64,000 nucleotides of DNA from Treponema sp. (GTDB taxonomy: Bacteria; Spirochaetota; Spirochaetia; Treponematales; Breznakiellaceae): positions 111,631-175,630 of the forward strand of contig WRLP01000001.1 in NCBI GenBank assembly GCA_009777535.1, given 5' to 3'. Both the position numbers and the translations under genes were made by a program. Positions 1 through 64,000 of the stretch are shown here, one piece after another. Each line of letters opens with the position of its first letter. Positions within the stretch are counted from its first letter, which is position 1. The notes under the pieces are model-generated. The model had not been told where the DNA came from. It ran no database searches and saw only the letters and a program-made list of their open reading frames with translations.

Positions 1-1
1 C

Positions 2-3000
2 GGCCATACTTTCACAGGTTTGATCAATGGCACGCCATATACTTTCAGGGTACGCGCCGTTAATGTAAACGGCACAGGAGCCGAAAGCACGGCGACAGCG
101 ACACCGGTCACTGTTCCAGGGGCAGTGTCTACCTTTTCGGCAATACCGGGTAGTGGGCAAGTAATTTTATGGTGGACAGAGCCTTTAAGTGATGGCGGGT
201 TGGCTATTACTCACTACGAAGTTTCCAGCGACAACGGCTCGTCTTGGGTAACCGCGTCAAGCAATACCGGCCATACCTTCACCGGATTAAGCAATGGTAC
301 GCAATATATTTTCAGAGTTCGCGCTGTCAATAGTGCGGGTGCAGGAACGGAAAACGTACAAACAGCTATACCAGTATTTATACCCACCGTTCCAGGAGCA
401 GTGACAAATTTCATAGCAACACCCAGTAACACAGAGGTTGTTTTATCCTGGGCGGCACCTGCAAGCGACGGCGGGTCGGCCATTAACAGCTACCACGTTT
501 CAAGTGATGACGGCGAAAACTGGATTACTGCATCGAACAATACCAGCCATACCTTCACCGGTTTAACAAATGCGACATTGTATATTTTTAAGGTACGCGC
601 AGCCAATTCGGTAGGTCCTGGAGTTGAAAGTACAATAACGGCTACACCATTCACTATTCCGGGAGCAGTTTCAGGCTTCATGGCAACATCTGCTAATGGA
701 CAGGTTGTGCTCTCATGGACAACGCCTCATAACGGTGGTAGCGCTATTACAAAGTATCAGTACTCGTATGGAGCAACAAGTGGTTATTCGGCGAACTGGT
801 CTGACATTCCTGGTTCAGGTGAAAGCACCATGAGCTACATAGTAACCAGCCTTACGAATGGCACAAATTACACCTTTGAGGTCTGTGCAGTGAACATAGC
901 GGGTAATGGAACAACTTCCGGCCAACAAACAGCGACACCGGCAACAAACCCTTTCCCTTCGCCCGACTTCACGGCAACGCCGGGTAACAATCAAGTTACG
1001 CTATCCTGGACAAAGCCCAATGACGGCGGCAGCGCGATTACGAAGTATCAGTACTCGTATGGAGCAACAAGTGGTTATTCGGCGAACTGGTCTGACATTC
1101 CTGGTTCAGGTGAAAGCACCATGAGCTACATAGTAACCAGCCTTACAAACGGTACAAGTTACAGCTTTCAAGTGCGTGCGGTAAATTCCGTTGGCAATGG
1201 AACAGCTTTCAGCGTACGGACAGCGACACCGGCAACAGTACCTTCGGCACCAACCGGTTTTACGGCAATGTCGGGTAACAGTCAGGTTACACTTACATGG
1301 ACAACGCCAAATAATGGCGGCAGCGCGATTTTGAGGTATCAGTACTCATATGGAGCTACAAGCGGTTATTCAACAAGCTGGTCTGACATTCCAAGTTCAG
1401 GTGCAGGCACCACGAGCCATACAGTGACAGGCCTCGCAAACGGCACGAGTTATACCTTTGAAGTACATGCAGTAAATATTATGGGCGATGGAACAACCTC
1501 TGGCCAGCGGACAGCGATACCGTTATCGGCACCCTCTGCGCCTGCCGACTTCACGGTAACACCAGACAATGGACAGGTTGCGCTTTCATGGACAACTCCA
1601 GATAATGGCGGCACTACGATTTTGAGGTATCAGTATTCTTATGGAGCGTCAAGCGGTTATTCGGCAAACTGGATTAATATTCCTGGTTCAAGTGCAAGCA
1701 CCATGAGCTATTCTATAACCAGCCTGACGAACGGTACAAATTACACTTTTGAAGTACGTGCGGTGAACTCTGTTGGCGATGGGATTACTTCCGGCACGCA
1801 GACAGCGACGCCGGCAACAATGCCTTCCGCTCCGGCCAGTTTCACTGCAACGCCGGGCGCCGGGCAGGTTGTACTTTCATGGACAACGCCAAATACCGGC
1901 GGCAGTGAAATTTTGAGGTATCAGTACTCGTATGGAGCAACAAGTGGTTATTCAGCGAGCTGGTCTGACGTTCCAGGTTCAGGCCCAGGTACCACGAGCT
2001 ATACCGTAGGCAGCCTGACGAACGGCACAAGTTACACCTTTGAAGTGCGCGCAGTAAATATTATGGGCAATGGAACAAGTTCCGTCCAGCGGACAGCAAC
2101 GCCGGTTTCTGTTCCTGGGGAAGTGTCAACTTTAACAGTGTCCTCGAGCAGCGGTTTTGTTTCTTTTATGTGGTATCCTCCGTTTGACAATGGCGGATCG
2201 GCTGTTACCCATTACCAGGTTTCAAGTGATAACGGCATGAATTGGATAACTACAACATACAATGACTACCATGTCTTCACCGGCTTAACAGATGGAACAC
2301 AATATGTTTTCAAGATTCGTGCTGTCAATGCGGTAGGAGCGGGAATTGAAACTACGGTAACAGCCACACCAGGCTATATCGTAAGATTATATACTAGAGC
2401 GCCAGCTATCAGTAATCCGGAAAGTATAGTAGTAGTAAACGGTCAACCATACGGCACATTGCCGGTTCTTACTCCGCCGCCTGTAACAGGAGCAACTGTT
2501 ACATTTAACGGCTGGTGGACAGCGGCAACAGGCGGCACCCAAGTTACAAGTTCCTCGATTGTAACACTTGCGACACATCATTCTCTTTATGCACAATGGA
2601 TTTTTAGCAGTACATATAACATTGGCGCGACAGGCCCCGGTACCGGTACAATCTTCTATGTTGCAGACGGGCAGGCTGGCAGGCCATTAGGTTTTTGGGT
2701 ACAAGGTTATACAGGCGCGACAGGATCATTTACGGATTACCTCGCCTACTATCTTGAAGCCGCGCCTTCAAATTCCGGCGCTGGACAATGGGGGGCAAAT
2801 GGAACATTTATACTCGGTGTAGCGGAATCTATTACACCTATTGATGACATTATAGGAACCGGCAGAAGGGACACCCTAACCATTGCCGCATATTTAGCAG
2901 GTATACCCGAAACAGGCAGAGCTGCACAGTTAGCATTAGCGGCTAATTTTGGCGGTCTAAACGACTGGTTCCTGCCAAGTTCTCCAGAATTGAATTTACT

Positions 3001-3166
3001 GTACTTGCAAAGAACCCTTCCAGGTATTGGTATAACAACCGGCTCCTACTGGTCTTCGTGGCAGTTCGAGCAATGGTATTCATGGGCTCAGGCTTTCACC
3101 GATGGTTATCGGGACGGCATCAACAGGCCTTCCGGATTATTTGTCCGTGCCATCAGGGCTTTTTAG
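2..3166 (+). CDS. Fibronectin type III repeat surface protein, 5' end outside the window
   Basis: The reading frame is open from the first bases, and the residues before the first possible start (GHTFTGL) already match the repeat, so the gene is cut by the window edge. About eight full fibronectin-III modules of 90-99 residues follow, each starting near a (V/I)PGAV or PSAP motif, then Q-V-x-LSW, and ending in F-x-VRAVN. They are followed by an InlB/Listeria-type repeat (G-Y/W-W plus YAQW, about residues 790-870) and a C-terminal DUF1566/Lcl-type domain (DWFLPS, YWSS, VRAIRAF). Such proteins are usually exported, and adhesion or glycan binding is a reasonable inference. No signal peptide is visible because the start is missing. 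A hairpin terminator follows. Confidence 0.85.
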   Translation, partial: GHTFTGLINGTPYTFRVRAVNVNGTGAESTATATPVTVPGAVSTFSAIPGSGQVILWWTEPLSDGGLAITHYEVSSDNGSSWVTASSNTGHTFTGLSNGTQYIFRVRAVNSAGAGTENVQTAIPVFIPTVPGAVTNFIATPSNTEVVLSWAAPASDGGSAINSYHVSSDDGENWITASNNTSHTFTGLTNATLYIFKVRAANSVGPGVESTITATPFTIPGAVSGFMATSANGQVVLSWTTPHNGGSAITKYQYSYGATSGYSANWSDIPGSGESTMSYIVTSLTNGTNYTFEVCAVNIAGNGTTSGQQTATPATNPFPSPDFTATPGNNQVTLSWTKPNDGGSAITKYQYSYGATSGYSANWSDIPGSGESTMSYIVTSLTNGTSYSFQVRAVNSVGNGTAFSVRTATPATVPSAPTGFTAMSGNSQVTLTWTTPNNGGSAILRYQYSYGATSGYSTSWSDIPSSGAGTTSHTVTGLANGTSYTFEVHAVNIMGDGTTSGQRTAIPLSAPSAPADFTVTPDNGQVALSWTTPDNGGTTILRYQYSYGASSGYSANWINIPGSSASTMSYSITSLTNGTNYTFEVRAVNSVGDGITSGTQTATPATMPSAPASFTATPGAGQVVLSWTTPNTGGSEILRYQYSYGATSGYSASWSDVPGSGPGTTSYTVGSLTNGTSYTFEVRAVNIMGNGTSSVQRTATPVSVPGEVSTLTVSSSSGFVSFMWYPPFDNGGSAVTHYQVSSDNGMNWITTTYNDYHVFTGLTDGTQYVFKIRAVNAVGAGIETTVTATPGYIVRLYTRAPAISNPESIVVVNGQPYGTLPVLTPPPVTGATVTFNGWWTAATGGTQVTSSSIVTLATHHSLYAQWIFSSTYNIGATGPGTGTIFYVADGQAGRPLGFWVQGYTGATGSFTDYLAYYLEAAPSNSGAGQWGANGTFILGVAESITPIDDIIGTGRRDTLTIAAYLAGIPETGRAAQLALAANFGGLNDWFLPSSPELNLLYLQRTLPGIGITTGSYWSSWQFEQWYSWAQAFTDGYRDGINRPSGLFVRAIRAF
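752..1146 (+). repeat. 104-bp exact direct repeat inside the fibronectin gene
   Basis: Bases 752-855 and 1043-1146 are identical, offset 291 bp (97 codons, one module). The other modules match only at protein level. This is a sign of recent gene conversion or unequal crossing-over between modules. Confidence 0.85.
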
Positions 3167-3173
3167 TGAAGAA

Positions 3174-3246
3174 AGAGTAGTCCGCGGATAACACTGATTT
3201 AAGGATTTTATATAATCCGTGAAATCTGCGGACTCTCTTTTTTTTA
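3174..3246 (+). terminator. Intrinsic terminator after the fibronectin gene, nested hairpin
   Basis: AGAGTAGTCCGC (3174-3185) pairs with GCGGACTCTCT (3228-3238), with one bulge, and is followed by a run of eight T. A second stem, GGATT/AATCC (3203-3218), sits inside the loop. The nested layout resembles dispersed inverted-repeat elements recruited as terminators. The remaining bases to 3326 hold only an 8-bp inverted repeat (AAACGGTG/CACCGTTT, about 3252-3282). Confidence 0.7.
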
Positions 3247-3326
3247 TGGGAAAAACGGTGACTGCCCTAGGTTGGAGCACCGTTTGGAACCTATTTTCCT
3301 CAAAAATATGTATTTTTAGTTAAAAC

Positions 3327-3381
3327 ACTGTCCAAAAATATGCAAAATTATAAAATTTACTGTCAAAAAATATGCAAATTT
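3327..3381 (+). promoter_or_regulatory. Two direct repeats upstream of the DUF4143 ATPase gene
   Basis: ACTGTCCAAAAATATGCAAA at 3327 recurs with one change at 3359 (ACTGTCAAAAAATATGCAAA), a period of 32 bp or three helical turns. A weaker AAAAATATGTAT copy lies at about 3302. The second copy abuts the -35 box at 3384. This spacing suggests binding sites for a regulator, which is inference only. Confidence 0.45.
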
Positions 3382-3383
3382 CA

Positions 3384-3413
3384 TTGACTAAAGGGTCTAA
3401 AAAGCTGCATAAT
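3384..3413 (+). promoter_or_regulatory. Sigma-70 promoter predicting a leaderless mRNA
   Basis: TTGACT (3384-3389), an 18-bp spacer and CATAAT (3408-3413). The ATG at 3421 is seven bases after the -10 box, where transcription should start. No Shine-Dalgarno sequence precedes the ATG. Confidence 0.6.
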
Positions 3414-3420
3414 TATCTAT

Positions 3421-4719
3421 ATGCTGCGTAGGAAAATGCTCCAAACTTTACTTAACTGGAAAACAGGCAAAAAGAATGAATGTCTGCTTGTCAAAGGGGC
3501 AAGACAAATAGGAAAAACCTTCATTATTGATAAACTTGGCAGGGAGTATTATCAAAAATATATTTATATCAACTTTCTTGAGAATCAACATCTCAAAGCT
3601 ATTTTTGACGGCAGCCTGGAAGCTTCCGAGATTTATAAAAAAATCTCTCTTAATTTTTTTAACATTGAATTTATTTCCGGCAATACTTTAATATTTCTTG
3701 ATGAAATTCAGGAATGCCCAAACGCCCGTACCGCTTTAAAGTTTTTGGCATTGGATAACAGTTATGATGTTATTGCATCAGGCTCATTGCTTGGAATCAG
3801 TTATAAAAATGTTCCTTCCATTCCTGTCGGATACGAAACTCAGCTTGAAATGCACTCTCTTGATTTTGAGGAATTTTTGTGGGCAATGGGTATTGGAGAA
3901 CAGGTAATAGTTTCTGTAAAAGAATATTTTGATCGCCTGGAAAAAATACCTGAATCCATGCATGTGCAAATGATTAAATACCTTCGTGAATATGTTGTAA
4001 TAGGCGGAATGCCTGCGGTGATAAACCGGTACCTCGAAACGAATAATTTCAGCGAAGTCCAGAAAGAACAGGATAAAATCTTAAACAGTTTTTTGGATGA
4101 TATATCCAAATATGCTTCAACGACTGAAAAGCCCAAAGCCAGGAATAGTTTTCTTTCAATACCAAAACAACTTGCCAGGGAATACAAAAAATTTCAGTTT
4201 TCCGTTGTAGAAAAAGGTGCCACGGCACGAAAATATGCAAACAGCCTTGAATGGCTGCGTGATGCGAACTTAATACGTTTTTGTTACAATGTTTCAACGC
4301 CGTCTTTTCCGCTTGCAGCTTATGAACGCGACGATCAATATAAAATCTACCTAAATGATATTGGTTTGCTTGCTGCAATGTATGGCTTTGAAATTAAAAA
4401 AGAAATAATTGAAAATACGCTGACTGGTCCGATGAAAGGCGGTGTATACGAAAATCTGATTGCAGATATTCTAATAAAAAAAGGCCGCAGATTGAATTAT
4501 TATAAGGCAGATAACAGCTCGCAGGAAATAGACTTTTTGCTGAGCGGCGAGGGCTCGGTTATACCTGTCGAAGTCAAAGCAGGAAATACTTCCTCTGCTT
4601 CACTGAATAATTTATTGTCCAATCCGGATATAAAAATCGGGTACAAGCTGGTTTCTGGTAATGTCGGACGCTCGGAAAAGAAAATTACTATGCCTCTGTA
4701 TATGGCAATGTTTTTATAG
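3421..4719 (+). CDS. AAA-type P-loop ATPase, DUF4143 family (COG1373)
   Basis: The 432-residue protein has a Walker A motif GARQIGKT (residues 26-33), Walker B LIFLDEIQ (90-97), and a C-terminal DUF4143 region ending in a nuclease-like EIDFLL...PVEVKAG signature. This resembles the PD-(D/E)XK fold but I cannot confirm activity. The family is common in anaerobes and spirochaetes, often in many copies, and its role is not established. It stands alone, converging on argS, and appears to be translated from a leaderless message. A second, distantly related member lies at 18954. Confidence 0.85.
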   Translation: MLRRKMLQTLLNWKTGKKNECLLVKGARQIGKTFIIDKLGREYYQKYIYINFLENQHLKAIFDGSLEASEIYKKISLNFFNIEFISGNTLIFLDEIQECPNARTALKFLALDNSYDVIASGSLLGISYKNVPSIPVGYETQLEMHSLDFEEFLWAMGIGEQVIVSVKEYFDRLEKIPESMHVQMIKYLREYVVIGGMPAVINRYLETNNFSEVQKEQDKILNSFLDDISKYASTTEKPKARNSFLSIPKQLAREYKKFQFSVVEKGATARKYANSLEWLRDANLIRFCYNVSTPSFPLAAYERDDQYKIYLNDIGLLAAMYGFEIKKEIIENTLTGPMKGGVYENLIADILIKKGRRLNYYKADNSSQEIDFLLSGEGSVIPVEVKAGNTSSASLNNLLSNPDIKIGYKLVSGNVGRSEKKITMPLYMAMFL

Positions 4720-4726
4720 AACGATA

Positions 4727-4783
4727 CAAATACCTTATGAGAACAACATACCTCGTCTCTTTAGGGCGGGGTTGTTGATTCCC
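4727..4783. repeat. Dispersed hairpin repeat between convergent genes
   Basis: An AATACCTTAT block is followed by GAACAACATACC, a G/C-rich turn and GGGCGGGGTTGTTGATT, so AACAAC pairs with GTTGTT. The same arrangement occurs at 53437-53498. It probably acts as a two-way terminator between the ATPase gene and argS. Confidence 0.6.
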
Positions 4784-4786
4784 CTT

Positions 4787-6616
4787 TCACATAACTTCCA
4801 GAAACGGAATACACGCCAAATGAAGGGCGTCCTTTAATACCCGCATAACAGCCAGGGACAGGGCCAGGCGGGCGCCGGAGAGTTCATTGCTTTCGGCGTT
4901 CAGAATGGGACAGTCATGGTAGAAGCGGCTGAAGGCCTTTGAAAGATCGTAAAGATAGGCGGTCAGGGTGGAAGGATCAAGGCCGGCGGCCGCTGCGCTT
5001 ACAGCGTCCGGATATGCAGCTAACGCTTTGAGCAGTTCCCATTCCGGATCGGAAACAAGAAGCGGGAACCCGGCCGTAGCGTCAGGGACGGCGTCCGGTT
5101 TATCCGACTTGCGGAGCATGGAGCAGATTCGTGCGCCCATGTATTGCAGATACGGGCCGGTATTGCCTGTAAAAGAGAGAGATTCCTTTGGATCAAAGAG
5201 CATGTCCTTGGCGGGGCTCACCTGTAAAAGGTAGTAGTGAAGGGCGCCCAGAGCGATTTTTTCGGCTGTTTCCATGGGGCTGTCAACTTCCTGTTCCCTT
5301 TCTTTTTCACGGATTTCTTCCATTGCCATATCCCGCAGACTATCAATCAAATCGTCGGCGTCCACGACGGTTCCTTCGCGGCTTTTCATTTTTCCTTCCG
5401 GCAAATTTACCATTCCATAAGAAAGATGATGAAGGTCCTTCGCCCAGGCAAAGCCCAATTTGTCCAGAAGGGTGAACAGTACCTTAAAGTGATACTGCTG
5501 TTCGCTGCCAACTACATAAATAAGCCGGTCAAACGGCCAGCGCTCATGGCGGTTAATGGCGGTTCCAAAATCCTGGGTAATATAAATTGATGTGCCGTCG
5601 CTTCGCAGCAAAATCTTTTTATCAAGTTTTTCTGCGCTTAGATCAACTGCAACCGCTCCATCGTCCTGGCGGTAAAAAATACCGCGCTCAAGGCCCTTTA
5701 GAACTTCGTCTTTGCCCAGCCGCCAGGTATCACTTTCAAAATCATATTGATCGAAAGAAATTCCTGTACGCGAATATGTTTCCTTCATGCCGTTTATTGC
5801 CCAGGAATTCATCTGCTTCCAAAGGCTTACAGTTTCAGGATCGCCGGCTTCCCATTTTCGAAGGAGTTCCTGGGCGCGCGCCATAAGGGATGAACGCCCT
5901 TCAGCTTCTTCTTTGGAAAGGCCGCTCCTCTGCAGTTCCTCGGTTTCTTTTTTCAGTTCGTTGTTGAAACATACATACCATTCACCGACAAAGTGATCGC
6001 TTTTAACTCCTTCGGATTCGGGGGTTTTGTTCTGAGCGTGTTCGCTGTAGGCCAGCATTGATTTACAGATGTGAATGCCCCGGTCATTGATAATGCACAC
6101 CTTGCGTACCTCTGCGCCGCAGGCGGCAAGGATTCGTGATATGCTTTCACCTAACACATCATTTCGCAGATGACCGAGGTGCAAGGGTTTGTTTGTATTG
6201 GGGCTGGAAAACTCAACCATCACCTTTTTATTTTCGAGTGTTTGCGGCCTGCCGAAGGCAAATTCGCCCTTTTCATGCCCCTTAAATACTTCTTCGAGAA
6301 TCTCTTTTGCCGCAACAGATCGAGTAAGGCGGATATTCAAATACGGTCCCACCGCTTCGACTGTTCCGTGCGCTCCCTCTACATCAAGGCCGGCGCATAG
6401 GCGTGCCGCATCTTTGGCTATCTGCGGCGGCGCTTTGCGCAATATTTTGGCAAAACTAAACATTGGAATGCCGATGTCCCCCATTTCAGGGTCGGGGGGA
6501 GTTTCAGCCGATATTATCCATGGTTGAAAAGGGGCTGTGGGCCCGGGGGTTTCTCTATCCAGGGCGCTTAGCGCCGCCGCGATCTTTTTTTTCCAGGGTT
6601 CCCTGTAGTCGTACAT
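4787..6616 (-). CDS. argS: Arginyl-tRNA synthetase
   Basis: Class I aminoacyl-tRNA synthetase that charges tRNA-Arg in the cytoplasm. The 609-residue protein has the N-terminal Add1-like domain, a HIGH-type motif HLGH (146-149) inside NTNKPLHLGHLRND, the KMSKS counterpart GKMKSREG (around residue 405), and a C-terminal anticodon-binding domain beginning near GNTGPYLQYMGARI. It starts 22 bp after ygeW and has a GGGGAT ribosome site. An essential housekeeping gene therefore sits at the end of a catabolic operon. There is no visible T-box or other leader between them. Confidence 0.95.
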   Translation of the reverse strand: MYDYREPWKKKIAAALSALDRETPGPTAPFQPWIISAETPPDPEMGDIGIPMFSFAKILRKAPPQIAKDAARLCAGLDVEGAHGTVEAVGPYLNIRLTRSVAAKEILEEVFKGHEKGEFAFGRPQTLENKKVMVEFSSPNTNKPLHLGHLRNDVLGESISRILAACGAEVRKVCIINDRGIHICKSMLAYSEHAQNKTPESEGVKSDHFVGEWYVCFNNELKKETEELQRSGLSKEEAEGRSSLMARAQELLRKWEAGDPETVSLWKQMNSWAINGMKETYSRTGISFDQYDFESDTWRLGKDEVLKGLERGIFYRQDDGAVAVDLSAEKLDKKILLRSDGTSIYITQDFGTAINRHERWPFDRLIYVVGSEQQYHFKVLFTLLDKLGFAWAKDLHHLSYGMVNLPEGKMKSREGTVVDADDLIDSLRDMAMEEIREKEREQEVDSPMETAEKIALGALHYYLLQVSPAKDMLFDPKESLSFTGNTGPYLQYMGARICSMLRKSDKPDAVPDATAGFPLLVSDPEWELLKALAAYPDAVSAAAAGLDPSTLTAYLYDLSKAFSRFYHDCPILNAESNELSGARLALSLAVMRVLKDALHLACIPFLEVM

Positions 6617-6638
6617 TTTTTTTGCTATCCCCTTATAA

Positions 6639-7829
6639 TTAAAAACAGCGTTTTTGGCCCCGTGAAACCAAATTGGATAGAATTTCGGCGGGGTCTTTTA
6701 TTTTTGCCAGGAAGATCATTGCCGCTATTATATAGGGCTTGTAGCTTGCCTGTTTATAAAGCGGTACACGGTAACGGTCGAACACTGATGCGGCCACTTC
6801 GCCTTCTTTGCAGCTAACGCCGGAAATATCGGCCGGCAGGCAGTGCAGATACAGGGCATTTCCGCCTCTGGTGGTTTTCATCAAATCTTCCGTACATTCC
6901 CAGTCCCTGTGTCCGGCGTTTTCGTTAAGAAGTTCCTTCTCCAGAGACTTAATTCCGTCAAAGTCGTTGTTGCCGTAAAGGTCAGTGCGTTTTTTCATTG
7001 CGGCAAACGGAGCCCAGCTTTTTGGATACACAATGTCGGCATCAGCGAAAGCGTCTTTCATTGAATTGGATTTTGTGAATTTTCCGCCGCTTTGGGCTGC
7101 GTTCTTTTTGGCAACTTCTTCAACTTCGCTCATTACTTCGTAGCCTTCCGGGTGGGCAAGATGCACATCCATGCCAAAGCGGGTCATTAATCCAATAACA
7201 CCCTGAGGTACAGAAAGGGGCTTCCCGTATGAAGGGGAATAGGCCCATGTCATTGCGATTTTTTTCCCTTTCAATTTGTCAATTCCGCCGAAGTGTTGAA
7301 TGATATGGTTCATGTCTGCCATTGTCTGTGTGGGGTGGTCAATGTCGCACTGGAGATTTACAAGTGTGGGGCATTGCTCCAAAACGCCTTCATTGTGTCC
7401 TTGGCGCACAGCCCTTGACACATCACGCATGTAGGCATTGCCCTTGCCAATATACATATCGTCGCGGATACCGATAACATCGGCCATAAATGAGATCATG
7501 TTGGCGGTTTCGCGCAACGTCTCGCCGTGGGCTACCTGGGATTTTCCCTCGTCAAAGTCCTGCGCTGTAAGTCCCAGCAGATTGCATGCCGAGGCAAAAC
7601 TGAAGCGGGTGCGCGTAGACTGGTCGCGGAATATTGAAACGCCAAGCCCTGAATCAAAAATGCGTGGGGAGATATTGTTTTCCCTAAGCCGGCGAAGGGC
7701 ATCGGCGACAGTAAAGACGGCAAGTATTTCATCGCGCTCTTTTTCCCAGGTAAGCAGGAAATCTCCGGCGAACATATCAGTGAAATTTAATTTTTCCAAA
7801 ACCGAAGTATACTGTTTTAAGAAAGACAT
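6639..7829 (-). CDS. ygeW: Knotted carbamoyltransferase, YgeW type
   Basis: A 396-residue member of the aspartate/ornithine carbamoyltransferase superfamily. It shows the carbamoyl-phosphate loop STRTR (71-75) and the HCLP motif (LYLHCLPADI, around residue 330). Length and neighbours match the YgeW branch, whose natural substrate is not settled and which is linked to purine/ureide and diamino-acid breakdown in Escherichia coli and clostridia. AAAGGAG precedes the ATG. A 120-bp gap to ygeY holds an inverted-repeat element. No carbamate kinase or hydantoinase is in the window, so the pathway is incomplete here. Confidence 0.88.
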   Translation of the reverse strand: MSFLKQYTSVLEKLNFTDMFAGDFLLTWEKERDEILAVFTVADALRRLRENNISPRIFDSGLGVSIFRDQSTRTRFSFASACNLLGLTAQDFDEGKSQVAHGETLRETANMISFMADVIGIRDDMYIGKGNAYMRDVSRAVRQGHNEGVLEQCPTLVNLQCDIDHPTQTMADMNHIIQHFGGIDKLKGKKIAMTWAYSPSYGKPLSVPQGVIGLMTRFGMDVHLAHPEGYEVMSEVEEVAKKNAAQSGGKFTKSNSMKDAFADADIVYPKSWAPFAAMKKRTDLYGNNDFDGIKSLEKELLNENAGHRDWECTEDLMKTTRGGNALYLHCLPADISGVSCKEGEVAASVFDRYRVPLYKQASYKPYIIAAMIFLAKIKDPAEILSNLVSRGQKRCF

Positions 7830-7859
7830 TAATTACTCCTTTAATTTAATTTTTATTTA

Positions 7860-7943
7860 TTAACCACGAACCAACACTAACCAACACGAACAGGGGGAAA
7901 GCAGGGAATTGTTGTTCGTGTCTGTTCGTGTGTTTAGTGGTAA
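7860..7943. repeat. A/C-rich inverted-repeat element, copy 1
   Basis: Left arm TTAACCACGAACCAACAC and onward is almost free of T on the plus strand. The right arm ends in GTTCGTGTGTTTAGTGGTAA, its imperfect inverse. Related copies lie at 12214-12356 and 15889-16165. It sits inside the ygeY-ygeW intergenic space and would form a hairpin in the operon mRNA. Confidence 0.7.
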
Positions 7944-7949
7944 AATTCT

Positions 7950-9170
7950 TCATTTTCTTTTACGGCCATGGTCATCTTCGGTGTAAACGCTCGGAAGGGC
8001 GGCATAGACGGCGGCGCAGCGGACAAGATCGGCCTTCCAGGTTTTTTCATTGGGAGCGTGCGCCTGAGCTTCTTTGCCCGGTCCGAACCCAATGCACGGA
8101 ATCCTGTTGCGCCCCATTATTGAAACTCCGTTAGTTGAAAATGTCCACTTATCAACCTTTGGCTTGCCGTACATTCCCTCGTAGGCTTTTACCATTGCCC
8201 TTGTCGGTTTGGCGTCTTCGGGAATTACCCATGTCGGGAAATAACAGTCTATCGGATAGACCACGCCGGTATAACTTGGCTGATTGTATTTATACATGGA
8301 TACTTTAGCCTTGTATTTTTTTACCTTTGGCAGGGCGGCAATTTCTGCGAGGGCGCTTTTGTACGTTTCCCCCCAGGTAAGGCGGCGGTCGATGGAAATG
8401 GCGCACATATCGGCGACTGCGCAGCGTGAAGGCGAACTGAAATAAATTTGCGAAACGGTGAGGGTTCCCTTGCCCAGGAAGGGGTCTTTTTTCAGTTTTT
8501 TGTTAAGAGCCTTTACTTCGCCTATAATCTCACCCATTTTGTATATCGCGTTATCTCCGCGCTCTGGCGCCGAGCCGTGGCAGGAAATGCCCTTTACCTC
8601 AACGCGAATTTCCATGCGCCCGCGCTGACCGCGGTAGATGTTGCCGTCGGTTGGTTCTGTGATAACCACAAATTCGGGTTTGATCTTTTCTTCTTTAATG
8701 ATGTATTCCCAGCACAGGCCGTCGCAGTCTTCTTCCTGTATAGTACCTGTTACCATAACGCGGTACTTGTTGTTCAATAGCCCGAGGTCCTTCATTATTT
8801 TTGCGCCGTAAATTGCCGCCACGGGCCCGCCTAACTGGTCGGATGCGCCCCGGCCGCCTATTTCGGTTTCGGTTTCGTATCCTTCATAAGGGTCAAATTT
8901 CCAGTTAACCCTGTTTCCAATGCCGACGGTGTCGATGTGCCCGTCGAATGCAATGAGTGTTTTGCCTGTTCCCATATAACCGATAACATTGCCCATCTTG
9001 TCGATACCGGCTTCGTTAAAGCCGAGTTTTTTCATTTCAGCTACCATGCGGGCGGCTACTTCTTTTTCGCCGCAGCTTTCACCGGGGAGCCTTATTAAAT
9101 CCCTGAGGAATTTTGTCATTGCTCCACTGTATCCTTGTGCAGCTTTTTTAATTGCAGCAAAATCAGGCAT
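7950..9170 (-). CDS. ygeY: YgeY-type M20 family metallohydrolase
   Basis: A 406-residue M20/ArgE/DapE-like amidohydrolase. Metal-site motifs are visible: [21 protein letters not shown], then IQEEDCDG and ITEPTDGNI. The YgeY branch is typically encoded with ygeW and ygeX and is annotated as a selenium-metabolism-linked hydrolase, although no selenium gene is visible here. GGAGG lies a few bases before the ATG. dpaL ends 8 bp upstream, so the two are co-transcribed. The substrate is unknown, and deacylation of an amino-acid derivative is the usual guess. Confidence 0.87.
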
Positions 9171-9178
9171 ATTACCTC

Positions 9179-10357
9179 CTAAACGCTTAAGCTGGGAAGC
9201 TCTCCGTCCCAGACTACATCAAGATATTTTTCCGGATCGGTATCACCCTCGGTACTGAAAAGCAAAACCGTCGATTCGGAATTTATCCCCATTGCTTCTC
9301 GCAGATCACTGTATTCGCCGTCTTTAAGAATTGTGTAAAGCAGGCCGGCTGTTACGGCGCCGGATTCTCCGGAAATTACTCTGCTGTCTCCCCTTAAGGG
9401 GGATGCAAGCACCCTCATTCCCCTGGAAGCGGCCCAGTCCGGCACAGAGACAAAAAATTGCGCGTAATTTTTTAAGATTTCCCAGGAAATGGAGTTCCCT
9501 TCGCCGCAGGCGAGGCCTGCCATAATGGTCGAAAGATTTCCCTTTACAGCGAGAAGTTTGCCGGCAAGGCTGGAGATATACAGGCAGTCAGCGGCGTCCG
9601 CTTCCACAACTGCCATAACCGGCGGATTTTCAGGGAAAAGGTTTGCGAAATAGCCGATAACGGCACCGGCCAGGGAGCCGACTCCGGCCTGGACAAAAAT
9701 ATGTGTAGGCCGCTGTACACCCATTTCTTTTAACTGTAAGGCGGCTTCACCTGCCATTGTGCCGTAACCCTGCATGACCCAGCCGGGTATTTCCTCATAG
9801 CCTTCCCAGGCAGTATCCTGCACAATAACTCCGTTGGGATCCTTTGATGCTTTTTCACCGGCCAGCCTTACAGCGTCATCGTAATTAAGATCTGTGATAA
9901 AAGCGTCCGCCCCTTCGTTAATGATATTCTGTAAACGTGCCTGCGAAGAACCCTTTGGCATCAGAATTACCGACTTTTGCCTAAGCCTGTTTGCCGCCCA
10001 GGCGACGCCCCTTCCGTGGTTGCCGTCGGTCGCGGCATAAAAAGTGATGTCGCCTAACTTACGCTTGGTTTCATCGGAAACAAGGGTATCATAACTGACG
10101 GCGGCGGTTCCAAGCCGTTTGGAAATATATTTCGCGATGGCGTAAGAGCCGCCAAGCACCTTGAAGGCATTTAATCCAAAGCGCAAGGATTCATCTTTAA
10201 CATAAATACCTTTAACACCGGCATATTCGGCGAGGCGGGATAAATTTACAAGCGGAGTTTCGGTGTATTGGGGAAAACCCTTGTGAAAACAGCAGACCGC
10301 TTCCACTTCCGCCTGCGACATCAAGGAGAGGCTTTTGGAACAATCAGTTTTGGGCAT
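9179..10357 (-). CDS. dpaL: Diaminopropionate ammonia-lyase (YgeX/DpaL)
   Basis: PLP enzyme that converts 2,3-diaminopropionate to pyruvate and two ammonia. The 392-residue protein has the fold-type II PLP lysine in [17 protein letters not shown] (around residue 67), the [14 protein letters not shown] phosphate/cofactor loop and a glycine-rich [11 protein letters not shown] loop. It lies 53 bp downstream of ridA. This pairing makes sense because RidA removes reactive enamine/imine products of PLP lyases. Confidence 0.92.
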
Positions 10358-10410
10358 TTCATTTCGCGCCCACTTAACCGGCTCTCTGATTTTTTTACCT
10401 CACTTGAAAA

Positions 10411-10785
10411 CTATCCGATTTCGGCGATAGCCTCTATTTCTACAAGAACACTTCTGGGAAGATCCTTGACAGCCACGGTAGAACGGGCAGGCTTGCCTGT
10501 AAAGTGTTTTGCGTAGACCTCGTTAAAAGCGGCAAAATCACCCATGTTTGCCAGAAAACAGGTTGTCTTTACGACTTTTGAAATTGAAGAACCCGCGGCT
10601 TCCAAAACCGCTTTCAGGTTTTTAATAACCTGCTCTGTCTGTTCCGCGATCTCTGCTCCAACAACTTCGCTGGTTCCAACCGAAATCGGGATTTGCCCGG
10701 ATGTGAATACGTGATTTCCGCTTATAAAACCCTGCGAATAGGGCCCAATAGCCGCCGGAGCGGCGCTGGTTTGCACTTGCTTCAT
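10411..10785 (-). CDS. ridA: RidA family reactive enamine/imine deaminase
   Basis: A 124-residue YjgF/RidA protein with IGPYSQG, FTSGQIPI and a C-terminal RSTVAVKDLP...VEIEAIA, in which the arginine binds the substrate carboxylate. Two ATG codons are adjacent. The second (10785) lies six bases from the AAAGGAG ribosome site and is preferred. RidA hydrolyses the 2-aminoacrylate-type intermediates made by the neighbouring DpaL. It is first in the operon ridA-dpaL-ygeY-ygeW-argS. Confidence 0.92.
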   Translation of the reverse strand: MKQVQTSAAPAAIGPYSQGFISGNHVFTSGQIPISVGTSEVVGAEIAEQTEQVIKNLKAVLEAAGSSISKVVKTTCFLANMGDFAAFNEVYAKHFTGKPARSTVAVKDLPRSVLVEIEAIAEIG

Positions 10786-10803
10786 CATTTGCTCCTTTGT
10801 TTA

Positions 10804-10832
10804 ATTCTACAGGGGATTTTTTTCTTAGTCAA
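10804..10832 (-). promoter_or_regulatory. Promoter of the ridA-dpaL-ygeY-ygeW-argS operon
   Basis: On the minus strand, TTGACT (10832-10827), a 17-bp spacer and TAGAAT (10809-10804), about 18 bases before the ribosome start region. It is back-to-back with the vapBC promoter. Confidence 0.65.
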
Positions 10833-10848
10833 ATGACGGGATTTTGCC

Positions 10849-10877
10849 TTGACATTTCTGTTTTATTGATATATCTT
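10849..10877 (+). promoter_or_regulatory. Promoter of the vapBC operon
   Basis: TTGACA (10849-10854), a 17-bp spacer and TATCTT (10872-10877). The A/T-rich stretch across and after the -10 box (GATATATC...GTATATAC) is palindromic and could be the autoregulatory VapB site. Confidence 0.65.
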
Positions 10878-10908
10878 TTGGTATATACCGATGATAGGGG
10901 GATGAAAA

Positions 10909-11142
10909 GTGGCAAAAACTGCAAAAATATTTACCAGCGGCAGGTCGCAGGCCGTAAGGCTTCCTCTGGAATTCAGGTTCAAAACCGGCGAAGTTTATAT
11001 TAAAAAAGAAAAAGGAGAGGTAATACTTTCGGAAAAACCATTCAAAACCTGGGCCGATATATTCAGGGATTTCAAAGGCGATCCTGATTTTTCTGCATAC
11101 AGGGAAAAATTGAAAGACAAACCCCGTAAGATCAATCTATGA
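10909..11142 (+). CDS. vapB: VapB-type antitoxin, AbrB/SpoVT fold
   Basis: 77 residues: an N-terminal swapped-hairpin DNA-binding domain ([15 protein letters not shown], typical of VapB) and a C-terminal tail ([11 protein letters not shown]) that would wrap the toxin. It starts at GTG with GGGGG nine bases upstream. Its stop overlaps the toxin start (ATGA), so translation is coupled. By family it neutralises VapC and represses its own promoter. Confidence 0.9.
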
Positions 11143-11531
11143 TTTATATGCTAGATACCGACACGGTAAGTCAAATTGTAAGGAAAAATTCTTCTGTAAT
11201 AAAAAAACTTATAATGCACGAAGATGATGAAATATATATCAGCGCCATCACCTATGCCGAATTATTTTATGGGCTGGAGAAGAAGGGATCAGATAGGCTT
11301 TTTAATGAAGTCCGTTCCATTATTGGAAAGTGCTCGATAATTGATTTTGATAAATCTCAATCGGAGCTTTATGGAAAAATACGTTTGGAGCTTGAGAAAT
11401 CAGGAACACCTCTTGGAGATATGGATATATTGATAGCTGCCGCCGCCATATTGAAAAAAGCAATACTTGTTACACATAACATTAAGCACTTTTCCAGAAT
11501 AAAAGGCATAAAGGTTGAAGACTGGGTTTAA
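11139..11531 (+). CDS. vapC: VapC-type PIN-domain ribonuclease toxin
   Basis: A 130-residue PIN domain. Expected acidic active-site residues are present: D in MLDTDTV (residues 6-8), E in TYAELFYG (about 42), and D in [11 protein letters not shown] (about 93-95), followed by VTHNIKHF in place of the usual TNNxxHF. VapC toxins cleave tRNA or rRNA. The active site looks intact, so the pair is probably functional. Confidence 0.9.
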
Positions 11532-11550
11532 TAGTGCTATGATGAAGTCC

Positions 11551-12174
11551 ATGAATATCTGGTTTGCCTCGGGCAATGCGCATAAAAAGACTGAGCTGGA
11601 AGCGATTCTTGGTGTAAAACTGATAATTCCCTCCGAGGCGGGGCTTGAATTTGATCCTGCCGAAACAGGGAACACTTTCCACGAAAACGCGCTATTGAAG
11701 GCAAGGGCTTTGCACAGGCTTCTCTGTGAGCGCAGCCCTGCCGGCTACCGCAAAGGCGATCCGGTGCTTGCAGATGATTCGGGTCTGTGTGTTGATGCCC
11801 TTGGGGGCAGGCCGGGCATTTATTCAGCGCGGTACGCAGGGCCGGCGGGGGAGGTGTCCGGCACAAAATTGACAAGCCCGCAGCGTTATGCCCTATTGCT
11901 CGATGAGTTAGGCGCAAACCAGCAGCGAAGCGCCCGCTTTGTATGCGCCATGGTTCTGTTGTTCAGCGAAGATTGTTATTATCTTGTTCAGGAAACATTG
12001 GAAGGGGAAATTGTAAAAGGAGTGGATGCCGCAAGGGGGAGCGGCGGTTTTGGCTACGATCCTGTTCTTTTAATACCGGAACTTGGACGTACGGTCGCCG
12101 AGCTTTCCGATGAAGAAAAAAACCGGATTAGCCACCGCGGAAAAGCCGGAAAAGCCATTGCGCGACTTTTATAG
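11551..12174 (+). CDS. rdgB: Non-canonical purine NTP pyrophosphatase, RdgB/HAM1 family
   Basis: Hydrolyses dITP, XTP and similar nucleotides to monophosphates, keeping them out of DNA. The protein begins MNIWFASGNAHKKTELEA, matching the family's T/SGNxxK motif, and contains ETGNTFHENALLKA, LADDSGLCVDALGG-type and GGFGYDPV motifs, then SHRGKA near the end. The frame is open upstream to 11515 (overlapping vapC), with further ATGs at 11539 and 11542. I chose 11551 from the family alignment. No clear ribosome site is present, so it may depend on read-through from vapBC. Confidence 0.9.
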   Translation: MNIWFASGNAHKKTELEAILGVKLIIPSEAGLEFDPAETGNTFHENALLKARALHRLLCERSPAGYRKGDPVLADDSGLCVDALGGRPGIYSARYAGPAGEVSGTKLTSPQRYALLLDELGANQQRSARFVCAMVLLFSEDCYYLVQETLEGEIVKGVDAARGSGGFGYDPVLLIPELGRTVAELSDEEKNRISHRGKAGKAIARLL

Positions 12175-12213
12175 GAAATCTAGCATGTTGTAATATCAAA
12201 TTCTTTGTTTTTT

Positions 12214-12356
12214 TCACCACGAACCACACGAACGATACTAACCATTAGTTCGATATTGTTAAATGACCTTTATGATTTTTCTTAATTTCATGGTGTTAGA
12301 AGGTAGAAATGAGTTTTCTAACAGCAAGTTCGTGTTGGTTAGTGAGGTTAGTGGTA
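12214..12356. repeat. A/C-rich inverted-repeat element, copy 2
   Basis: Left arm CACCACGAACCACACGAAC at about 12215. The right arm ends GTTGGTTAGTGAGGTTAGTGG at about 12355. The interior holds a smaller stem (GTTAGAA/TTCTAAC). It is in the same orientation as the copy at 7860 and fills most of the gap between rdgB and the helicase gene. No gene is visible in this gap. Confidence 0.7.
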
Positions 12357-12424
12357 AAAATAATGTAAATATTTAACTGTTAGATAATAATAAGTTAAAT
12401 TAAACTTTACGTGGGGGAGTTGCA

Positions 12425-14485
12425 TTGTCGAAGCTCAACATTAAGGCGGATCTAAACCCACCGCAGCAGCAGGCGGTATGCGCCATTGACGGACCGGTAT
12501 TGATCCTGGCTGGAGCCGGATCGGGAAAAACCAGGGTCATTACATACAGAATTGCCCACATGTTAAAAAAGGGAATACCTCAGTCTGCAATACTTGCGCT
12601 CACCTTTACAAACAAGGCCGCCAGGGAAATGGAAACAAGGGTAAAGGAACTTACCGAAAAGAAACTGCAAAGCCTTACGGTAAGCACTTTTCATGCTTTT
12701 GGACTTAAAATAATCAGGGAAGAAGCGGAATCACTTGGCTACAGAAAAAATTTTTCCATTTATGATGAAACAGACAAGAGGGCGCTGATCAAGGAAAGCC
12801 TACGTGAATGCAGAATGTCTTCACAGAAAGTCGACCTCTACGCTGTCAGCCAGCTTTTTTCCGGTATCAAGACAGGGCTGGTCAAATGGAAAGATGCGGC
12901 AGGCAGCGATCTGAAACCTGTGTATGATGAGTATCAGCAGGGCTTAAAGGTATACAATGCCGTTGATTTTGACGATCTTCTGTGCATTCCGCTTAAATTT
13001 TTTGAAAAAAACAGTGATGCGCTGGAAAAGTACCGCCGGCGTTACCGCTACATAATGGTAGATGAGTTTCAGGACACAAGCCTTATTCAGTACAAGCTGC
13101 TGCGCCTTTTGGCCGGCGGTGAAAATGCAAATCTTTGCGTAGTGGGCGACGATGACCAGTCGATATATTCATGGCGGGGCGCAAATTACGAAAACTTGCT
13201 GATGTTTGAAAAAGATTTTCCAGGAGCGGTCGAAATCAAGCTGGAGCAGAACTACCGCTCCACCACCACCATTCTGGAGGCGGCCAACGGCGTTATTTCG
13301 CATAATGCCAGCCGTAAGGAAAAAATACTCTGGACCGGGAAGGAAGGCGGCAGGCCGGTAGAGCTTTTTCACCCTGAAAATGAAAATGCGGAGGCTGCTT
13401 TTATCGCATCGCAGATCAGGCGGCTTGTTATCATGGAAAGTTTTAAGTACCATGAATTCGGCATTTTAACAAGAACTAACTCCATGGCGCGTAATATTGA
13501 AGAAGCCCTTGCCGCGCATGATATTCCGTACAAGGTTTCGGGAGGAACAAGTTTCTTTCAGCTTAAAGAGATTAAAGATGTCATTTCATATTTAAGGGTA
13601 ATAGCAAACCCCGATGATGATGTAAGTCTTCTGCGGATTATCAATACGCCCCGGAGGGGAATTGGAAAAACCACTGTCGCCGCTTTAAGCGGCATTGCCG
13701 GTAAAAACAATTCCAGTATTCGCGATGCGCTCATGCGGCTGAATTATGCCCGCACACAGGGGCAGCAGACTCTATTGCCGGAAAAAAAGGCGATGACGGA
13801 ACTTGAAGAATTTAACGGTCTAATCGAAAGTTTCAGGGCGGCAATGCTGGAACGCAAGAGTGAACCAGGCCGGCCGTGGCTGCTTTCACAAAAAGTACGC
13901 GCCTTAATCGACGAAATTGATTACTGGGGACACCTTGTCACAGAACACGGTAAGGAAGAAAAAAAGGCGCGCTGGAAATACAATAACATCGAATACTTTA
14001 TCAGAATGATTGAAAACTGGGAGAGGGATCCGGACAACCTTGATACCGGGCTTTATCCCTGGCTTAACCGGATCAGCCTGATAACAAGGGACGACGGCCA
14101 GGACGACCTCTCCGGCAAGGTAAGCCTTTCTACCATTCATGCGGCGAAAGGCCTTGAGTTCGCCGTGGTTTTTATTGCCGGCGCGGAGAAGGGATTAATC
14201 CCGCATGAGCGCAGTATCGAAGCCGGGGAAAACGGCGACGAGGCAGGAAGTATCGAAGAAGAAAGACGGCTTTTCTATGTCGCAATAACGCGGGCCAGGG
14301 AAAAATTATACATCACAAGCTGCAAAAATCGCCGGCGGCTTCAAAACACAATCGTGTGTGAACCCTCACCATTTCTGGCTGAAATCCCCGCGCATCTTAT
14401 CAAATACCATTCAGACGAAAAAGAAGCGGACGATCCAGCTGTTGCGGAAAAATATCTTTCCCAGCTTAAACAGAGATTCAAATAG
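12425..14485 (+). CDS. pcrA: UvrD/PcrA/Rep family ATP-dependent DNA helicase
   Basis: A superfamily 1A helicase of 686 residues that unwinds DNA 3'-5' in repair and replication restart. Visible motifs: I LAGAGSGKT, Ia LTFTNKAAREM, II VDEFQDTS, III GDDDQSIYSWRGA, IV EQNYRS, V STIHAAKGLEF, VI FYVAITRAREKLY. It starts at TTG with GGGGGAG upstream. The C-terminus is short compared with PcrA of Firmicutes. The exact member (PcrA, UvrD or Rep) cannot be decided from motifs alone. Confidence 0.92.
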   Translation: MSKLNIKADLNPPQQQAVCAIDGPVLILAGAGSGKTRVITYRIAHMLKKGIPQSAILALTFTNKAAREMETRVKELTEKKLQSLTVSTFHAFGLKIIREEAESLGYRKNFSIYDETDKRALIKESLRECRMSSQKVDLYAVSQLFSGIKTGLVKWKDAAGSDLKPVYDEYQQGLKVYNAVDFDDLLCIPLKFFEKNSDALEKYRRRYRYIMVDEFQDTSLIQYKLLRLLAGGENANLCVVGDDDQSIYSWRGANYENLLMFEKDFPGAVEIKLEQNYRSTTTILEAANGVISHNASRKEKILWTGKEGGRPVELFHPENENAEAAFIASQIRRLVIMESFKYHEFGILTRTNSMARNIEEALAAHDIPYKVSGGTSFFQLKEIKDVISYLRVIANPDDDVSLLRIINTPRRGIGKTTVAALSGIAGKNNSSIRDALMRLNYARTQGQQTLLPEKKAMTELEEFNGLIESFRAAMLERKSEPGRPWLLSQKVRALIDEIDYWGHLVTEHGKEEKKARWKYNNIEYFIRMIENWERDPDNLDTGLYPWLNRISLITRDDGQDDLSGKVSLSTIHAAKGLEFAVVFIAGAEKGLIPHERSIEAGENGDEAGSIEEERRLFYVAITRAREKLYITSCKNRRRLQNTIVCEPSPFLAEIPAHLIKYHSDEKEADDPAVAEKYLSQLKQRFK

Positions 14486-14503
14486 GCTGCTTTTTAATCC
14501 CTT

Positions 14504-14587
14504 TTACCCGCACTGATGAATTACAGCCGCTGCCACGAAAACGACTGTCGCCAGCACAATGGCAATTATATACAATTTCTTGTGCAT
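14504..14587 (-). CDS. Single-helix membrane microprotein, 27 residues
   Basis: MHKKLYIIAIVLATVVFVAA plus a short AVIHQCG tail: a basic N-terminus, one hydrophobic helix and a near-terminal cysteine. AAGGAG lies six bases before this ATG. An ATG two codons earlier abuts the ribosome site and is unlikely. It lies 23 bp downstream of another microprotein gene, behind a strong promoter. I do not recognise a family. The coding claim rests on frame, ribosome site and composition. Confidence 0.6.
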   Translation of the reverse strand: MHKKLYIIAIVLATVVFVAAAVIHQCG

Positions 14588-14610
14588 ACCCATCTCCTTC
14601 TTTTACGAGT

Positions 14611-14703
14611 TTATTTCTTTTTGATGACGATTAGAAAAAATACAATAATAACGGCCATGAAGGAGAACGCCACGATTTCTTTGATATAATTGCCAATTTC
14701 CAT
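14611..14703 (-). CDS. Single-helix membrane microprotein, 30 residues
   Basis: MEIGNYIKEIVAFSFMAVII then VFFLIVIKKK: a short amphipathic start, one transmembrane helix and a basic end, so a cytoplasmic C-terminus is likely. A modest GGGTGG ribosome site lies about six bases upstream. It is the first gene after the promoter at 14768-14796. Small regulators of transporters or respiratory complexes have this shape, but no partner is identified. Confidence 0.6.
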   Translation of the reverse strand: MEIGNYIKEIVAFSFMAVIIVFFLIVIKKK

Positions 14704-14749
14704 TGTATCCACCCTTGTCCATCACATTTTATATTGCGGCCACAGTCAT

Positions 14750-14767
14750 GACTGCAATATTGCGGTC
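14750..14767. promoter_or_regulatory. 18-bp palindrome, candidate operator of the microprotein operon
   Basis: GACTGCAATATTGCGGTC is symmetric at 16 of 18 positions and lies immediately downstream of the -10 box. A partial direct copy (ATATTGCGGCCACAGTC) follows at 14731-14747. The nearby XRE protein at 15504 is a candidate ligand, by proximity only. Confidence 0.5.
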
Positions 14768-14796
14768 ATTGTATCAACCGCAAAATGAGTTGTCAA
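14768..14796 (-). promoter_or_regulatory. Promoter of the microprotein operon
   Basis: On the minus strand, TTGACA (14796-14791), a 17-bp spacer and TACAAT (14773-14768). The 29-bp core matches the promoter at 15431-15459 at 23 positions, including the spacer block TTTTGYGGTTGA, which sigma-70 alone does not require. Confidence 0.75.
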
Positions 14797-14845
14797 GAGA
14801 AAAAATGATAGTTATATAGTTGGGGCGGAGAATAATTGAGCCGGC

Positions 14846-15388
14846 TTAAACTGCCAGCCTTATTTTCCCACGCTTCCAGAGGATAATCTGGACAGTAAAA
14901 ATCAGTATAACAATGGATATTCCGATAAGGTCGGTGATAACGCCGGGCTCGGCGCACAAAACTCCCGCGCCTATGGCAAGAAACATGCTTAATACTGTGA
15001 ATTTCCGCAGCATAAACCACACAAGACCGGAGCCAATGCAGACCATACCGCAAATGGCGGTTATTATAATTCGCAGCATTACCAGAGGAGTGCTGCCGAG
15101 CATGAGCAGGGCCGGGTTTATCAATGTTACCCAAAAGACAATGGCTGTAAACAAAAGCAAAAGCCCTATAACAAGGCAGCGGACAAGAACGCGTGTCTTA
15201 GGTTTAATTTCCACAGTTCCCTTTTCAGCCGGGATTTGAGTATCAGAGTTGCTCATCAATTCCATGCCTTCCAGAGTTTTCTGGACATTAAGTAATTCCG
15301 AGGCCGCGCTTACCATTTTCTTCCTGCCTTCCCAATCCATCTTGTGATAGATTTCCTGTAATTCAGCAATCTGTGGTTCCTTGCCCAT
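14846..15388 (-). CDS. Four-helix membrane protein of unknown function
   Basis: 180 residues: a charged cytoplasmic N-terminal segment of about 65 residues (predicted helix QIAELQEIYHKMDWEGRKKM), then four hydrophobic segments (about residues 70-90, 100-122, 128-147, 152-170) and a basic end. GGAG lies six bases before the ATG. I do not recognise the family. It shares its promoter sequence with the microprotein operon and is divergent from an XRE repressor, so a regulated membrane-stress role is a guess only. Confidence 0.75.
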   Translation of the reverse strand: MGKEPQIAELQEIYHKMDWEGRKKMVSAASELLNVQKTLEGMELMSNSDTQIPAEKGTVEIKPKTRVLVRCLVIGLLLLFTAIVFWVTLINPALLMLGSTPLVMLRIIITAICGMVCIGSGLVWFMLRKFTVLSMFLAIGAGVLCAEPGVITDLIGISIVILIFTVQIILWKRGKIRLAV

Positions 15389-15430
15389 ATCTTTCTCCTG
15401 TTTTGTTTAATTGGTGAAAGGTTTGATGAG

Positions 15431-15459
15431 ATTATATCAACCACAAAACCAGCCGTCAA
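15431..15459 (-). promoter_or_regulatory. Promoter of the four-helix membrane protein gene
   Basis: On the minus strand, TTGACG (15459-15454), a 17-bp spacer ending TTTTGTGGTTGA and TATAAT (15436-15431). It is a near twin of the promoter at 14768-14796 and back-to-back with the repressor promoter at 15468. Confidence 0.75.
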
Positions 15460-15467
15460 CGCAAGTA

Positions 15468-15497
15468 TTGATGAGGACAGGATTTTTCATCTATCAT
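15468..15497 (+). promoter_or_regulatory. Promoter of the XRE repressor gene, predicted leaderless
   Basis: TTGATG (15468-15473), an 18-bp spacer and TATCAT (15492-15497). The ATG at 15504 begins seven bases after the end of the -10 box. The lambda cI message from its maintenance promoter is a classic leaderless precedent. Confidence 0.55.
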
Positions 15498-15503
15498 TGG
15501 AAA

Positions 15504-15860
15504 ATGGCCGGTGAGGTGAGGGACAGAATAAAACTGATCAGGGAAACGCTTAATATTTCACAAAGGGATTTTGCCAAACGGGTATATATAAGTCAATCTT
15601 TACTGGGCGATATTGAATTGGGAAACAGAAGTGTTAATGAAAGGACAATTCAGCTTATTACTACCGAATTCAATGTATGTAAAAACTGGCTTTTGACCGG
15701 AGAAGGAGATATGTTTACCGCTCCTCCGCCGGATCTTCAGCTTGAAAATTTAATTGATATTTTCCGGCAAATGGATACGCCATTAAAGGATTATCTGCTG
15801 GATCTGTCCAAGGGTTTATTAAAGATACAGAAGGGTAATGAAAAAAAAGAACAGAACTAG
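15504..15860 (+). CDS. XRE-family helix-turn-helix repressor
   Basis: 118 residues from MAGEVRDRIKLIRETLN. The Cro/CI-type helix-turn-helix covers ISQRDFAKRVYISQSLLGDIELG (about residues 18-40). The segment NWLLTGEGDMF is typical of a spirochaete/clostridial branch, and a C-terminal helical part probably dimerises. The frame is open upstream to 15411, but those codons cross the two promoters and show no ribosome site, so 15504 is preferred. It is divergent from the membrane gene at 15388 and is its likely regulator. Confidence 0.85.
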   Translation: MAGEVRDRIKLIRETLNISQRDFAKRVYISQSLLGDIELGNRSVNERTIQLITTEFNVCKNWLLTGEGDMFTAPPPDLQLENLIDIFRQMDTPLKDYLLDLSKGLLKIQKGNEKKEQN

Positions 15861-15888
15861 TTCGTCGTAACATTAGAATATTACAACA

Positions 15889-16165
15889 TTTTTTACCACT
15901 AACCTCACGATGCCGGGCGCACTACTCAGGCTGAAGCCTTCGTGCATTTACTCATCTTTTTATCCTTACTGTGCGCCACGCCGTGTTAGATTATCCATAC
16001 ACACGGTTTCACCGTGCATTAACTTGGCGCCAACACGAACTTGTTGTTTTATGTTTTTAATGTACCATAAAATACAAGTATTTCAAAGAAATATAGCTGC
16101 TTTTTCTTGTTCGCATAATGTTTTTTCTAGCTAATCGTTAGTGTTGTTGGTGTGGTTCGTGGTAA
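15889..16165. repeat. A/C-rich inverted-repeat element, copy 3, with an inserted second element
   Basis: Outer arms TTTACCACTAACCTCACGA (15890) and GTGTGGTTCGTGGTAAAA (16150-16167) are inverted relative to the copies at 7860 and 12214. The interior (about 15908-16040) carries its own symmetric parts, GGGCGCAC/GTGCGCC and CACGGTTTCACCGTG, unlike the other copies. This fills the 367-bp gap between the repressor and tsaD. No gene is seen in it. Confidence 0.65.
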
Positions 16166-16227
16166 AATAAAAAGAATTGTTTCCGTAATTACAATGGTTA
16201 CATGATACTAGAAAAGATAAACATGTT

Positions 16228-17247
16228 TTATGGGTATTTTTTCTTGAAGCCTACTACCCGCGCCGAGGCGAGGGCATTAAGCGGCGATCGTTCGCCCCTG
16301 GCAAGGTAGTGATAGCCGATGCCTGCTATCATGGCGGCGTTGTCGCCGCAGAGTTCCAGCGGCGGGAAGATGCAGTTTAGCTCCTGATGCTGCGCCAGGC
16401 AGTTTCGCAGATACGAGTTGGCGGCAACGCCGCCTCCGGCGACGATTGTGGAAAGGCCGGTGTCCTCGGCGGCGTTCAACAAAGCGCGTAACAGGATATC
16501 CACCGCCGCCTTCTGAAAAGATGCGGCGATATCTTCGTTTTTAATCGTTTCTTTTTTAACCCTGAACAATTCAGGGTGATTAACGGCGGCGGTTTTAAGT
16601 CCTGAATACGAGACATCGTAGCGGTGATCGCCCTTATGTAAAGAGGGCAGGGGGAAATTAAAAGCCCCGCTGTCTCCGCTGCGCGACATTTTATCTATTA
16701 CCGCGCCGCCGGGATAGCCGAAGCCGTAATATTTGGCGACTTTGTCAAATGCCTCGCCGGCGGCATCGTCGATTGTGGTGCCAAGTACGGTAATGTCGTC
16801 AAAATTATCGGCGCGGCAGATAATGGTGTGCCCCCCCGAAACCAGCAGTCCCAAAAACGGGTATTCGACATTTGTTTCGCATAACAGACGCGGCGCGTAA
16901 AGATGTGCCAGCATGTGGTCTACGGTGATATATGGAATGTTACGCGCCCAGGCAAATGCCTTTGCAAATGAAAGTCCTACCAGCAGGGAGCCCAACAGCC
17001 CCGGGCGGCTGGTAACCGCCACAGCATCAATATCGTTTATCCCAAGACCGGCCCTGTCCAAAGCCTCTTTTACTACCGCATATATCCATTCGGTATGCTT
17101 GCGGCTGGCAATTTCGGGTACCACTCCGTTATAGATGGAATGAAAGGGTATCTGTGTGGCAATTACATTGGAAAGTATTTTTTCGCCGCTTTCGACAACG
17201 GCGGCGGCGCATTCATCGCAGGAAGTTTCAATTCCGAGAACTTTCAT
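16228..17247 (-). CDS. tsaD: tRNA N6-threonylcarbamoyladenosine transferase TsaD
   Basis: Transfers threonylcarbamoyl from its AMP adduct to A37 of ANN-decoding tRNAs (t6A), together with TsaB and TsaE. The 339-residue ASKHA-fold protein begins MKVLGIETSCDECAAAVV and has the metal motif HMLAH (about 110-114), a phosphate loop LVSGGHT and VAGGGVAANSYLR. Its start is 6 bp after the deacetylase gene, so they form one operon. tcdA at 36835, whose product uses t6A as substrate, is in the same window. Confidence 0.96.
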   Translation of the reverse strand: MKVLGIETSCDECAAAVVESGEKILSNVIATQIPFHSIYNGVVPEIASRKHTEWIYAVVKEALDRAGLGINDIDAVAVTSRPGLLGSLLVGLSFAKAFAWARNIPYITVDHMLAHLYAPRLLCETNVEYPFLGLLVSGGHTIICRADNFDDITVLGTTIDDAAGEAFDKVAKYYGFGYPGGAVIDKMSRSGDSGAFNFPLPSLHKGDHRYDVSYSGLKTAAVNHPELFRVKKETIKNEDIAASFQKAAVDILLRALLNAAEDTGLSTIVAGGGVAANSYLRNCLAQHQELNCIFPPLELCGDNAAMIAGIGYHYLARGERSPLNALASARVVGFKKKYP

Positions 17248-17253
17248 GTTCTA

Positions 17254-18726
17254 TCATCTTACCCTGCCGGAAATCAAGTTGGAAGCAGATGAAAAAGAAT
17301 AGCCCTGTTTTGTCAACTGGGGATAAAGCTCGCTTAATGCCGGCGCCAACTGCGGCGACCATGTGTGCCCTATCATTACAGCGCTTCCCCTGTCCCTTGC
17401 CCGTGTTAGGCCTTCCCTGATGTAATTTTCCATCGACGCCCTGCTCTGTTCGTTGTCAACAAAAATATCCCTCTCGCCGATTTTAATGCCAAGGCGCTTT
17501 GCGACAATGGGAGCGGCGGTTTCGTTTGTGGTTCTGGAATCCAGAAAAAACAACCCCTGTTCACGGCAAAAGGCCAGTACGGTTTCCATTGCAATTTCGT
17601 CCATCGTGATTTTCGAGCCCTGATGGTTATTGATACCCGCAACAGGTCCGATTTCAGAGATATTTCGCGCGAGAATCCCGCGGATTTCTTCGGCGCTCAT
17701 TCCCGAATAAATCGCCCCCGGCCCCGGATTTTGCCCACCAATGGCTTCCATGGGCTGGTGCAGGAATACTTCCTTGCCGGCGGCTCTTATCAGGCGGGCG
17801 GCTTCGGCCGAATGGGGCAGGCCGGGCAGGACGGCAATGGTCAAGGGGCCCGGGAATCTGAGAAAGGGCTCCAGTTCGTATAAATTGTTGCCCGCGTCGT
17901 CGATTATAAATACCAGGGTGCCAAGGTTTTCCGGCGGACGCTCGATGATGGCTGTAGTGGGCACTGCCCTGGGGACAGAGCTCGACGGGGTAGCAGGGGT
18001 AGCCCTGGGGACAGAGCTCGGCTGGGTAGCAGGCGCTGACCTGGGGACAGAGCTTGACGGGGCAGCAGGCGCTGACCTGGGGACAGAGCTCGGCTGGGCA
18101 GCTGGGGCTGCTGTAGGGATAGAGCTCGGCGGGGCAGCAGGCGCTGCTGTGGGGACAGAGCTTGGCGTGGGGACAGAGCTCGCCGGGGCAGCAGGCGCTG
18201 ACCTGGGGACAGAGCTTGACCTGGGGACAGAGCTCGCCGGGGCAGCAGGCGCTGACCTGGGGACAGAGCTTGACGTGGGGACGGAGCTCGGCGGGGTAGA
18301 AGGCGCCGTCGTGGGGACAGAGCTCGGCTGGGCAGTGGGCGCCGTCGTAGGGACAGAGCTCGGCGTGGCAGCAGGCGCTGACCTGGGGACAGAGCTTGAC
18401 GTGGGGACAGAGCTTGAAGGAGCGGCCGCGGTAACCTCTTGCGGAGGCGTTATTGCCTGCACCGGCAGGTCAATTTCCTGGGCAGGGGTTTCCCTTGTCA
18501 GTTTATTTACACTTGAATGGGTAATAATTACCGCAATTGATATCAGTGACGAAAAAAGTATTATCCCGCCAGCCAGAAAAAGCGCCAAAAGGCCGTCTCC
18601 GGTTCTTTTTTTCCGGGTTTTCTTAAAGGCAGGGCGGGGCTTGGGCTTTTTTTTCGCAGTTGAAGACGAAGCCTTGCCAATTTTCGTTGTTTTTTGCCTT
18701 TTTTGGGCTTTCTCAGTCTTTTTCAT
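17254..18726 (-). CDS. Divergent polysaccharide deacetylase (YibQ/DUF610 type) with a proline-rich linker
   Basis: 490 residues: a basic N-terminus rich in K, one transmembrane helix (LLALFLAGGIILFSSLISIA, about 49-68), a Ser/Val/Pro/Ala repeat linker (about 100-255, units SSVPxSAPAAP and SSSVPR), then the catalytic domain. This starts at GTLVFIIDDAGNN and includes HQPMEA, NNHQGSK, FFLDSRTT and MIGHTWSP, typical of the divergent NodB-like family. The layout suggests an enzyme anchored in the inner membrane that reaches into the periplasm. The linker varies in repeat number by nature. Substrate unknown. Confidence 0.85.
   Translation of the reverse strand: MKKTEKAQKRQKTTKIGKASSSTAKKKPKPRPAFKKTRKKRTGDGLLALFLAGGIILFSSLISIAVIITHSSVNKLTRETPAQEIDLPVQAITPPQEVTAAAPSSSVPTSSSVPRSAPAATPSSVPTTAPTAQPSSVPTTAPSTPPSSVPTSSSVPRSAPAAPASSVPRSSSVPRSAPAAPASSVPTPSSVPTAAPAAPPSSIPTAAPAAQPSSVPRSAPAAPSSSVPRSAPATQPSSVPRATPATPSSSVPRAVPTTAIIERPPENLGTLVFIIDDAGNNLYELEPFLRFPGPLTIAVLPGLPHSAEAARLIRAAGKEVFLHQPMEAIGGQNPGPGAIYSGMSAEEIRGILARNISEIGPVAGINNHQGSKITMDEIAMETVLAFCREQGLFFLDSRTTNETAAPIVAKRLGIKIGERDIFVDNEQSRASMENYIREGLTRARDRGSAVMIGHTWSPQLAPALSELYPQLTKQGYSFSSASNLISGRVR
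17957..18430. repeat. Minisatellite-like coding repeats of the proline-rich linker
   Basis: About 470 bp of imperfect 33-bp and 18-bp units, recognisable by CTGGGGACAGAGCT and GGGGCAGCAGGCGCTG on the plus strand. The units encode SSVP-AP motifs on the minus strand. Similar adjacent units make expansion or contraction likely. Confidence 0.85.
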
Positions 18727-18904
18727 GAAAGTTTGCTAATGTCCTTATACTTTATCGGCAGAAAGCCATTGCTTTTCCCAAACTATGGCAGCAGAAATAT
18801 ATGCCTAAGGATAATTCCTAGGGGGGGCAGGGGACTTAGACCGCACTGTCTGAAAGTCGAAGATATTTTTCCAGTTACAAATATTTTTTCATTTCAATAA
18901 ATAC

Positions 18905-18933
18905 TTGCAATATTTACATGTATTTATTATAAT
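18905..18933 (+). promoter_or_regulatory. Promoter of the second DUF4143 ATPase gene
   Basis: TTGCAA (18905-18910), a 17-bp spacer and TATAAT (18928-18933). GGAG at 18941 precedes the ATG at 18954, so this copy, unlike the one at 3421, has a ribosome site. Confidence 0.7.
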
Positions 18934-18953
18934 AAAAAAAGGAGAATTTTACA

Positions 18954-20159
18954 ATGGATAAACTGATAAATCGAAAATCATACATGGATCAGCTTGACAT
19001 GTGGCGTGACGAGAAAATGATAAAAGTCATTACCGGTGTCCGCAGATGCGGCAAGTCGACATTGTTTGAATTATATATCGAGCAGCTTAAGGCCGACGGT
19101 GTTTCCAATGACCAAATTATATCTGTCAATCTGGAAGATGAAGATTTTTCCGATCTTCTAGACTATAAAAAACTGCACGATTATGTAAAAGCCCGCAGCA
19201 TTAAAGATAAATTGATGTATGTTTTTATTGATGAAATACAAAACTGCAGGAATTATGAAAAGGCCGTTTCGAGTCTTTATCTAAAAAAGAATCTGGATAT
19301 GTACCTAACTGGTTCAAACGCATATATGCTTTCGGGCGAACTTGCTACCAAACTCGCCGGCCGTTATATAGAAATTGATATGCTTCCCCTTTCCTTTGTT
19401 GAATTTGGCGATTTAATAAAAATCCCTGATAAACATGAGCGCTTTAATCAGTATCTAAACATGGGTGCGTTTCCTTACGCCGCCCGCCTTGTGGATAATT
19501 CATTGGCGCACAGCCAGTATTTGGAAGGGATTTACAACACTGTTCTGGTCAAAGATGTCATAACAAATAAAGATCTAAAAAATGCAACACTGGTAAAATC
19601 AATAACAAGTTTTCTGGCCAGTAACATAGGAAGTCCGGTTTCTGCAAAGAAAATTGCCGATACGCTCAGTTCAAGCGGCCGCCCGACAGGTTCAGCTACG
19701 GTCGAAACTTATTTGGAAGCGCTGACCGACGCATACCTTTTTTATAAAGTTAACAGGTATGATATTAAGGGGAAAATGCACCTGAAGTCCGAAAGCAAAT
19801 ATTATATCTGCGATACAGGTTTGCGAAACATGATACTGGGAGCAAAAAACAGGGACATTGGACATCAGCTTGAAAATATCGTTTTTTTAGAGCTTTTAAG
19901 GCGCGGATATACCATCAATATTGGTAAATCGGGACGAGGTACAGAGATTGATTTTATCGCCGTTCGTGATAAAAAAACCGAATATTATCAGGTTTCAGCA
20001 TCAGTGTTAGACGATAGCACCCTGGAACGTGAACTTAGTTCGTTCAAGCAGATTGAGGATAATTACCCGAAATATCTTCTTACATTGGACGATTTCTCAA
20101 TCGATCACAAGGGCATACAGCAGGTCAGTCTAATTGACTGGTTGTCTGCTGTTTCCTGA
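18954..20159 (+). CDS. AAA-type P-loop ATPase, DUF4143 family, second copy
   Basis: 401 residues. Walker A GVRRCGKST (about 28-36), Walker B LMYVFIDEIQNC (about 88-99), a sensor-like MYLTGSNAYML, and a C-terminal DUF4143 with YICDTGLRNMILG, ENIVFLELLRRGY and a nuclease-like GTEIDFIAV. It is only distantly similar to the protein at 3421 (GARQIGKT there), so it is not a recent duplicate. Function in the family is unknown. It converges on the COG2403-type gene with an 18-bp gap. Confidence 0.85.
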   Translation: MDKLINRKSYMDQLDMWRDEKMIKVITGVRRCGKSTLFELYIEQLKADGVSNDQIISVNLEDEDFSDLLDYKKLHDYVKARSIKDKLMYVFIDEIQNCRNYEKAVSSLYLKKNLDMYLTGSNAYMLSGELATKLAGRYIEIDMLPLSFVEFGDLIKIPDKHERFNQYLNMGAFPYAARLVDNSLAHSQYLEGIYNTVLVKDVITNKDLKNATLVKSITSFLASNIGSPVSAKKIADTLSSSGRPTGSATVETYLEALTDAYLFYKVNRYDIKGKMHLKSESKYYICDTGLRNMILGAKNRDIGHQLENIVFLELLRRGYTINIGKSGRGTEIDFIAVRDKKTEYYQVSASVLDDSTLERELSSFKQIEDNYPKYLLTLDDFSIDHKGIQQVSLIDWLSAVS

Positions 20160-20177
20160 TTGCATGCCCCCTGTGCT

Positions 20178-21509
20178 TTACCTTTTACCTATAAACTTTT
20201 CCAATACATCGTCCATGTTCGGGCGGCCGATTTCCTGCAGGCTGTACTCCACCCGTGTGCAGGGTTTGTTTATCTTTATTACGCGCTGCAGGTCTATCGG
20301 CGTGGCAATAATTACCGAATCGCAGTCGGTTTTCTCGATGGTGGCGGCTAAATCCTTCATCTGCTGTTCACCATAGCCCATGGCCGGAAGCAGCCTGCCG
20401 ATATTGGGATAGGTGCGGAAGGTTTCGACTAACTTGCCTGCCAAATAGGGGCGCGGGTCGATTATTTCGGCCGCCCCAAAGCGCCTGGCTGCCACAATGC
20501 CGGCTCCTATTTTCATTTCGCCGTGGGTAAGTGTCGGGCCGTCTTCGATAACCAGCACGCGCTTGCCGCGGATTACTTCGGGTTTGTCTACGCTAATGGT
20601 CGATGCGGCATCTACAACTGTCGCCCTTGGGTTTATCTTTTCTATGTTATTTCTGACTGTCTGAATATCATCAAAACCGGCGCTGTCTATTTTATTTATC
20701 ACAACCACGTCGGCCAGGCGCAGTGTAATTTCACCAGGATAATAAGAAAGCTCATGTCCCGGCCTGTGCGGATCAACTACTGTTACCATTAAATCGGGTT
20801 TGTAAAACGGGAAATCATTGTTTCCCCCGTCCCACAGTATCACATCACAGCCCTTGGGATCATTTTCTGCGGCGCGGAGGATCGCCTCGTAGTCAACGCC
20901 GGCATAGATAACATTTCCGCGTGTTATGTGCGGCTCGTATTCTTCCATTTCTTCGATGGTGCATTTATGCTTTTCCAGATCCTCAATGGCGGCGAAGCGC
21001 TGTACTTTCTGGGCAACAAGGTCGCCATAGGGCATTGGGTGGCGGATTGCTATCACTTTTAAGTTTTTTGCCATCAGCGCTTCGGCGATGCGGCGCGATG
21101 TCTGGCTCTTTCCGCAGCCTGTTCTGATAGCGCCTACAGCGATTACGGGCTTGGTGCTTTTAATCATTGTGTTTTTGTGCCCAAGCAGCGAAAAATCGGC
21201 GCCGGCGGCATTTACCATCGCACCGATACCCATTACTGTCGAATATGTTACATCGCTGTATGAAAAGACACATTCGTCCGCATCCAGTTCTTTGATGAGC
21301 CGTTCTAAATCGTTCTGCTCGTAGATTGGTATGCCCTTAAGGTATAAAGACCCGGCCAGCTCTGCCGGGTACTTTCTGCCGGCTATGTCTGGTATTTGAG
21401 CTGCGGTGAAAGCAACAACCGAATAATTTTCGTTGCTGCGATAGTAAGTGTTAAAATTGTGGAAGTCCCGTCCTGCGGCTCCGATGATAATAATTTTTCG
21501 TGGTGTCAT
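20178..21509 (-). CDS. COG2403-type P-loop protein (cyclic 2,3-diphosphoglycerate synthetase-like)
   Basis: 443 residues from MTPRKIIIIGAAGRDFHNFN, with GGAG eight bases upstream. The open frame runs 32 codons further but crosses the divergent promoter region. It has an N-terminal Rossmann-like IIIGAAGRDFHNFN, a central P-loop GAIRTGCGKSQTS (about 130-142), WDGGNNDFPF and VVINKID. These are features of the COG2403 GTPase family, which includes archaeal cyclic 2,3-bisphosphoglycerate synthetase. In bacteria its role is unclear. It is divergent from the Fe-S hydro-lyase genes, sharing a 40-bp promoter space. Confidence 0.78.
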   Translation of the reverse strand: MTPRKIIIIGAAGRDFHNFNTYYRSNENYSVVAFTAAQIPDIAGRKYPAELAGSLYLKGIPIYEQNDLERLIKELDADECVFSYSDVTYSTVMGIGAMVNAAGADFSLLGHKNTMIKSTKPVIAVGAIRTGCGKSQTSRRIAEALMAKNLKVIAIRHPMPYGDLVAQKVQRFAAIEDLEKHKCTIEEMEEYEPHITRGNVIYAGVDYEAILRAAENDPKGCDVILWDGGNNDFPFYKPDLMVTVVDPHRPGHELSYYPGEITLRLADVVVINKIDSAGFDDIQTVRNNIEKINPRATVVDAASTISVDKPEVIRGKRVLVIEDGPTLTHGEMKIGAGIVAARRFGAAEIIDPRPYLAGKLVETFRTYPNIGRLLPAMGYGEQQMKDLAATIEKTDCDSVIIATPIDLQRVIKINKPCTRVEYSLQEIGRPNMDDVLEKFIGKR

Positions 21510-21549
21510 AATATCTTCTCCTGTGTTATTATATATCAACTTTAGGAAT

Positions 21550-22452
21550 ATGGAAAATAGCCCCGGTACAAAAGAACAATTCATTTCCATAATTGAAAAA
21601 TTCATCGCCTTGGCCTGTGTCCGCCTACCCGATGACGTATACGGGCGGTTACAACAAATGCGGGATAGTGAGGATTCTCCGGTACAAAGGGCAATCTACG
21701 ACAGCTATTTTGATAATTTGCAGAAGGCCCGTGAACTTGGGCGGCCATGCTGTCAGGATACGGGGCTGCCGCATTTTTATATAAAAGCCGGAACTTCTTT
21801 TCCGTATCTGGATATTACCGCCGCAGTCCTTGCCGAGGCGGTGCGCCGGGCGACAAAAAGTGTACCGTTAAGGCCGAATGCGGTTAATTATTTTGATGAA
21901 AAAAATTCAGGCGACAATACTGCGGAACGTATCCCCTGGATTCACTGGGACATTGAGCCTGATTCGTCCGAAATGGAAATAACCCTGTACCTTTCCGGCG
22001 CAGGCTGCTCCCTGCCCGGAGCGGCAAAGGTCTTTAAGCCCTCGGACGGGTACGAAGCTATAGTCCCCTTTGTGTTTGATGTTGTAACCGGCGCTGGCGT
22101 AAACGCATGTCCGCCGCTGATTGTCGGAATCGGCCTGGGGCACAATGTAGAAAACGCCGCAGTCCTTTCAAAAAAAGCCTGCCTAAGGCAATTGGGTACC
22201 TGCCACCGCCATCCCCGGGGGGCGGAACTTGAGCGGCTTATTCTGGACGGTCTTAACGGCCTTGGAATGGGCGCCCAGGGGCTTCGCGGCAATCAGGCGG
22301 CAATGGCTGTGCATATCGAAACATCCGGCAGGCACATTGCCACAATTTCCTGCGCCGTAAATATTTCGTGTTATATACACAGGCGCGGCGTTATCCGCCT
22401 GGCAAGCGATCTTTCATATACGATGCCCTTATATCAGGGGGCTTCGCTGTGA
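21550..22452 (+). CDS. ttdA: Fe-S hydro-lyase alpha subunit (L(+)-tartrate dehydratase/class I fumarase, TtdA type)
   Basis: A 300-residue class I hydro-lyase N-terminal subunit. It follows the TtdA pattern: RLPDDVYGRL, RPCCQDTGLPHF (cluster cysteine), PLRPNAV, WDIEPDSSE, GAGCSLPG, VNACPPLIVGIG and HIETSGRH. Three cysteines (CQDTG, GAGC, NACPP) should ligate a 4Fe-4S cluster. It dehydrates tartrate to oxaloacetate or interconverts fumarate and malate. The two cannot be told apart by eye, though the sequence reads close to TtdA. It overlaps the beta subunit at GTGA. Confidence 0.85.
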   Translation: MENSPGTKEQFISIIEKFIALACVRLPDDVYGRLQQMRDSEDSPVQRAIYDSYFDNLQKARELGRPCCQDTGLPHFYIKAGTSFPYLDITAAVLAEAVRRATKSVPLRPNAVNYFDEKNSGDNTAERIPWIHWDIEPDSSEMEITLYLSGAGCSLPGAAKVFKPSDGYEAIVPFVFDVVTGAGVNACPPLIVGIGLGHNVENAAVLSKKACLRQLGTCHRHPRGAELERLILDGLNGLGMGAQGLRGNQAAMAVHIETSGRHIATISCAVNISCYIHRRGVIRLASDLSYTMPLYQGASL

Positions 22453-23051
22453 TAAAGACCATTAACACCCCGCTTTGTGATGAAGTAATCCGCGGTTTAA
22501 AAATTGGCGACATCGTGTACCTGAACGGAAAGCTGGCAACCGGAAGGGATGAGGTATTCAGCAGAGTTGCACGGGGTACACAGTGCCCCTGCAATTTATC
22601 AGGCGGCGTTATTTTCCATGCCGGACCCATCGTAAGGGAAAGCGGCGAATATCCCGGGCGGCACGAGCTTGTTTCGATAGGGCCGACAACGTCCATACGC
22701 ATGGAAAAATGGGCGGGGGATTTTATCGAAAAAACCGGAGTAAAATTGATGATAGGCAAGGGCGGCATGGGAGGGAAAACAGCCGAAGCCTGCCGGAAAT
22801 ACGGGGCGCTTCACTGTGTTTACCCTGGGGGCTGCGCGGCGCTTGGGGCGGCCCAGGTAACAGGGATCGAAAATGTCTTTTGGCGCGAGCTGGGCATGGG
22901 CGAATGTATATGGGTAATGGAAGTAAGCGCTTTCGGCCCCCTGATTGTAAGTATCGATACCCAGGGAAACAATCTGTTTGCCGAAAACGCCGCCCATTAC
23001 ACATCACGCAGGGAAGCCTGCATGGCGCCCGTTGTCAGTTATCTTTGTTAA
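22449..23051 (+). CDS. ttdB: Fe-S hydro-lyase beta subunit (TtdB/fumarase C-terminal type)
   Basis: 200 residues starting at GTG, coupled to the alpha stop. Conserved beta motifs: GDIVYLNGKL, IFHAGPIV, GPTTSIRME, TGVKLMIGKGGMG, YPGGCAAL, WRELGMGE and FGPLIVSIDTQGNNL. It completes the active site with the alpha subunit. Its last 17 bases overlap the convergent histidine kinase gene, so no terminator separates them. Confidence 0.87.
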   Translation: MIKTINTPLCDEVIRGLKIGDIVYLNGKLATGRDEVFSRVARGTQCPCNLSGGVIFHAGPIVRESGEYPGRHELVSIGPTTSIRMEKWAGDFIEKTGVKLMIGKGGMGGKTAEACRKYGALHCVYPGGCAALGAAQVTGIENVFWRELGMGECIWVMEVSAFGPLIVSIDTQGNNLFAENAAHYTSRREACMAPVVSYLC

Positions 23052-25263
23052 GAAGATATTTTTTCAGCCTCTTAAAAAGTTCTTCAAAATCCACCGGCTT
23101 GCCCAAATGATCGTTCATTCCCCTGGCAAGACATTTTTCGATATCATCCTTAAATACATTCGCCGTCATGGCGACTATAGGAACATTTTTCCCCTTGTTG
23201 TTCAACGCGCGAATTTTGGTTGTTGTTTCATAACCGTCCATTTCGGGCATATGAATGTCCATTAATATCATCTCGTATTTTTCCGGATTTTCACCGAACA
23301 GATCGTATGCCGTTTTTCCGTTATCTGCAAAATCAATAGTTACGCCTGTTTCTTCCAGTATTGAAAGAATTATTTCCCGGTTTATTTCCACATCTTCCGC
23401 GACAAGAATGGAATGACCTGTAAAAATATTTTCGATACTGTCTTCGGTTTTTTCAGTGCTGGTTTTGCCGGTTTCTGCCAGCAAGCGTTCTATGGTTTCC
23501 GTTATTACGGTTGAAAAAAGAGGCTTGGGAATAAAGCAGTCGACGCCGGCATCTTTGGCCTCTTCTTCAATAATGTCCCACTCCGAGGCGGAAATCATTA
23601 TTACGCATATTTTTTTATCGAAACGCTCTTTTATTTTCTTGCATAACTCCGTGCCGCTCATATTCGGCATCTTCCAGTCGATAAAAGCAATGTCGAACAG
23701 CGGCTCCTCCGATTTTTCCATAAGTTTGCAGGCCTGTATGCCGTCTTCGGCGGTGGTGCACTGCATTTTATTTTGTTCCGCGTATTGCATAAAGTACTCA
23801 AGGACTTCCCTTGAATCGTCTACCACAAGGATTCGCAGTTTTTCCCACGCTATTTTTCCCGTAACTTTATTCTGTACCGGTTTTCCCTGTTCAAATGACA
23901 GTTCAAAAGCAAATGTAGAGCCCTTGCCCGGCTCGGATTTTATCCATATCTCGCCGCCCATAAGTTCCACGATGTTTTTTGTAATTGACAAGCCAAGGCC
24001 TGTACCGCCAAAACGCCGGGAAATGCTCCCGTCTGCCTGTTCAAAGGGGGAGAAAAGATGCTCTCTCTGTTCCTCCGTTATGCCAATTCCCGAATCGATT
24101 ACATTAAAAAGAATTGTACAGCGCCTGTCGCTGTTTTCTGCCATTTGAACGGACAGGGTAATGTTTCCTTCCTCCGGGGTAAATTTAATCGCGTTAGACA
24201 GTAAATTGGTCAGTACCTGAGCCAGGCGCTGTTCATCAGCGACAATTCTGCGGGGAATGGAAGGGTCGAGTTTTATATGCAATGTCTGGTGCTTTTCATT
24301 CGCCTTAAAGCCAAACATATCCGTTACGCGCTTTATCATTCTGATAAAATCAAATTCCATCGTTGAAAGTTCAAATTTGCCGGCCTCAATTTTTGACATG
24401 TCAAGAATATCATTTATAACTCCCAGCAGATGCAGGGAAGCCTCGTTGATTTTATTAAGGCAGTATTCCATTTTGTCTTGATCATTTGAGTTCCTGGCGA
24501 TGGTGGTCATTCCTATAACGGCGTTCAGGGGAGTGCGCATTTCATGGCTCATGCGCGAAAGGAAATATGTTTTTGCCTGGTTGGAAATTTCTGCCTGTTC
24601 CTTGGATAGAACAAGAATTTTTTCAGCCTCGGCCCTTATAAGCAGACTGGCTACGGCATCAGCTGCAAGTTTTAAAATCTGGGAATCGCTTTTTATCAGA
24701 CTGTGTTCATCATTGTACTGTTCTATTCCGAGAATTCCCCAGAATTTACCATATATGTTAACAGGCACATAAACAGCGCCTTTCAGGCCGGTTAACCCCA
24801 TGGTTTGCATAATTCTAATACTGTCTTCCGATTTATCACAGGTAAGGCAGACATCTCCGGTGATTACAAAGGTGTCGTAAAAAATATTTCCGCTGACAAA
24901 ATTAATCTTAAGGCCGGTAAGCGGTTTAAGTTTTTGTTTGGGATCGCTCCATTCGTGGTCGATTGTTAAAGTTTGTGTTTCACGGTTGATGCATGAAAGG
25001 GTTGCCCTGCCGGCTTTCATGGACATGACCAGCATCATAAGGGCGTTGCGGATAAGCACCCCGGGCTCTTCCAGGGATATAAAACTTTGTGTAAGGGAGA
25101 CAAGCAATTCCTGCTGAAGCAGACGGCTTTCCAGCGCCTCAATCCTGGCCTGACTGGTACGGGAATGCATAATCTGAGAGCTGAAATGCCTTCGTGAAAG
25201 ATATAAAACCAGCGCCGCAATTACCGCGCAAAGACAGATTATCGCCGAAATTACGATATTCAA
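23035..25263 (-). CDS. Hybrid sensor histidine kinase: GAF, HisKA, HATPase, two receiver domains
   Basis: 742 residues: an N-terminal membrane helix (about 3-20), a short coiled coil, a GAF-like sensor (about 60-215), a dimerisation/phosphoacceptor helix SRMSHEMRTPLNAVIG (H about 240), an ATPase with N, G1 and G2 boxes (LLSNAIKF, GIGITEEQ, FGGTGLGLSI), then two receivers with phospho-Asp in AFIDWKMPNMSG and ILMDIHMPEMDGYE. There is no HPt domain, so an external HPt is expected. The GAF domain lies after the single helix, so it probably senses a cytoplasmic signal. GGGAG precedes the ATG. Confidence 0.92.
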   Translation of the reverse strand: MNIVISAIICLCAVIAALVLYLSRRHFSSQIMHSRTSQARIEALESRLLQQELLVSLTQSFISLEEPGVLIRNALMMLVMSMKAGRATLSCINRETQTLTIDHEWSDPKQKLKPLTGLKINFVSGNIFYDTFVITGDVCLTCDKSEDSIRIMQTMGLTGLKGAVYVPVNIYGKFWGILGIEQYNDEHSLIKSDSQILKLAADAVASLLIRAEAEKILVLSKEQAEISNQAKTYFLSRMSHEMRTPLNAVIGMTTIARNSNDQDKMEYCLNKINEASLHLLGVINDILDMSKIEAGKFELSTMEFDFIRMIKRVTDMFGFKANEKHQTLHIKLDPSIPRRIVADEQRLAQVLTNLLSNAIKFTPEEGNITLSVQMAENSDRRCTILFNVIDSGIGITEEQREHLFSPFEQADGSISRRFGGTGLGLSITKNIVELMGGEIWIKSEPGKGSTFAFELSFEQGKPVQNKVTGKIAWEKLRILVVDDSREVLEYFMQYAEQNKMQCTTAEDGIQACKLMEKSEEPLFDIAFIDWKMPNMSGTELCKKIKERFDKKICVIMISASEWDIIEEEAKDAGVDCFIPKPLFSTVITETIERLLAETGKTSTEKTEDSIENIFTGHSILVAEDVEINREIILSILEETGVTIDFADNGKTAYDLFGENPEKYEMILMDIHMPEMDGYETTTKIRALNNKGKNVPIVAMTANVFKDDIEKCLARGMNDHLGKPVDFEELFKRLKKYLLNKDN

Positions 25264-25314
25264 AGTAAAAAGCTCCCTTAAAACATGTAAAACACTATAC
25301 CCAAATTTTCATTA

Positions 25315-25326
25315 ATTGTATACAAT
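25315..25326. promoter_or_regulatory. 12-bp palindrome in the histidine kinase/mla divergent region
   Basis: ATTGTATACAAT is perfectly symmetric. Its right half (TACAAT, 25321-25326) is a good -10 box ending six bases before the mlaE GTG start, so it may be part of a leaderless mla promoter, an operator, or both. No good -35 box is seen. Confidence 0.35.
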
Positions 25327-25332
25327 AAATTT

Positions 25333-26103
25333 GTGAAGAATTCTTCAGCCGGCATAAGATTATTATTCTATAACCTGGGTTTTTTTACACGAACCTTGCG
25401 CGGAGTGGGCTTTTTTATCAAGAGCGGACAGGCATCGTATAGAATCCTTACGATGCAGATATTCTTCACATTTGTACAGGCCATTGGGATTACAACTCTT
25501 TTGGCATTGGGAATTGGCGCGGCGGTTAACGCAATCGGTGTTCCCATGCTGGCCAGCATCTCCCAGCAGGAGCTGATATATTCAATCCTCATAATTATTA
25601 TTACAAGGGAACTGGGGCCGCTGCTGACGGCTTTCATCGTAATTGCCCGCTCGGCTACGGCAATCGCCACCGAAATCGCGGGAATGGTGATCTCCCATGA
25701 GGTCGAGGCCTATGTATCCGTGGGAGTCGACCCGATAGAGCACCTTGCCGTACCCCGCTTTTTGGGAGTTACAATTTCATTGGTACTGTTAAATATTTAT
25801 TTTTCGGTTTTCGGCCTTGCCGGCTCCTTTGCTGTAGCCCAGATATTCAACGCGATGCCGGTGGACTATTATTTCAGTAATTTGCTGCAATACCTGGTTA
25901 TTCAGGACGTACTTATTTCGATCATCAAAAGTATTGCATTCGGCGCAATTATTTCAATCGGCGCCGTAATCGAGGGGCTTTCCGTAGAGCGCGCCAGTAC
26001 CGAAGTTCCGGTAGCCGGGTTAAGGGCGGTCAGCAATGCGTTCGCCGGCTGTATTGTAGTTGGTATTGTTTTATCAGTATTATACTATATTGTGATGGTG
26101 TGA
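25333..26103 (+). CDS. mlaE: MlaE-type lipid ABC transporter permease
   Basis: 256 residues, about six hydrophobic segments, with family motifs ITRELGPLLTAFIVIARSATAIATEIAGMV and VGVDPIEHLAVPR in the middle. With MlaF and MlaD it forms the inner-membrane complex that moves phospholipids between membranes in diderm bacteria. The start is GTG without a ribosome site. The stop overlaps the mlaF start. Confidence 0.9.
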   Translation: MKNSSAGIRLLFYNLGFFTRTLRGVGFFIKSGQASYRILTMQIFFTFVQAIGITTLLALGIGAAVNAIGVPMLASISQQELIYSILIIIITRELGPLLTAFIVIARSATAIATEIAGMVISHEVEAYVSVGVDPIEHLAVPRFLGVTISLVLLNIYFSVFGLAGSFAVAQIFNAMPVDYYFSNLLQYLVIQDVLISIIKSIAFGAIISIGAVIEGLSVERASTEVPVAGLRAVSNAFAGCIVVGIVLSVLYYIVMV

Positions 26104-26837
26104 TGGCGGGAATAATTGAGCTAAGGAATGTAACATTCACGGCCCAGAACCGGAACATTGTAAGGGATGTTTCATTTGAATTTGAGGAAGCTAAAACTAC
26201 GGCCCTGGTGGGGCCGTCCGGCGGCGGAAAAAGCTCTGTTATTAAACTAGCGGCGGGGCTTATGGTGCCCAAGAAGGGTGAAATTCTGTTCAGAGGCAAA
26301 AATGTGGCGCAGATGAACCGTGCAGAAAATCTTGAATTCCGGCGCGAAGGGGCGGTGGTTTTTCAGGATTCCGCCCTGTGGGCAAACCAGAGCCTGTTTC
26401 AGATTCTAGAACTTCCCCTGCGTGTTCATTTTCCTTCCATGACCAAAAGAGAAAGGGAAAACAGGATCGAGGATGTGGTGGCCGAAGTGGGATACAGGAA
26501 GGATCTGGGAATTAGGCCGGCCAGGCTTTCGATGGGGGAACAAAAGCTGATAGCCTTTGCACGGGCAATACTTTGTTATCCCGGCCTGCTGTACCTTGAT
26601 GAGTGGACAGAATCGCTGGATGAAAACTCTTCAAGAAGGCTTATCGAACTCGTCCGCAAAAAAAAGAATGATGGGGTTTCAATTATCTTTGTCAGTCATG
26701 ATATGCGAATTGTAATGGATCTTGCCGACATAATAGTTATGGTTTTGAACGGTCAAATTTTTTTAAGGACAACGAAGGAGCAGATTGTTGAAGATGAAGG
26801 CCTGCGGCGGTATGTAGAAATGGGAATGGCGTCATGA
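26103..26837 (+). CDS. mlaF: MlaF-type lipid ABC transporter ATPase
   Basis: A 244-residue ABC ATPase: Walker A GPSGGGKSS, Q-loop VFQDSALW, signature LSMGEQKLIAFARA (a variant of LSGGQ), Walker B LLYLDEWTES, in which the usual catalytic E follows D, and H-loop VSHDM. ATG overlaps the mlaE stop (TGATG), and its own stop overlaps mlaD (ATGA). Energises lipid transport with MlaE. Confidence 0.9.
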   Translation: MAGIIELRNVTFTAQNRNIVRDVSFEFEEAKTTALVGPSGGGKSSVIKLAAGLMVPKKGEILFRGKNVAQMNRAENLEFRREGAVVFQDSALWANQSLFQILELPLRVHFPSMTKRERENRIEDVVAEVGYRKDLGIRPARLSMGEQKLIAFARAILCYPGLLYLDEWTESLDENSSRRLIELVRKKKNDGVSIIFVSHDMRIVMDLADIIVMVLNGQIFLRTTKEQIVEDEGLRRYVEMGMAS

Positions 26838-27814
26838 AATTTTCAATTCGTTTTGCAGATCAAATTGTGGGTGCATTAATTATCCTTGCCCTGGCCATCG
26901 TAATTTTTGTCGTTTTAATGCTTGGAAGAAGCCAGCGCTGGTTTTCCCGTGACTATAACTATGTAACATATTTTAATTCCGCAAGGGGCTTAAGCGGAAA
27001 TATGGCAGTTCAGCACAGGGGTTTTACAATCGGACATGTAAAATCCATTACTCTTACCGAAGAAGATCGGGTTGAAGTAACATTTACAATATTCGATATT
27101 TACAATGATCGTGTAAGGGAAGGATCTCTGGTTGAAGTTTTGGTCAATCCAATCGGTCTTGGGAATGAGTTTATGTTTTATCCCGGCGTGGGAACTGAAC
27201 AAATGCCGGAAGGGTCATATATTCCATCGGTAAATTCATCGGCAGGCAGAAGGTTGTTAGCGTCAGGCCTTGCCGTAAGGCCGGAAAGGGACGACAGTAT
27301 CAACAATTTAATAAATGTTGTAGGCACTCTGCTTTCCGATTTACAGGAAGCTGTCGAAGGAACCGATCGTACAAGTCTGGGAAGGACCCTCGGCAGCGCT
27401 GAAACAGCAGCAGCCGGCCTTAGCAGTCGTGTTGATGATTTTGGCAGTGTTCTGAACATATTTATAGCGGAACTTGATCCAATCCTTGTAAATTTGCGGG
27501 ATTTTACGGATAAGCTTTCCGATCCGTCGGGTACGGTTATGTCAATTTTGGATTCCGACGGGCCTATATACACCGACCTTGTCGATTCACTTGATTCAAT
27601 TTCCGGCATTCTGGGGAATCTTGAAAAAGTAAGCGACTTTATCCCCGCCCAGCTTCCGCAAATAGCGTCGCTGCTGTCGGAATTAAACATTGCCCTTAGG
27701 ACTGCCGAGGATGTGCTGATAGCCCTGACAAACAATCCGCTGTTAAGAGGGGGCATACCGCAGCGTATCGAAACCCGCCCGGGCGGTGCAGGACTTAGGG
27801 ATTTGGAATTCTGA
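26834..27814 (+). CDS. mlaD: MCE-domain lipid-binding protein, MlaD type
   Basis: 326 residues: one N-terminal transmembrane helix (about 10-32, ILALAIVIFVVLMLG), an MCE domain (about 38-122, RGLSGNMAVQHRGFTIGHVKSI through PIGLGNEF) and a long helical C-terminal part. MCE rings form the periplasmic lipid channel on MlaEF. The long C-terminus is larger than in E. coli MlaD (183 residues) and may span more periplasm. Confidence 0.9.
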   Translation: MKFSIRFADQIVGALIILALAIVIFVVLMLGRSQRWFSRDYNYVTYFNSARGLSGNMAVQHRGFTIGHVKSITLTEEDRVEVTFTIFDIYNDRVREGSLVEVLVNPIGLGNEFMFYPGVGTEQMPEGSYIPSVNSSAGRRLLASGLAVRPERDDSINNLINVVGTLLSDLQEAVEGTDRTSLGRTLGSAETAAAGLSSRVDDFGSVLNIFIAELDPILVNLRDFTDKLSDPSGTVMSILDSDGPIYTDLVDSLDSISGILGNLEKVSDFIPAQLPQIASLLSELNIALRTAEDVLIALTNNPLLRGGIPQRIETRPGGAGLRDLEF

Positions 27815-27816
27815 CA

Positions 27817-28668
27817 ATGAATAAATTCACGGTATTGCGCGTAATATTTATTTTAGTTGTACTTGCCTCGTGCTCCACGGCGCCCAGAAAACCGGGCGCG
27901 ATAAACGAGTTGAGCATGCGCAGCGAATACTGGCTGGAACTGGGTAATAAGGAATCCGATCGCGGCAATTTAGAAACGGCTCTGGATTTATTGAATGAAA
28001 GCAAGAACCAGGCGGTACTTGCCGATGATCCGGGCCTGTTAATCCGCACCGGCCTTTCAAAAGGTAATGTACTGTTGAGCCTTGGCCGGACAGATGAGGC
28101 GTTTACTGAATGGGAGCAGGCCCTTGGCGAGGCCGGGAATATTAAAGATAGCGAACTTGAGGCCGTAAGCCGCGTACACATAATCAGGGGCAATCTTCTT
28201 TCCGGAAATGCAGCCGCCCAGCGGGCGCTGGACGAAGTAAACCATGAAATTTCCTCGATAAAAAAAGATCAATACTATGTCGCCTTTGCCTGGCTTGTAG
28301 CGGGTCTTTGCCAGCGGGAGCTGGGTCGTTTCCCCGAAGCCGAAAATTCGGTTAGGCGGTCTCTTGCAATTCATGAAAGGGGCAGGTTTTATGAACAGGC
28401 CGCCTACGACTGGTTTTTAATCGCGTCGATAAGGTCTCTTGCCGGCAATTATAACGGTGCGCTGAGCGCGCTTCAGTCTGCGATAGAACTTGACCGCCGC
28501 ATGGAAAATTCCTTCGGCCTTGCCAGCGACTGGCGCGCGATGGGAGACGTGCTTGCGAAAGCCGGCAGGGCAGAAGAGTCGCGTCAGGCTTACCAAAGGG
28601 CGGCGGCAATATTACGCGCCATGGGAGAAGAAGGCCTGGCTGCGGAACTGGATAAAAGGGCTGAGTAA
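27817..28668 (+). CDS. TPR-repeat lipoprotein of the mla operon
   Basis: 283 residues. Signal peptide with lipobox VVLASC (C about 19), then several tetratricopeptide helices (for example LGNKESDRGNLETALDLLNE, GRTDEAFTEWEQALGEA, LGRFPEAENSVRRSLA, AGRAEESRQAYQRAAAILR). It begins 2 bp after mlaD, so it is probably the outer or periplasmic partner of the lipid transporter, in the position where other bacteria have MlaA or MlaC/B. That role is inferred only from position. Confidence 0.8.
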   Translation: MNKFTVLRVIFILVVLASCSTAPRKPGAINELSMRSEYWLELGNKESDRGNLETALDLLNESKNQAVLADDPGLLIRTGLSKGNVLLSLGRTDEAFTEWEQALGEAGNIKDSELEAVSRVHIIRGNLLSGNAAAQRALDEVNHEISSIKKDQYYVAFAWLVAGLCQRELGRFPEAENSVRRSLAIHERGRFYEQAAYDWFLIASIRSLAGNYNGALSALQSAIELDRRMENSFGLASDWRAMGDVLAKAGRAEESRQAYQRAAAILRAMGEEGLAAELDKRAE

Positions 28669-28685
28669 TCCCGAAGGAGTATTGT

Positions 28686-29885
28686 ATGACAGATGTTTTT
28701 ATGGATACATACCACAGACTGCCGGTAACTCTTGTAAAGGGGGAAGGTTCCTGGGTTTTTGACAATAACGGTAAAAAATACCTGGACTTTACTTCCGGCA
28801 TAGCGGTTAACTGCCTTGGGCACAATTACCCGCCGCTGGTAAATGCAATTGCGCAGCAGTCTGCCAAATTAATACATACCGGCAATTATTTTCTAAGCGA
28901 TATTGTCTCAGCTTTTGCACAAAGGCTTGTTAAAGCCTGCGCGCCCGGCGGCATGAAAAAGGTTTTTCTCGCCAATTCCGGCGCGGAAGCCAACGAAGGC
29001 GCATGTAAAATAGCCCGCAAATATTCGCTGAACAAATACGGAGCGGGCAGGCATACCATTGTTACGCTTAACGGAAGTTTCCACGGCAGGACAATTACAA
29101 CACTGAGTGCAACAGGGCAGGATAAATTTCATGTAAATTTCAGCCCTTTTACAGACGGGTTTGTTCATATTCCTGTTGATCCACAGGCCCTGGACAGGGC
29201 GCTGGACGAAAAAACCACAGCCGGCCTTTTGGTGGAAGTTGTGCAGGGAGAAAGCGGGATAAAGATCCAGACACATGAGTTTCTGGAAACGGCGGCCAGG
29301 TTATGCGCACAGCGTGATATTCTGCTGATATTCGACGAGGTGCAGTGCGGTATGGGCAGGACAGGGACATTCCTTGCGTTCCAGCAATATATGGCCGGCG
29401 GCGCGCCGCTTAAAGCCGACATTGTAACCCTTGCCAAGGGGCTTTCCGGTGGAATACCATCGGGAGCCGTCCTTGCCGGAGAAAAAACCGAAGGCGTTTT
29501 TTCCCAGGGAGATCATGGCAGTACGTTCGGGGGGAACCCGATCGCTGCCGCCGCCGGTCTTGTTGTTCTTGACACTGTCGATGATCCGGCTTTTCTCGCG
29601 GAAATCAGCCGGAAAGGCAATATGCTTGTGGAAGGGATTAAATCCTTAAACCACCCAAAAGTAAAAGAGGTAAGGGGAAAGGGCTTAATGGTTGGAGTCG
29701 ATGTGGATACAGAGGCATGGCCCTTGCTGGAAGCCGCGATTGCCAGGGCTGATGGAGCGAAAAACCGCAGCGGGCTTTTAATGCTGAGCGCCGGCGCGAA
29801 TACCCTGCGATTTCTGCCGCCTTACACAATCAGCGACAGTGAGATAGGGCAGGGGCTGGAAATGCTCAAGGAACTGCTTGGTTAA
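28686..29885 (+). CDS. argD: Acetylornithine aminotransferase
   Basis: PLP class III aminotransferase of 399 residues for arginine (and possibly lysine) synthesis. Features: FTSGIAVNCLGHNYP, NSGAEANEGACKIARKYS, SFHGRT, FDEVQCGMGRTG, and the PLP lysine in TLAKGLSGG. GGAG lies six bases before the ATG. It is last in the run with the mla genes, and only 27 bp separate it from the convergent next gene. The class also includes 4-aminobutyrate aminotransferases, but the length and motifs fit ArgD. Confidence 0.88.
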   Translation: MTDVFMDTYHRLPVTLVKGEGSWVFDNNGKKYLDFTSGIAVNCLGHNYPPLVNAIAQQSAKLIHTGNYFLSDIVSAFAQRLVKACAPGGMKKVFLANSGAEANEGACKIARKYSLNKYGAGRHTIVTLNGSFHGRTITTLSATGQDKFHVNFSPFTDGFVHIPVDPQALDRALDEKTTAGLLVEVVQGESGIKIQTHEFLETAARLCAQRDILLIFDEVQCGMGRTGTFLAFQQYMAGGAPLKADIVTLAKGLSGGIPSGAVLAGEKTEGVFSQGDHGSTFGGNPIAAAAGLVVLDTVDDPAFLAEISRKGNMLVEGIKSLNHPKVKEVRGKGLMVGVDVDTEAWPLLEAAIARADGAKNRSGLLMLSAGANTLRFLPPYTISDSEIGQGLEMLKELLG

Positions 29886-29912
29886 TAGCGTTGTAACAGG
29901 CATTTATGGTTT

Positions 29913-30893
29913 CTAATGAGCCCACCTTTCTAAAAGCCGTTCTTTTTCCGAAAGGCTTTCAATTCCCCTCATATCGGCTATCCTGACATTCCGTGGATAA
30001 TTGGGAATGTTGTTTTCCTGGATTTTAAGAATTCTCTCCGGGGCAAAAAGCTCTTTGTCTTCGCGGGTCAGTGTATTCATATAAAAATCAAAAACTTCCT
30101 GTACAGCTTTTCTGGTTTCCTTACCTTTGATAATGCCCATTCCGTAAACCGTATAAGGCGCACCTTCCTCAAAATACATTATTCTTAAAGGTACTCCCCT
30201 GTCGTTTATTGCAGTTACCGCAGTCAGAGTTAGTCCAAGGCCAATGCCCGCCTCGCCCTGGATAAGGGCGTTTACGGGGCCGGAGCCCGACGAGGTAAAC
30301 TGTAATACGTTATCCGCAAATTTATCAAAATACTCAAAAGCCTCATCTTCTCCCCATACATTCACCAGATTTTTCAAGAAGAAATAACCTGTCCCCGATG
30401 ATTTGGGGTTAGGCATGGAAAGCATCCCCCTGTATTCCGGTTTTAAAAGATCCTGATACGATCCGGGCAATGCAACATTTCGTGCTGAAAGAAAACCCTC
30501 ATTAACAATAATGCAGCCGACGCTTAGAACAAACGGCATATATTTCTTGTGGGCAGGAATCAGTTCATCCAAAAAGGCGGAACTGTCGTAAGAAGAAAGA
30601 TCGGCCAGATTGTCAATTATGCCTTCAAGATATGAGGATTCCAGCTCACCGATAATGTCGCAATCCGTTATTGTTCCTTCTGCTTTTAATTTTGCAGCCA
30701 GGTTTCCCGTTGTCATGTAATTAATCAGCACAGAGTATTGGGGAAATTGTTCACTGAGCCGCTTCTGAAAGTACTCGATACGGAAATCCTCTGATGTGGA
30801 AAAAATCAGAACCTCGTTGGATTCCTTTTTGGCACATGAGGCTGCTGTTCCAAGTATTGTCAGCAAAGCTGTCAGGTACAACAGTTTTTTCAT
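29913..30893 (-). CDS. Orphan ABC-type substrate-binding lipoprotein, iron/spermidine-like class
   Basis: 326 residues from MKKLLYLTALLTILGTAASC (lipobox TAASC), with GGGAG seven bases before the ATG. A start eight codons upstream is less likely. The mature part reads as a type II periplasmic binding protein: EVLIFSTSEDFRIEYFQKR, CDIIGELESSYLEG, GMLSMPNPKSSGTGYFFL, NALIQGEAGIGLGLT and a PYTVYGMGIIKG region. It resembles the Fe(III)/2-aminoethylphosphonate/spermidine binders. No permease or ATPase is adjacent, so it either serves a distant transporter or feeds a sensor. Ligand unknown. Confidence 0.82.
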   Translation of the reverse strand: MKKLLYLTALLTILGTAASCAKKESNEVLIFSTSEDFRIEYFQKRLSEQFPQYSVLINYMTTGNLAAKLKAEGTITDCDIIGELESSYLEGIIDNLADLSSYDSSAFLDELIPAHKKYMPFVLSVGCIIVNEGFLSARNVALPGSYQDLLKPEYRGMLSMPNPKSSGTGYFFLKNLVNVWGEDEAFEYFDKFADNVLQFTSSGSGPVNALIQGEAGIGLGLTLTAVTAINDRGVPLRIMYFEEGAPYTVYGMGIIKGKETRKAVQEVFDFYMNTLTREDKELFAPERILKIQENNIPNYPRNVRIADMRGIESLSEKERLLERWAH

Positions 30894-30910
30894 TTTAATT
30901 CTCCCTGGTT

Positions 30911-30954
30911 TGTTCATTTTACCTATTATACAATGTAAAAATGAACATTGTCAA
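30911..30954 (-). promoter_or_regulatory. Promoter of the binding-lipoprotein gene with a flanking inverted repeat
   Basis: On the minus strand, TTGACA (30954-30949), an 18-bp spacer and TATAAT (30930-30925). The arms TGTTCATTTTAC (30911-30922) and GTAAAAATGAACA (30935-30947) enclose the -10 box, as expected for an operator that blocks RNA polymerase. Confidence 0.65.
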
Positions 30955-31032
30955 GACAATCGCGTTTTCAGCACTTGTTTCTTCTTTTACGATATTTTAT
31001 GGTTAAGCTACCAGGGGTTATGGGCATCGGGA

Positions 31033-32259
31033 ATGGTTTTTTTTCCACTATATATCGATCCCGGTACAGGAAGCGCTCTTTTTTCTATCGCAATAGGCAT
31101 TGCGACCGTGGGGTATTTTCTGTTCCGGGCTTTTATCATAAAGCTTAAAGTTTTTCTTTTTCGCGGCACGGAGGCGGAACAATCACAGAATAACTATGTA
31201 ATTTATTCAGAAGACAGGCGGTACTGGCCTTTTTTCCAGCTCATTCTTGATGAATTTGAATCACGCGAGACGGAAGTCCTGTATCTTGCCAGTTCCGGCG
31301 ACGATCCGGTATTTTCTGCTGAATATAAATATATAAAAAGCAAATTCATCGGCAAAGGTAATAAAGCGTATGCCTTCCTTAATTTTCTGTCCGCCGGCTT
31401 TGTTTTGGCAACTACAACAGATCTTGATGTACTTCAATGGAAGCGTTCAAAAAAAGTAAAGCATTATTGCCACATGTTTCATGGTGTCGGCGGCTCCATG
31501 CTGTACCGCCTTTTTTCACTGGACTATTATGATTCTGTTCTTCTTTCAGGGGAAAATGAAATACCGGAAATACGTTATTTGGAGAAGCTGCGCAAGCTTC
31601 CAAACAAGCAGTTGGTTGTTGCCGGGAATACATATTTTGACAAATATGTTGAAGAGCTGAAAAATATCCCAAAAGAAGAAGCCCATCCCTTCACTGTTCT
31701 TGTATCTCCTACATGGGGGCCTTCCGGCTTGCTGAAAGTATACGGAGAAAAGCTGCTTGATCCACTTGCCGATACAGACTGGCGCATAATAGTACGGCCT
31801 CACCCCCAGTCATCTATCGCAGAAAAAGCGATGCTCGAAAGACTTGTCGAACGGTATAAAAACAATACAAATATTGAATGGGATTATAATGACGACAATA
31901 TTAATACGCTTAGTAAATCGGATGTTATGATATCAGATTATTCGTGTATTGTTTTTGATTATATTTTTTTGTTCGACAGGCCGGTACTGCTTGGTCTTCA
32001 AACTTTGGATTTTCGGCCTTTCGATGCATATAATCTGGAGCATGAGCCGTCCTTTTATCAAATTATAAAAAAAGTCGGCATGGAATTCAATGAATCAAAT
32101 CTCGGTTCGATTAAGGAAACCATATCCGGTCTGGTGCAAGATACAGCATTGCAGCAAAACCGGGAGGAAGCAAAAATGCTCATGTGGCAGCACCAGGGGG
32201 AATCTGCAAAACGCATTGCAGATTTTATGATTGAAACTGTAAATAAAGAAGCAAATTAA
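31033..32259 (+). CDS. CDP-glycerol glycerophosphotransferase family protein
   Basis: 408 residues from MVFFPLYIDPGTGSALFSIA. The frame is open further upstream but would run into the divergent promoter. After an N-terminal helix with the DPGTGS motif it shows the TagB/TagF pattern: CHMFHGVGGSM, VAGNTYFDKYV, PTWGPSGLL, IVRPHPQS, and SDVMISDYSCIVFDYIFLFDRPVL with the conserved S-D-x-S. The family moves glycerol phosphate from CDP-glycerol onto teichoic or other glycans on the cytoplasmic face. It overlaps nothing and is followed after 2 bp by the YidC-like fusion, so the two probably act together on an envelope polymer. Confidence 0.8.
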   Translation: MVFFPLYIDPGTGSALFSIAIGIATVGYFLFRAFIIKLKVFLFRGTEAEQSQNNYVIYSEDRRYWPFFQLILDEFESRETEVLYLASSGDDPVFSAEYKYIKSKFIGKGNKAYAFLNFLSAGFVLATTTDLDVLQWKRSKKVKHYCHMFHGVGGSMLYRLFSLDYYDSVLLSGENEIPEIRYLEKLRKLPNKQLVVAGNTYFDKYVEELKNIPKEEAHPFTVLVSPTWGPSGLLKVYGEKLLDPLADTDWRIIVRPHPQSSIAEKAMLERLVERYKNNTNIEWDYNDDNINTLSKSDVMISDYSCIVFDYIFLFDRPVLLGLQTLDFRPFDAYNLEHEPSFYQIIKKVGMEFNESNLGSIKETISGLVQDTALQQNREEAKMLMWQHQGESAKRIADFMIETVNKEAN

Positions 32260-32261
32260 TT

Positions 32262-34820
32262 ATGGCCAGTGTTTTATATACTGTACTTATCTATCCCATT
32301 GAACAGCTAATACAGCTTTCCTATGTATTTTTTTTCCGTGTTTTCAATAATCCGGCCCTGTCGGTACTGGGCGTTTCTTTTGCCGTAAGCATGCTTACTT
32401 TGCCCCTGTACTTCATGGCAGAAAAGCACCGGAACTCAGAGCGTGAGGCGCAAAAAGCAATGCTGCCGGATGTAAGCAACATAAAGGCCGTTTTTTCCGG
32501 CGATGAACGCTTTATGCGCCTTAATACATATTACCGGCAAAAGGGATACCACCCCCTGTATTCCCTGCGATCAAGCATTTCGTTAATTATTCAGATACCC
32601 TTTTTTATTGCCGCGTATCATTTTCTTTCCAATCTGGAAATAATAAAGGGCGTTTCTTTCGGCCCCATAAAAGATCTTGCAAGGCCGGATTCACTTTTTA
32701 TGATTAAGAATGTTTCGCTTAACATTCTGCCCATTGCCATGACCTTAATCAACTGTGTAGCAGCGCTTGTTTATACAAAAGGCCTGTATTTAAGGGATAA
32801 AATCCAGCTTTATGGCATGGCTGCGGTATTCCTGGTTCTGCTTTACAATTCCCCATCGGGAATGGTGCTTTACTGGACCGGCAACAATATTTTTTCGTTG
32901 ATTAAAAATATTATTCAAAGAACAAAGATAAGGAATATTATCCAAAAGATAAATTTTGGAAAGAAAATGCAGGTTCTTCCTAAAACAGAAGAAAAACAGA
33001 TTTTTACCGGATGCACAACAATATTTATTTTGTCATCTATTATATTATTCCTGATTTGCGCCTATACAATACCATCTGAATTGATTGCATCTTCGGTCCA
33101 GGAATTTTCCTATACTGAAAATTTCGAGAGCCCCTTCCCGTTTATTTATAATATTTTATTGCAGTCTTTTGGCCTGTTTCTTTTATGGCCTGTTTGCATA
33201 TACTTCATGTTCGCCAAAAATGCAAGAATGGTTTTATCTTTTATTGCGGCTGTTTTTGCCGCCATTGCCATTGTAAATGTATTTGTTTTTCCAAGGAATT
33301 ACGGTCCTCTTACATTGCTGTTTACCTTTCCGACAGCTCCGGTTCATGAAAAAATTACAATAATTTTTAATATTATTGGCATGATCGGCGCCGCTGCAGC
33401 GGTACTTTTATTATTTCGTTATTACAGAAGAACAATGGCGCCTGTCTTGTCCATAGCCGCTTGTGCATTATTCTTGTTTGGCACAATAAACTGCGTTAAC
33501 ATTTACAGTGAATTTAATTCTTTTCGATTACAGCTAACAAGAGACAGGGTTACCCGGGATAGACCTGCATATCGGTTTTCAAAGAAAGGAAAAAATGTTT
33601 TATTGATAATGCTTGACAGGGCAATAGGCGGTTACTTACCCGCTATTTTGGATGAAAAGCCGGAATTACGGGAAGCATTCAGCGGTTTTACCTGGTACAA
33701 AAACACCATTTCTTTTGGACCGCATACAAATTATGGGATTTCTTCACTATTGGGCGGCTATGAATACACTCCTCTGCAAATGCAGATAAAAAAAGATCAG
33801 GCATTGAAAGATAAACACAACGAGGCTCTTTTACTGCTGCCCAGATTATTTATGGATAACGGCTTTGATGTGTCCATAACCGACCCTACCTACGCCAATT
33901 ACAGCTGGGTTCCTGATTTAAGTATTTTTGAAGATTATCCGCAAATTAATGTAGAAAATATCGTTGGCAAGTACACCAATAAATGGCTGCTTGAAGAAAA
34001 CAGAAAACTCAAGGTAGAAAACATAAGTGAAAAAATAAAACAACATTTAATCCGGTTTTCTCTTTTTAAATTTACCCCGCTGTTTCTGCGGAATTTTATT
34101 TATGATAATGGTAAATGGCTGATACCTGGTTATGCTCCCATACCATTGGCTTCGGATACTTATATAGCTTTGGATATTTTACCATCCATTACCGAAATAA
34201 CAGAGAACAATACAAACAATTACAATATGCTTGCCAATGATCTGGCGCATGAAGCATTTTTTTTACAGGCTCCTGAATATATCCCAACAAATGAAGCAAT
34301 TGTTTATAGTGACAGCCCTTTTGCCATGGATGTCCAGTATCATGTCAATATGGCGGCAATGCTTTTGACCGGAAAATGGCTTAACTTCTTAAAGGAAAAC
34401 AATGTATTCGATAATACCAGAATAATTATTGTTTCTGATCACGGCTATATTATGCAATATAATGTACCGGAAAATATTATTCTGCCGAACGGGAGACAGC
34501 TTTTTGTCTACACTGCCCTGCTTATGGTAAAAGATTTTAATGCCAGGGGAGCCCTGACAGCCAGCGATATATTTATGACAAATGCCGATGTTCCTCTTAT
34601 TGCGCTTGACGGTATAGTTGAAAATCCGGTAAATCCGTGGACTGGCAAAATACTCGAAGCCGATAAATCAGACGGAGTAATCATAACATCATCCAACTTA
34701 CCATGGCTTAACCAGCATCCTGAATATCAGTTTAACATCAGGCCAAATGAATGGCTGCAAGTCCGCGATAATATTTATGATTTGGCAAACTGGAGACGGC
34801 TGACAATAAATCCGGATTAG
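32262..34820 (+). CDS. Fusion of a YidC/Oxa1-like domain and a sulfatase-fold (phosphoglycerol transferase-like) domain
   Basis: 852 residues in three parts. Residues 1-230 read as a YidC/Oxa1 insertase core (IYPIEQLIQLSYVFFF, VSMLTLPLYFMAEKH, YHPLYSLRSSISLIIQIPFF, GMVLYWTGNN). Residues 250-420 hold several further transmembrane helices. Residues 440-852 read as an alkaline phosphatase/sulfatase fold: KNVLLIMLDRAIGGY (first metal D), GPHTNYGISSLLGG (probable Thr nucleophile) and IIIVSDHGY (D-H metal ligands). It has no C/S-x-P-x-R formylglycine site, so it is closer to LtaS/OpgB-type phosphoglycerol transferases than to true sulfatases. Placed behind a glycerophosphotransferase. Confidence 0.8.
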   Translation: MASVLYTVLIYPIEQLIQLSYVFFFRVFNNPALSVLGVSFAVSMLTLPLYFMAEKHRNSEREAQKAMLPDVSNIKAVFSGDERFMRLNTYYRQKGYHPLYSLRSSISLIIQIPFFIAAYHFLSNLEIIKGVSFGPIKDLARPDSLFMIKNVSLNILPIAMTLINCVAALVYTKGLYLRDKIQLYGMAAVFLVLLYNSPSGMVLYWTGNNIFSLIKNIIQRTKIRNIIQKINFGKKMQVLPKTEEKQIFTGCTTIFILSSIILFLICAYTIPSELIASSVQEFSYTENFESPFPFIYNILLQSFGLFLLWPVCIYFMFAKNARMVLSFIAAVFAAIAIVNVFVFPRNYGPLTLLFTFPTAPVHEKITIIFNIIGMIGAAAAVLLLFRYYRRTMAPVLSIAACALFLFGTINCVNIYSEFNSFRLQLTRDRVTRDRPAYRFSKKGKNVLLIMLDRAIGGYLPAILDEKPELREAFSGFTWYKNTISFGPHTNYGISSLLGGYEYTPLQMQIKKDQALKDKHNEALLLLPRLFMDNGFDVSITDPTYANYSWVPDLSIFEDYPQINVENIVGKYTNKWLLEENRKLKVENISEKIKQHLIRFSLFKFTPLFLRNFIYDNGKWLIPGYAPIPLASDTYIALDILPSITEITENNTNNYNMLANDLAHEAFFLQAPEYIPTNEAIVYSDSPFAMDVQYHVNMAAMLLTGKWLNFLKENNVFDNTRIIIVSDHGYIMQYNVPENIILPNGRQLFVYTALLMVKDFNARGALTASDIFMTNADVPLIALDGIVENPVNPWTGKILEADKSDGVIITSSNLPWLNQHPEYQFNIRPNEWLQVRDNIYDLANWRRLTINPD

Positions 34821-34840
34821 TACAAACCAGCGGATGTAAA

Positions 34841-36031
34841 TCAGTAGCCTTTAATTTTATTCCCGAACAGCATGTTCTGATAACAGCGCAGGCAGCCGGG
34901 GAATAAACCGCCATCGCACTGATGAATGGTTTTTCTGAAGCGGTTTGCGCGGTCTCCGTTTAATATTTCCCTAAAAGGCTTCTGCGTGATATTGCCTAAA
35001 ATGTAATCGGGGTAGTCAGCGCAGAAATGAACATCGCCGTTGTAGTTAACATTGGCCTGGCACCAGGGGACAATACAGTGGTTGCGTACCGGAGTTTGGA
35101 GGTCTGCGTAATATGTGTGAATTTTTTCCGGATTAAGTGCAGGGACCGTGATCATCGGATGACCGTAATCCTTTTTATGTATGTTCTGTAAAATATCGTG
35201 CAGCTTTTTACCGTCGATGCCCAGATTGTAGCCTGTGTTATAGGCTTCCAGACAATCAATATCCGTGTCGAATTTTTCCAGCATAAAGCGGCGCTGCTCG
35301 GCGACTATGCTGTCGTTTGTATATGTCCCAAGGTTAAACATATGCAGATCGATATCGTATTCCCTGCTCGCTTCGGCCAGGGCGTCCAGATATAAATAAT
35401 TTTTATTGGTAACAACCGTAACGATTCCCAGCAAGGGAATTTTGGATTTCTGCTTCTTTTTTTCGCGGTTGATTGCCTTAAACCCTTCGATGACCTTGTC
35501 GTAGGAACCTGCACCGCGCATTTCATCGTTAACATCGCGGAATGCGTCCAGCGAAACAAAAATCGTACTCCACTTGTCGCGTACAATTTCTTCGGCATAT
35601 TTTTCCATCAAAGTGCCGTTGGTATTAACGCTTACAAAAAGGCCCTTCTCCACCATGTATCTGGCAAGCGGGATTAGGTCTTTGTAAAGGAAGGGTTCGC
35701 CGCCCCAAATATAGGTTACAGGTCTTTGCGGTGCGATTTCATCAATGAATTTTTTCCAGGTTTCCATTGGCAGAACTTTTTTTATCTCTTCGCCGACGCA
35801 TTCTTTCATTACGCCCTTGTCGCCGAACTGCCCGCACATGACGCATCGAAGGTTGCACGCAGGCGTCAGCTTAAAATAAACCAGGGCAAGGTCCTTAAAG
35901 TGATCGTAATTATAATCATGTTTCGGGAAGAAACGGGCTTTGCCCATTTTAAAAAATCCGTAAAACATTTTCGCGGATAATTTCAAATTATTTTTAAATA
36001 AAAGGGGAACCACCGATATATTTTCTTTCAT
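34841..36031 (-). CDS. Radical SAM protein with a SPASM domain
   Basis: 396 residues. Radical SAM cluster motif in LTPACNLRCVMCGQFG (CxxxCxxC, about residue 50), GGEPFLYKDL and VNTNGTLME, then a C-terminal SPASM-type cysteine set (CIVPWCQANVNYNGDVHFCAD, and CDGG..PGCLRC near the end). The start is the ATG five bases after GGAG (36031). It is convergent with the fusion gene (20-bp gap). SPASM proteins modify peptides or enzymes. No target peptide is visible nearby. Confidence 0.88.
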   Translation of the reverse strand: MKENISVVPLLFKNNLKLSAKMFYGFFKMGKARFFPKHDYNYDHFKDLALVYFKLTPACNLRCVMCGQFGDKGVMKECVGEEIKKVLPMETWKKFIDEIAPQRPVTYIWGGEPFLYKDLIPLARYMVEKGLFVSVNTNGTLMEKYAEEIVRDKWSTIFVSLDAFRDVNDEMRGAGSYDKVIEGFKAINREKKKQKSKIPLLGIVTVVTNKNYLYLDALAEASREYDIDLHMFNLGTYTNDSIVAEQRRFMLEKFDTDIDCLEAYNTGYNLGIDGKKLHDILQNIHKKDYGHPMITVPALNPEKIHTYYADLQTPVRNHCIVPWCQANVNYNGDVHFCADYPDYILGNITQKPFREILNGDRANRFRKTIHQCDGGLFPGCLRCYQNMLFGNKIKGY

Positions 36032-36094
36032 CAAATCTCCAAAGTTGCTATATTATATCTCTATTATAAGTATAATACTTTTTTTTGTAAGAGT

Positions 36095-36838
36095 CTACAA
36101 TTCCACAAGATAGTTTTTTTCCCCAGTGCCAAGAGCATTGAGTATGCGTCGCTTTACCTCTCCGCTGCCTTCTGTAAAATCTTTGATGCGTTTCCGCATT
36201 TCCCTGCGCCCCGAGTTTATACCGTAAGGGCAGGTACAGGAAGCATTCAAAATGCCAAGCTCATTGGCGCAGGCGATTATCTGCTTTTCTTCTAGAAGCG
36301 CCAGAGGGCGAATAAGGCTTACAGGAAATTTCCTGTACTTTAAAAACACCGGCATTGTTTCCATTATGCCCTTGGAACATAGATTCATAAAAAAAGTTTC
36401 GACAATGTCGTCCATGTGATGCCCAAGGGCTATTTTATTAAAACCGTTGGAAACTGCGTACCTTAATAACTCCGTCCGGCGCTGGGTAGAACACCAGTAG
36501 CAGTTCATTTTTTCTCCCTCTTTCAGCCTGCCGATAACCGGTACAAACAAATCCGTAAAGGGAATGCCCCATTCTTCCAGATTTTGTGAAAGAACGGATT
36601 TTTTGCAGCAGGCGCAAAAGTCGGTGGAGATGTGCAGGGCGGCAAGTTCATACTTTATTTTCAGGGCAGGCCTGAGCATGGAAAGCGCCCAGGCAAGGAT
36701 GCTAGAATCTTTTCCGCCGGAAACGGCAATAAGTATGCGATCCCCTTCGCTGACAAGAGAGTATTCCATTACCGCCTTGTGGGTGAGTTTTTTTATTATT
36801 TCTTTTGGTTTTCCTTTTTTGATAAAACGTCTGCTCAT
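36095..36838 (-). CDS. ttcA: TtcA-family tRNA thiolation ATPase
   Basis: 247 residues. PP-loop ILIAVSGGKDSSILAWAL (about 38-55), CACCKK, the CYWCSTQRR counterpart of the CxxC motif of TtcA, GHHMDDIVET and a third Cys set, NASCTCPYG. TtcA makes 2-thiocytidine 32 in tRNA with an Fe-S cluster. It overlaps tcdA by 4 bp, and the operon is queH-tcdA-ttcA, all tRNA modification. The substrate position is by family. Confidence 0.85.
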   Translation of the reverse strand: MSRRFIKKGKPKEIIKKLTHKAVMEYSLVSEGDRILIAVSGGKDSSILAWALSMLRPALKIKYELAALHISTDFCACCKKSVLSQNLEEWGIPFTDLFVPVIGRLKEGEKMNCYWCSTQRRTELLRYAVSNGFNKIALGHHMDDIVETFFMNLCSKGIMETMPVFLKYRKFPVSLIRPLALLEEKQIIACANELGILNASCTCPYGINSGRREMRKRIKDFTEGSGEVKRRILNALGTGEKNYLVEL

Positions 36839-37557
36839 GGCTGCCCTGTTATGTCGCGTAATACCAGGCCTGCAAGGAACATGCCGGCAGCAGCGGTAAC
36901 TGTAACAATACTCCCATTGATGATTTTTTTTCCGTATTCTTCGCCGGCGTTTTCCCAGCCGCCCGGTATCTGTTCGCTGCTGTAAACCGCTGTAAAGCTG
37001 CCGGAAAAGCCCCGTTCACGCAGGCCCTGGCGCACAAGCCGCGCCAGCGGACAGCCCGAAGTATCCCAAATCTGCGCCACTTTGATTCTGGACGGATCTA
37101 CTTTTCTTGCCATGCCCATGGAAGAAAAGAGTTTCACTCCGGCAGCGAAGGCTGTTTCTATTAAATCAAGTTTATTTTCAATGCTGTCGATTGCATCAAT
37201 CACATAATCTGTTTTTTCAATGCCGAATATTCCGGAGTTTTCCCTGCAAAATGCCGTATTCCATGAAGTAACATCACAATCCGGGTTTATATCCAGAAGC
37301 CGCTTTTTTAAGACATCGGCCTTTGGAAGCCCAATCGTGGAAACAATTGCCTGCACCTGCCTATTAATATTTGTTTTGCATACCGTGTCCGGATCGATAA
37401 TGCCGATTTCTCCGATACCGGAGCGAACCAGAGCCTCAGCGCACCAGCTTCCAACGCCGCCAACGCCAAAAACCAGCGCGCTGGAACGGGAGAGTTTTTC
37501 CAGCCCTTCATCGCCTGTGAGCAGCCGCAGCCGCTGAAAAATGGAATTGCCGCTCAA
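36835..37557 (-). CDS. tcdA: tRNA threonylcarbamoyladenosine dehydratase (TcdA/CsdL type)
   Basis: A 240-residue ThiF/MoeB-like E1 enzyme: nucleotide loop VFGVGGVGSWCAEAL, D in IDPDTVCKTNINRQVQA, VIDAIDSIENKL. It cyclises t6A to ct6A using ATP. The start is TTG overlapping the queH stop (TTGA), so it is translationally coupled. The C-terminal part ITG is short but complete. Confidence 0.88.
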   Translation of the reverse strand: MSGNSIFQRLRLLTGDEGLEKLSRSSALVFGVGGVGSWCAEALVRSGIGEIGIIDPDTVCKTNINRQVQAIVSTIGLPKADVLKKRLLDINPDCDVTSWNTAFCRENSGIFGIEKTDYVIDAIDSIENKLDLIETAFAAGVKLFSSMGMARKVDPSRIKVAQIWDTSGCPLARLVRQGLRERGFSGSFTAVYSSEQIPGGWENAGEEYGKKIINGSIVTVTAAAGMFLAGLVLRDITGQP

Positions 37558-38135
37558 CTTTGTTCCCGCTTTTCCGGCTTTTTCGCATAACGCTCTTCTT
37601 CGCTGAAAATACAGCCGCAGTATTTTTGCATATAATACCCGATGGAACGCGCCCTTGCCTGACTCTCGCGAAAGCCGCCGCGGAAATCCCTGTAGTAAAA
37701 ATCAACGCCGTATTTTGCCGCCGCATCTTCGCCCGCACGCCGGATCGCATCGTGATCCTGGTAGGGACTGGCAAGCAGGCTTGTACTGATGGCTGCAAAG
37801 CCTTTTTCCGCCGCAAACTGTGCGCACTTTTCCAGCCTTAGACGGTAACAAATTTCACAACGGCGCCTTACAGATGTATTTTCCATTTCCGGAAAAACGG
37901 CAATTAAAAAGGGCTTGAGCCCGTACCCGCCGGCAGTTTCCAGCGGCAGACCATTTGCGGCGGCAAAAGCTTCGAGGGTTTTCAGACGGCTTAAGTATTC
38001 GGTAAAGGGGTGAATATTGGGATTGTACCAAAAAAGGCTTAAATCCCTTGCGGGAAGCTGATCAATACATGCCAGCGTACAGGGGGCGCAGCAACAATGG
38101 AAAAGCAGTTTCAAGTTGGTTCCATTCTCATGCAT
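37554..38135 (-). CDS. queH: Epoxyqueuosine reductase QueH
   Basis: 193 residues of the DUF208/QueH family that carries out the last step of queuosine synthesis. The Fe-S/active cysteines are LLFHCCCAPCTLACIDQL, RRRCEICYRLRL and the C-terminal KYCGCIFSEEERY. It is first of three tRNA-modification genes, divergent from the DUF6941 gene with 45 bp between. No ribosome site is seen. A TATATT box ends seven bases before the ATG, so it may be a weak leaderless start. Confidence 0.9.
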   Translation of the reverse strand: MHENGTNLKLLFHCCCAPCTLACIDQLPARDLSLFWYNPNIHPFTEYLSRLKTLEAFAAANGLPLETAGGYGLKPFLIAVFPEMENTSVRRRCEICYRLRLEKCAQFAAEKGFAAISTSLLASPYQDHDAIRRAGEDAAAKYGVDFYYRDFRGGFRESQARARSIGYYMQKYCGCIFSEEERYAKKPEKREQS

Positions 38136-38180
38136 ATCATTAAATATACCAATGTGTTATGATTAAAGAAAGGACATTAA

Positions 38181-38567
38181 ATGAAAATTGAACTTTTTAC
38201 CTTCTGCGATTTTGCCCAGGAAAACGGCGGCAAACTGACTATTGTGGGGACATTCGATACGATTATTTCCCGCAATTTTCCGTGTGTGCATCCCCAGCTT
38301 TCTGTTGTAATCCGACTGCGTTTTGATATTTGGGAATTTTCAAACCACAGCTTCCGCATCGAAACCAGAGACCTCGACGGGGAAATGAGTATGGAAGCAA
38401 TCAGCGGCAATGTAGATGTAAAGGGAGTAGGCAACGCCTCTGCGGTATCGCATCTGGTGTTTACAATTTCCAATCTGCATTTTAAAAATTCCGGGGTTGT
38501 GAATTTTGTGCTTTTTATGGACGACAAGGAAACAGGCTCCATTCCCCTGTATATCAGAAAAGGTTGA
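38181..38567 (+). CDS. DUF6941-family small protein
   Basis: 128 residues with an N-terminal MKIELFTFCDFAQENGGKLTIVGTFDTI typical of the family (about the first 28). Function unknown. AGGA lies six bases before ATG. Mostly beta-strand in appearance, with no signal peptide. Neighbours do not give a role. Confidence 0.75.
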   Translation: MKIELFTFCDFAQENGGKLTIVGTFDTIISRNFPCVHPQLSVVIRLRFDIWEFSNHSFRIETRDLDGEMSMEAISGNVDVKGVGNASAVSHLVFTISNLHFKNSGVVNFVLFMDDKETGSIPLYIRKG

Positions 38568-38614
38568 AATTGTTATAATAAGATAAATTTAACCGCAATC
38601 TCGGAGGGGAAAAT

Positions 38615-39181
38615 ATGGGCGAATGGATAGTTAATTTTATTACAGCGGCGCCGCCGCTTGAACTTTTTCTTATCTTTTTCTTCAAGATAATTGAAGTAAC
38701 GATGAGTACCATGAGAATGATTTTGATAAACAAGGGGTACCGGAAAGAGGGGACAATGTGTTCCTTTGTTGAAATTACACTGTGGACATTTGTCGCTTCC
38801 AGGGTAATTATGGGACTGGCGGCAGCGCCGATAAAGGGCATTGTCTACAGCATTGGTTTTTCTCTCGGCGTGTTTATGGGTTCTGTGATAGAGGCCCGTA
38901 TCGGAATGGGCAAGGTGCTTATCGAAACCATTGTTTCCAGGAGCAACTCGCAGGATGTAACGGAGAGCCTTAGACAAAAGGGTTATGCGGTTACAACGAT
39001 GGAAGCCTGCGGCAGGGATTCGGAAAAGACCGTGCTTAAGATTTTTGCCAACCGGAAAGGAAAAGAGGAAATTATCAGCGAAATTCAACGCCTTGACGGC
39101 ACTGCCATGATTATTACAAACGATGTTTCGATGCTCCACGGGGGAACAGTCAAGAGCGTGAGAAAGCTGCTGCTGAAGTGA
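38615..39181 (+). CDS. UPF0316/DUF2179 family membrane protein (YebE-like)
   Basis: 188 residues. Three membrane segments (about 8-25, 45-62, 68-88), then a DUF2179-type cytoplasmic domain (SRSNSQDVTESLRQKGYAVTTMEACGRDSEKTVLKIFANRK). The DUF2179 fold is a small alpha/beta regulatory unit in YitT-like proteins. GGAGG precedes the ATG. Its stop overlaps the next start by GTGA. Confidence 0.82.
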   Translation: MGEWIVNFITAAPPLELFLIFFFKIIEVTMSTMRMILINKGYRKEGTMCSFVEITLWTFVASRVIMGLAAAPIKGIVYSIGFSLGVFMGSVIEARIGMGKVLIETIVSRSNSQDVTESLRQKGYAVTTMEACGRDSEKTVLKIFANRKGKEEIISEIQRLDGTAMIITNDVSMLHGGTVKSVRKLLLK

Positions 39182-39936
39182 AAAGATCATCTTTCTTTAC
39201 TGTTGTTTTTGAAAATGACCACTGCATTGTTGTAAACAAGGCTTCGGGGATTTCCGTTGGCGGGGAAAGATGGGACGATTCGGCGCAAAGGCTGGATAAA
39301 CTGGTTGCAGACAGTTTAAGTTACGCGAAAATATTTACAGTTCACCGCATAGACAGGGAAACGTCCGGCCTTGTTGCTTTTGCAAAAGACGCACAAACCC
39401 ATAAGCAGCTTTCAATGGCTTTTAACAGTCGGCAGGTAGGAAAACATTACATTGCGGTTGTTCACGGGCGCCCTGCCTGGGAAGAAATGACATGCGATCT
39501 TCCGCTTGTCCCGAACGGCAATAAAAAGCACATGACGATTATCGATAAGTACAGGGGAAAGGAATCGCATACACAATTTAAGGTGCTGAACAGCGCCGGA
39601 AATTACAGTGTGTTGTCGGTATATCCGGCGACCGGCAGGATCCACCAGATAAGGGTTCATGCCGCAAGTCTTGGTTTTCCCGTTGTATGCGATTCATTGT
39701 ACGGAAAAGAAACGCCTGTATTGCTTTCGTCATTTAAGCGCGGCTGGAGGGGCGACCCCCATGAAGAAAAACCGCTGCTGGCCAGGCTGGGACTGCACGC
39801 TATGGAACTCTCCCTGCCGGCAGACCTTTGCGGCTATAAGCTTTCGGCTCCGCTGTCCCGCGATTTAGCTGCGCTTATAAAACAGATTGAAAAACTCGAC
39901 AAAAGACGCGTTGACAATTCAAGCCTACAGACATAG
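39178..39936 (+). CDS. RluA-family pseudouridine synthase
   Basis: 252 residues starting at GTG, coupled to the previous gene. The catalytic motif HRIDRETSGLVAFAKD (Asp about 62) and GRIHQIRVHAASLGFPVVCDSLYG identify the RluA/RluD class, which isomerises uridines in rRNA or tRNA. There is no S4 domain. The exact target cannot be assigned. Its 3' end holds the promoter of the next gene. Confidence 0.88.
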   Translation: MKRSSFFTVVFENDHCIVVNKASGISVGGERWDDSAQRLDKLVADSLSYAKIFTVHRIDRETSGLVAFAKDAQTHKQLSMAFNSRQVGKHYIAVVHGRPAWEEMTCDLPLVPNGNKKHMTIIDKYRGKESHTQFKVLNSAGNYSVLSVYPATGRIHQIRVHAASLGFPVVCDSLYGKETPVLLSSFKRGWRGDPHEEKPLLARLGLHAMELSLPADLCGYKLSAPLSRDLAALIKQIEKLDKRRVDNSSLQT

Positions 39937-39939
39937 ACT
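39911..39939 (+). promoter_or_regulatory. Promoter of the nfeD-stomatin pair, predicted leaderless
   Basis: TTGACA (39911-39916), a 17-bp spacer and TAGACT (39934-39939), inside the 3' end of the pseudouridine synthase gene. The ATG at 39948 is eight bases after the -10 box, and no ribosome site precedes it. Confidence 0.6.
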
Positions 39940-39947
39940 TTTAGTGT

Positions 39948-40427
39948 ATGTTGTTTGATTTTGGATACATATCCATCCGGTGGATTTGGGTGGCCCTGAC
40001 CATTATTCTCGCGCTTATAGAGGTTTTCACTCTTGGGCTTTATACGATCTGGTTTGCCATTGCCGCCTTGATTATGGTGTTTATTTCATTTTTGGACATA
40101 TCACTTCCTTTTCAACTCCTCATTTTTATCGCGATTTCTTCCGTGCTGCTTTTCTTTACTCGCCCCTTGGCGATAAAAAAACTAAGAATTGGCAGGGAAA
40201 AAACCAATGTAGACAGTTTAATTGGAATCCACGCTCTTGTAACAAAAAACATCGGAGAATTTGAAATGGGCGAAGTAAAAATTAAAGGCCAGAGCTGGTC
40301 GGCCAAATCGGAAAACAACAGTGAAATCGCCGAAGGAACAAAATGTGAAGTTGTGCGGATTGAGGGCGTTAAAGCTATTGTCCGGCCCCTGCCTGAAACA
40401 GGCCAGGACATCAATTCAAATATTTAA
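39948..40427 (+). CDS. NfeD-like membrane protein
   Basis: 159 residues. About three to four transmembrane segments in the first 80, then an OB-fold domain (GIHALVTKNIGEF...WSAKSENNSEIAEGTKCEVVRIEGVKAIVRP), the short NfeD1b type without a serine protease part. It is paired with a stomatin-type gene 16 bp downstream, the usual arrangement. NfeD and stomatin (QmcA) form membrane microdomain complexes. Confidence 0.87.
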   Translation: MLFDFGYISIRWIWVALTIILALIEVFTLGLYTIWFAIAALIMVFISFLDISLPFQLLIFIAISSVLLFFTRPLAIKKLRIGREKTNVDSLIGIHALVTKNIGEFEMGEVKIKGQSWSAKSENNSEIAEGTKCEVVRIEGVKAIVRPLPETGQDINSNI

Positions 40428-40443
40428 TTAAAAGGAGTTTATC

Positions 40444-41361
40444 ATGTCGTATGTACTTGTTGTGTTGGGATTTTTTATTCTTGCTTTAATAATAAGCAAT
40501 GTAAGGATTGTTTCGCAGTCCAACGCCTATGTTCTTGAACGCCTGGGCGCTTACTGCGCCACCTGGGGAACAGGCATTCACCTGAAACTTCCGTTCATAG
40601 ACCGAATTGCCAGCAAGGTTTCGCTGAAGGAACGGGTCGCAGATTTTGATCCCCAGCCGGTGATTACCAAGGATAATGTTACCATGATGATTGACACGGT
40701 TATTTATTTGCAGATAACAGACCCTAAACTGTATACCTACGGCGTAATAAGCCCGATGAATGCCATTGAAAACCTGTCTATTACCACTTTAAGAAACATA
40801 ATCGGGGAACTTGAACTGGATGAAACCCTGACAAGCCGTGACAGAATAAATAACCGCATGCGTATTGTTCTTGATGAGGCAACGGATCCCTGGGGCATCA
40901 AGGTAAACAGGGTAGAGGTAAAAAATATATCGCCGCCGAAAAGCATTCAGGAAGCGATGGAGAAGCAGATGCGCGCCGAGCGTGAGCGCCGCGAATCGAT
41001 CCTGAAGGCCGAGGGCGAGAAACAGTCGGCAATACTTGTCGCCGAAGGACAGAAAGCCTCGGCAATTCTTAAAGCGGAAGCTGATAAGGCCGCGGTAATT
41101 TTACAGGCCGAAGCCGCAAAGGAAGCGGCAATACGCGAGGCGGAAGGCGAGGCGCAGGCGATTCTCAACATTCAGAAAGCAACAGCGGACGGTCTTTCCA
41201 TGATAAAAGCCGTCAGCGCCGACGAGGCGTTGATAAAAATAAAGAGCCTGGAAGCCCTTCAAAAAGTCGCCGACGGGCAGGCAACCAAGATAATAATCCC
41301 CTCGGATATACAAAACCTTGCCGGTCTTGTAACAGGGGTTGCGGAGATGGTGAAGCGCTAG
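40444..41361 (+). CDS. qmcA: SPFH/stomatin-family protein, QmcA type
   Basis: 305 residues: an N-terminal membrane helix (about 3-20), an SPFH/PHB domain (about 22-180), a coiled coil rich in E, A, K (about 180-255, RAERERRESILKAEGEKQSA) and a short C-terminal region, typical of oligomerising stomatins that bind membrane proteases such as FtsH. AAAGGAG precedes the ATG. The stop overlaps the convergent lipoprotein gene by 4 bp. Confidence 0.9.
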   Translation: MSYVLVVLGFFILALIISNVRIVSQSNAYVLERLGAYCATWGTGIHLKLPFIDRIASKVSLKERVADFDPQPVITKDNVTMMIDTVIYLQITDPKLYTYGVISPMNAIENLSITTLRNIIGELELDETLTSRDRINNRMRIVLDEATDPWGIKVNRVEVKNISPPKSIQEAMEKQMRAERERRESILKAEGEKQSAILVAEGQKASAILKAEADKAAVILQAEAAKEAAIREAEGEAQAILNIQKATADGLSMIKAVSADEALIKIKSLEALQKVADGQATKIIIPSDIQNLAGLVTGVAEMVKR

Positions 41362-41597
41362 AGTGTTATGATGAAATATGCTGCTGTATAGAACTTCCCG
41401 GTATTATCATCAGACGCTGAAGCCATGGCCCATTTTCCGTTGAATTCGGCTGGAATATCATTAATAGTCAGAGAGCCGATAGTATTGCCAACAGAATAAA
41501 CATCGCTGTTTTTACTACCGTCGTTGCAGGCTGCCAGAGAAAACAATACAAACACTGTTAAAACGGTAACCAAAAATAAATATTTACATTTTTTCAT
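41358..41597 (-). CDS. Short lipoprotein, possibly truncated
   Basis: 79 residues. Signal peptide with lipobox LAAC (C about 24), then NDGSKNSDVYSVGNTIGSLTIN, DIPAEFNGKWAMASASDDN and an end at FIITL. The IPAEFNGKWA phrase is like the start of a longer beta-rich lipoprotein family, so this may be a 3'-truncated copy whose new stop falls in the qmcA end. It starts 1 bp inside the previous gene's stop region (4-bp overlap). Confidence 0.55.
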   Translation of the reverse strand: MKKCKYLFLVTVLTVFVLFSLAACNDGSKNSDVYSVGNTIGSLTINDIPAEFNGKWAMASASDDNTGKFYTAAYFIITL

Positions 41598-43069
41598 AAT
41601 TTTCCATCCGTAATTACTCCGCCCCTGCTTAAATCAAGAGCAATTACTTGCCCGTCGGGGTACTCGGCGCTGTCTTCTACAGTTATCATTATGCTGCCGA
41701 AAAGCTGGTTAAAGCACCCAGCACTCCCTTCAATTCTTTTTTCAACTCCAAGCAACTTACCAGTGTCGGCATTATATACCCTTACACCGTTCATGTGTGG
41801 TATAAAAACTTTGTTATCGTATATAACAGGATTCGTACCAAGGGATTCTGATATTTTAGGTATAGCGCTCCATACCAAGCTGCCGTTTATTGCATTTATA
41901 CAAAATATATTACGGGTATCCTTTTCTCCAAAGATATTTGAAGCTCTGGTTGTATAATATATATTATTTTTATAAAAAGTTGCATTCAAAAACCAGCTTG
42001 CCCCGTAATTCTTGTCTCTTGGGGTATCATTGTAAAATAGTATGTGATAAAGTTTATTGTAGTTTTTAATATCATAAGCCGCAATTGACATGCTTAAATA
42101 GTGCAATATATCATCTTTCACAAAAAGTGAGTATCTTCCGGAACCACGATCATAAATATAATCTCTGTCTCCTCCAATTGAGTCATAAAAAACTTCTTTT
42201 TTTGTATTAATATCAATGCCGGCAAGCTCAACAGGAATTCCTGGATCAAACGTAATTGTATTGCAGTAAACAACATCATTATAGACAATTGGCCTTGAAT
42301 GAATACGTCCGATAAATCGGCTCTGCCATATTATTTCAGGCTCCAGTAGTTGAATATTTGAATCAACAGATTTAGCGAATAAATCAATGTTAATCCGGGC
42401 TAGATAATAATCACTGCTAGTTATTATATTCCCAAAACCAAAATAAAAATAGTTTCCATACTCATAATAACCGGAAGTTACGCGCATATTTTCATTATTA
42501 TAAACAATTTTAACTTGGGTCAACATGCTTCCATCAGTTTTATCAAAACACAGAATAATATTATCCTCAAGAAATGCATAAATATAATTGCCTTTAATTA
42601 TTGGTGGATATAGGTTTACCTCATTAAAATAACCTGTACTCCAGACGGTTTTACCTGTTTCAGAATCGACTTTGTTAAGCCTAACAGTTGTAAAATCATT
42701 TTTCTGAAAATTATAAATATATATACCTTCTTCATCTGATGTTATTCTACTAACAAACGGTCTTGAAACGTCAGATTTCCATATAATTGGTATAATGTAA
42801 TCAGATTCATCATAATTCAAATCATTATCTGAAGTGTTGTTAATAATAATAGATGGGCAGGTACTAAACAAAATCAAAGATAATAATAAAAAGTTGCCCA
42901 GTAGTATTCTTCTCAATCGTTTTCTCCCAAATAAGGGTGCAAAAGGACTTTCTACAAACTCTCTGAATGGATTTGCCGCACCTGAGCCGTTAGGGTCGCG
43001 GCACGAAATAAAACCGGATAACATTACCAGAATACTGGTAATGTTAAATAAAATGACCTTACTCCTCAT
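41594..43069 (-). CDS. PQQ-like beta-propeller lipoprotein
   Basis: 491 residues from ATG 43069 (AGAGGTG seven bases upstream). The mature part has propeller-like repeats such as GKTVWSTG, NGSLVWSAI and GVRVYNADTGKLL, like PQQ-binding-like beta-propeller proteins that serve in assembly or as sensors. Oddity: two signal-peptide-like segments follow each other, each ending in C (GFISC about residue 23, LFSTC about 72). A TTG at 42916 with GGGAG seven bases upstream would start the second. The A+T content is higher than in the neighbours, suggesting transfer. Confidence 0.7.
   Translation of the reverse strand: MRSKVILFNITSILVMLSGFISCRDPNGSGAANPFREFVESPFAPLFGRKRLRRILLGNFLLLSLILFSTCPSIIINNTSDNDLNYDESDYIIPIIWKSDVSRPFVSRITSDEEGIYIYNFQKNDFTTVRLNKVDSETGKTVWSTGYFNEVNLYPPIIKGNYIYAFLEDNIILCFDKTDGSMLTQVKIVYNNENMRVTSGYYEYGNYFYFGFGNIITSSDYYLARINIDLFAKSVDSNIQLLEPEIIWQSRFIGRIHSRPIVYNDVVYCNTITFDPGIPVELAGIDINTKKEVFYDSIGGDRDYIYDRGSGRYSLFVKDDILHYLSMSIAAYDIKNYNKLYHILFYNDTPRDKNYGASWFLNATFYKNNIYYTTRASNIFGEKDTRNIFCINAINGSLVWSAIPKISESLGTNPVIYDNKVFIPHMNGVRVYNADTGKLLGVEKRIEGSAGCFNQLFGSIMITVEDSAEYPDGQVIALDLSRGGVITDGKL
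43020..43045. repeat. Perfect 11-bp inverted repeat near the 5' end of the propeller gene
   Basis: AACATTACCAG and CTGGTAATGTT separated by AATA, 25-50 bases into the coding sequence on the minus strand. A strong mRNA hairpin just after the start codon could limit translation from ATG 43069 and favour the TTG at 42916, or be an operator. Confidence 0.5.
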
Positions 43070-43256
43070 AACTGCACCTCTAAAAACTGTCGATGTCAAT
43101 AACAATATAATATTATCCTTACTAAGAAACAATAAAAAAAATTTCTACATATTATTTTTCAAATGTCTTCGATAGTATCACTTTGTTTTTAATATTAATA
43201 ATATTATATTGGCTATAAGAGTATTTACTGATTTATGATAATTTGGAAGAATTCTG

Positions 43257-43460
43257 ATGTTAATTGAGCAAAAGCTGAAATATATGGATTATTTTTCGGT
43301 TTTTACACTGATAGCGGCTTTGTTTTTACCTTTTGTTGCCTGTGTTAGCCCTGCCGATGGTACAAATGATGCACCCAGGGAAATACCTGATCCGCCCTGG
43401 AGAGCAATAACGTTTTTTTTCAAAAAATTTGCATCGCCCCTTTGGTTCTCCTATAATTAA
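43257..43460 (+). CDS. Possible small lipoprotein or remnant
   Basis: 67 codons. An N-terminal helix (DYFSVFTLIAALFLPFVAC) ends in a lipobox-like FVAC, then CVSPADGTNDAPREIPD and a hydrophobic-aromatic end. No good ribosome site. It overlaps nothing but lies just before the response regulator gene. It could be a degraded lipoprotein start, and I am not sure it is translated. Confidence 0.3.
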   Translation: MLIEQKLKYMDYFSVFTLIAALFLPFVACVSPADGTNDAPREIPDPPWRAITFFFKKFASPLWFSYN

Positions 43461-43479
43461 TGGCAGGGGTAATGTAAAA

Positions 43480-44256
43480 ATGAAAATGAGAGAACGGCTT
43501 CGCGGTATTCCCGATTTGATTTTGACCAAACGGCTCCAGATGATGAGTAATATCCAGTTGGATGCTTATACAGCCTTATTATATTCATTTGTGGATAGTT
43601 TTCCTGCCCTGGAAGCGGAAATAAAAACCGCTATGGAGGCAAAAGACTTTAAGTCTGTTACCAGGCACCTTACCAGGCTGCAGGAAATACTCATTTCCAT
43701 CCATGCCGATGAACTGGCCGATGAGTGCTGGAAGCGTTTGAACAACTTTGACGAAGAAAGACCCGATAAAATTGAAACCTACGTTTCCTTTTTGTTGTCG
43801 ACTCTGAATGCCCTGTCTATTGATATACAGTTGGCATTTTATAAAGAGGAAGACGAAAGTCTGCCGGTTCCATCGGGCTGTCTGGATAAAGAGGCAAATA
43901 CGGTTAAAACCATATTGGCTGTGGACGACGATGCCTATAGTTTGGACATTTTCAAGACCGCTTTGAAAAACGTTTCATGTAAAATAATCGGCGCTACCTC
44001 CGGTATAAGCGCCCTGGGTGTATTAAATAACCTAAAACCTGCTTTATTTGTTTTAGATATTGAAATGCCGGGCATGAATGGAATCGAGCTTGCTGCCGAA
44101 ATAAGGACACACGGACAAAACGCTCCCATTATGTTCATAACCGGCAAGTCGTCAAAAGAATATGTACAAAAATGCATGCAAGCCGGCGCGTCGGATTTCA
44201 TTATAAAACCCATAAACCCGCAAGACGCCGCCAAAAGAATACAAAGATTTCTTTAA
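43480..44256 (+). CDS. Response regulator with an N-terminal helical domain and a C-terminal receiver
   Basis: 258 residues from MKMRERLRG (AGGGG about ten bases upstream). Residues 20-125 are helical and resemble a degenerate HPt-like domain (DFKSVTRHLTRLQEIL, no clear phospho-His context). Residues 138-255 form a receiver: ILAVDDDAYS, LFVLDIEMPGMNGIEL (phospho-Asp about 184), FITGKSS and DFIIKPINP. It has no output DNA-binding domain, so it may pass phosphate or bind partners, possibly with the hybrid kinase type at 23035. A short remnant of a related gene follows. Confidence 0.8.
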   Translation: MKMRERLRGIPDLILTKRLQMMSNIQLDAYTALLYSFVDSFPALEAEIKTAMEAKDFKSVTRHLTRLQEILISIHADELADECWKRLNNFDEERPDKIETYVSFLLSTLNALSIDIQLAFYKEEDESLPVPSGCLDKEANTVKTILAVDDDAYSLDIFKTALKNVSCKIIGATSGISALGVLNNLKPALFVLDIEMPGMNGIELAAEIRTHGQNAPIMFITGKSSKEYVQKCMQAGASDFIIKPINPQDAAKRIQRFL

Positions 44257-44269
44257 ATATTTTTCCTGA

Positions 44270-44425
44270 ACAAAACTCGGCAGTTTTCAGGATAAAAGAC
44301 TCTGGCATAGTATCCCAGAGGTAAACGGGCTGCTGCAAAATGCGCAGGCAGCGCTAAAGAATTATGACTACGACGGTGCAAAGGAATTGCTGGAAAAGGT
44401 TTTTGGCAAACGGCAAAATTTCTAA
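44270..44425 (+). pseudogene. Remnant of an HPt/response-regulator gene, C-terminal part
   Basis: From a TGA at 44267 an open stretch of 51 codons reads KRLWHSIPEVNGLLQNAQAA, then LKNYDYDGAKELLEKVF and a stop. That is the style of the C-terminal helices of treponemal kinase/regulator proteins. There is no start codon with a ribosome site. It overlaps the convergent outer-membrane gene by 4 bp. Probably a deletion left this 3' tail behind. Confidence 0.45.
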
Positions 44426-45909
44426 AACGAGTACTTTACGGCCAGTCTGACAAAACTGTTTTCTAAATATTGACCCAATTCGCCCTTGCCGCTGCCAGCG
44501 AAAATGCCGGCTGAGGCTTCGGCCCTTACATCGTTTATTGTCCATGCAACAGACGGAACAATGTGGCAGTCATTGTCTTCTATGCCCCAGATACTTATCA
44601 GTTTGCAATCCAGTTTTTCCCGGAAGAATTGTTTTGATACTTGCATAATAAGCCTTGTGGAAGTGAAATCCGTGCCGCCCTCGCAGTCCATTGCCGGGTT
44701 TTTATTTATTTTATTGTTAAAAATCCTGATAGTTTCGTTACACTGAATATTAACATTGATGTCCCAAATAATGTCGCGGTCAAAACCGAACGACCAGGCA
44801 ATGAAGGGGTTTTTTACCGCGCCGTCATCGCCGGAAAAATCATCTGTTATGTGATAGGCAAATTCCGCCCTGGCGTTAAAGCCGCCGATAACCTGCGCCC
44901 AGTCAATGCCAAGCTGATGGTACCGGTTGTATTCAATGCGGGTAAGGTCCATGCTGCCCGGATCGAAGGGCAGCCCCTGCATATAGCTGCTAACCATATT
45001 CTCCAAAAATTTATCAACGCCGGCGGCATAAACAGAGGGGCGGAACATGTTCCCGTAGAAATACTGTGCTCCCATATCGGCTGCCCCGATTGTTGTTGTA
45101 AAGCGCAGGCCGCTCTGGAAGTAATCAAGGCCGCTGGTATCCGGCATCTGAGGCGCGGGGCTTGGGTAATTATTTTTAACATTGTTAAACATATTTATAA
45201 TTTGTGAGGCATAGGATGCCGGAAAGCTTTCCAGGGCCCTGTCCAGTATTCCGCCGGAGATAACCCCTTCCATATCTGAAAACTGTGATGGAACCCAGCG
45301 GCCGCTCTGCGCGAAACGGTGTCCCTGAAAATTGGGGATAAATACTGTTTCTATTTTTGTAAAATCGCCTGTGTTAAGGGAAAGGTGAAGCATCGGTCTT
45401 GCGATCTTCATCGCCCTGGAATCGGTCAGGTTTGTCAGATCAGAGTAATCAAGGGGGTTTGCCATATCCAGCGGCCCCGGACTGAACATTCTTCCCCAGC
45501 TCAGTTTTATTAACCCAGCCTCGATATTAAGACTGCCCAAAAAGGCGCGTACAAAGGCTTCATTCAATAATAGGGGAGCATGCCCCGCATCAGGGCCACC
45601 GTTTCGCAGTTCTTCAAAAGAGCGGGACGAAAGGTTCAAATCGACAAAGACATCTGCGCTTGTTCCCTCTGCGGTAAAATTAATATTGGCGCCCAGCATG
45701 TCCAGGGCATGGAAACCTTGTGCTTTTTCCCCGCCGTTAAAGTCGTAAACATACAGAAGCATGCCCGCTTCGATACTTCCGCCGGCTTTCAGTGTAAAGG
45801 GGAGAGCGGATTCTCCTGCGCCCGTGCTTTCATCATCAAAACCAAAACCGAAGTCCTGCGCAAAGCAAAAAACCGGCAGCAGCAGCAAAAGTAGCGACAG
45901 ACGCCTCAT
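44422..45909 (-). CDS. Outer-membrane beta-barrel protein of an RND system
   Basis: 495 residues. Signal peptide MRRLSLLLLLLPVFCFAQ, then DFGFGFDDES and a beta-rich body with many GxxxxAxL/F alternations, ending in VRLAVKYSF (terminal F, typical for Bam-recognised barrels). It resembles DUF1302-type barrels, which I cannot confirm. It overlaps the LolA-like gene by 4 bp. With the RND protein it forms a three-gene set that probably moves a hydrophobic or lipid cargo. Confidence 0.72.
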   Translation of the reverse strand: MRRLSLLLLLLPVFCFAQDFGFGFDDESTGAGESALPFTLKAGGSIEAGMLLYVYDFNGGEKAQGFHALDMLGANINFTAEGTSADVFVDLNLSSRSFEELRNGGPDAGHAPLLLNEAFVRAFLGSLNIEAGLIKLSWGRMFSPGPLDMANPLDYSDLTNLTDSRAMKIARPMLHLSLNTGDFTKIETVFIPNFQGHRFAQSGRWVPSQFSDMEGVISGGILDRALESFPASYASQIINMFNNVKNNYPSPAPQMPDTSGLDYFQSGLRFTTTIGAADMGAQYFYGNMFRPSVYAAGVDKFLENMVSSYMQGLPFDPGSMDLTRIEYNRYHQLGIDWAQVIGGFNARAEFAYHITDDFSGDDGAVKNPFIAWSFGFDRDIIWDINVNIQCNETIRIFNNKINKNPAMDCEGGTDFTSTRLIMQVSKQFFREKLDCKLISIWGIEDNDCHIVPSVAWTINDVRAEASAGIFAGSGKGELGQYLENSFVRLAVKYSF

Positions 45910-46682
45910 CTGGTTCTCCCTGTTCTGAGGAATTCGCGGGTAAAAACTGTTTCGGGTATCGGATTGTCGTATTCAATTCTTTCGACATTCAGGGTTGTTG
46001 ATGTATTTTCTGCAAGGGTGGTCATTTTGGTAGACATTATTGTAAGGCGCCCCTGCATTTCCTGTAATTTTAGGATTTCCAGGAGCTTCACCAAAACGCC
46101 GTTTCTGTTGTAAAGCTCCACCTTCATTGTCACCGAGTTTTCCCTGTTTATCCATTGAATCATTTTTGAATACTGATAGGAGCTGTCTTTTGGAACAGAC
46201 TGTATCACATAACAAGGTTCGCCATTGTAGGTTTCTTCGCGCAGCAGTGTATGTGTGTCTAAATCCGCTCGCCGGTTGGAGGAAGAAATATCATCGTTGG
46301 AAAAATCCGTTCCCTGAAAACTCCTGGAACCGTCCGCCGCAGCAATCCTGTTTGGCTCGCCGCCCAGGGAAGGCAGGTATATCCAGCGGTCGTCGGGGCT
46401 GCCGGGGTTTTCCATGGTAAGAAAACGCACACCCCTTACAGAAGCAGGCTCCTGGAACACGATTACAGTCCTGTGCCCCCTGGGACCTTCCTTGGAATAT
46501 TGATCAATCAGCCGCTCTGTAACCGATCCGTTTCTGTCCTGGATAAGCATTCTGCTCCTTGTCGAAGTAGTATCTGTTTTAATGCGATCTCTTGAAGCAC
46601 GTACAATCGCCAGAGCATCCTGGGAAAAGGCGGACGCAGCCATAATGCAAAAGAAAAATAAAAACGCCATGTTTCTTTTCAT
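45906..46682 (-). CDS. LolA-like outer-membrane lipoprotein-sorting protein (COG2834)
   Basis: 258 residues. Signal peptide ending ASAFSQ, then the COG2834 pattern: TRSRMLIQDRNGSVTERLID, VIVFQEPASVRGVRFLTME, DRWIYLPSLGGEPNRIAAADGSRSFQGTDFSNDDI. These half-barrel proteins bind lipids, and in this branch they accompany RND transporters. Next gene upstream: RND exporter, 12 bp away. Confidence 0.87.
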   Translation of the reverse strand: MKRNMAFLFFFCIMAASAFSQDALAIVRASRDRIKTDTTSTRSRMLIQDRNGSVTERLIDQYSKEGPRGHRTVIVFQEPASVRGVRFLTMENPGSPDDRWIYLPSLGGEPNRIAAADGSRSFQGTDFSNDDISSSNRRADLDTHTLLREETYNGEPCYVIQSVPKDSSYQYSKMIQWINRENSVTMKVELYNRNGVLVKLLEILKLQEMQGRLTIMSTKMTTLAENTSTTLNVERIEYDNPIPETVFTREFLRTGRTR

Positions 46683-46694
46683 CTTTTTCTCCTG

Positions 46695-49298
46695 TTATTT
46701 TATCACAACAAACTTTGGTTTTAATAATACCAGAAGCGCCGGCAGTACCGTAACGCTTACAAGGGAGCTGGAAAGCATGGTCATCGCTATAAGCAGCCCC
46801 AAATCCACCATCATGTTAAACCTGGAAAAAAGCAGTACAGCAAAGCCGGCTCCTACCGAAACCGCGTTTATGATGATGGCCTTCCCCGAACTTAAAAAGG
46901 TACGCCGCAGGAAGTCCGCTCCGGCGGATAGCGCCGCCTCCCTTTTGAACGCTTCCAGATAATGAATCGTATAGTCGATCCCGACTCCTATGGAAACGCT
47001 TGCCACCATTGATGTGCCAAGGTTCAGCTTGATTCCTGCAAAGCCCATTACGGCAAAATTGAGCAGTATGGAAATTGAAAGCGGGGCGATGCCTATGCAG
47101 CCGGCAATGAATGACCTGTTTGAAACTGCGACAATCAGAAAAACACAGATAATCGAAACAAAAACAGAAGTAAGCTGGGAACGAACAATATGATCGTTTA
47201 ACGATCCTTCGACCAAAGTGGTGCCGCCGACAGTTGTTTTAATATTCGCCGGCACATGGGCTTCCAGATAACGGTCGATATCATTCAGGATTTTTCTCGA
47301 ATCGTCCATTCCCAGTGTGCGAAGCTGTACCGTGGATTTTATTGTGGTGGGCTCCAGCGGGTCGTTCGCGTAGCTTTCGATGCCGCCGGAAAGCAGTACC
47401 AGATAATTGGAAACAAGCCGCTGTAAATCTTCCCGGGTTTTTCTGCCGTAGCGGGCAGGGTCTGCGGGTATTTCATAATAGGCCGCGCCCTGATAGTTAA
47501 GCTGGCGTTTTAACTCTCTTACAAGATCGTTAGCGCTCATGGAGCGGGATAAACTTCCTGCATTTTCAAAAAGCTCGATGAGTTCCGCCTGTGTTAGGGC
47601 TTCCGGTTCGGCAGAAACGCTGTGGGCAGGTTCGAAATCATCCCAAGCCCCGCTTTCCCCAAAATCGTCCCATAACGGGCTGTCTTCAAAATCCGCAAAG
47701 CCGAAGCCGAAATCATCAAAAAATGAGTCTTCGTAATCTTCCTGAACCGGCAGCCCTGCCGGATCGGCATCGGCATTAAAAACCTGGTTAATGCGCTTAA
47801 CAAGATCGGTAAAGCCCATCACCTTGCCTGCATTGGGGACTTTTGTGTACAGATATGTTCCAAGGCCGTCGAGGGCGGACAGTGTATCGGGGTGCAGCAG
47901 TGCTTCGCTCGTATCGGCCTGAAATACCACACTGACAACCTTCGAACCGCCGAAATTCTGTCTTATAAAGCTGTCCGATTTGTATATATCCGTATCCGGC
48001 TTAAAATATTCGACCATTGCATTATCGCTGACGATCTTTGTAAGGCCGTAAACTGAAACAAGGACGGCACAGGCGGCAATAAAAAGCACGATTTTCCGCC
48101 TGCCGGAGATTCTTACAAGCGTATCCGCAAGCGCATCGTCCATGCGGCCTTTCTGTTCTTCCAGGCTCTTAATTTTTTTCGGCCCCCTGATAATTAACAG
48201 GGACGGAATTAGCGTTATTGCAACCGTAAAGGAAGCCAAAATACCAAGGCTGGAAAAAATGCCGAATTCCCTGATTGGAGTAACGGTGGTAAAACACAGT
48301 GAAAAAAAACCGACAAAGGTTGTAAGCGCCGCAAGAAAAACCGGCTTGCCTATTTTTCGCACTACGCCAAGAACCGCGCGCGCGTGTTCTTGGCGGCTCA
48401 ATTCGTTCTGCCCCATGTCGTGCAGGTAATGGGTAACAACATGAATTCCGTAGGCACTGCCTACGGCGACCAGGATTACAGGCAGCACCGTGGTTATAAC
48501 AGAAAGTTTTATCCCGAAAATTGGCATGGCGCCTACTGACCAGATAACTGCTATAAGCACGGTTAGCAGGGGCAGGACAACGGGCGTAAAGCTTCTGAAA
48601 GAGAAGAACAGTACCGCAAGCACAACGATGATCACCAGGGGAACAAGCAGCCTTAGGTCGGCGCTGATCGATTCGTTTATCGCGGCGCTGATCACAGGCA
48701 TTCCCGTAACATATACTTCGCCCAGATCGGAAAAAAACGCCTTTGCCATGTCCCTAATTTGCAGATAACTCGCGCTTACCTCCGGAAGGCCGGCTTCATC
48801 GGATTTAATGCTTAAAGGTATAAGTATTTGGGTAGCGGAAAAATCATCGGAAATAAGCGCGCGCTCGTACAATTCCCAGGAAAGCAGCCTGTTTTTCAGT
48901 TCGGTGATTTCTGCCGGAGTGCCGGCGAAATCAATGCCTACAAGGCTTTCCACTACAATGGCGCCGTCTCTGCGGCAGATGTAATCGGCATTCACCAGAG
49001 AAACAACTTCTTTTACAATAGGGATTTTTTCGATTTCTTCGTTAAAGAGCCTTATACGATCCAGAAACTCCTTTTCAAAAACCGTACTGTATTCTCTTTG
49101 CAAGCCCACCAGGATGAAGAACGAACTGCCGAATGTATCATCTATCCATCTTGAAGTAGCCAGGGCAGGATCGTTTTCCGGCACAAAGCGCAGGTTATTG
49201 TTATCAAGTTCCGCCCTGGGCAGCCAGCATGCGAAAAACACCGTAATAAGTGCGATTGCCGCCACTATCAGCCAGGGCTTTTTGTAAAATTTTTCCAT
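46695..49298 (-). CDS. RND-superfamily exporter, MMPL/HpnN type (COG1033)
   Basis: 867 residues from MEKFYKKPWLIVAAIALIT. An upstream ATG at 49328 lacks a ribosome site. Two halves, each with one helix, a large periplasmic loop and a block of about five helices (YGIHVVTHYLHDMGQNE and VGIDYTIHYLEAFKRE mark the fourth-helix regions). The second loop carries an acidic-aromatic insert (about 515-560, FFDDFGFGFADFED...WDDFGESGAWDDFE) rarely seen in the family. These exporters move lipids or hopanoid-like molecules. First gene of the triad. Confidence 0.88.
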   Translation of the reverse strand: MEKFYKKPWLIVAAIALITVFFACWLPRAELDNNNLRFVPENDPALATSRWIDDTFGSSFFILVGLQREYSTVFEKEFLDRIRLFNEEIEKIPIVKEVVSLVNADYICRRDGAIVVESLVGIDFAGTPAEITELKNRLLSWELYERALISDDFSATQILIPLSIKSDEAGLPEVSASYLQIRDMAKAFFSDLGEVYVTGMPVISAAINESISADLRLLVPLVIIVVLAVLFFSFRSFTPVVLPLLTVLIAVIWSVGAMPIFGIKLSVITTVLPVILVAVGSAYGIHVVTHYLHDMGQNELSRQEHARAVLGVVRKIGKPVFLAALTTFVGFFSLCFTTVTPIREFGIFSSLGILASFTVAITLIPSLLIIRGPKKIKSLEEQKGRMDDALADTLVRISGRRKIVLFIAACAVLVSVYGLTKIVSDNAMVEYFKPDTDIYKSDSFIRQNFGGSKVVSVVFQADTSEALLHPDTLSALDGLGTYLYTKVPNAGKVMGFTDLVKRINQVFNADADPAGLPVQEDYEDSFFDDFGFGFADFEDSPLWDDFGESGAWDDFEPAHSVSAEPEALTQAELIELFENAGSLSRSMSANDLVRELKRQLNYQGAAYYEIPADPARYGRKTREDLQRLVSNYLVLLSGGIESYANDPLEPTTIKSTVQLRTLGMDDSRKILNDIDRYLEAHVPANIKTTVGGTTLVEGSLNDHIVRSQLTSVFVSIICVFLIVAVSNRSFIAGCIGIAPLSISILLNFAVMGFAGIKLNLGTSMVASVSIGVGIDYTIHYLEAFKREAALSAGADFLRRTFLSSGKAIIINAVSVGAGFAVLLFSRFNMMVDLGLLIAMTMLSSSLVSVTVLPALLVLLKPKFVVIK

Positions 49299-49419
49299 AA
49301 GTCTTTCCGCCTGCCTTAATAACTTCATTTTAATGGAACATGAAAAACTGGACAAGTTGCCGCCCGGCGTGATAATTAAAACCCTGCAACTGAAAAACAA
49401 ATATCGGGTCTCAATTTAT

Positions 49420-50097
49420 ATGAGTATTGTAAAAAAATCAAATATTACTGCAACCGCTCCATTTTATACAATTGGCGAAGAAATAGCTAATTCGATTCTT
49501 CATGGTATTGGTACACTTGGTGCAATAACTGGCCTTGTGCTGCTGAGTCTTAAAACAAACGGTTTACTTAGTTACAAGAGGGCGGGCGGCATGGATATTG
49601 CCGCTGCGGTTCTGTTTGCATCAACCATGATTGGAATGTTTTTAATTTCAACCCTGTATCATGCAATACAGCACCGAGGCGCCAAAAACATATTACGCAG
49701 GCTGGATCATTCGGTAATATTTATTTTTATCGCCGGAACCTATACGCCGCACTGTTTAAGCGGCTTAAGGGGTGCATGGGGCTGGAGTCTTTTTGGGGCT
49801 GAATGGGCCTTGGCCTTCCTCGGCATAACGCTAAATATTCTGGATAACAAGGCTCTTAAAAAAGTGGAAGTAGCCGCGTATATTGCCATGGGCTGGGCAA
49901 TTATAGTTGGCTTCGTTCCATTACTTCGCTCTGTCCCCGTTAAAATCATTATCCTGCTTGTCGCCGGCGGAGCGGCATATACTTTGGGAACCATCTGGTA
50001 TCGCATGAAAAGCACCCGTTTTACCCATGTTATCTGGCATTTCTTTGTAATAATCGGAGCTGTATGCCACTGGTTTTCCGTTTGGTATTTGCATTAA
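49420..50097 (+). CDS. Hemolysin III/PAQR-type membrane protein
   Basis: About 225 residues with seven hydrophobic segments. Motifs of the family are EEIANSILHGIGTLGA, STLYHAIQH (S-x-x-H-x-x-x-H) and HVIWHFFVIIGAVCHWFS (two zinc-site His). I prefer the ATG at 49420 because the protein then begins just before its conserved first motif. The frame is open to 49333, which would leave almost no space to the divergent RND gene. Function in bacteria is uncertain despite the name. Confidence 0.82.
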   Translation: MSIVKKSNITATAPFYTIGEEIANSILHGIGTLGAITGLVLLSLKTNGLLSYKRAGGMDIAAAVLFASTMIGMFLISTLYHAIQHRGAKNILRRLDHSVIFIFIAGTYTPHCLSGLRGAWGWSLFGAEWALAFLGITLNILDNKALKKVEVAAYIAMGWAIIVGFVPLLRSVPVKIIILLVAGGAAYTLGTIWYRMKSTRFTHVIWHFFVIIGAVCHWFSVWYLH

Positions 50098-50189
50098 AGC
50101 GTCCTATATATTCTATCGTTTATAATAACAATGAAATTTCTCTGATTGGATTAATGATACCGCCAAGAAATTTATCGCTATATAAAACA

Positions 50190-50218
50190 TTGATAAAATG
50201 AGTTCATTACTGTATAAT
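50190..50218 (+). promoter_or_regulatory. Promoter of the chemoreceptor operon
   Basis: TTGATA (50190-50195), a 17-bp spacer and TATAAT (50213-50218). AAAGGGG (about 50228) precedes the GTG start at 50241, so this message has a leader. Confidence 0.75.
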
Positions 50219-50240
50219 GTCTGACTGAAAGGGGCAGTAT

Positions 50241-51338
50241 GTGTTAGGTTTTAAGCAAAAGAAAGTCGAGAAAGAAAACAAGCCTGAAAGTGTTCAAATG
50301 AAAGAACAAATAGCAAAAATTACGGCCAAAATGGAGAAAGAGACGCAGCATCTGGGTAATTCTTTCATGGAATTGCTGGAAACGCTGGCGCAATCAATGG
50401 ATAGCTTCGATTACATGGATAAAACCATGCTTTCACTTGTATCTAAAGCAATAAACCACGTTATATCACTAAAAGATATTATAAGGGATACGAAACAAAT
50501 TTCCGGCATCATTAATGAGCTGGATGAACGTATAGAAAACCAGGTTGCGGCGGTTTCCCAGACGTCTGCCTCGATAGAAGAAATGATATCCAGTATTAAA
50601 TCTGTTACGGCCATTTTAATCAAAAACAGTGCGTCCATGGAAAACCTTGTAGACGCCTCCCGTGTCGGAAATGAAAGTATACAAAAAATATGGGGTATTA
50701 TGCAGGAGCTGGAAAAAGATTCGGACAGCCTTATGGATGCCAATAAGATAATCCAAACCATAGCAACTCAGACAAATCTGCTTGCGATGAACGCAGCCAT
50801 AGAAGCGGCTCATGCGGGTAACGTAGGCAAAGGTTTTGCCGTTGTGGCGGATGAAATACGCAAGTTAGCGGAAAATTCGGCTGTTCAGGGAAAAACCATC
50901 AACAAGTCTCTTTCCGATCTGAAGAAGCAAATACAAAGTGCGACTGATTTTACGGAAAAATCACAAAAACAGTTTAATCAAATTGTCAGCATGGCAGAAG
51001 ATGTGCAGAATCAGGAAGCTGTAATACGAAACGCCATGACGGAGCATGAATCCGGAAGCGGCCAAATATTGGAAGCTACAAACCATATTAATGGTATTAC
51101 AGGTGATATACGCAGCAATTTTGGGATTATAAAAACATCCGGCACTGCAATTGTAAATGAGACGGAAAATCTGGACAATGAAATGGCCAAAATGAGCGGG
51201 GAAATCAATGCCCTTATGGGCGAGCTGGAAGATTTGAACACCGGGCTTCACGGCATTAATGCAATCGGCATATCTGATAAAGAGCTGGTAAAAAATATTG
51301 AGACTGAGTTGAACGAATGGAGGAAATATGCAATTTAA
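50241..51338 (+). CDS. Cytosolic methyl-accepting chemotaxis protein
   Basis: 365 residues without any membrane segment. A helical N-terminal part (about 1-150) leads into the signalling hairpin ending in [40 protein letters not shown] (about 175-218), which binds CheA/CheW. The C-terminal bundle is long and rich in Gln/Glu, with probable methylation sites. Starts at GTG with a good ribosome site. No ligand domain is present in the protein itself, but the next gene, overlapping by 11 bp, encodes a V4R-like domain that could supply it. Confidence 0.9.
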
Positions 51339-51921
51339 GATATTTGAACCGGAAATTGAAGTTAACGGTCCTACTGTTTACTCAATAATTGCAGGTCTGG
51401 GCCATTTTACTAATTTATCGCGGCGTTTTTTTTCACAGGTTGGTATAGGTACTGTTATAAACAAGGAACTACATGTTGACATGAACGGATGGTATGCGCA
51501 ATCGGCTTGGCTTGAGGCTTTTGAAAAAATCGCTAAAACGGTAGGGGATCGTGTTCTTTTTAACATTGGATTATCTGTACCAGCCAATGCCCAGTTCCCG
51601 CCGTGGGTAGTGGATGTTGACAGCGCGATTAAAGCAATTGATATTGCATATCACCTAAACCACCGTAAGAATGGCAGAGCATTATTTAACCCCGAAAACG
51701 GCGAAATGAACGAGGGCATTGGCCATTATGGTTATGAGCGGATTTCCGGGGAAAATAAGATAATAAGCATATCTCATAACCCGTACCCATGTGCATTTGA
51801 TCACGGGATTATAACAGCAATGGCCCATAAGTTTGCCCCTAATGCCATTATCAGACATGATGACTCCAAAGAATGCCGGAACAAAGGCGCAGACAGCTGT
51901 ACCTATATTGTTATGTGGTAA
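51328..51921 (+). CDS. V4R-like sensor/ligand-binding domain protein
   Basis: 197 residues. The C-terminal part (about 150-197, [20 protein letters not shown] and [15 protein letters not shown]) matches the end of 4-vinyl-reductase (V4R) domains, which bind small hydrophobic or hydrocarbon ligands. The first part is alpha/beta. GGAGG lies a few bases before the ATG, which overlaps the chemoreceptor end. It would be a soluble, separately made sensor for the cytosolic receptor. The ligand cannot be deduced. Confidence 0.7.
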
Positions 51922-51953
51922 TAAAGCTGGAACGGATATTACCGCAGAAAGCC

Positions 51954-53009
51954 TTACTCAATCTTTATAAACCCTCCGACACGCAGCGGCGTTACGCGAT
52001 TGATATACTGCGGGTGTTTTTCAAGGTACAGATCTGTTTCGTATAGCGGATAAACAAGCGGCTCATCGCTGAGGCTTATCGTGCCGAAGTGCATGGGGAT
52101 TGATATCTTTGCGTTCAAATCATCGATGGCGAGAAAAAATTCCGCTACATTCATGTGCTGGTAATGCATAAACCAGCGCGGTTCGTATGCGCCGACGCCA
52201 AGGATTGCATAATCAATATCGTAGAGCCTTCCGAATTCCTTAAAACCGCAAAAATAACCTGTGTCGCCGGAATAATAAATTGTTTTGGAAGCCTCTATCA
52301 TAAAACTGCCCCACAGGGTTGAGTTGGCTTTCTGGCCTATCCGCCGTGACCAGTGCTGGGCGGGAAGGAGAGTATATTTAATACCTGCGATGTTAACGCT
52401 TTCCCACCAGTCCAGTTCATGAACTTCCCTTGCCCCCCATTTTACAATAATATCTTTTAATCCCAAGGGTACGATAAACACAGATTTTTTTTTGGAAAGC
52501 TGTTTAATTGATTTTTTGTCAAGGTGGTCGTAGTGGTTGTGGCTTATCAGCACCACCGGATTCTGCGGAACTTTTGAAAAATCAAACGGGATTTTTATTT
52601 TTTTATTGATAACAAGGGCGCGGCTTGAAAAAAAAGGATCGGCAATAATGGTTGCACCGTCAATCTTAATAAAAAACGAAGCATGATCCGCAAAAGATAT
52701 ACTGTCAAAATCCGGATCCGAAAGGTAATCGTAGGTATTGTTCAAATGCCCGTACCTCTCGGCGGGAAAAGCTTCAAAAGCCATTTTTTCCCTGCCCCAA
52801 AAGCGCCCTACGTTTTGCTGCTCCAGATGGCGGGGCATCCAGGGGTTAAAAAAGCTGCCCGCCTCGTCCCTGTGCGGCTCATACAGCAGGGAAGGATCGA
52901 CAGCATTAACGCGCCGCAGCCACAGATCTTCGTCAAAATGCGGGGTTTGCTGGGAACGGCATGAAGCAAGGAGCGCAAGGGTGAAGATGACCAGTGCATT
53001 TTTTTTCAT
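51954..53009 (-). CDS. Metallo-beta-lactamase-fold lipoprotein, NAPE-PLD/UlaG-like
   Basis: 351 residues from MKKNALVIFTLALLASC (lipobox LLASC). The zinc motif LISHNHYDHLD (H-x-H-x-D-H) is followed by LPAQHWSRRIG, YYSGDTGYF and MHYQHMNV, typical of the NAPE-phospholipase-D-like branch, which can hydrolyse phospholipids or lactones. Probable periplasmic or surface enzyme. Two ATGs lie upstream (53042), but the promoter at 53017-53045 places the transcription start at this one, without a ribosome site. Confidence 0.85.
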   Translation of the reverse strand: MKKNALVIFTLALLASCRSQQTPHFDEDLWLRRVNAVDPSLLYEPHRDEAGSFFNPWMPRHLEQQNVGRFWGREKMAFEAFPAERYGHLNNTYDYLSDPDFDSISFADHASFFIKIDGATIIADPFFSSRALVINKKIKIPFDFSKVPQNPVVLISHNHYDHLDKKSIKQLSKKKSVFIVPLGLKDIIVKWGAREVHELDWWESVNIAGIKYTLLPAQHWSRRIGQKANSTLWGSFMIEASKTIYYSGDTGYFCGFKEFGRLYDIDYAILGVGAYEPRWFMHYQHMNVAEFFLAIDDLNAKISIPMHFGTISLSDEPLVYPLYETDLYLEKHPQYINRVTPLRVGGFIKIE

Positions 53010-53016
53010 CAGGGGC

Positions 53017-53045
53017 AGTATAGGGTAAATTGTGCGCTGCATCAA
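53017..53045 (-). promoter_or_regulatory. Promoter of the metallo-beta-lactamase lipoprotein gene, predicted leaderless
   Basis: On the minus strand, TTGATG (53045-53040), a 17-bp spacer and TATACT (53022-53017). The ATG at 53009 follows seven bases later. No Shine-Dalgarno sequence. Confidence 0.6.
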
Positions 53046-53109
53046 GTTTTTTGTACCGGGGGGGATACGAGAAATAAAGGAAATAAACTTCTTTTTTTAA
53101 ATTTTTTCC

Positions 53110-53154
53110 TTGACAAATGGTGTCTCTCGTTGTATTCTTGGGAAAACGGTTTCC
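53110..53154 (+). promoter_or_regulatory. Promoter and LacI-type operator, copy 1
   Basis: TTGACA (53110-53115), a 17-bp spacer, TATTCT (53133-53138), then GGAAAACGGTTTCC (53141-53154), a near-palindrome with central CG as in LacI/MalR/CcpA-family operators. The operator starts two bases after the -10 box, so repressor binding would block initiation. Confidence 0.75.
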
Positions 53155-53236
53155 TGTTTTGTTATACGGGTCTGGGGGCTTTTTGTACCGGGGGATACAG
53201 GAGATAAAAGGAGTAAACTTCTTTTGAATATTTTCC

Positions 53237-53281
53237 TTGACAAATGGTGTCCCGCGTTGTATTCTTGGGAAAACGGTTTCC
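53237..53281 (+). promoter_or_regulatory. Promoter and LacI-type operator, copy 2
   Basis: TTGACA (53237-53242), a 17-bp spacer, TATTCT (53260-53265) and an identical operator GGAAAACGGTTTCC (53268-53281), offset 127 bp from copy 1. This nearer copy may be the main promoter, or both work in series. Confidence 0.75.
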
Positions 53282-53298
53282 TGTTTTACTATACTGGA

Positions 53299-53330
53299 GC
53301 AAATAACCCCTTGCCATACGGGTTATTTGC
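53299..53330 (+). promoter_or_regulatory. Stem-loop in the glucan operon leader
   Basis: GCAAATAACCC (53299-53309) pairs perfectly with GGGTTATTTGC (53320-53330), with a ten-base loop. No T run follows, so it is not a classical terminator. It could stabilise the mRNA end or act as an attenuator. Confidence 0.55.
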
Positions 53331-53396
53331 GGCGAGGGTTTAATCAAGAGGCGAACCTTCGTCTGTCTGCGACAGGCTCGGTTGAGGAGACCCCGC

Positions 53397-53498
53397 CCCT
53401 CTGGGGCGATTATTAAAGGTATTAAACCCGAGACCAATACCTTATAAGAACAACATACACCGTCCGCTCTGCGGCGGGGTTGTTGATTTTTGTAAAAG
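53397..53498. repeat. Dispersed hairpin repeat upstream of malF
   Basis: CCCCTCTGGGGCGATTATTA and a palindromic TAAAGGTATTA...AATACCTTATA block, then GAACAACATACACCGTCCGC with its mate GCGGCGGGGTTGTTGATT. The right half equals the element at 4727-4783. It lies immediately before the malF ribosome site. Confidence 0.6.
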
Positions 53499-53507
53499 GG
53501 GGCATTA

Positions 53508-55004
53508 GTGCGGAAAATTACCATTCGTGATACAGATCATGAGGCAAAAGGGTCTATTTCCACGGTATCACGGGTCATAAAGATGAAAAATGCAGTTCTC
53601 AGTAACTTGGGCGGTTTCGTGCGTAATTCTGTTAAAACCGCTCTAAACGGATTAATGAGTTTTTTTAGCGCCTTTGTTCATAGATTTAAAAACGGAAACA
53701 TGGCAACCAGGGCGTCTCACATCATTATGGGCTTTGGGAATTTTTACCACAAACAAATCATCAAGGGCTTTATTTACCTGCTGTTTCAGGCAGGCTTCAT
53801 CTTGTTTATGGTATTATGCCCGCAGATTAACGATACTCCCCTGGGCTATAAGGCGCTTATAAATTTTACCACTCTCGGCACCGAAGCGGGCGATATATTC
53901 ACAAAGGCTGATGATTCCATGCTTATGCTTTTATTCGGCGTGGTAACAATGGGTATTATCGCCCTGTTCTTCCTGCTTTATTTGAGCAATTTGAAAAGTG
54001 CGTACAAGGCCGAATGTGATAAGCAGAAAAAGGGAAGAGCTTCCGGCTTTAGGGAAGATATCAGGGAACTTTTTGACAACCGGTTTCACATTACTCTTCT
54101 TACTCCATCTTTTGTCGGAGTTGCATTTTTTACAATAATGCCCACTATATTTATGATTTTTATCGCCTTTACAAACTTTGACAGCGCTCATCAGGGCGAG
54201 GTGTTGTTTGATTGGGTCGGGTTTGCTAATGTAAAGACCCTGTTAACCAAAACCGGAGAAATCGGTCAAAGGTTTATCCCTGTTTTAAGCTGGACTTTAG
54301 TGTGGGCGGTTTTTTCAACCTTTACCTGTTATTTTGGGGGAATATTTCTCGGAATTCTTATTAACAGGAAAGGCGTAAGGTACAAGACTCTTTTCAGAAC
54401 CATATTTATTCTGACTATTGCCATGCCTCAATTTGTTTCTTTGCTTGCTATCAGGAATATTCTGGGAGAACTTGGGCCGTTCAATACATTGCTGGTAAAC
54501 ACGGGTATTTTAAGCGAGCCTGTTTCCTTTTTGGCAAACTCGGACAGTATTTTAAGGGCAAGGATAACAATAATAGCTGCCAACTTCTGGATCGGCGTCC
54601 CATATACCATGCTTATGACAAGCGGTATTTTGCTCAATATTCCTGCCGATTTATACGAGGCGGCAAGGATTGACGGAGCAGGCCCGCTCAAATGTCTGGT
54701 AAAAATTACGATGCCATACATATTATTTGTTACCACCCCTTACCTCATCAGCTCTTTCATTGGAAACTTCAACAACTTTAACGTAATATATCTGCTTACC
54801 GAAGGCAGGCCCGCCGCTGTAGGGGGTTACAAGGCCGGCGCTACCGATCTTCTGGTAACCTGGCTTTTTAAGTTATCTGTCAATGAAAGAGAATATAATC
54901 TGGGGTCGCTGATAGGAATTATGACATTCCTTTGCACTTCGACTATTACCTTGCTTACTTATCGCCACAGCAAGGCGTATAAGGAGGAGGATGCTTTCCA
55001 ATGA
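53508..55004 (+). CDS. malF: Maltose-type ABC transporter permease MalF with a LacI-like N-terminal remnant
   Basis: 498 residues. Start at GTG 53508 with AAAAGGGGG seven bases upstream. Residues 2-24 (KITIRDTDHEAKGSISTVSRVI) look like the helix-turn-helix of LacI-family repressors, with one residue missing. The permease proper begins near residue 64. Further on are membrane segments and the EAA loop EAARIDGAGPLKCLVKITMP (about 385), which docks the ATPase. The LacI-like part has no known role in permeases. ATGs at 53583 and 53655 could give shorter products. malG overlaps the end (ATGA). Confidence 0.9.
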   Translation: MRKITIRDTDHEAKGSISTVSRVIKMKNAVLSNLGGFVRNSVKTALNGLMSFFSAFVHRFKNGNMATRASHIIMGFGNFYHKQIIKGFIYLLFQAGFILFMVLCPQINDTPLGYKALINFTTLGTEAGDIFTKADDSMLMLLFGVVTMGIIALFFLLYLSNLKSAYKAECDKQKKGRASGFREDIRELFDNRFHITLLTPSFVGVAFFTIMPTIFMIFIAFTNFDSAHQGEVLFDWVGFANVKTLLTKTGEIGQRFIPVLSWTLVWAVFSTFTCYFGGIFLGILINRKGVRYKTLFRTIFILTIAMPQFVSLLAIRNILGELGPFNTLLVNTGILSEPVSFLANSDSILRARITIIAANFWIGVPYTMLMTSGILLNIPADLYEAARIDGAGPLKCLVKITMPYILFVTTPYLISSFIGNFNNFNVIYLLTEGRPAAVGGYKAGATDLLVTWLFKLSVNEREYNLGSLIGIMTFLCTSTITLLTYRHSKAYKEEDAFQ

Positions 55005-55873
55005 TTAAATCAAAAACTACCGTGCATTTCTGGCAGTTGTTCTTTTCTCATGTGGGCTTATTCATTTTGGCGATGATCTGGCTGTATCCCATTTTATGGA
55101 TAGTGCTTAATGCTTTCAGGGTTGAGTACAACGATCAGGGAAATCTCGTTGGTATTGTTGTCTCTCATTATTTCCCGCGCGGTTTCGGCCTGGATAATTT
55201 TAGGCTGCTGTTTACCACAACATCCTTTGGCAGATGGATAAGAAATACGCTTATCGTTGCGGTTTTCAGCACTACGCTTTCGACAATGCTTTCACTAAGC
55301 ACCTCGTATGTAATGAGCAAGATGAGATTCAGAATGCGCAAGCCGATTATGAATATTGCATTGATTCTTGGGCTTTTCCCCGGTTTCATGTCTATAATCG
55401 CAATTTACTATATCCTTAAAGCATTGGGCCTTACCCAGTCTCTTGCAGCGCTTGTTCTTGTTTATTCTGCGGCATCCGGCATGAGCTTTTACATAGGAAA
55501 AGGTTTTTTTGATACAATTCCCAACTCGCTGATAGAAGCGGCTAAACTTGAAGGAGCGGTGCAGGCACGGATTTTTTCCTCTATCGTTTTGCCCATGAGC
55601 AGGCCCATCATAGTATATTTGGCGTTAATGGCTTTTATGGTGCCATGGATGGATTTTATTCTGGCAAGGGTAATCCTGGGAGAACAAAATGTCCATCTGC
55701 ATACAACGGCTGTCGGCCTGTACTATATGCTCTACGGGCAAAGGGTAGATTCCAATGTTTTTACATTGTTTTCGGCGGGATGCATCCTGATAGCAGTTCC
55801 CATTGTAGCACTGTTCCTCTCCATGCAGAAATTTTATGTTGAGGGGATTACTGCCGGCGCAGTTAAAAATTAG
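55001..55873 (+). CDS. malG: Maltose-type ABC transporter permease MalG
   Basis: 290 residues, about six helices, EAA loop EAAKLEGAVQARIFSSIVLP (about residue 186) and C-terminal GLTAGAVK-like GITAGAVKN. It pairs with MalF in the inner membrane to import maltodextrins. Neither the binding protein MalE nor the ATPase MalK/MsmK is in the window. They may lie elsewhere or be shared. Confidence 0.92.
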   Translation: MIKSKTTVHFWQLFFSHVGLFILAMIWLYPILWIVLNAFRVEYNDQGNLVGIVVSHYFPRGFGLDNFRLLFTTTSFGRWIRNTLIVAVFSTTLSTMLSLSTSYVMSKMRFRMRKPIMNIALILGLFPGFMSIIAIYYILKALGLTQSLAALVLVYSAASGMSFYIGKGFFDTIPNSLIEAAKLEGAVQARIFSSIVLPMSRPIIVYLALMAFMVPWMDFILARVILGEQNVHLHTTAVGLYYMLYGQRVDSNVFTLFSAGCILIAVPIVALFLSMQKFYVEGITAGAVKN

Positions 55874-55878
55874 CATAT

Positions 55879-57459
55879 ATGCTGAAATTTTTATTGGTAT
55901 TGCTTATGACTGCTGTAAGTTGCTGTGAGTACAGGATTTTAGACAAAGACCCGGTGGCTGAGGCTGTTGCCGACAACTACCGTACATATTACGAGATTTT
56001 TATCGGAGGTTTCTCCGATTCGAATAAAGACGGTCTGGGGGATATTAACGGGGTGATCAGCCGGCTTGATTATCTTAACGATGGTAATCCCAATTCCGGC
56101 AAGAGTCTTGGGGTGGAAGGAATTTGGCTGATGCCGGTAATGCCATCGCCGAGTTATCATAAATATGACATAACCGACTATTACAGTATCGATCCCGGGT
56201 ACGGAACAATGGCGGATTTTGAAAAACTTGTAGCTGAATGCAACAAGCGCGATATACGGCTAATAATCGACCTTGTATTGAATCACACTTCCGAGCGGCA
56301 TTCATGGTTTATCAGCGCCAGGAATGCCATAAAGGAAGGAAATTTGGAAGACAAGTATGCAAAGTACTACACTAAAAAGACCAGGAAAATTCCCGGAAGA
56401 ACATGGTATAAGTTTGAAAAAACTCCAAATGGAACGCAGTACTATTATGAAGCAAATTTCTCGCCCTGTATGCCGGAGCTTGATCTGGATAATCACGATG
56501 TACGCCATGAGATTACAGACATTGTTAAATTTTGGCTTGGTAAGGGAATTGGAGGGTTCAGACTGGATGCCGTTAAGTATTTCCATTATGGAGAAGATTT
56601 ACGGAACATACAATTTTTAAAATGGCTTAACGGTGAATGCAGAAAAGTCAAAGACGATGTTTATATTGTGGCTGAAAACTGGTCGCCCGCTGTTTCCATA
56701 CAAAATTATTATGAGGCTGTGAACTGTTTTGATTTCGGAATGTCCGGTACGGAAGGGGATATTTATAATACGGTACAAGGTGATAACAGTGTTACGGAAT
56801 TTTTACAGCGTTTGGCTTTATATCAAAGGCATATATTACAGAAAAACTCCCGGGCAATTCTTAACCCTTTTATTTCAAATCATGACATGGACAGGGCTGC
56901 GGATTTTCTTGATGTAGACGAATACGCAATGCAGATGGCCGCTAACCTGTATATACTTTCAAGCGGCTGTCCCTTCATTTACTATGGTGAAGAAATTGGA
57001 ATGAAAGGCTCAAATGACAGTGCCCCGACTGATGCAAACAGAAGGCTTGCAATGCTTTGGGACGATGGTGATACGGTCAGGGATCCTGCCGGCAGCAGCT
57101 ATGACAGGGCAAGGCAGGCAAACGGCAGTGTAAAGAGCCAATTGTCACAAAAAAACAGCCTTTTTGTACATTACAAAAATCTGATCATGCTTCGCAGGGC
57201 AAACCCCGAAATAGCAAGAGGCTTGATCGAACCTCTGGATTTTTCGCAGTATACCGCTTTTGGAGGTTTCGTTTCCGATTACAACGGAAGCAAAGCGGCC
57301 GTATTTCACAATACCGGCGAAAATGAAATCACTGTCGATTTGGCGGGATATACCGATGTTGAATTTTCAGAGGTAAGGGGATATGCGGGAAAAGGCAGGA
57401 GCGGCCTGTGCGGAAGTATTCTTAGTCTTTCGGGGTATACGAGTGTTGTTATTAAATAA
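55879..57459 (+). CDS. GH13 alpha-amylase-type lipoprotein
   Basis: 526 residues. Lipobox LMTAVSC, then a GH13 barrel: DLVLNHTSERH (region I), GFRLDAVKYFHYG (nucleophile Asp about 228), VAENW (acid Glu) and NHDMDRA (Asp). The short barrel start YYEIFIGGFSDSNKDGLGDINGV is like cyclomaltodextrinase/oligo-glucosidase members. It would cut starch or maltodextrins at the outer face or periplasm. The gap to malG is 5 bp, so the operon continues. Confidence 0.9.
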   Translation: MLKFLLVLLMTAVSCCEYRILDKDPVAEAVADNYRTYYEIFIGGFSDSNKDGLGDINGVISRLDYLNDGNPNSGKSLGVEGIWLMPVMPSPSYHKYDITDYYSIDPGYGTMADFEKLVAECNKRDIRLIIDLVLNHTSERHSWFISARNAIKEGNLEDKYAKYYTKKTRKIPGRTWYKFEKTPNGTQYYYEANFSPCMPELDLDNHDVRHEITDIVKFWLGKGIGGFRLDAVKYFHYGEDLRNIQFLKWLNGECRKVKDDVYIVAENWSPAVSIQNYYEAVNCFDFGMSGTEGDIYNTVQGDNSVTEFLQRLALYQRHILQKNSRAILNPFISNHDMDRAADFLDVDEYAMQMAANLYILSSGCPFIYYGEEIGMKGSNDSAPTDANRRLAMLWDDGDTVRDPAGSSYDRARQANGSVKSQLSQKNSLFVHYKNLIMLRRANPEIARGLIEPLDFSQYTAFGGFVSDYNGSKAAVFHNTGENEITVDLAGYTDVEFSEVRGYAGKGRSGLCGSILSLSGYTSVVIK

Positions 57460-57627
57460 AGACCGTCATTGGACTGTCTGCGGCCGGGCATGGCTTGCCG
57501 TCTTTACGAAAATAATTTGTATAGTGGCAAAACGTAATTCCATGGCTGATAATTAATATAGCGGTGTTAAAATCTGGACTTTGCTGAATGGCAGTACCAG
57601 TATTTATTTAGAGGAGGCGTACAGTAT

Positions 57628-59382
57628 ATGAGAGTGAAAATTTTATTGAAAACTCTGCTTTTGGTTTTCCTGCTGTTACCTGTTGGTATTTTTGCAGAGC
57701 CGCGTTTTGGTACATGGTCGGGTCTTGGGTTGGAAACCCAATTTGACAGTAAAACCATGGAGCCAAAACAAGTCTTTACCGAATTCAAGGGAATTGTAAA
57801 ATTCACGTTTGATCCATGGGAGGGGGTGAACATATTTACCGAACTATCCATGGCGGGCAGTCAGGATCTGTATCTAAACAAGGATCTTACAGGCAGGGAA
57901 TTATATTTTAGTGATGGGCTCAAGCATTTTTTTGTAGATGCGCTGACTAATCCCATTCAGTATTGGGGCAATACTCTTCCCAAGGTTGACCACCTTAAAC
58001 TGACATACAGTTCGGATTATGTAGTTACCGACATCGGGTATAAATACACAAAATTACCTGAACATACAAATGCTCTGTGGAAAACAATATCTTCGGATTG
58101 GGATGCGGGCTGGGATGAGGCAGCCGATTACGGTGGTTTTGTTGCACTCACTACAGGCAGTGGAGTACCAAATATCGGCCCGGTTGGCATTAGAGCTCAG
58201 GCCATACCCAACAAAAGCGCCGACAGAAGAGGCGAACAATACGGCTTTTTGGGCTGGATTGCTGCTACTTACGAGAGCCATGTACTGGACTTTCAATACA
58301 ACGGTGCCTATGGCAAAGAGGGCTGGGAAACCGTATTCGACGACATATATGAAGCTGACTTTATTCTTGGCTATACTTCCAAGTTCGGCGGATTGGGAAT
58401 TAGTTCCAACCTCTTGTTGAATTTATGGGGTGTTGAAAGAAAGGTAAGTCCCGGGGGAACTAGATACCGTGACTTCTATACCCCCAGCCCGGGTTCTTCC
58501 GACGTGGGTACCGTAGACCCTGATGCCGAAACCCTGGAAAACATGGCTGCAGGAATCAGGCTGTTTTATGATTTTTCTGCGTTTAATGCAGGGAAAGCAT
58601 TTCTTGGGTACCGTTTCCGCGGTTCCCAGGCCAACATGATGTATGTTAAGGAAGCAGACGGAGCCACATATCTGTCAGATCAATTGGGCCCTCTTAACAC
58701 CCAACGTTTTTGGCTGGATTATGAGTTACCGCCGCTTGCCGATGGTTTGACTATAGGGTTTGGCGCCGGCCCTGAATTCATATTATACAGAGATGGCAGA
58801 ATAGAGCCTTATAACAATCCAGACAATATATTAATCAGGTTTAACCCCTGGTTTAGGTATGATTTAAAACAAATCAACGTAAATGCAGTTGTTTCACCCT
58901 ACGCAGAGATGAGTTTTTATACCGCCGAAGAAGATCACATTATGCGCGGCAATATAAAGAGTCCGTTCCTGCTTTCAAAGGTGGGGATTCTGGCAGAAAT
59001 CGGGCAGATACACCGGGAAATAAGAGGCGTGGATTTACATATTGGTGTCGATAACCGGGACCGGGACTATCTGTATAATTCCTGGCTGGCAACGATTAAG
59101 ATGCGCGAGCAGTTGAATATCCAGGGGGGATTTTTACTGCGTATTGCCAATAATAATGTCGAGACCCATGACAATCCTTTCGGCTTTTTTATGGGCGTCA
59201 CCAAAAGGCTCTCAACTCCTGTGAGGCCTACTGTGTATGCGCAATTTATGTGGAATATGGAGCCCTACAAAAGTTTTACCGACGGGATCACTTTCTTTGA
59301 TTTGGATGGAAGTTTGATGAATGGAACAGGAGACTACAGCGGCAGCGCGGCAGTACGCCTTGGTCTGCGCTGGGAACTGTAA
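57628..59382 (+). CDS. Outer-membrane barrel protein of the glucan locus
   Basis: 584 residues, Sec signal MRVKILLKTLLLVFLLLPVGIFAE, then a beta-rich body ending LRLGLRWEL-like (hydrophobic C-terminus of a barrel). GGAGG precedes the ATG, with a 168-bp gap before it. No carbohydrate domain is recognised. From its place between enzymes and binding lipoproteins I infer a glucan-specific porin, taking the role of SusC without the TonB plug. Family not recognised. Confidence 0.65.
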   Translation: MRVKILLKTLLLVFLLLPVGIFAEPRFGTWSGLGLETQFDSKTMEPKQVFTEFKGIVKFTFDPWEGVNIFTELSMAGSQDLYLNKDLTGRELYFSDGLKHFFVDALTNPIQYWGNTLPKVDHLKLTYSSDYVVTDIGYKYTKLPEHTNALWKTISSDWDAGWDEAADYGGFVALTTGSGVPNIGPVGIRAQAIPNKSADRRGEQYGFLGWIAATYESHVLDFQYNGAYGKEGWETVFDDIYEADFILGYTSKFGGLGISSNLLLNLWGVERKVSPGGTRYRDFYTPSPGSSDVGTVDPDAETLENMAAGIRLFYDFSAFNAGKAFLGYRFRGSQANMMYVKEADGATYLSDQLGPLNTQRFWLDYELPPLADGLTIGFGAGPEFILYRDGRIEPYNNPDNILIRFNPWFRYDLKQINVNAVVSPYAEMSFYTAEEDHIMRGNIKSPFLLSKVGILAEIGQIHREIRGVDLHIGVDNRDRDYLYNSWLATIKMREQLNIQGGFLLRIANNNVETHDNPFGFFMGVTKRLSTPVRPTVYAQFMWNMEPYKSFTDGITFFDLDGSLMNGTGDYSGSAAVRLGLRWEL

Positions 59383-59394
59383 GGGAGAATGAAA

Positions 59395-60057
59395 ATGAAG
59401 ATTAAAACAGGTAATTTAATTCTTGCGTTGATGCTTTTTACACTGGTATTGGCAGCCTGTCCGACAAAATACCCTGATTTACCGCCCAAGTCATTTATAG
59501 CCAGAGAGATATTAGCTGACATTGAAGCTAAACTTGGCGGTATAATAGTGGCGGTTATGGAAGCCGAAGACGGCAGGCTTACAAAAACCAATCCCGGTTT
59601 TGATACCGGAACCCATTCCAGCGGTTCTGCCTCTGAAGGAAAATTTGTCAAAGGCATAGGCGTAGGGCAGGCGTATGTGGAAGTAACGATTCCGAATAAT
59701 AATCCTTATACCACCGCTCCTATTTCTTCCGGCACTTACGGCATCGGCATTGGCTGGAGCGGTTCGCCTAACGGCTATGTCCAGGTTACCCTAAGACCCG
59801 GCAGGTCTGATGAAGTAATGGTCAATGTACGGTACGAGAGACCGGACGGAGTGACCAATTGGGATATGTCAGATCCTCAGTACCTTGCTGTTATGGATAC
59901 TGTTACCGCCAAGGCGGGGGATATAATCCGTATTCAAAACGGCGAAGTCCCCGGTACTGATGCAACGATTGGAGAAGACCCCAATGCCCCCGGTACTCTG
60001 CTTAACTATATACATTTGGATGTAGTATATTTGTTTACACCCAATGAACCGGAATAA
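59395..60057 (+). CDS. Lipoprotein with a CBM6/35-like carbohydrate-binding domain
   Basis: 220 residues from the ATG seven bases after GGGAG (an ATG two codons earlier abuts the site). Lipobox VLAAC, then AEDGRLTKTNPGFDTGTHSS and a beta-sandwich pattern (YVEVTIP, YGIGIGWSGSPNGYVQVTL). A beginning of the EAEDG type followed by a glycine-rich jelly roll suggests CBM6/35. It probably binds glucans at the cell surface. Confidence 0.6.
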   Translation: MKIKTGNLILALMLFTLVLAACPTKYPDLPPKSFIAREILADIEAKLGGIIVAVMEAEDGRLTKTNPGFDTGTHSSGSASEGKFVKGIGVGQAYVEVTIPNNNPYTTAPISSGTYGIGIGWSGSPNGYVQVTLRPGRSDEVMVNVRYERPDGVTNWDMSDPQYLAVMDTVTAKAGDIIRIQNGEVPGTDATIGEDPNAPGTLLNYIHLDVVYLFTPNEPE

Positions 60058-60067
60058 TGTCACCTAA

Positions 60068-60095
60068 CTGCTGCCGGCCTTAAGTGCCGGTGCAG
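60068..60095 (+). promoter_or_regulatory. Intergenic hairpin between glucan-binding lipoprotein genes
   Basis: CTGCTGCCGGC pairs with GCCGGTGCAG around a short loop, one T-T mismatch, followed by an A run. It may tune mRNA stability between the genes. A similar small stem (ACCGGC/GCCGGT) lies at about 63194-63208 before the last gene. Confidence 0.45.
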
Positions 60096-60119
60096 AAAAA
60101 ATATTCAAGGAGTAAGAAG

Positions 60120-60536
60120 ATGAAGACAAAAATCAGAATTGGAGCATTGATTGCTCTGGCGGCGTTACTGTTTACAGGTGTGGCAGTAACATCATGCATG
60201 AGCGTTCCGGGGGGCGGAAGCGATTCCGATCCGGCAATTATCCACTACTACCGCTACGATCAGAAATATGACGAAGGCTGGAATTTGTGGATATGGGAGG
60301 TCGGCGGCCCCGAAGGGAGCGGCTACGAGTTTGGTTCTCCGGATGCGGAGGGCTGGGTAACCGGGACAATACCGATGGAATCATACGTGGAAGAATTCGG
60401 TTACATAGTCAGGAAAAGCACACCGGGGAATGACTGGGAAGACAAGGATGTTGCCGATGATCGTTTTTCCAAAGCAAGGGAAATCTGGATTATCACCGGC
60501 GATCCTGCGACCTACACATCAAAACCGGAGCTTTAA
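60120..60536 (+). CDS. Stand-alone CBM41 (pullulan-binding) lipoprotein
   Basis: 138 residues. Lipobox VTSC, then a single domain IIHYYRYDQKYDEGWNLWIW...GYEFGSPD...EEFGYIVRKS, clearly the same fold and sequence class as the N-terminal domain of the pullulanase encoded 10 bp downstream. It binds alpha-glucan, so it is a free surface binding unit made by duplication or by fission from the enzyme. GGAG lies six bases before the ATG. Confidence 0.8.
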   Translation: MKTKIRIGALIALAALLFTGVAVTSCMSVPGGGSDSDPAIIHYYRYDQKYDEGWNLWIWEVGGPEGSGYEFGSPDAEGWVTGTIPMESYVEEFGYIVRKSTPGNDWEDKDVADDRFSKAREIWIITGDPATYTSKPEL

Positions 60537-60545
60537 TAAACACAA

Positions 60546-63155
60546 ATGATTAAAAGAGCGCGTATTTTTAACATGGCCCGTATTGTATTGCTCGCGGCCC
60601 TCACGGCGGCGGCAATGCTGGCGCCGTCTTCCTGTTCCCATACGCCGGCCAGGGCAGATCATACGCTGACAATCCATTATTACCGTTATAACAACGATTA
60701 TACGGGGTGGAACGTTTGGGTGTGGCCCCAGGGCAGCGAAGGGAATGGGTATGAGTTTGGATCGCCTGGCAGGGATGGTTTTGTTACCGCCTATATCGAC
60801 ATAGATACGGATGCAAAAGAGTTCGGATATATTGTCAGGCGAAGGGCGGGAAGCAACGATTGGGCCGAAAAAGATACGCCCGAAGATCACTTTACCGATG
60901 CAAAAGAGATATGGGTGCTGCAGGGAGATTCACAGACATATACGCAAAAGCCGGATATCGGCAGTCCGGCTCTCCGGTTTGCCGCTGCTGACAAAAACGA
61001 CTCTGTGCTTGTTGTGGCGCTGCAAAGACCAAAAAATTACAATATGTTTACCGTTTACCAGGACGGACTAAAACTTGAAGGAACCTCTGCCAGGGGCAAT
61101 AACGATTTGCAGGTAATTATCAGCCTGAAAGAGCCTATAACCGATCCTTCTAAACACATCATAGTGCGGGATGAAAGCGGAGGTTTTTCCGACAGGGAAG
61201 TTACCATGCGAAAAATACTTGACAATTACTACTACGGTGGAGACGATCTCGGCCTTACATGGAGTGCCGCCCAAAGTGTTTTTAAAATATGGGCGCCGGC
61301 TGCCAAAACAGTGTCTGTGGCGTTATATGACGATGCCGGGGTATATGATGCAGGCGGTAGGGTAACTGAAAACGAAACTGTTAATCTGCATCCCATGACA
61401 GCTGACAGGGCTACAGGAGTTTGGTCGGCGGCGGTTAGCGGTAATCTTGAGGATAAATATTATCTTTATAAAATTGAATTTGCCAACGGCAAAATAAACT
61501 GGGCTGTCGATCCCTATGCAAGGGCAGTATCTGCAAACGGTCAGCGTGGAGCTATTGTTAATCTTGCGGCTACAAATCCTACCGGCTGGAGGCCCGGCTA
61601 TAAACCGGCTTTTTCCGGAGCAGCGCAGGATGCAATACTGTACGAACTGCATGTACGGGACTTTTCAGTTGATGAAGAATCCGGCATGGTGAACAAAGGA
61701 AAATTCCTGGCTTTTACAGAACGGGGAACCAAAAATAATGCTGGTATTCCCACCGGTGTGGATCACATGGTGAATCTGGGTATTACCCATGTGCACCTGA
61801 TGCCAAGTTTTGATTTCGCCTCGGTGAATGAACTGGGGGCGGGCAATCAATTCAACTGGGGCTACGATCCGCAGAATTATAATGTCCCGGAAGGGTCCTA
61901 TTCGACCAACCCCGCAGACCCCAAAGCACGGATACGTGAATTCAAGCAAATGGTACAAGCGCTGCATGATGCGGGGCTTAGGGTGGTAATGGACACGGTT
62001 TACAACCACACTTACGCAACAGGCGGTACTCCTTTTGACAGTGTTGTACCGGGTTATTACTACAGGACAAATGATTTCGGTCAATATACCAACGGTTCGG
62101 GGTGCGGTAACGAAGTCGCTTCTGAACGGCCAATGGTGCGCAAGTTCATTGTAGATTCCTGCCTGTATTGGGCAAAGGAATATAATATTGACGGTTACCG
62201 TTTCGACCTTATGGCCCTGATTGACAGGGATACCATGGGCGAGGTGGCCCAAAGGCTCCGCGCCGAAGTTAACCCCGGTATTATCGTCTACGGCGAACCA
62301 TGGCAGGCAGGCGGCTCTCCGCTGCCGGCTTCAATGCAGACCAACATGGGTGCGCAGCGCGGTATGGGTATATCGATATTCAATGACCGTATTCGCGGCG
62401 CCATAAAAGGCGGTAACGATGACGGTTCCAGGGGTTTTGCCACCAGCCAGACCGGCCAGGAAAACGGAATTGTTACCGGCCTGCGCGGCTCGGTAGACAG
62501 CATTACAGACCGCGCCAGTGAAAGCATCAATTATGTAACCTGCCATGACAACCTTAACTTATGGGACAAGATAAGCGCCTCCTGGGGCAATCGCGATGTG
62601 AGAAATAATCCCTACAATCTTATTTCCCAGGATAAGCCGCTGCTTGAAAATGATGCTGTCCGTTCAGTGTTGCTTGCAAACGGGATTGTGCTTACAGCAC
62701 AGGGGGTTCCGTTCTTCCAGGCGGGAGATGAAATGCTGCGTACCAAGTACGGTAATCATAACAGCTACCAGAGTCCCGACACTATTAATCGCATACGCTG
62801 GGAAAACGCCGCTAAATACAAGGACGTAGTGGATTATTACGCTGGTCTTATCAGGCTGCGAAAGGCGCACCCGGCTTTCAGAATGGACAGCAGGGCTGAT
62901 ATGGACAAGGTTAATATCCTTTCCAGGCAGGATAGACTGGTCGCGTTTTCTATTGGCGGCAATGCTAACGGGGATTCCTGGAGCACGATTTTTGTTGCGT
63001 ATAATGGCGGAAATCAGGCGAAAACCATTGACTTGCCTTCGGGCGGAAGATGGCATCAAGTGGTGGATGATAAAAAAGCCGGCGTGGCAACACTGTCGGA
63101 GCACAGCGGAACTGTAACCGTGCCGCCGCTTTCCATGGCGGTTCTGCATGATTAG
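60546..63155 (+). CDS. pulA: Type I pullulanase, secreted lipoprotein, CBM41-CBM48-GH13
   Basis: 869 residues. Signal with lipobox-like PSSC, CBM41 (about 38-135), a linking domain with the N-terminal CBM48 signature (DLGLTWSAAQSVFKIWAPAA, about 235-330) and GH13 with YNWGYDPQNY, VVMDTVYNHTY, DGYRFDLMALID (nucleophile Asp), YGEPWQ (acid Glu) and VTCHDNLNLWDKI. It debranches pullulan, amylopectin and glycogen at alpha-1,6 bonds. The likely surface anchor and the lipoproteins on each side place it in a surface glucan system. Confidence 0.95.
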   Translation: MIKRARIFNMARIVLLAALTAAAMLAPSSCSHTPARADHTLTIHYYRYNNDYTGWNVWVWPQGSEGNGYEFGSPGRDGFVTAYIDIDTDAKEFGYIVRRRAGSNDWAEKDTPEDHFTDAKEIWVLQGDSQTYTQKPDIGSPALRFAAADKNDSVLVVALQRPKNYNMFTVYQDGLKLEGTSARGNNDLQVIISLKEPITDPSKHIIVRDESGGFSDREVTMRKILDNYYYGGDDLGLTWSAAQSVFKIWAPAAKTVSVALYDDAGVYDAGGRVTENETVNLHPMTADRATGVWSAAVSGNLEDKYYLYKIEFANGKINWAVDPYARAVSANGQRGAIVNLAATNPTGWRPGYKPAFSGAAQDAILYELHVRDFSVDEESGMVNKGKFLAFTERGTKNNAGIPTGVDHMVNLGITHVHLMPSFDFASVNELGAGNQFNWGYDPQNYNVPEGSYSTNPADPKARIREFKQMVQALHDAGLRVVMDTVYNHTYATGGTPFDSVVPGYYYRTNDFGQYTNGSGCGNEVASERPMVRKFIVDSCLYWAKEYNIDGYRFDLMALIDRDTMGEVAQRLRAEVNPGIIVYGEPWQAGGSPLPASMQTNMGAQRGMGISIFNDRIRGAIKGGNDDGSRGFATSQTGQENGIVTGLRGSVDSITDRASESINYVTCHDNLNLWDKISASWGNRDVRNNPYNLISQDKPLLENDAVRSVLLANGIVLTAQGVPFFQAGDEMLRTKYGNHNSYQSPDTINRIRWENAAKYKDVVDYYAGLIRLRKAHPAFRMDSRADMDKVNILSRQDRLVAFSIGGNANGDSWSTIFVAYNGGNQAKTIDLPSGGRWHQVVDDKKAGVATLSEHSGTVTVPPLSMAVLHD

Positions 63156-63234
63156 TTTTGGAAACAGCCTGCTTTTGCGGGTTTGTTAATAGTACCGGCG
63201 TTGCCGGTAATTATTTGAAGATGAGGAGAATTGT

Positions 63235-64000
63235 ATGAAAAAGAAATGGTTTTTGTTGGGGGCAGCAGCCCTTATCCTTTTTATCGCAGTTGGATGCGAG
63301 GAAGTGAAAGACGAAAAGACCGAAACCTTTAGTAAGGTTTGGCTGGTTGGCGATCTTACCAACTGGCTGGGAGGCGAGCCAATTGAAATGACTAAAGCCG
63401 GTAACACCTATACCTGGACTGGGGCATTATCCAGCGACTCATATTTGAAGTTTGCCGGATGTAATACCTCTCCAACCGAATGGGATAACGGCAAAACATG
63501 GCAGCTGCAGCCCACAGGCAGTAATCACAGTGTAGCGTGCAATATCAAGAATGAACCGGATGTATCTGATTTTGAGATTATTCCTGATGAAGGCAATAAT
63601 GCCTGGAGGATTAATTATGCGGGAAATTATACCATTTCCGTTAATACAAGCACCAGGAAGGCTACATTTATCAGAACCACAGGTGAAGATTTTGATATAG
63701 ACACTTCTCTTTCAATTTGGGTTGTGGGAGCTGCTCCGGAGAAAGTATGGGGCGATGGAATGGGAGATGATGACAACAAAATGGCAGAGACAGGGGCCGA
63801 TACCGGAATATTTACCTGGACAGGCGTTCTGAATGTCGCTGCTTCCGGGTTTTCATTCACCACAAATCAGCCTGACGGTGTTCCCGGCTGGCCAAGTGAC
63901 GGTGCAGAATGGTATGTAGTTGCGGACAGCAATGACCCGACTGTTGATCTTGCCGACGGTGAAGAAGCAACATTCGATGTAGAAAAAAAAGTAGCTCAAA
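63235..64000 (+). CDS. SusE/SusF-like starch-binding lipoprotein, 3' end outside the window
   Basis: The frame is open to the window end (255 codons seen). Lipobox VGC (C about 19), then two related beta domains, one beginning at KVWLVGDLTNWLGGEPIEM and the other at SIWVVGAAPEKVWG, each with Trp in a W-x-V-G-x pattern as in the CBM-like modules of SusE/SusF. GAGGAG precedes the ATG. It should bind starch at the surface. More modules may follow. Confidence 0.7.
   Translation, partial: MKKKWFLLGAAALILFIAVGCEEVKDEKTETFSKVWLVGDLTNWLGGEPIEMTKAGNTYTWTGALSSDSYLKFAGCNTSPTEWDNGKTWQLQPTGSNHSVACNIKNEPDVSDFEIIPDEGNNAWRINYAGNYTISVNTSTRKATFIRTTGEDFDIDTSLSIWVVGAAPEKVWGDGMGDDDNKMAETGADTGIFTWTGVLNVAASGFSFTTNQPDGVPGWPSDGAEWYVVADSNDPTVDLADGEEATFDVEKKVAQ

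Follow-up and report, generated by a model that had tools for sequence, protein, structure and literature searches.

A 64,000-nucleotide window of a Treponema sp. genome encodes, side by side, a transferase resembling those of teichoic acid synthesis and a protein in which a YidC-like membrane core is joined to a sulfatase-fold phosphotransferase domain. What such a pair does in a spirochete, and what role a YidC-like core has in it, are the questions raised by this locus.

The gene pair and the YidC-like core

The transferase gene and the fusion gene are both present, as the first-pass annotation had reported. The first (31033..32259, + strand; here PARTNER) encodes a 408-residue GT-B enzyme that is anchored in the membrane and belongs to the Glyphos_transf (TagF/TagB-like) family, as judged from profiles, homologue starts and predicted fold. 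It matches Pfam PF04464 with 36.1 bits against a cut-off of 22.1, and AlphaFold2 and Foldseek predict the GT-B fold that goes with membership of this family. Its motifs are an N-terminal YIDPGTGS helix, RPHPQS and SD.MISD.S. The start was placed at ATG 31033, where homologues begin with the same M..YIDPGTGS motif; a GTG at 30796 from a mechanical ORF call was rejected, as it would overlap the divergent gene and homologues start at the ATG. That neighbor (29913..30917, - strand) encodes an SBP_bac_6 lipoprotein.

The second gene (32262..34820, + strand; here FUS) has its start codon 2 bp downstream of the PARTNER end and encodes 852 residues. Profiles and AlphaFold2 resolve it into a YidC-like core, a second five-helix block and a sulfatase-fold phosphotransferase domain. 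The full-length model (pLDDT 91.4, pTM 0.85) consists of helices at residues 2-220, a second helical block at 241-429 and an alpha/beta domain at 437-852.

The YidC/Oxa1-like core, residues 1-220 (32262..32921, + strand), was defined from profiles, AlphaFold2 and conservation. Residues 34-218 match PF02096 (60KD_IMP) in a Pfam profile search with an E-value of 2.6e-19 and 70.2 bits against a cut-off of 35, and the N-terminal part of a profile built from 33 fusions matches solved YidC structures (8e-10). The YidC identity comes from these sequence profiles; in the Foldseek and VIA results for the full-length model, matches to the sulfatase domain take up the rows and give no information on the YidC part. 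The match is thus to YidC, not to acyltransferases or transporters alone, and the YidC/Oxa1 domain proposed in the first-pass annotation is borne out at the level of sequence. The TIGR03592 insertase model gives 70.3 bits, below its curated cut-off of 84.3.

The same annotation had called this core insertase-like, but an insertase-like function is not supported. The position of the YidC groove Arg/Lys is Ser43 in FUS (32388..32390, + strand). It is S/T/N or another uncharged residue in 187/187 fusions examined, whereas in the same alignment all 15 usable, correctly oriented canonical YidC rows have Lys. FUS could still be a dedicated insertase or chaperone for proteins of its gene cluster, its YidC part ordinary and its phosphotransferase incidental; the above-cut-off PF02096 match favors this, as does the conservation of the core, which with 55% mean pairwise identity is the most conserved part of FUS and exceeds the catalytic domain. 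However, the groove charge is missing from every fusion, a separate canonical housekeeping YidC is encoded elsewhere in the genome, there are several FUS paralogues per genome, and the core has a set of invariant polar residues specific to fusions. A dedicated insertase is therefore very unlikely. The core probably holds or translocates a loaded carrier, or docks PARTNER.

The second membrane block and the catalytic domain

The second transmembrane block, residues 241-429 (32982..33548, + strand; AlphaFold2, structure alignment and conservation), is the least conserved part of FUS (27%). The sulfatase-fold catalytic domain follows at residues 440-852 (33579..34817, + strand; profiles, AlphaFold2 and structure alignment). 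Against FUS the Pfam Sulfatase model PF00884 gives 18.2 bits, under its cut-off of 25; the C-terminal part of the 33-fusion profile matches sulfatases and LtaS (4uoo, 3e-4). In structure alignments of the predicted model, LtaS aligns with residues 442-849 (Z 19.7), and PbgA/YejM, which has five transmembrane helices and a sulfatase fold, aligns with residues 237-850 (Z 20.2, but with an rmsd of 13.5 over 402 residues). FUS thus has a five-helix membrane block followed by a sulfatase fold, the order found in LtaS/EptA-type phosphotransferases. The extra helices and LtaS-like catalytic domain that the first-pass annotation had read from the DNA are recovered in this full-length structure prediction.

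Five residues of the catalytic domain, D452 (33615..33617), T489 (33726..33728), H663 (34248..34250) and D726-H727 (34437..34442), all on the + strand, are invariant in 75/75 fusions. D452, D726 and H727 are putative metal ligands. T489 is the putative nucleophile, a role assigned by analogy with the superfamily: a Thr as in LtaS and EptA and not the Cys/Ser of sulfatases. The nucleophile and the metal ligands were matched to the LtaS residues through position and motif rather than through coordinates. The pattern of Thr nucleophile and acidic/His metal ligands is that of LtaS/EptA-type enzymes. A sulfatase matured by the neighboring radical SAM gene was rejected: the putative nucleophile is Thr, and the radical SAM gene, which is convergent, does not recur as a neighbor.

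Phosphonate monoester hydrolases and a choline sulfatase are among the nearest folds, as might be expected if FUS were a phosphodiesterase, removing or recycling the headgroups of lipids or glycans and not attaching them. This is most improbable, given the invariant Thr in place of a formylglycine Cys/Ser, and given the two membrane blocks and co-operonic CTP-activation genes, which fit a transferase.

Conservation and gene neighbors of the pair

Among 199 genomes, 76 encode FUS, 75 encode PARTNER and 69 encode both (p 9e-38). Of 90 PARTNER genes, 69 lie within 150 bp of FUS, and all 69 adjacent pairs are on the same strand, with many 4-bp overlaps and with the gene order either way. A single PARTNER often stands alongside two to four FUS genes, as expected if PARTNER makes a shared donor. 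The pairing with a CDP-glycerol-type transferase that was noted in the window is therefore conserved, since 69/76 fusion-bearing genomes have PARTNER. The first-pass annotation's framing as a spirochete peculiarity does not hold. Fusions of full length are found throughout Clostridia and in Schwartzia, which rules out a spirochete-only system, and the same pair is widespread in Bacillota, its spread there being known from a single search. All on one side of a branch are the fusions from Bacillota, and no recent exchange between the two phyla was seen in the sample.

The neighboring genes point to the substrate. Two clostridial loci (L128, L142) are LicC-LicA-LicB-PARTNER-FUS operons. A nearest relative, of the same genus (L040), has a LicC/LicA fusion, a BCCT choline-family transporter, PARTNER and FUS in a row; L055 reads SBP-ATPase-permease-LicC-PARTNER-FUS, and L204 SBP-PepM-Ppd-PntC/PhnW-PARTNER-FUS x3. 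Fusions of a LicC-type NTP_transf domain to a CobD-like domain adjoin the pair in many loci, and LicD is present in few. CTP-activation routes were scored as choline kinase, LicC or choline transporters; PepM-Ppd-PntC/PhnW; LicC-type-CobD fusions; or an aminoethylphosphonate-type importer with LicC. At least one route is found in 69/76 fusion-positive against 31/123 fusion-negative relatives (p 8e-21, uncorrected for phylogeny). Within the fetched stretches, an activator gene lies in 47/113 FUS loci (about 42%) against 1/20 random windows (p 9e-4). One control window, L170 (G022:C6:60000-79900), overlaps a lic locus in a genome that carries the fusion; this overlap is the probable reason for the one positive control and renders the control conservative. 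Many FUS loci are glycan clusters, and cytidylyltransferases there could serve other steps.

These neighbors bear on whether the pair follows a teichoic-acid-like route, with PARTNER polymerizing or adding glycerophosphate from CDP-glycerol and FUS acting as an LtaS-like glycerophosphate transferase. PARTNER belongs to PF04464, the C-terminal part of FUS resembles LtaS, a few pairs have TarI-like genes nearby, and TagD-like genes occur in L048, inside the operon between PARTNER and FUS (45 bits to TIGR01518, cut-off 165), and in L063, 2.3 kb from a fusion (112 bits, also below the cut-off). However, the pair seldom has a TagD-like gene in its vicinity, activation genes for choline, 2-aminoethylphosphonate (AEP) and amino-alcohols are far commoner, and in the compact lic operons L128 and L142 no glycerol gene was found beside the pair. 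A teichoic-acid-like route is thus unlikely, and as the substrate of PARTNER the genomic neighbors favor headgroups other than CDP-glycerol. The two-step route of the first-pass annotation survives in its general idea, a cytosolic CTP-activated step and then transfer outside the membrane; its glycerophosphate product is possible but less supported than other headgroups.

In the window organism, PepM and choline kinase were not found in the genome. A PhnS2/T2/U2-like importer, with scores under the curated cut-offs, and a LicC homologue (1jyk, 5.8e-27) are encoded on another contig. The divergent SBP_bac_6 lipoprotein is closest to PhnS2, of the 2-aminoethylphosphonate importer type (below the model cut-off); it is a paralogue of that importer's binding protein, its homologues recur next to PARTNER/FUS elsewhere, and it is a probable headgroup capture protein. 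With the importer, a LicC-type enzyme and a binding-protein paralogue beside the pair, the headgroup in this organism is probably imported. Phosphonate as the sole substrate was rejected, as PepM is missing from this genome and from over half of the FUS-positive relatives.

Proposed mechanism and relation to known systems

We consider it probable that the two genes, PARTNER and FUS, work as one module, through which a small headgroup activated with CTP is attached to exported glycans or lipids. Candidates are phosphocholine, 2-aminoethylphosphonate and an amino-alcohol phosphate; glycerol or ribitol phosphate may be used in some loci. This headgroup, X, would be imported or synthesized, and a LicC/PntC-type cytidylyltransferase would turn it into CDP-X or CMP-X, from which the membrane-anchored PARTNER would, in the cytosol, load X onto a putative membrane carrier. 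The sulfatase-fold domain of FUS would then move X to a putative outside acceptor, with X bound covalently to Thr489 on the way, in the manner of LtaS or EptA, while the YidC-like core, lacking the insertase groove charge, would hold or translocate the loaded carrier or dock PARTNER. More tentatively, a YidC/Oxa1-superfamily core may have given up protein insertion for a new task, in which it presents a headgroup, lipid-linked or nucleotide-derived, to the phosphotransferase fused to it or carries the headgroup across the membrane to that domain. Surface tailoring with AEP, and with phosphocholine independently of LicD, lacks a final step in gut spirochetes, Brachyspira-like spirochetes and Clostridia, and this could be it.

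FUS shares features with several known systems. The lipoteichoic acid synthase LtaS and primase LtaP likewise have five transmembrane helices, an extracytoplasmic sulfatase-fold domain, a Thr nucleophile and the metal-site residue pattern, but the sequences resemble each other over short stretches only, and FUS has in addition the YidC-like five-helix core, a near-constant Glyphos_transf partner and choline/AEP headgroup neighbors. EptA/MCR and PbgA/YejM also combine a membrane block with a periplasmic alkaline-phosphatase-superfamily domain but lack the YidC core; EptA draws on phosphatidylethanolamine and has no CTP-activation operon dedicated to it, and YejM is regulatory. YidC/SpoIIIJ shares the PF02096 core and the 60KD_IMP profile match. 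FUS, however, lacks the positive groove residue, is fused to a transferase, has several paralogues and is not its genome's sole YidC-type protein.

The LicABCD and Pnt/AEP pathways share the supply genes LicA, LicB, LicC, PepM, Ppd and PntC-PhnW found near the pair, and in gene sets of both types PARTNER and FUS occupy the usual place of LicD. Bacterial phosphonate biosynthesis is thought to serve mostly cell-surface tailoring, and in the Pnt/AEP surface tailoring pathway described by Rice et al. 2019 (PMC6697681) cytidylyltransferases were identified, while the phosphonyl tailoring steps after PepM were called "enigmatic" and the later ones not known; YidC and sulfatase are both unmentioned there. 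No prior description linking YidC with sulfatase, LtaS or phosphocholine was found in the open-licence literature, a weak negative confined to that scope.

The neighboring genes suggest that many gut spirochetes and clostridia use the pair to put small charged groups, phosphocholine or aminoethylphosphonate for example, on their cell surface, and that the route is a previously undescribed one. Phosphocholine on the surfaces of commensals and pathogens is relevant to host recognition. If the pair does act in this way, FUS would be, to our knowledge, the first YidC-family protein acting within a polar-headgroup transferase. A conserved pair in the place of LicD, in two kinds of gene sets and two phyla, offers a concrete gene for testing.

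Architecture of the fusion protein and its partner

The fusion gene (window 32262–34820, +) encodes a YidC/Oxa1 core joined to a sulfatase-fold domain. It starts two bases behind a gene of the Glyphos_transf family in the same direction, here called the partner (31033–32259, +). In profile searches the core scores 70.2 bits for PF02096 (cut-off 35), and the Sulfatase match falls below threshold. Searched against solved structures, the C-terminal part of a 33-fusion profile finds sulfatases and LtaS. Its N-terminal part finds YidC structures and is thus YidC/Oxa1-like, as the first-pass annotation had read it, rather than an acyltransferase or transporter. The AlphaFold2 model, built on a 75-sequence alignment (pLDDT 91.4, pTM 0.85), has helices up to residue 220 as its core, another helical block at 241–429 and, starting at 437, an alpha/beta domain. 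In structure comparisons LtaS aligns with the catalytic domain (Z 19.7, rmsd 3.9), as do many sulfatases. PbgA/YejM aligns with the second half of the protein with Z 20.2, but with an rmsd of 13.5 across 402 residues.

Enzymes of the LtaS, OpgB and EptA type have a Thr nucleophile as their hallmark, whereas that of sulfatases is a formylglycine derived from Cys or Ser. The fusion shares Thr at its putative nucleophile with the former, and D452, T489, H663, D726 and H727 are invariant in 75/75 fusions; correspondence with LtaS was set by motif and order rather than by superposed coordinates. Judged by these residues, the catalytic domain resembles a phosphotransferase. A Radical SAM/SPASM gene (34841–36034, −) is convergent with the fusion gene and is not a recurrent neighbour; maturation of the Thr-type fusion by its product is unlikely.

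The core is the most conserved part of the fusion: mean pairwise identity is 55% there, 41% in the sulfatase-fold domain and 27% in the middle helices. Near-invariant residues peculiar to it include Y50, A53, R61, D81, E82, D143, N154, M160, T161, N208 and K215. In 187/187 fusions the groove residue is uncharged (Ser, Asn, Thr or other); E. coli YidC has Arg there, and the 15 usable canonical sequences from this order have Lys. A separate full YidC is present in the same genome (201 bits) and in 55 of 60 relatives searched. The fusion is not the housekeeping insertase.

The partner scores 36 bits against the Glyphos_transf profile (cut-off 22) and is predicted to have a GT-B fold (pLDDT 89). 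Alignment of homologues showed an N-terminal membrane helix with the motif YIDPGTG in every sequence, extended to YIDPGTGS in nearly all of them, and retained RPHPQS- and SD.MISD.S-type motifs.

Conservation and spread of the pair

The fusion, called at a best E below about 1e-38, was found in 76 of 199 relatives, the partner in 75 and both in 69 (odds ratio 192, p 9e-38). The fetched loci contain 90 partner genes; for 69 of them a fusion gene is no more than 150 bp away, every time on the same strand. The order varies, 35 one way and 34 the other, 4-bp overlaps are frequent, and some loci have a single partner with two to four fusions. The two genes are a real conserved pair. The original observation of such a fusion behind a glycerophosphotransferase-family gene is borne out, more strongly than was apparent at first. 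A search of the open-licence literature found no description of the fusion, a weak negative.

The genome carries a second set inside a glycan cluster with GDP-heptose-type genes. Between the second fusion and second partner (L004:12197-15113) are GHMP kinase, SIS isomerase and nucleotidyltransferase-HAD genes, a set resembling the GDP-heptose pathway.

Across 84,980 species genomes, at least 568 relatives of the fusion were found. The best 79 loci, which were kept, match at full length in nearly all cases and take in Treponema bryantii, many Treponema MAGs, Lachnospiraceae, Butyrivibrio, Oscillospiraceae, Saccharofermentans and Schwartzia succinivorans DSM 10502. The 40 Bacillota sequences in a 129-fusion tree lie together on one side of a branch with full support, and the window fusion groups with sequences of its own genus and family. 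Distant spirochaete families also have the fusion, one of them, with 3-Mb genomes, showing up to seven matches. The Bacillota fusions rule out confinement to spirochaetes, and the product envisaged as a spirochaete peculiarity was probably given the wrong scope.

Headgroup genes beside the pair

The neighbours of the pair point to the headgroup. In Clostridia, LicC, the choline kinase LicA and a LicB-like permease lie immediately upstream of the pair (L128, L142) and close to the fusion in L148 and L158; L040, with one of the closest relatives of the window gene, has a LicC/LicA fusion and, at 413 bits, a BCCT transporter. In L063, L102, L109, L110, L145 and L204 the genes beside the pair are PepM, phosphonopyruvate decarboxylase and PntC-PhnW. 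The most complete version for 2-aminoethylphosphonate (AEP) is L204:1-19900, a single run of a substrate-binding protein related to the window's own, PepM, Ppd, PntC-PhnW, the partner and three tandem fusions. LicC-type cytidylyltransferases fused to a CobD/HisC-like aminotransferase recur in both phyla (L061:13134-14960, L094:10742-12733, L144:12086-13882, L151:4921-6726 and others) and might convert a phospho-amino acid directly into CDP-ethanolamine or CDP-aminopropanol. L055 and L202 have a PhnSTU2-type ABC importer and a winged-helix LicC.

Glycan clusters in general often contain cytidylyltransferases. At least one activation route was found in 69/76 fusion-positive and 31/123 fusion-negative relatives (p 8e-21), in 48/52 and 11/53 respectively of genomes at least 90% complete, and at 47/113 fusion loci compared to 1/20 random windows, all uncorrected for shared ancestry.

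Glycerophosphate, the headgroup originally proposed, is possible. A TagD/RfaE-like cytidylyltransferase lies between partner and fusion at L048:694-1167 (45 bits with the glycerol-3-phosphate model, cut-off 165), a stand-alone one in L063 scores 112 against the same cut-off, and a few loci have TarI-like genes one to several kb away. With choline, AEP and amino-alcohol activation genes as the neighbours, that headgroup is probably wrong, while the two-step route stands in outline.

In the Treponema genome itself, searches of the 93% complete assembly found neither PepM nor choline kinase. Contig C26 has a compact import and activation operon (L167:7271-11542), in which PhnS2-, PhnT2- and PhnU2-like genes, all scoring under curated cut-offs, precede a winged-helix LicC homologue. 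The closest solved structure to this LicC is the CTP:phosphocholine cytidylyltransferase 1jyk (5.8e-27), compared to 6e-13 for PntC 6pd1. A paralogue of the C26 binding protein (29913–30917, −) is divergent from the partner. Because of these three features the headgroup is probably imported already phosphorylated or as a phosphonate, and then activated; the candidates are AEP, phosphocholine and phosphoethanolamine. Two components of transporters with demonstrated AEP uptake, AepX and AepS, belong to Pfam PF13343 (PMC8316502), as does the window binding protein; the family has other substrates too. A sigma-70-type promoter of perfect consensus (TTGACA, 18 nt, TATAAT; 30925-30954, −) precedes the binding-protein gene.

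A possible transfer pathway

The genes of the C. difficile type A flagellin glycan presumably belong to these enzyme families. That glycan, also found with AEP (PMC8861647), is a possible precedent for a surface structure that carries phospho-linked amino compounds. In the proposed scheme a CDP- or CMP-linked headgroup would go to the partner, which would place it on a membrane carrier. The carrier would pass to the fusion, which, via a headgroup-Thr intermediate, would hand the headgroup to an exported acceptor. The YidC-like core may hold or translocate the carrier, the least certain step. One partner with several fusions fits a shared donor serving several acceptors.
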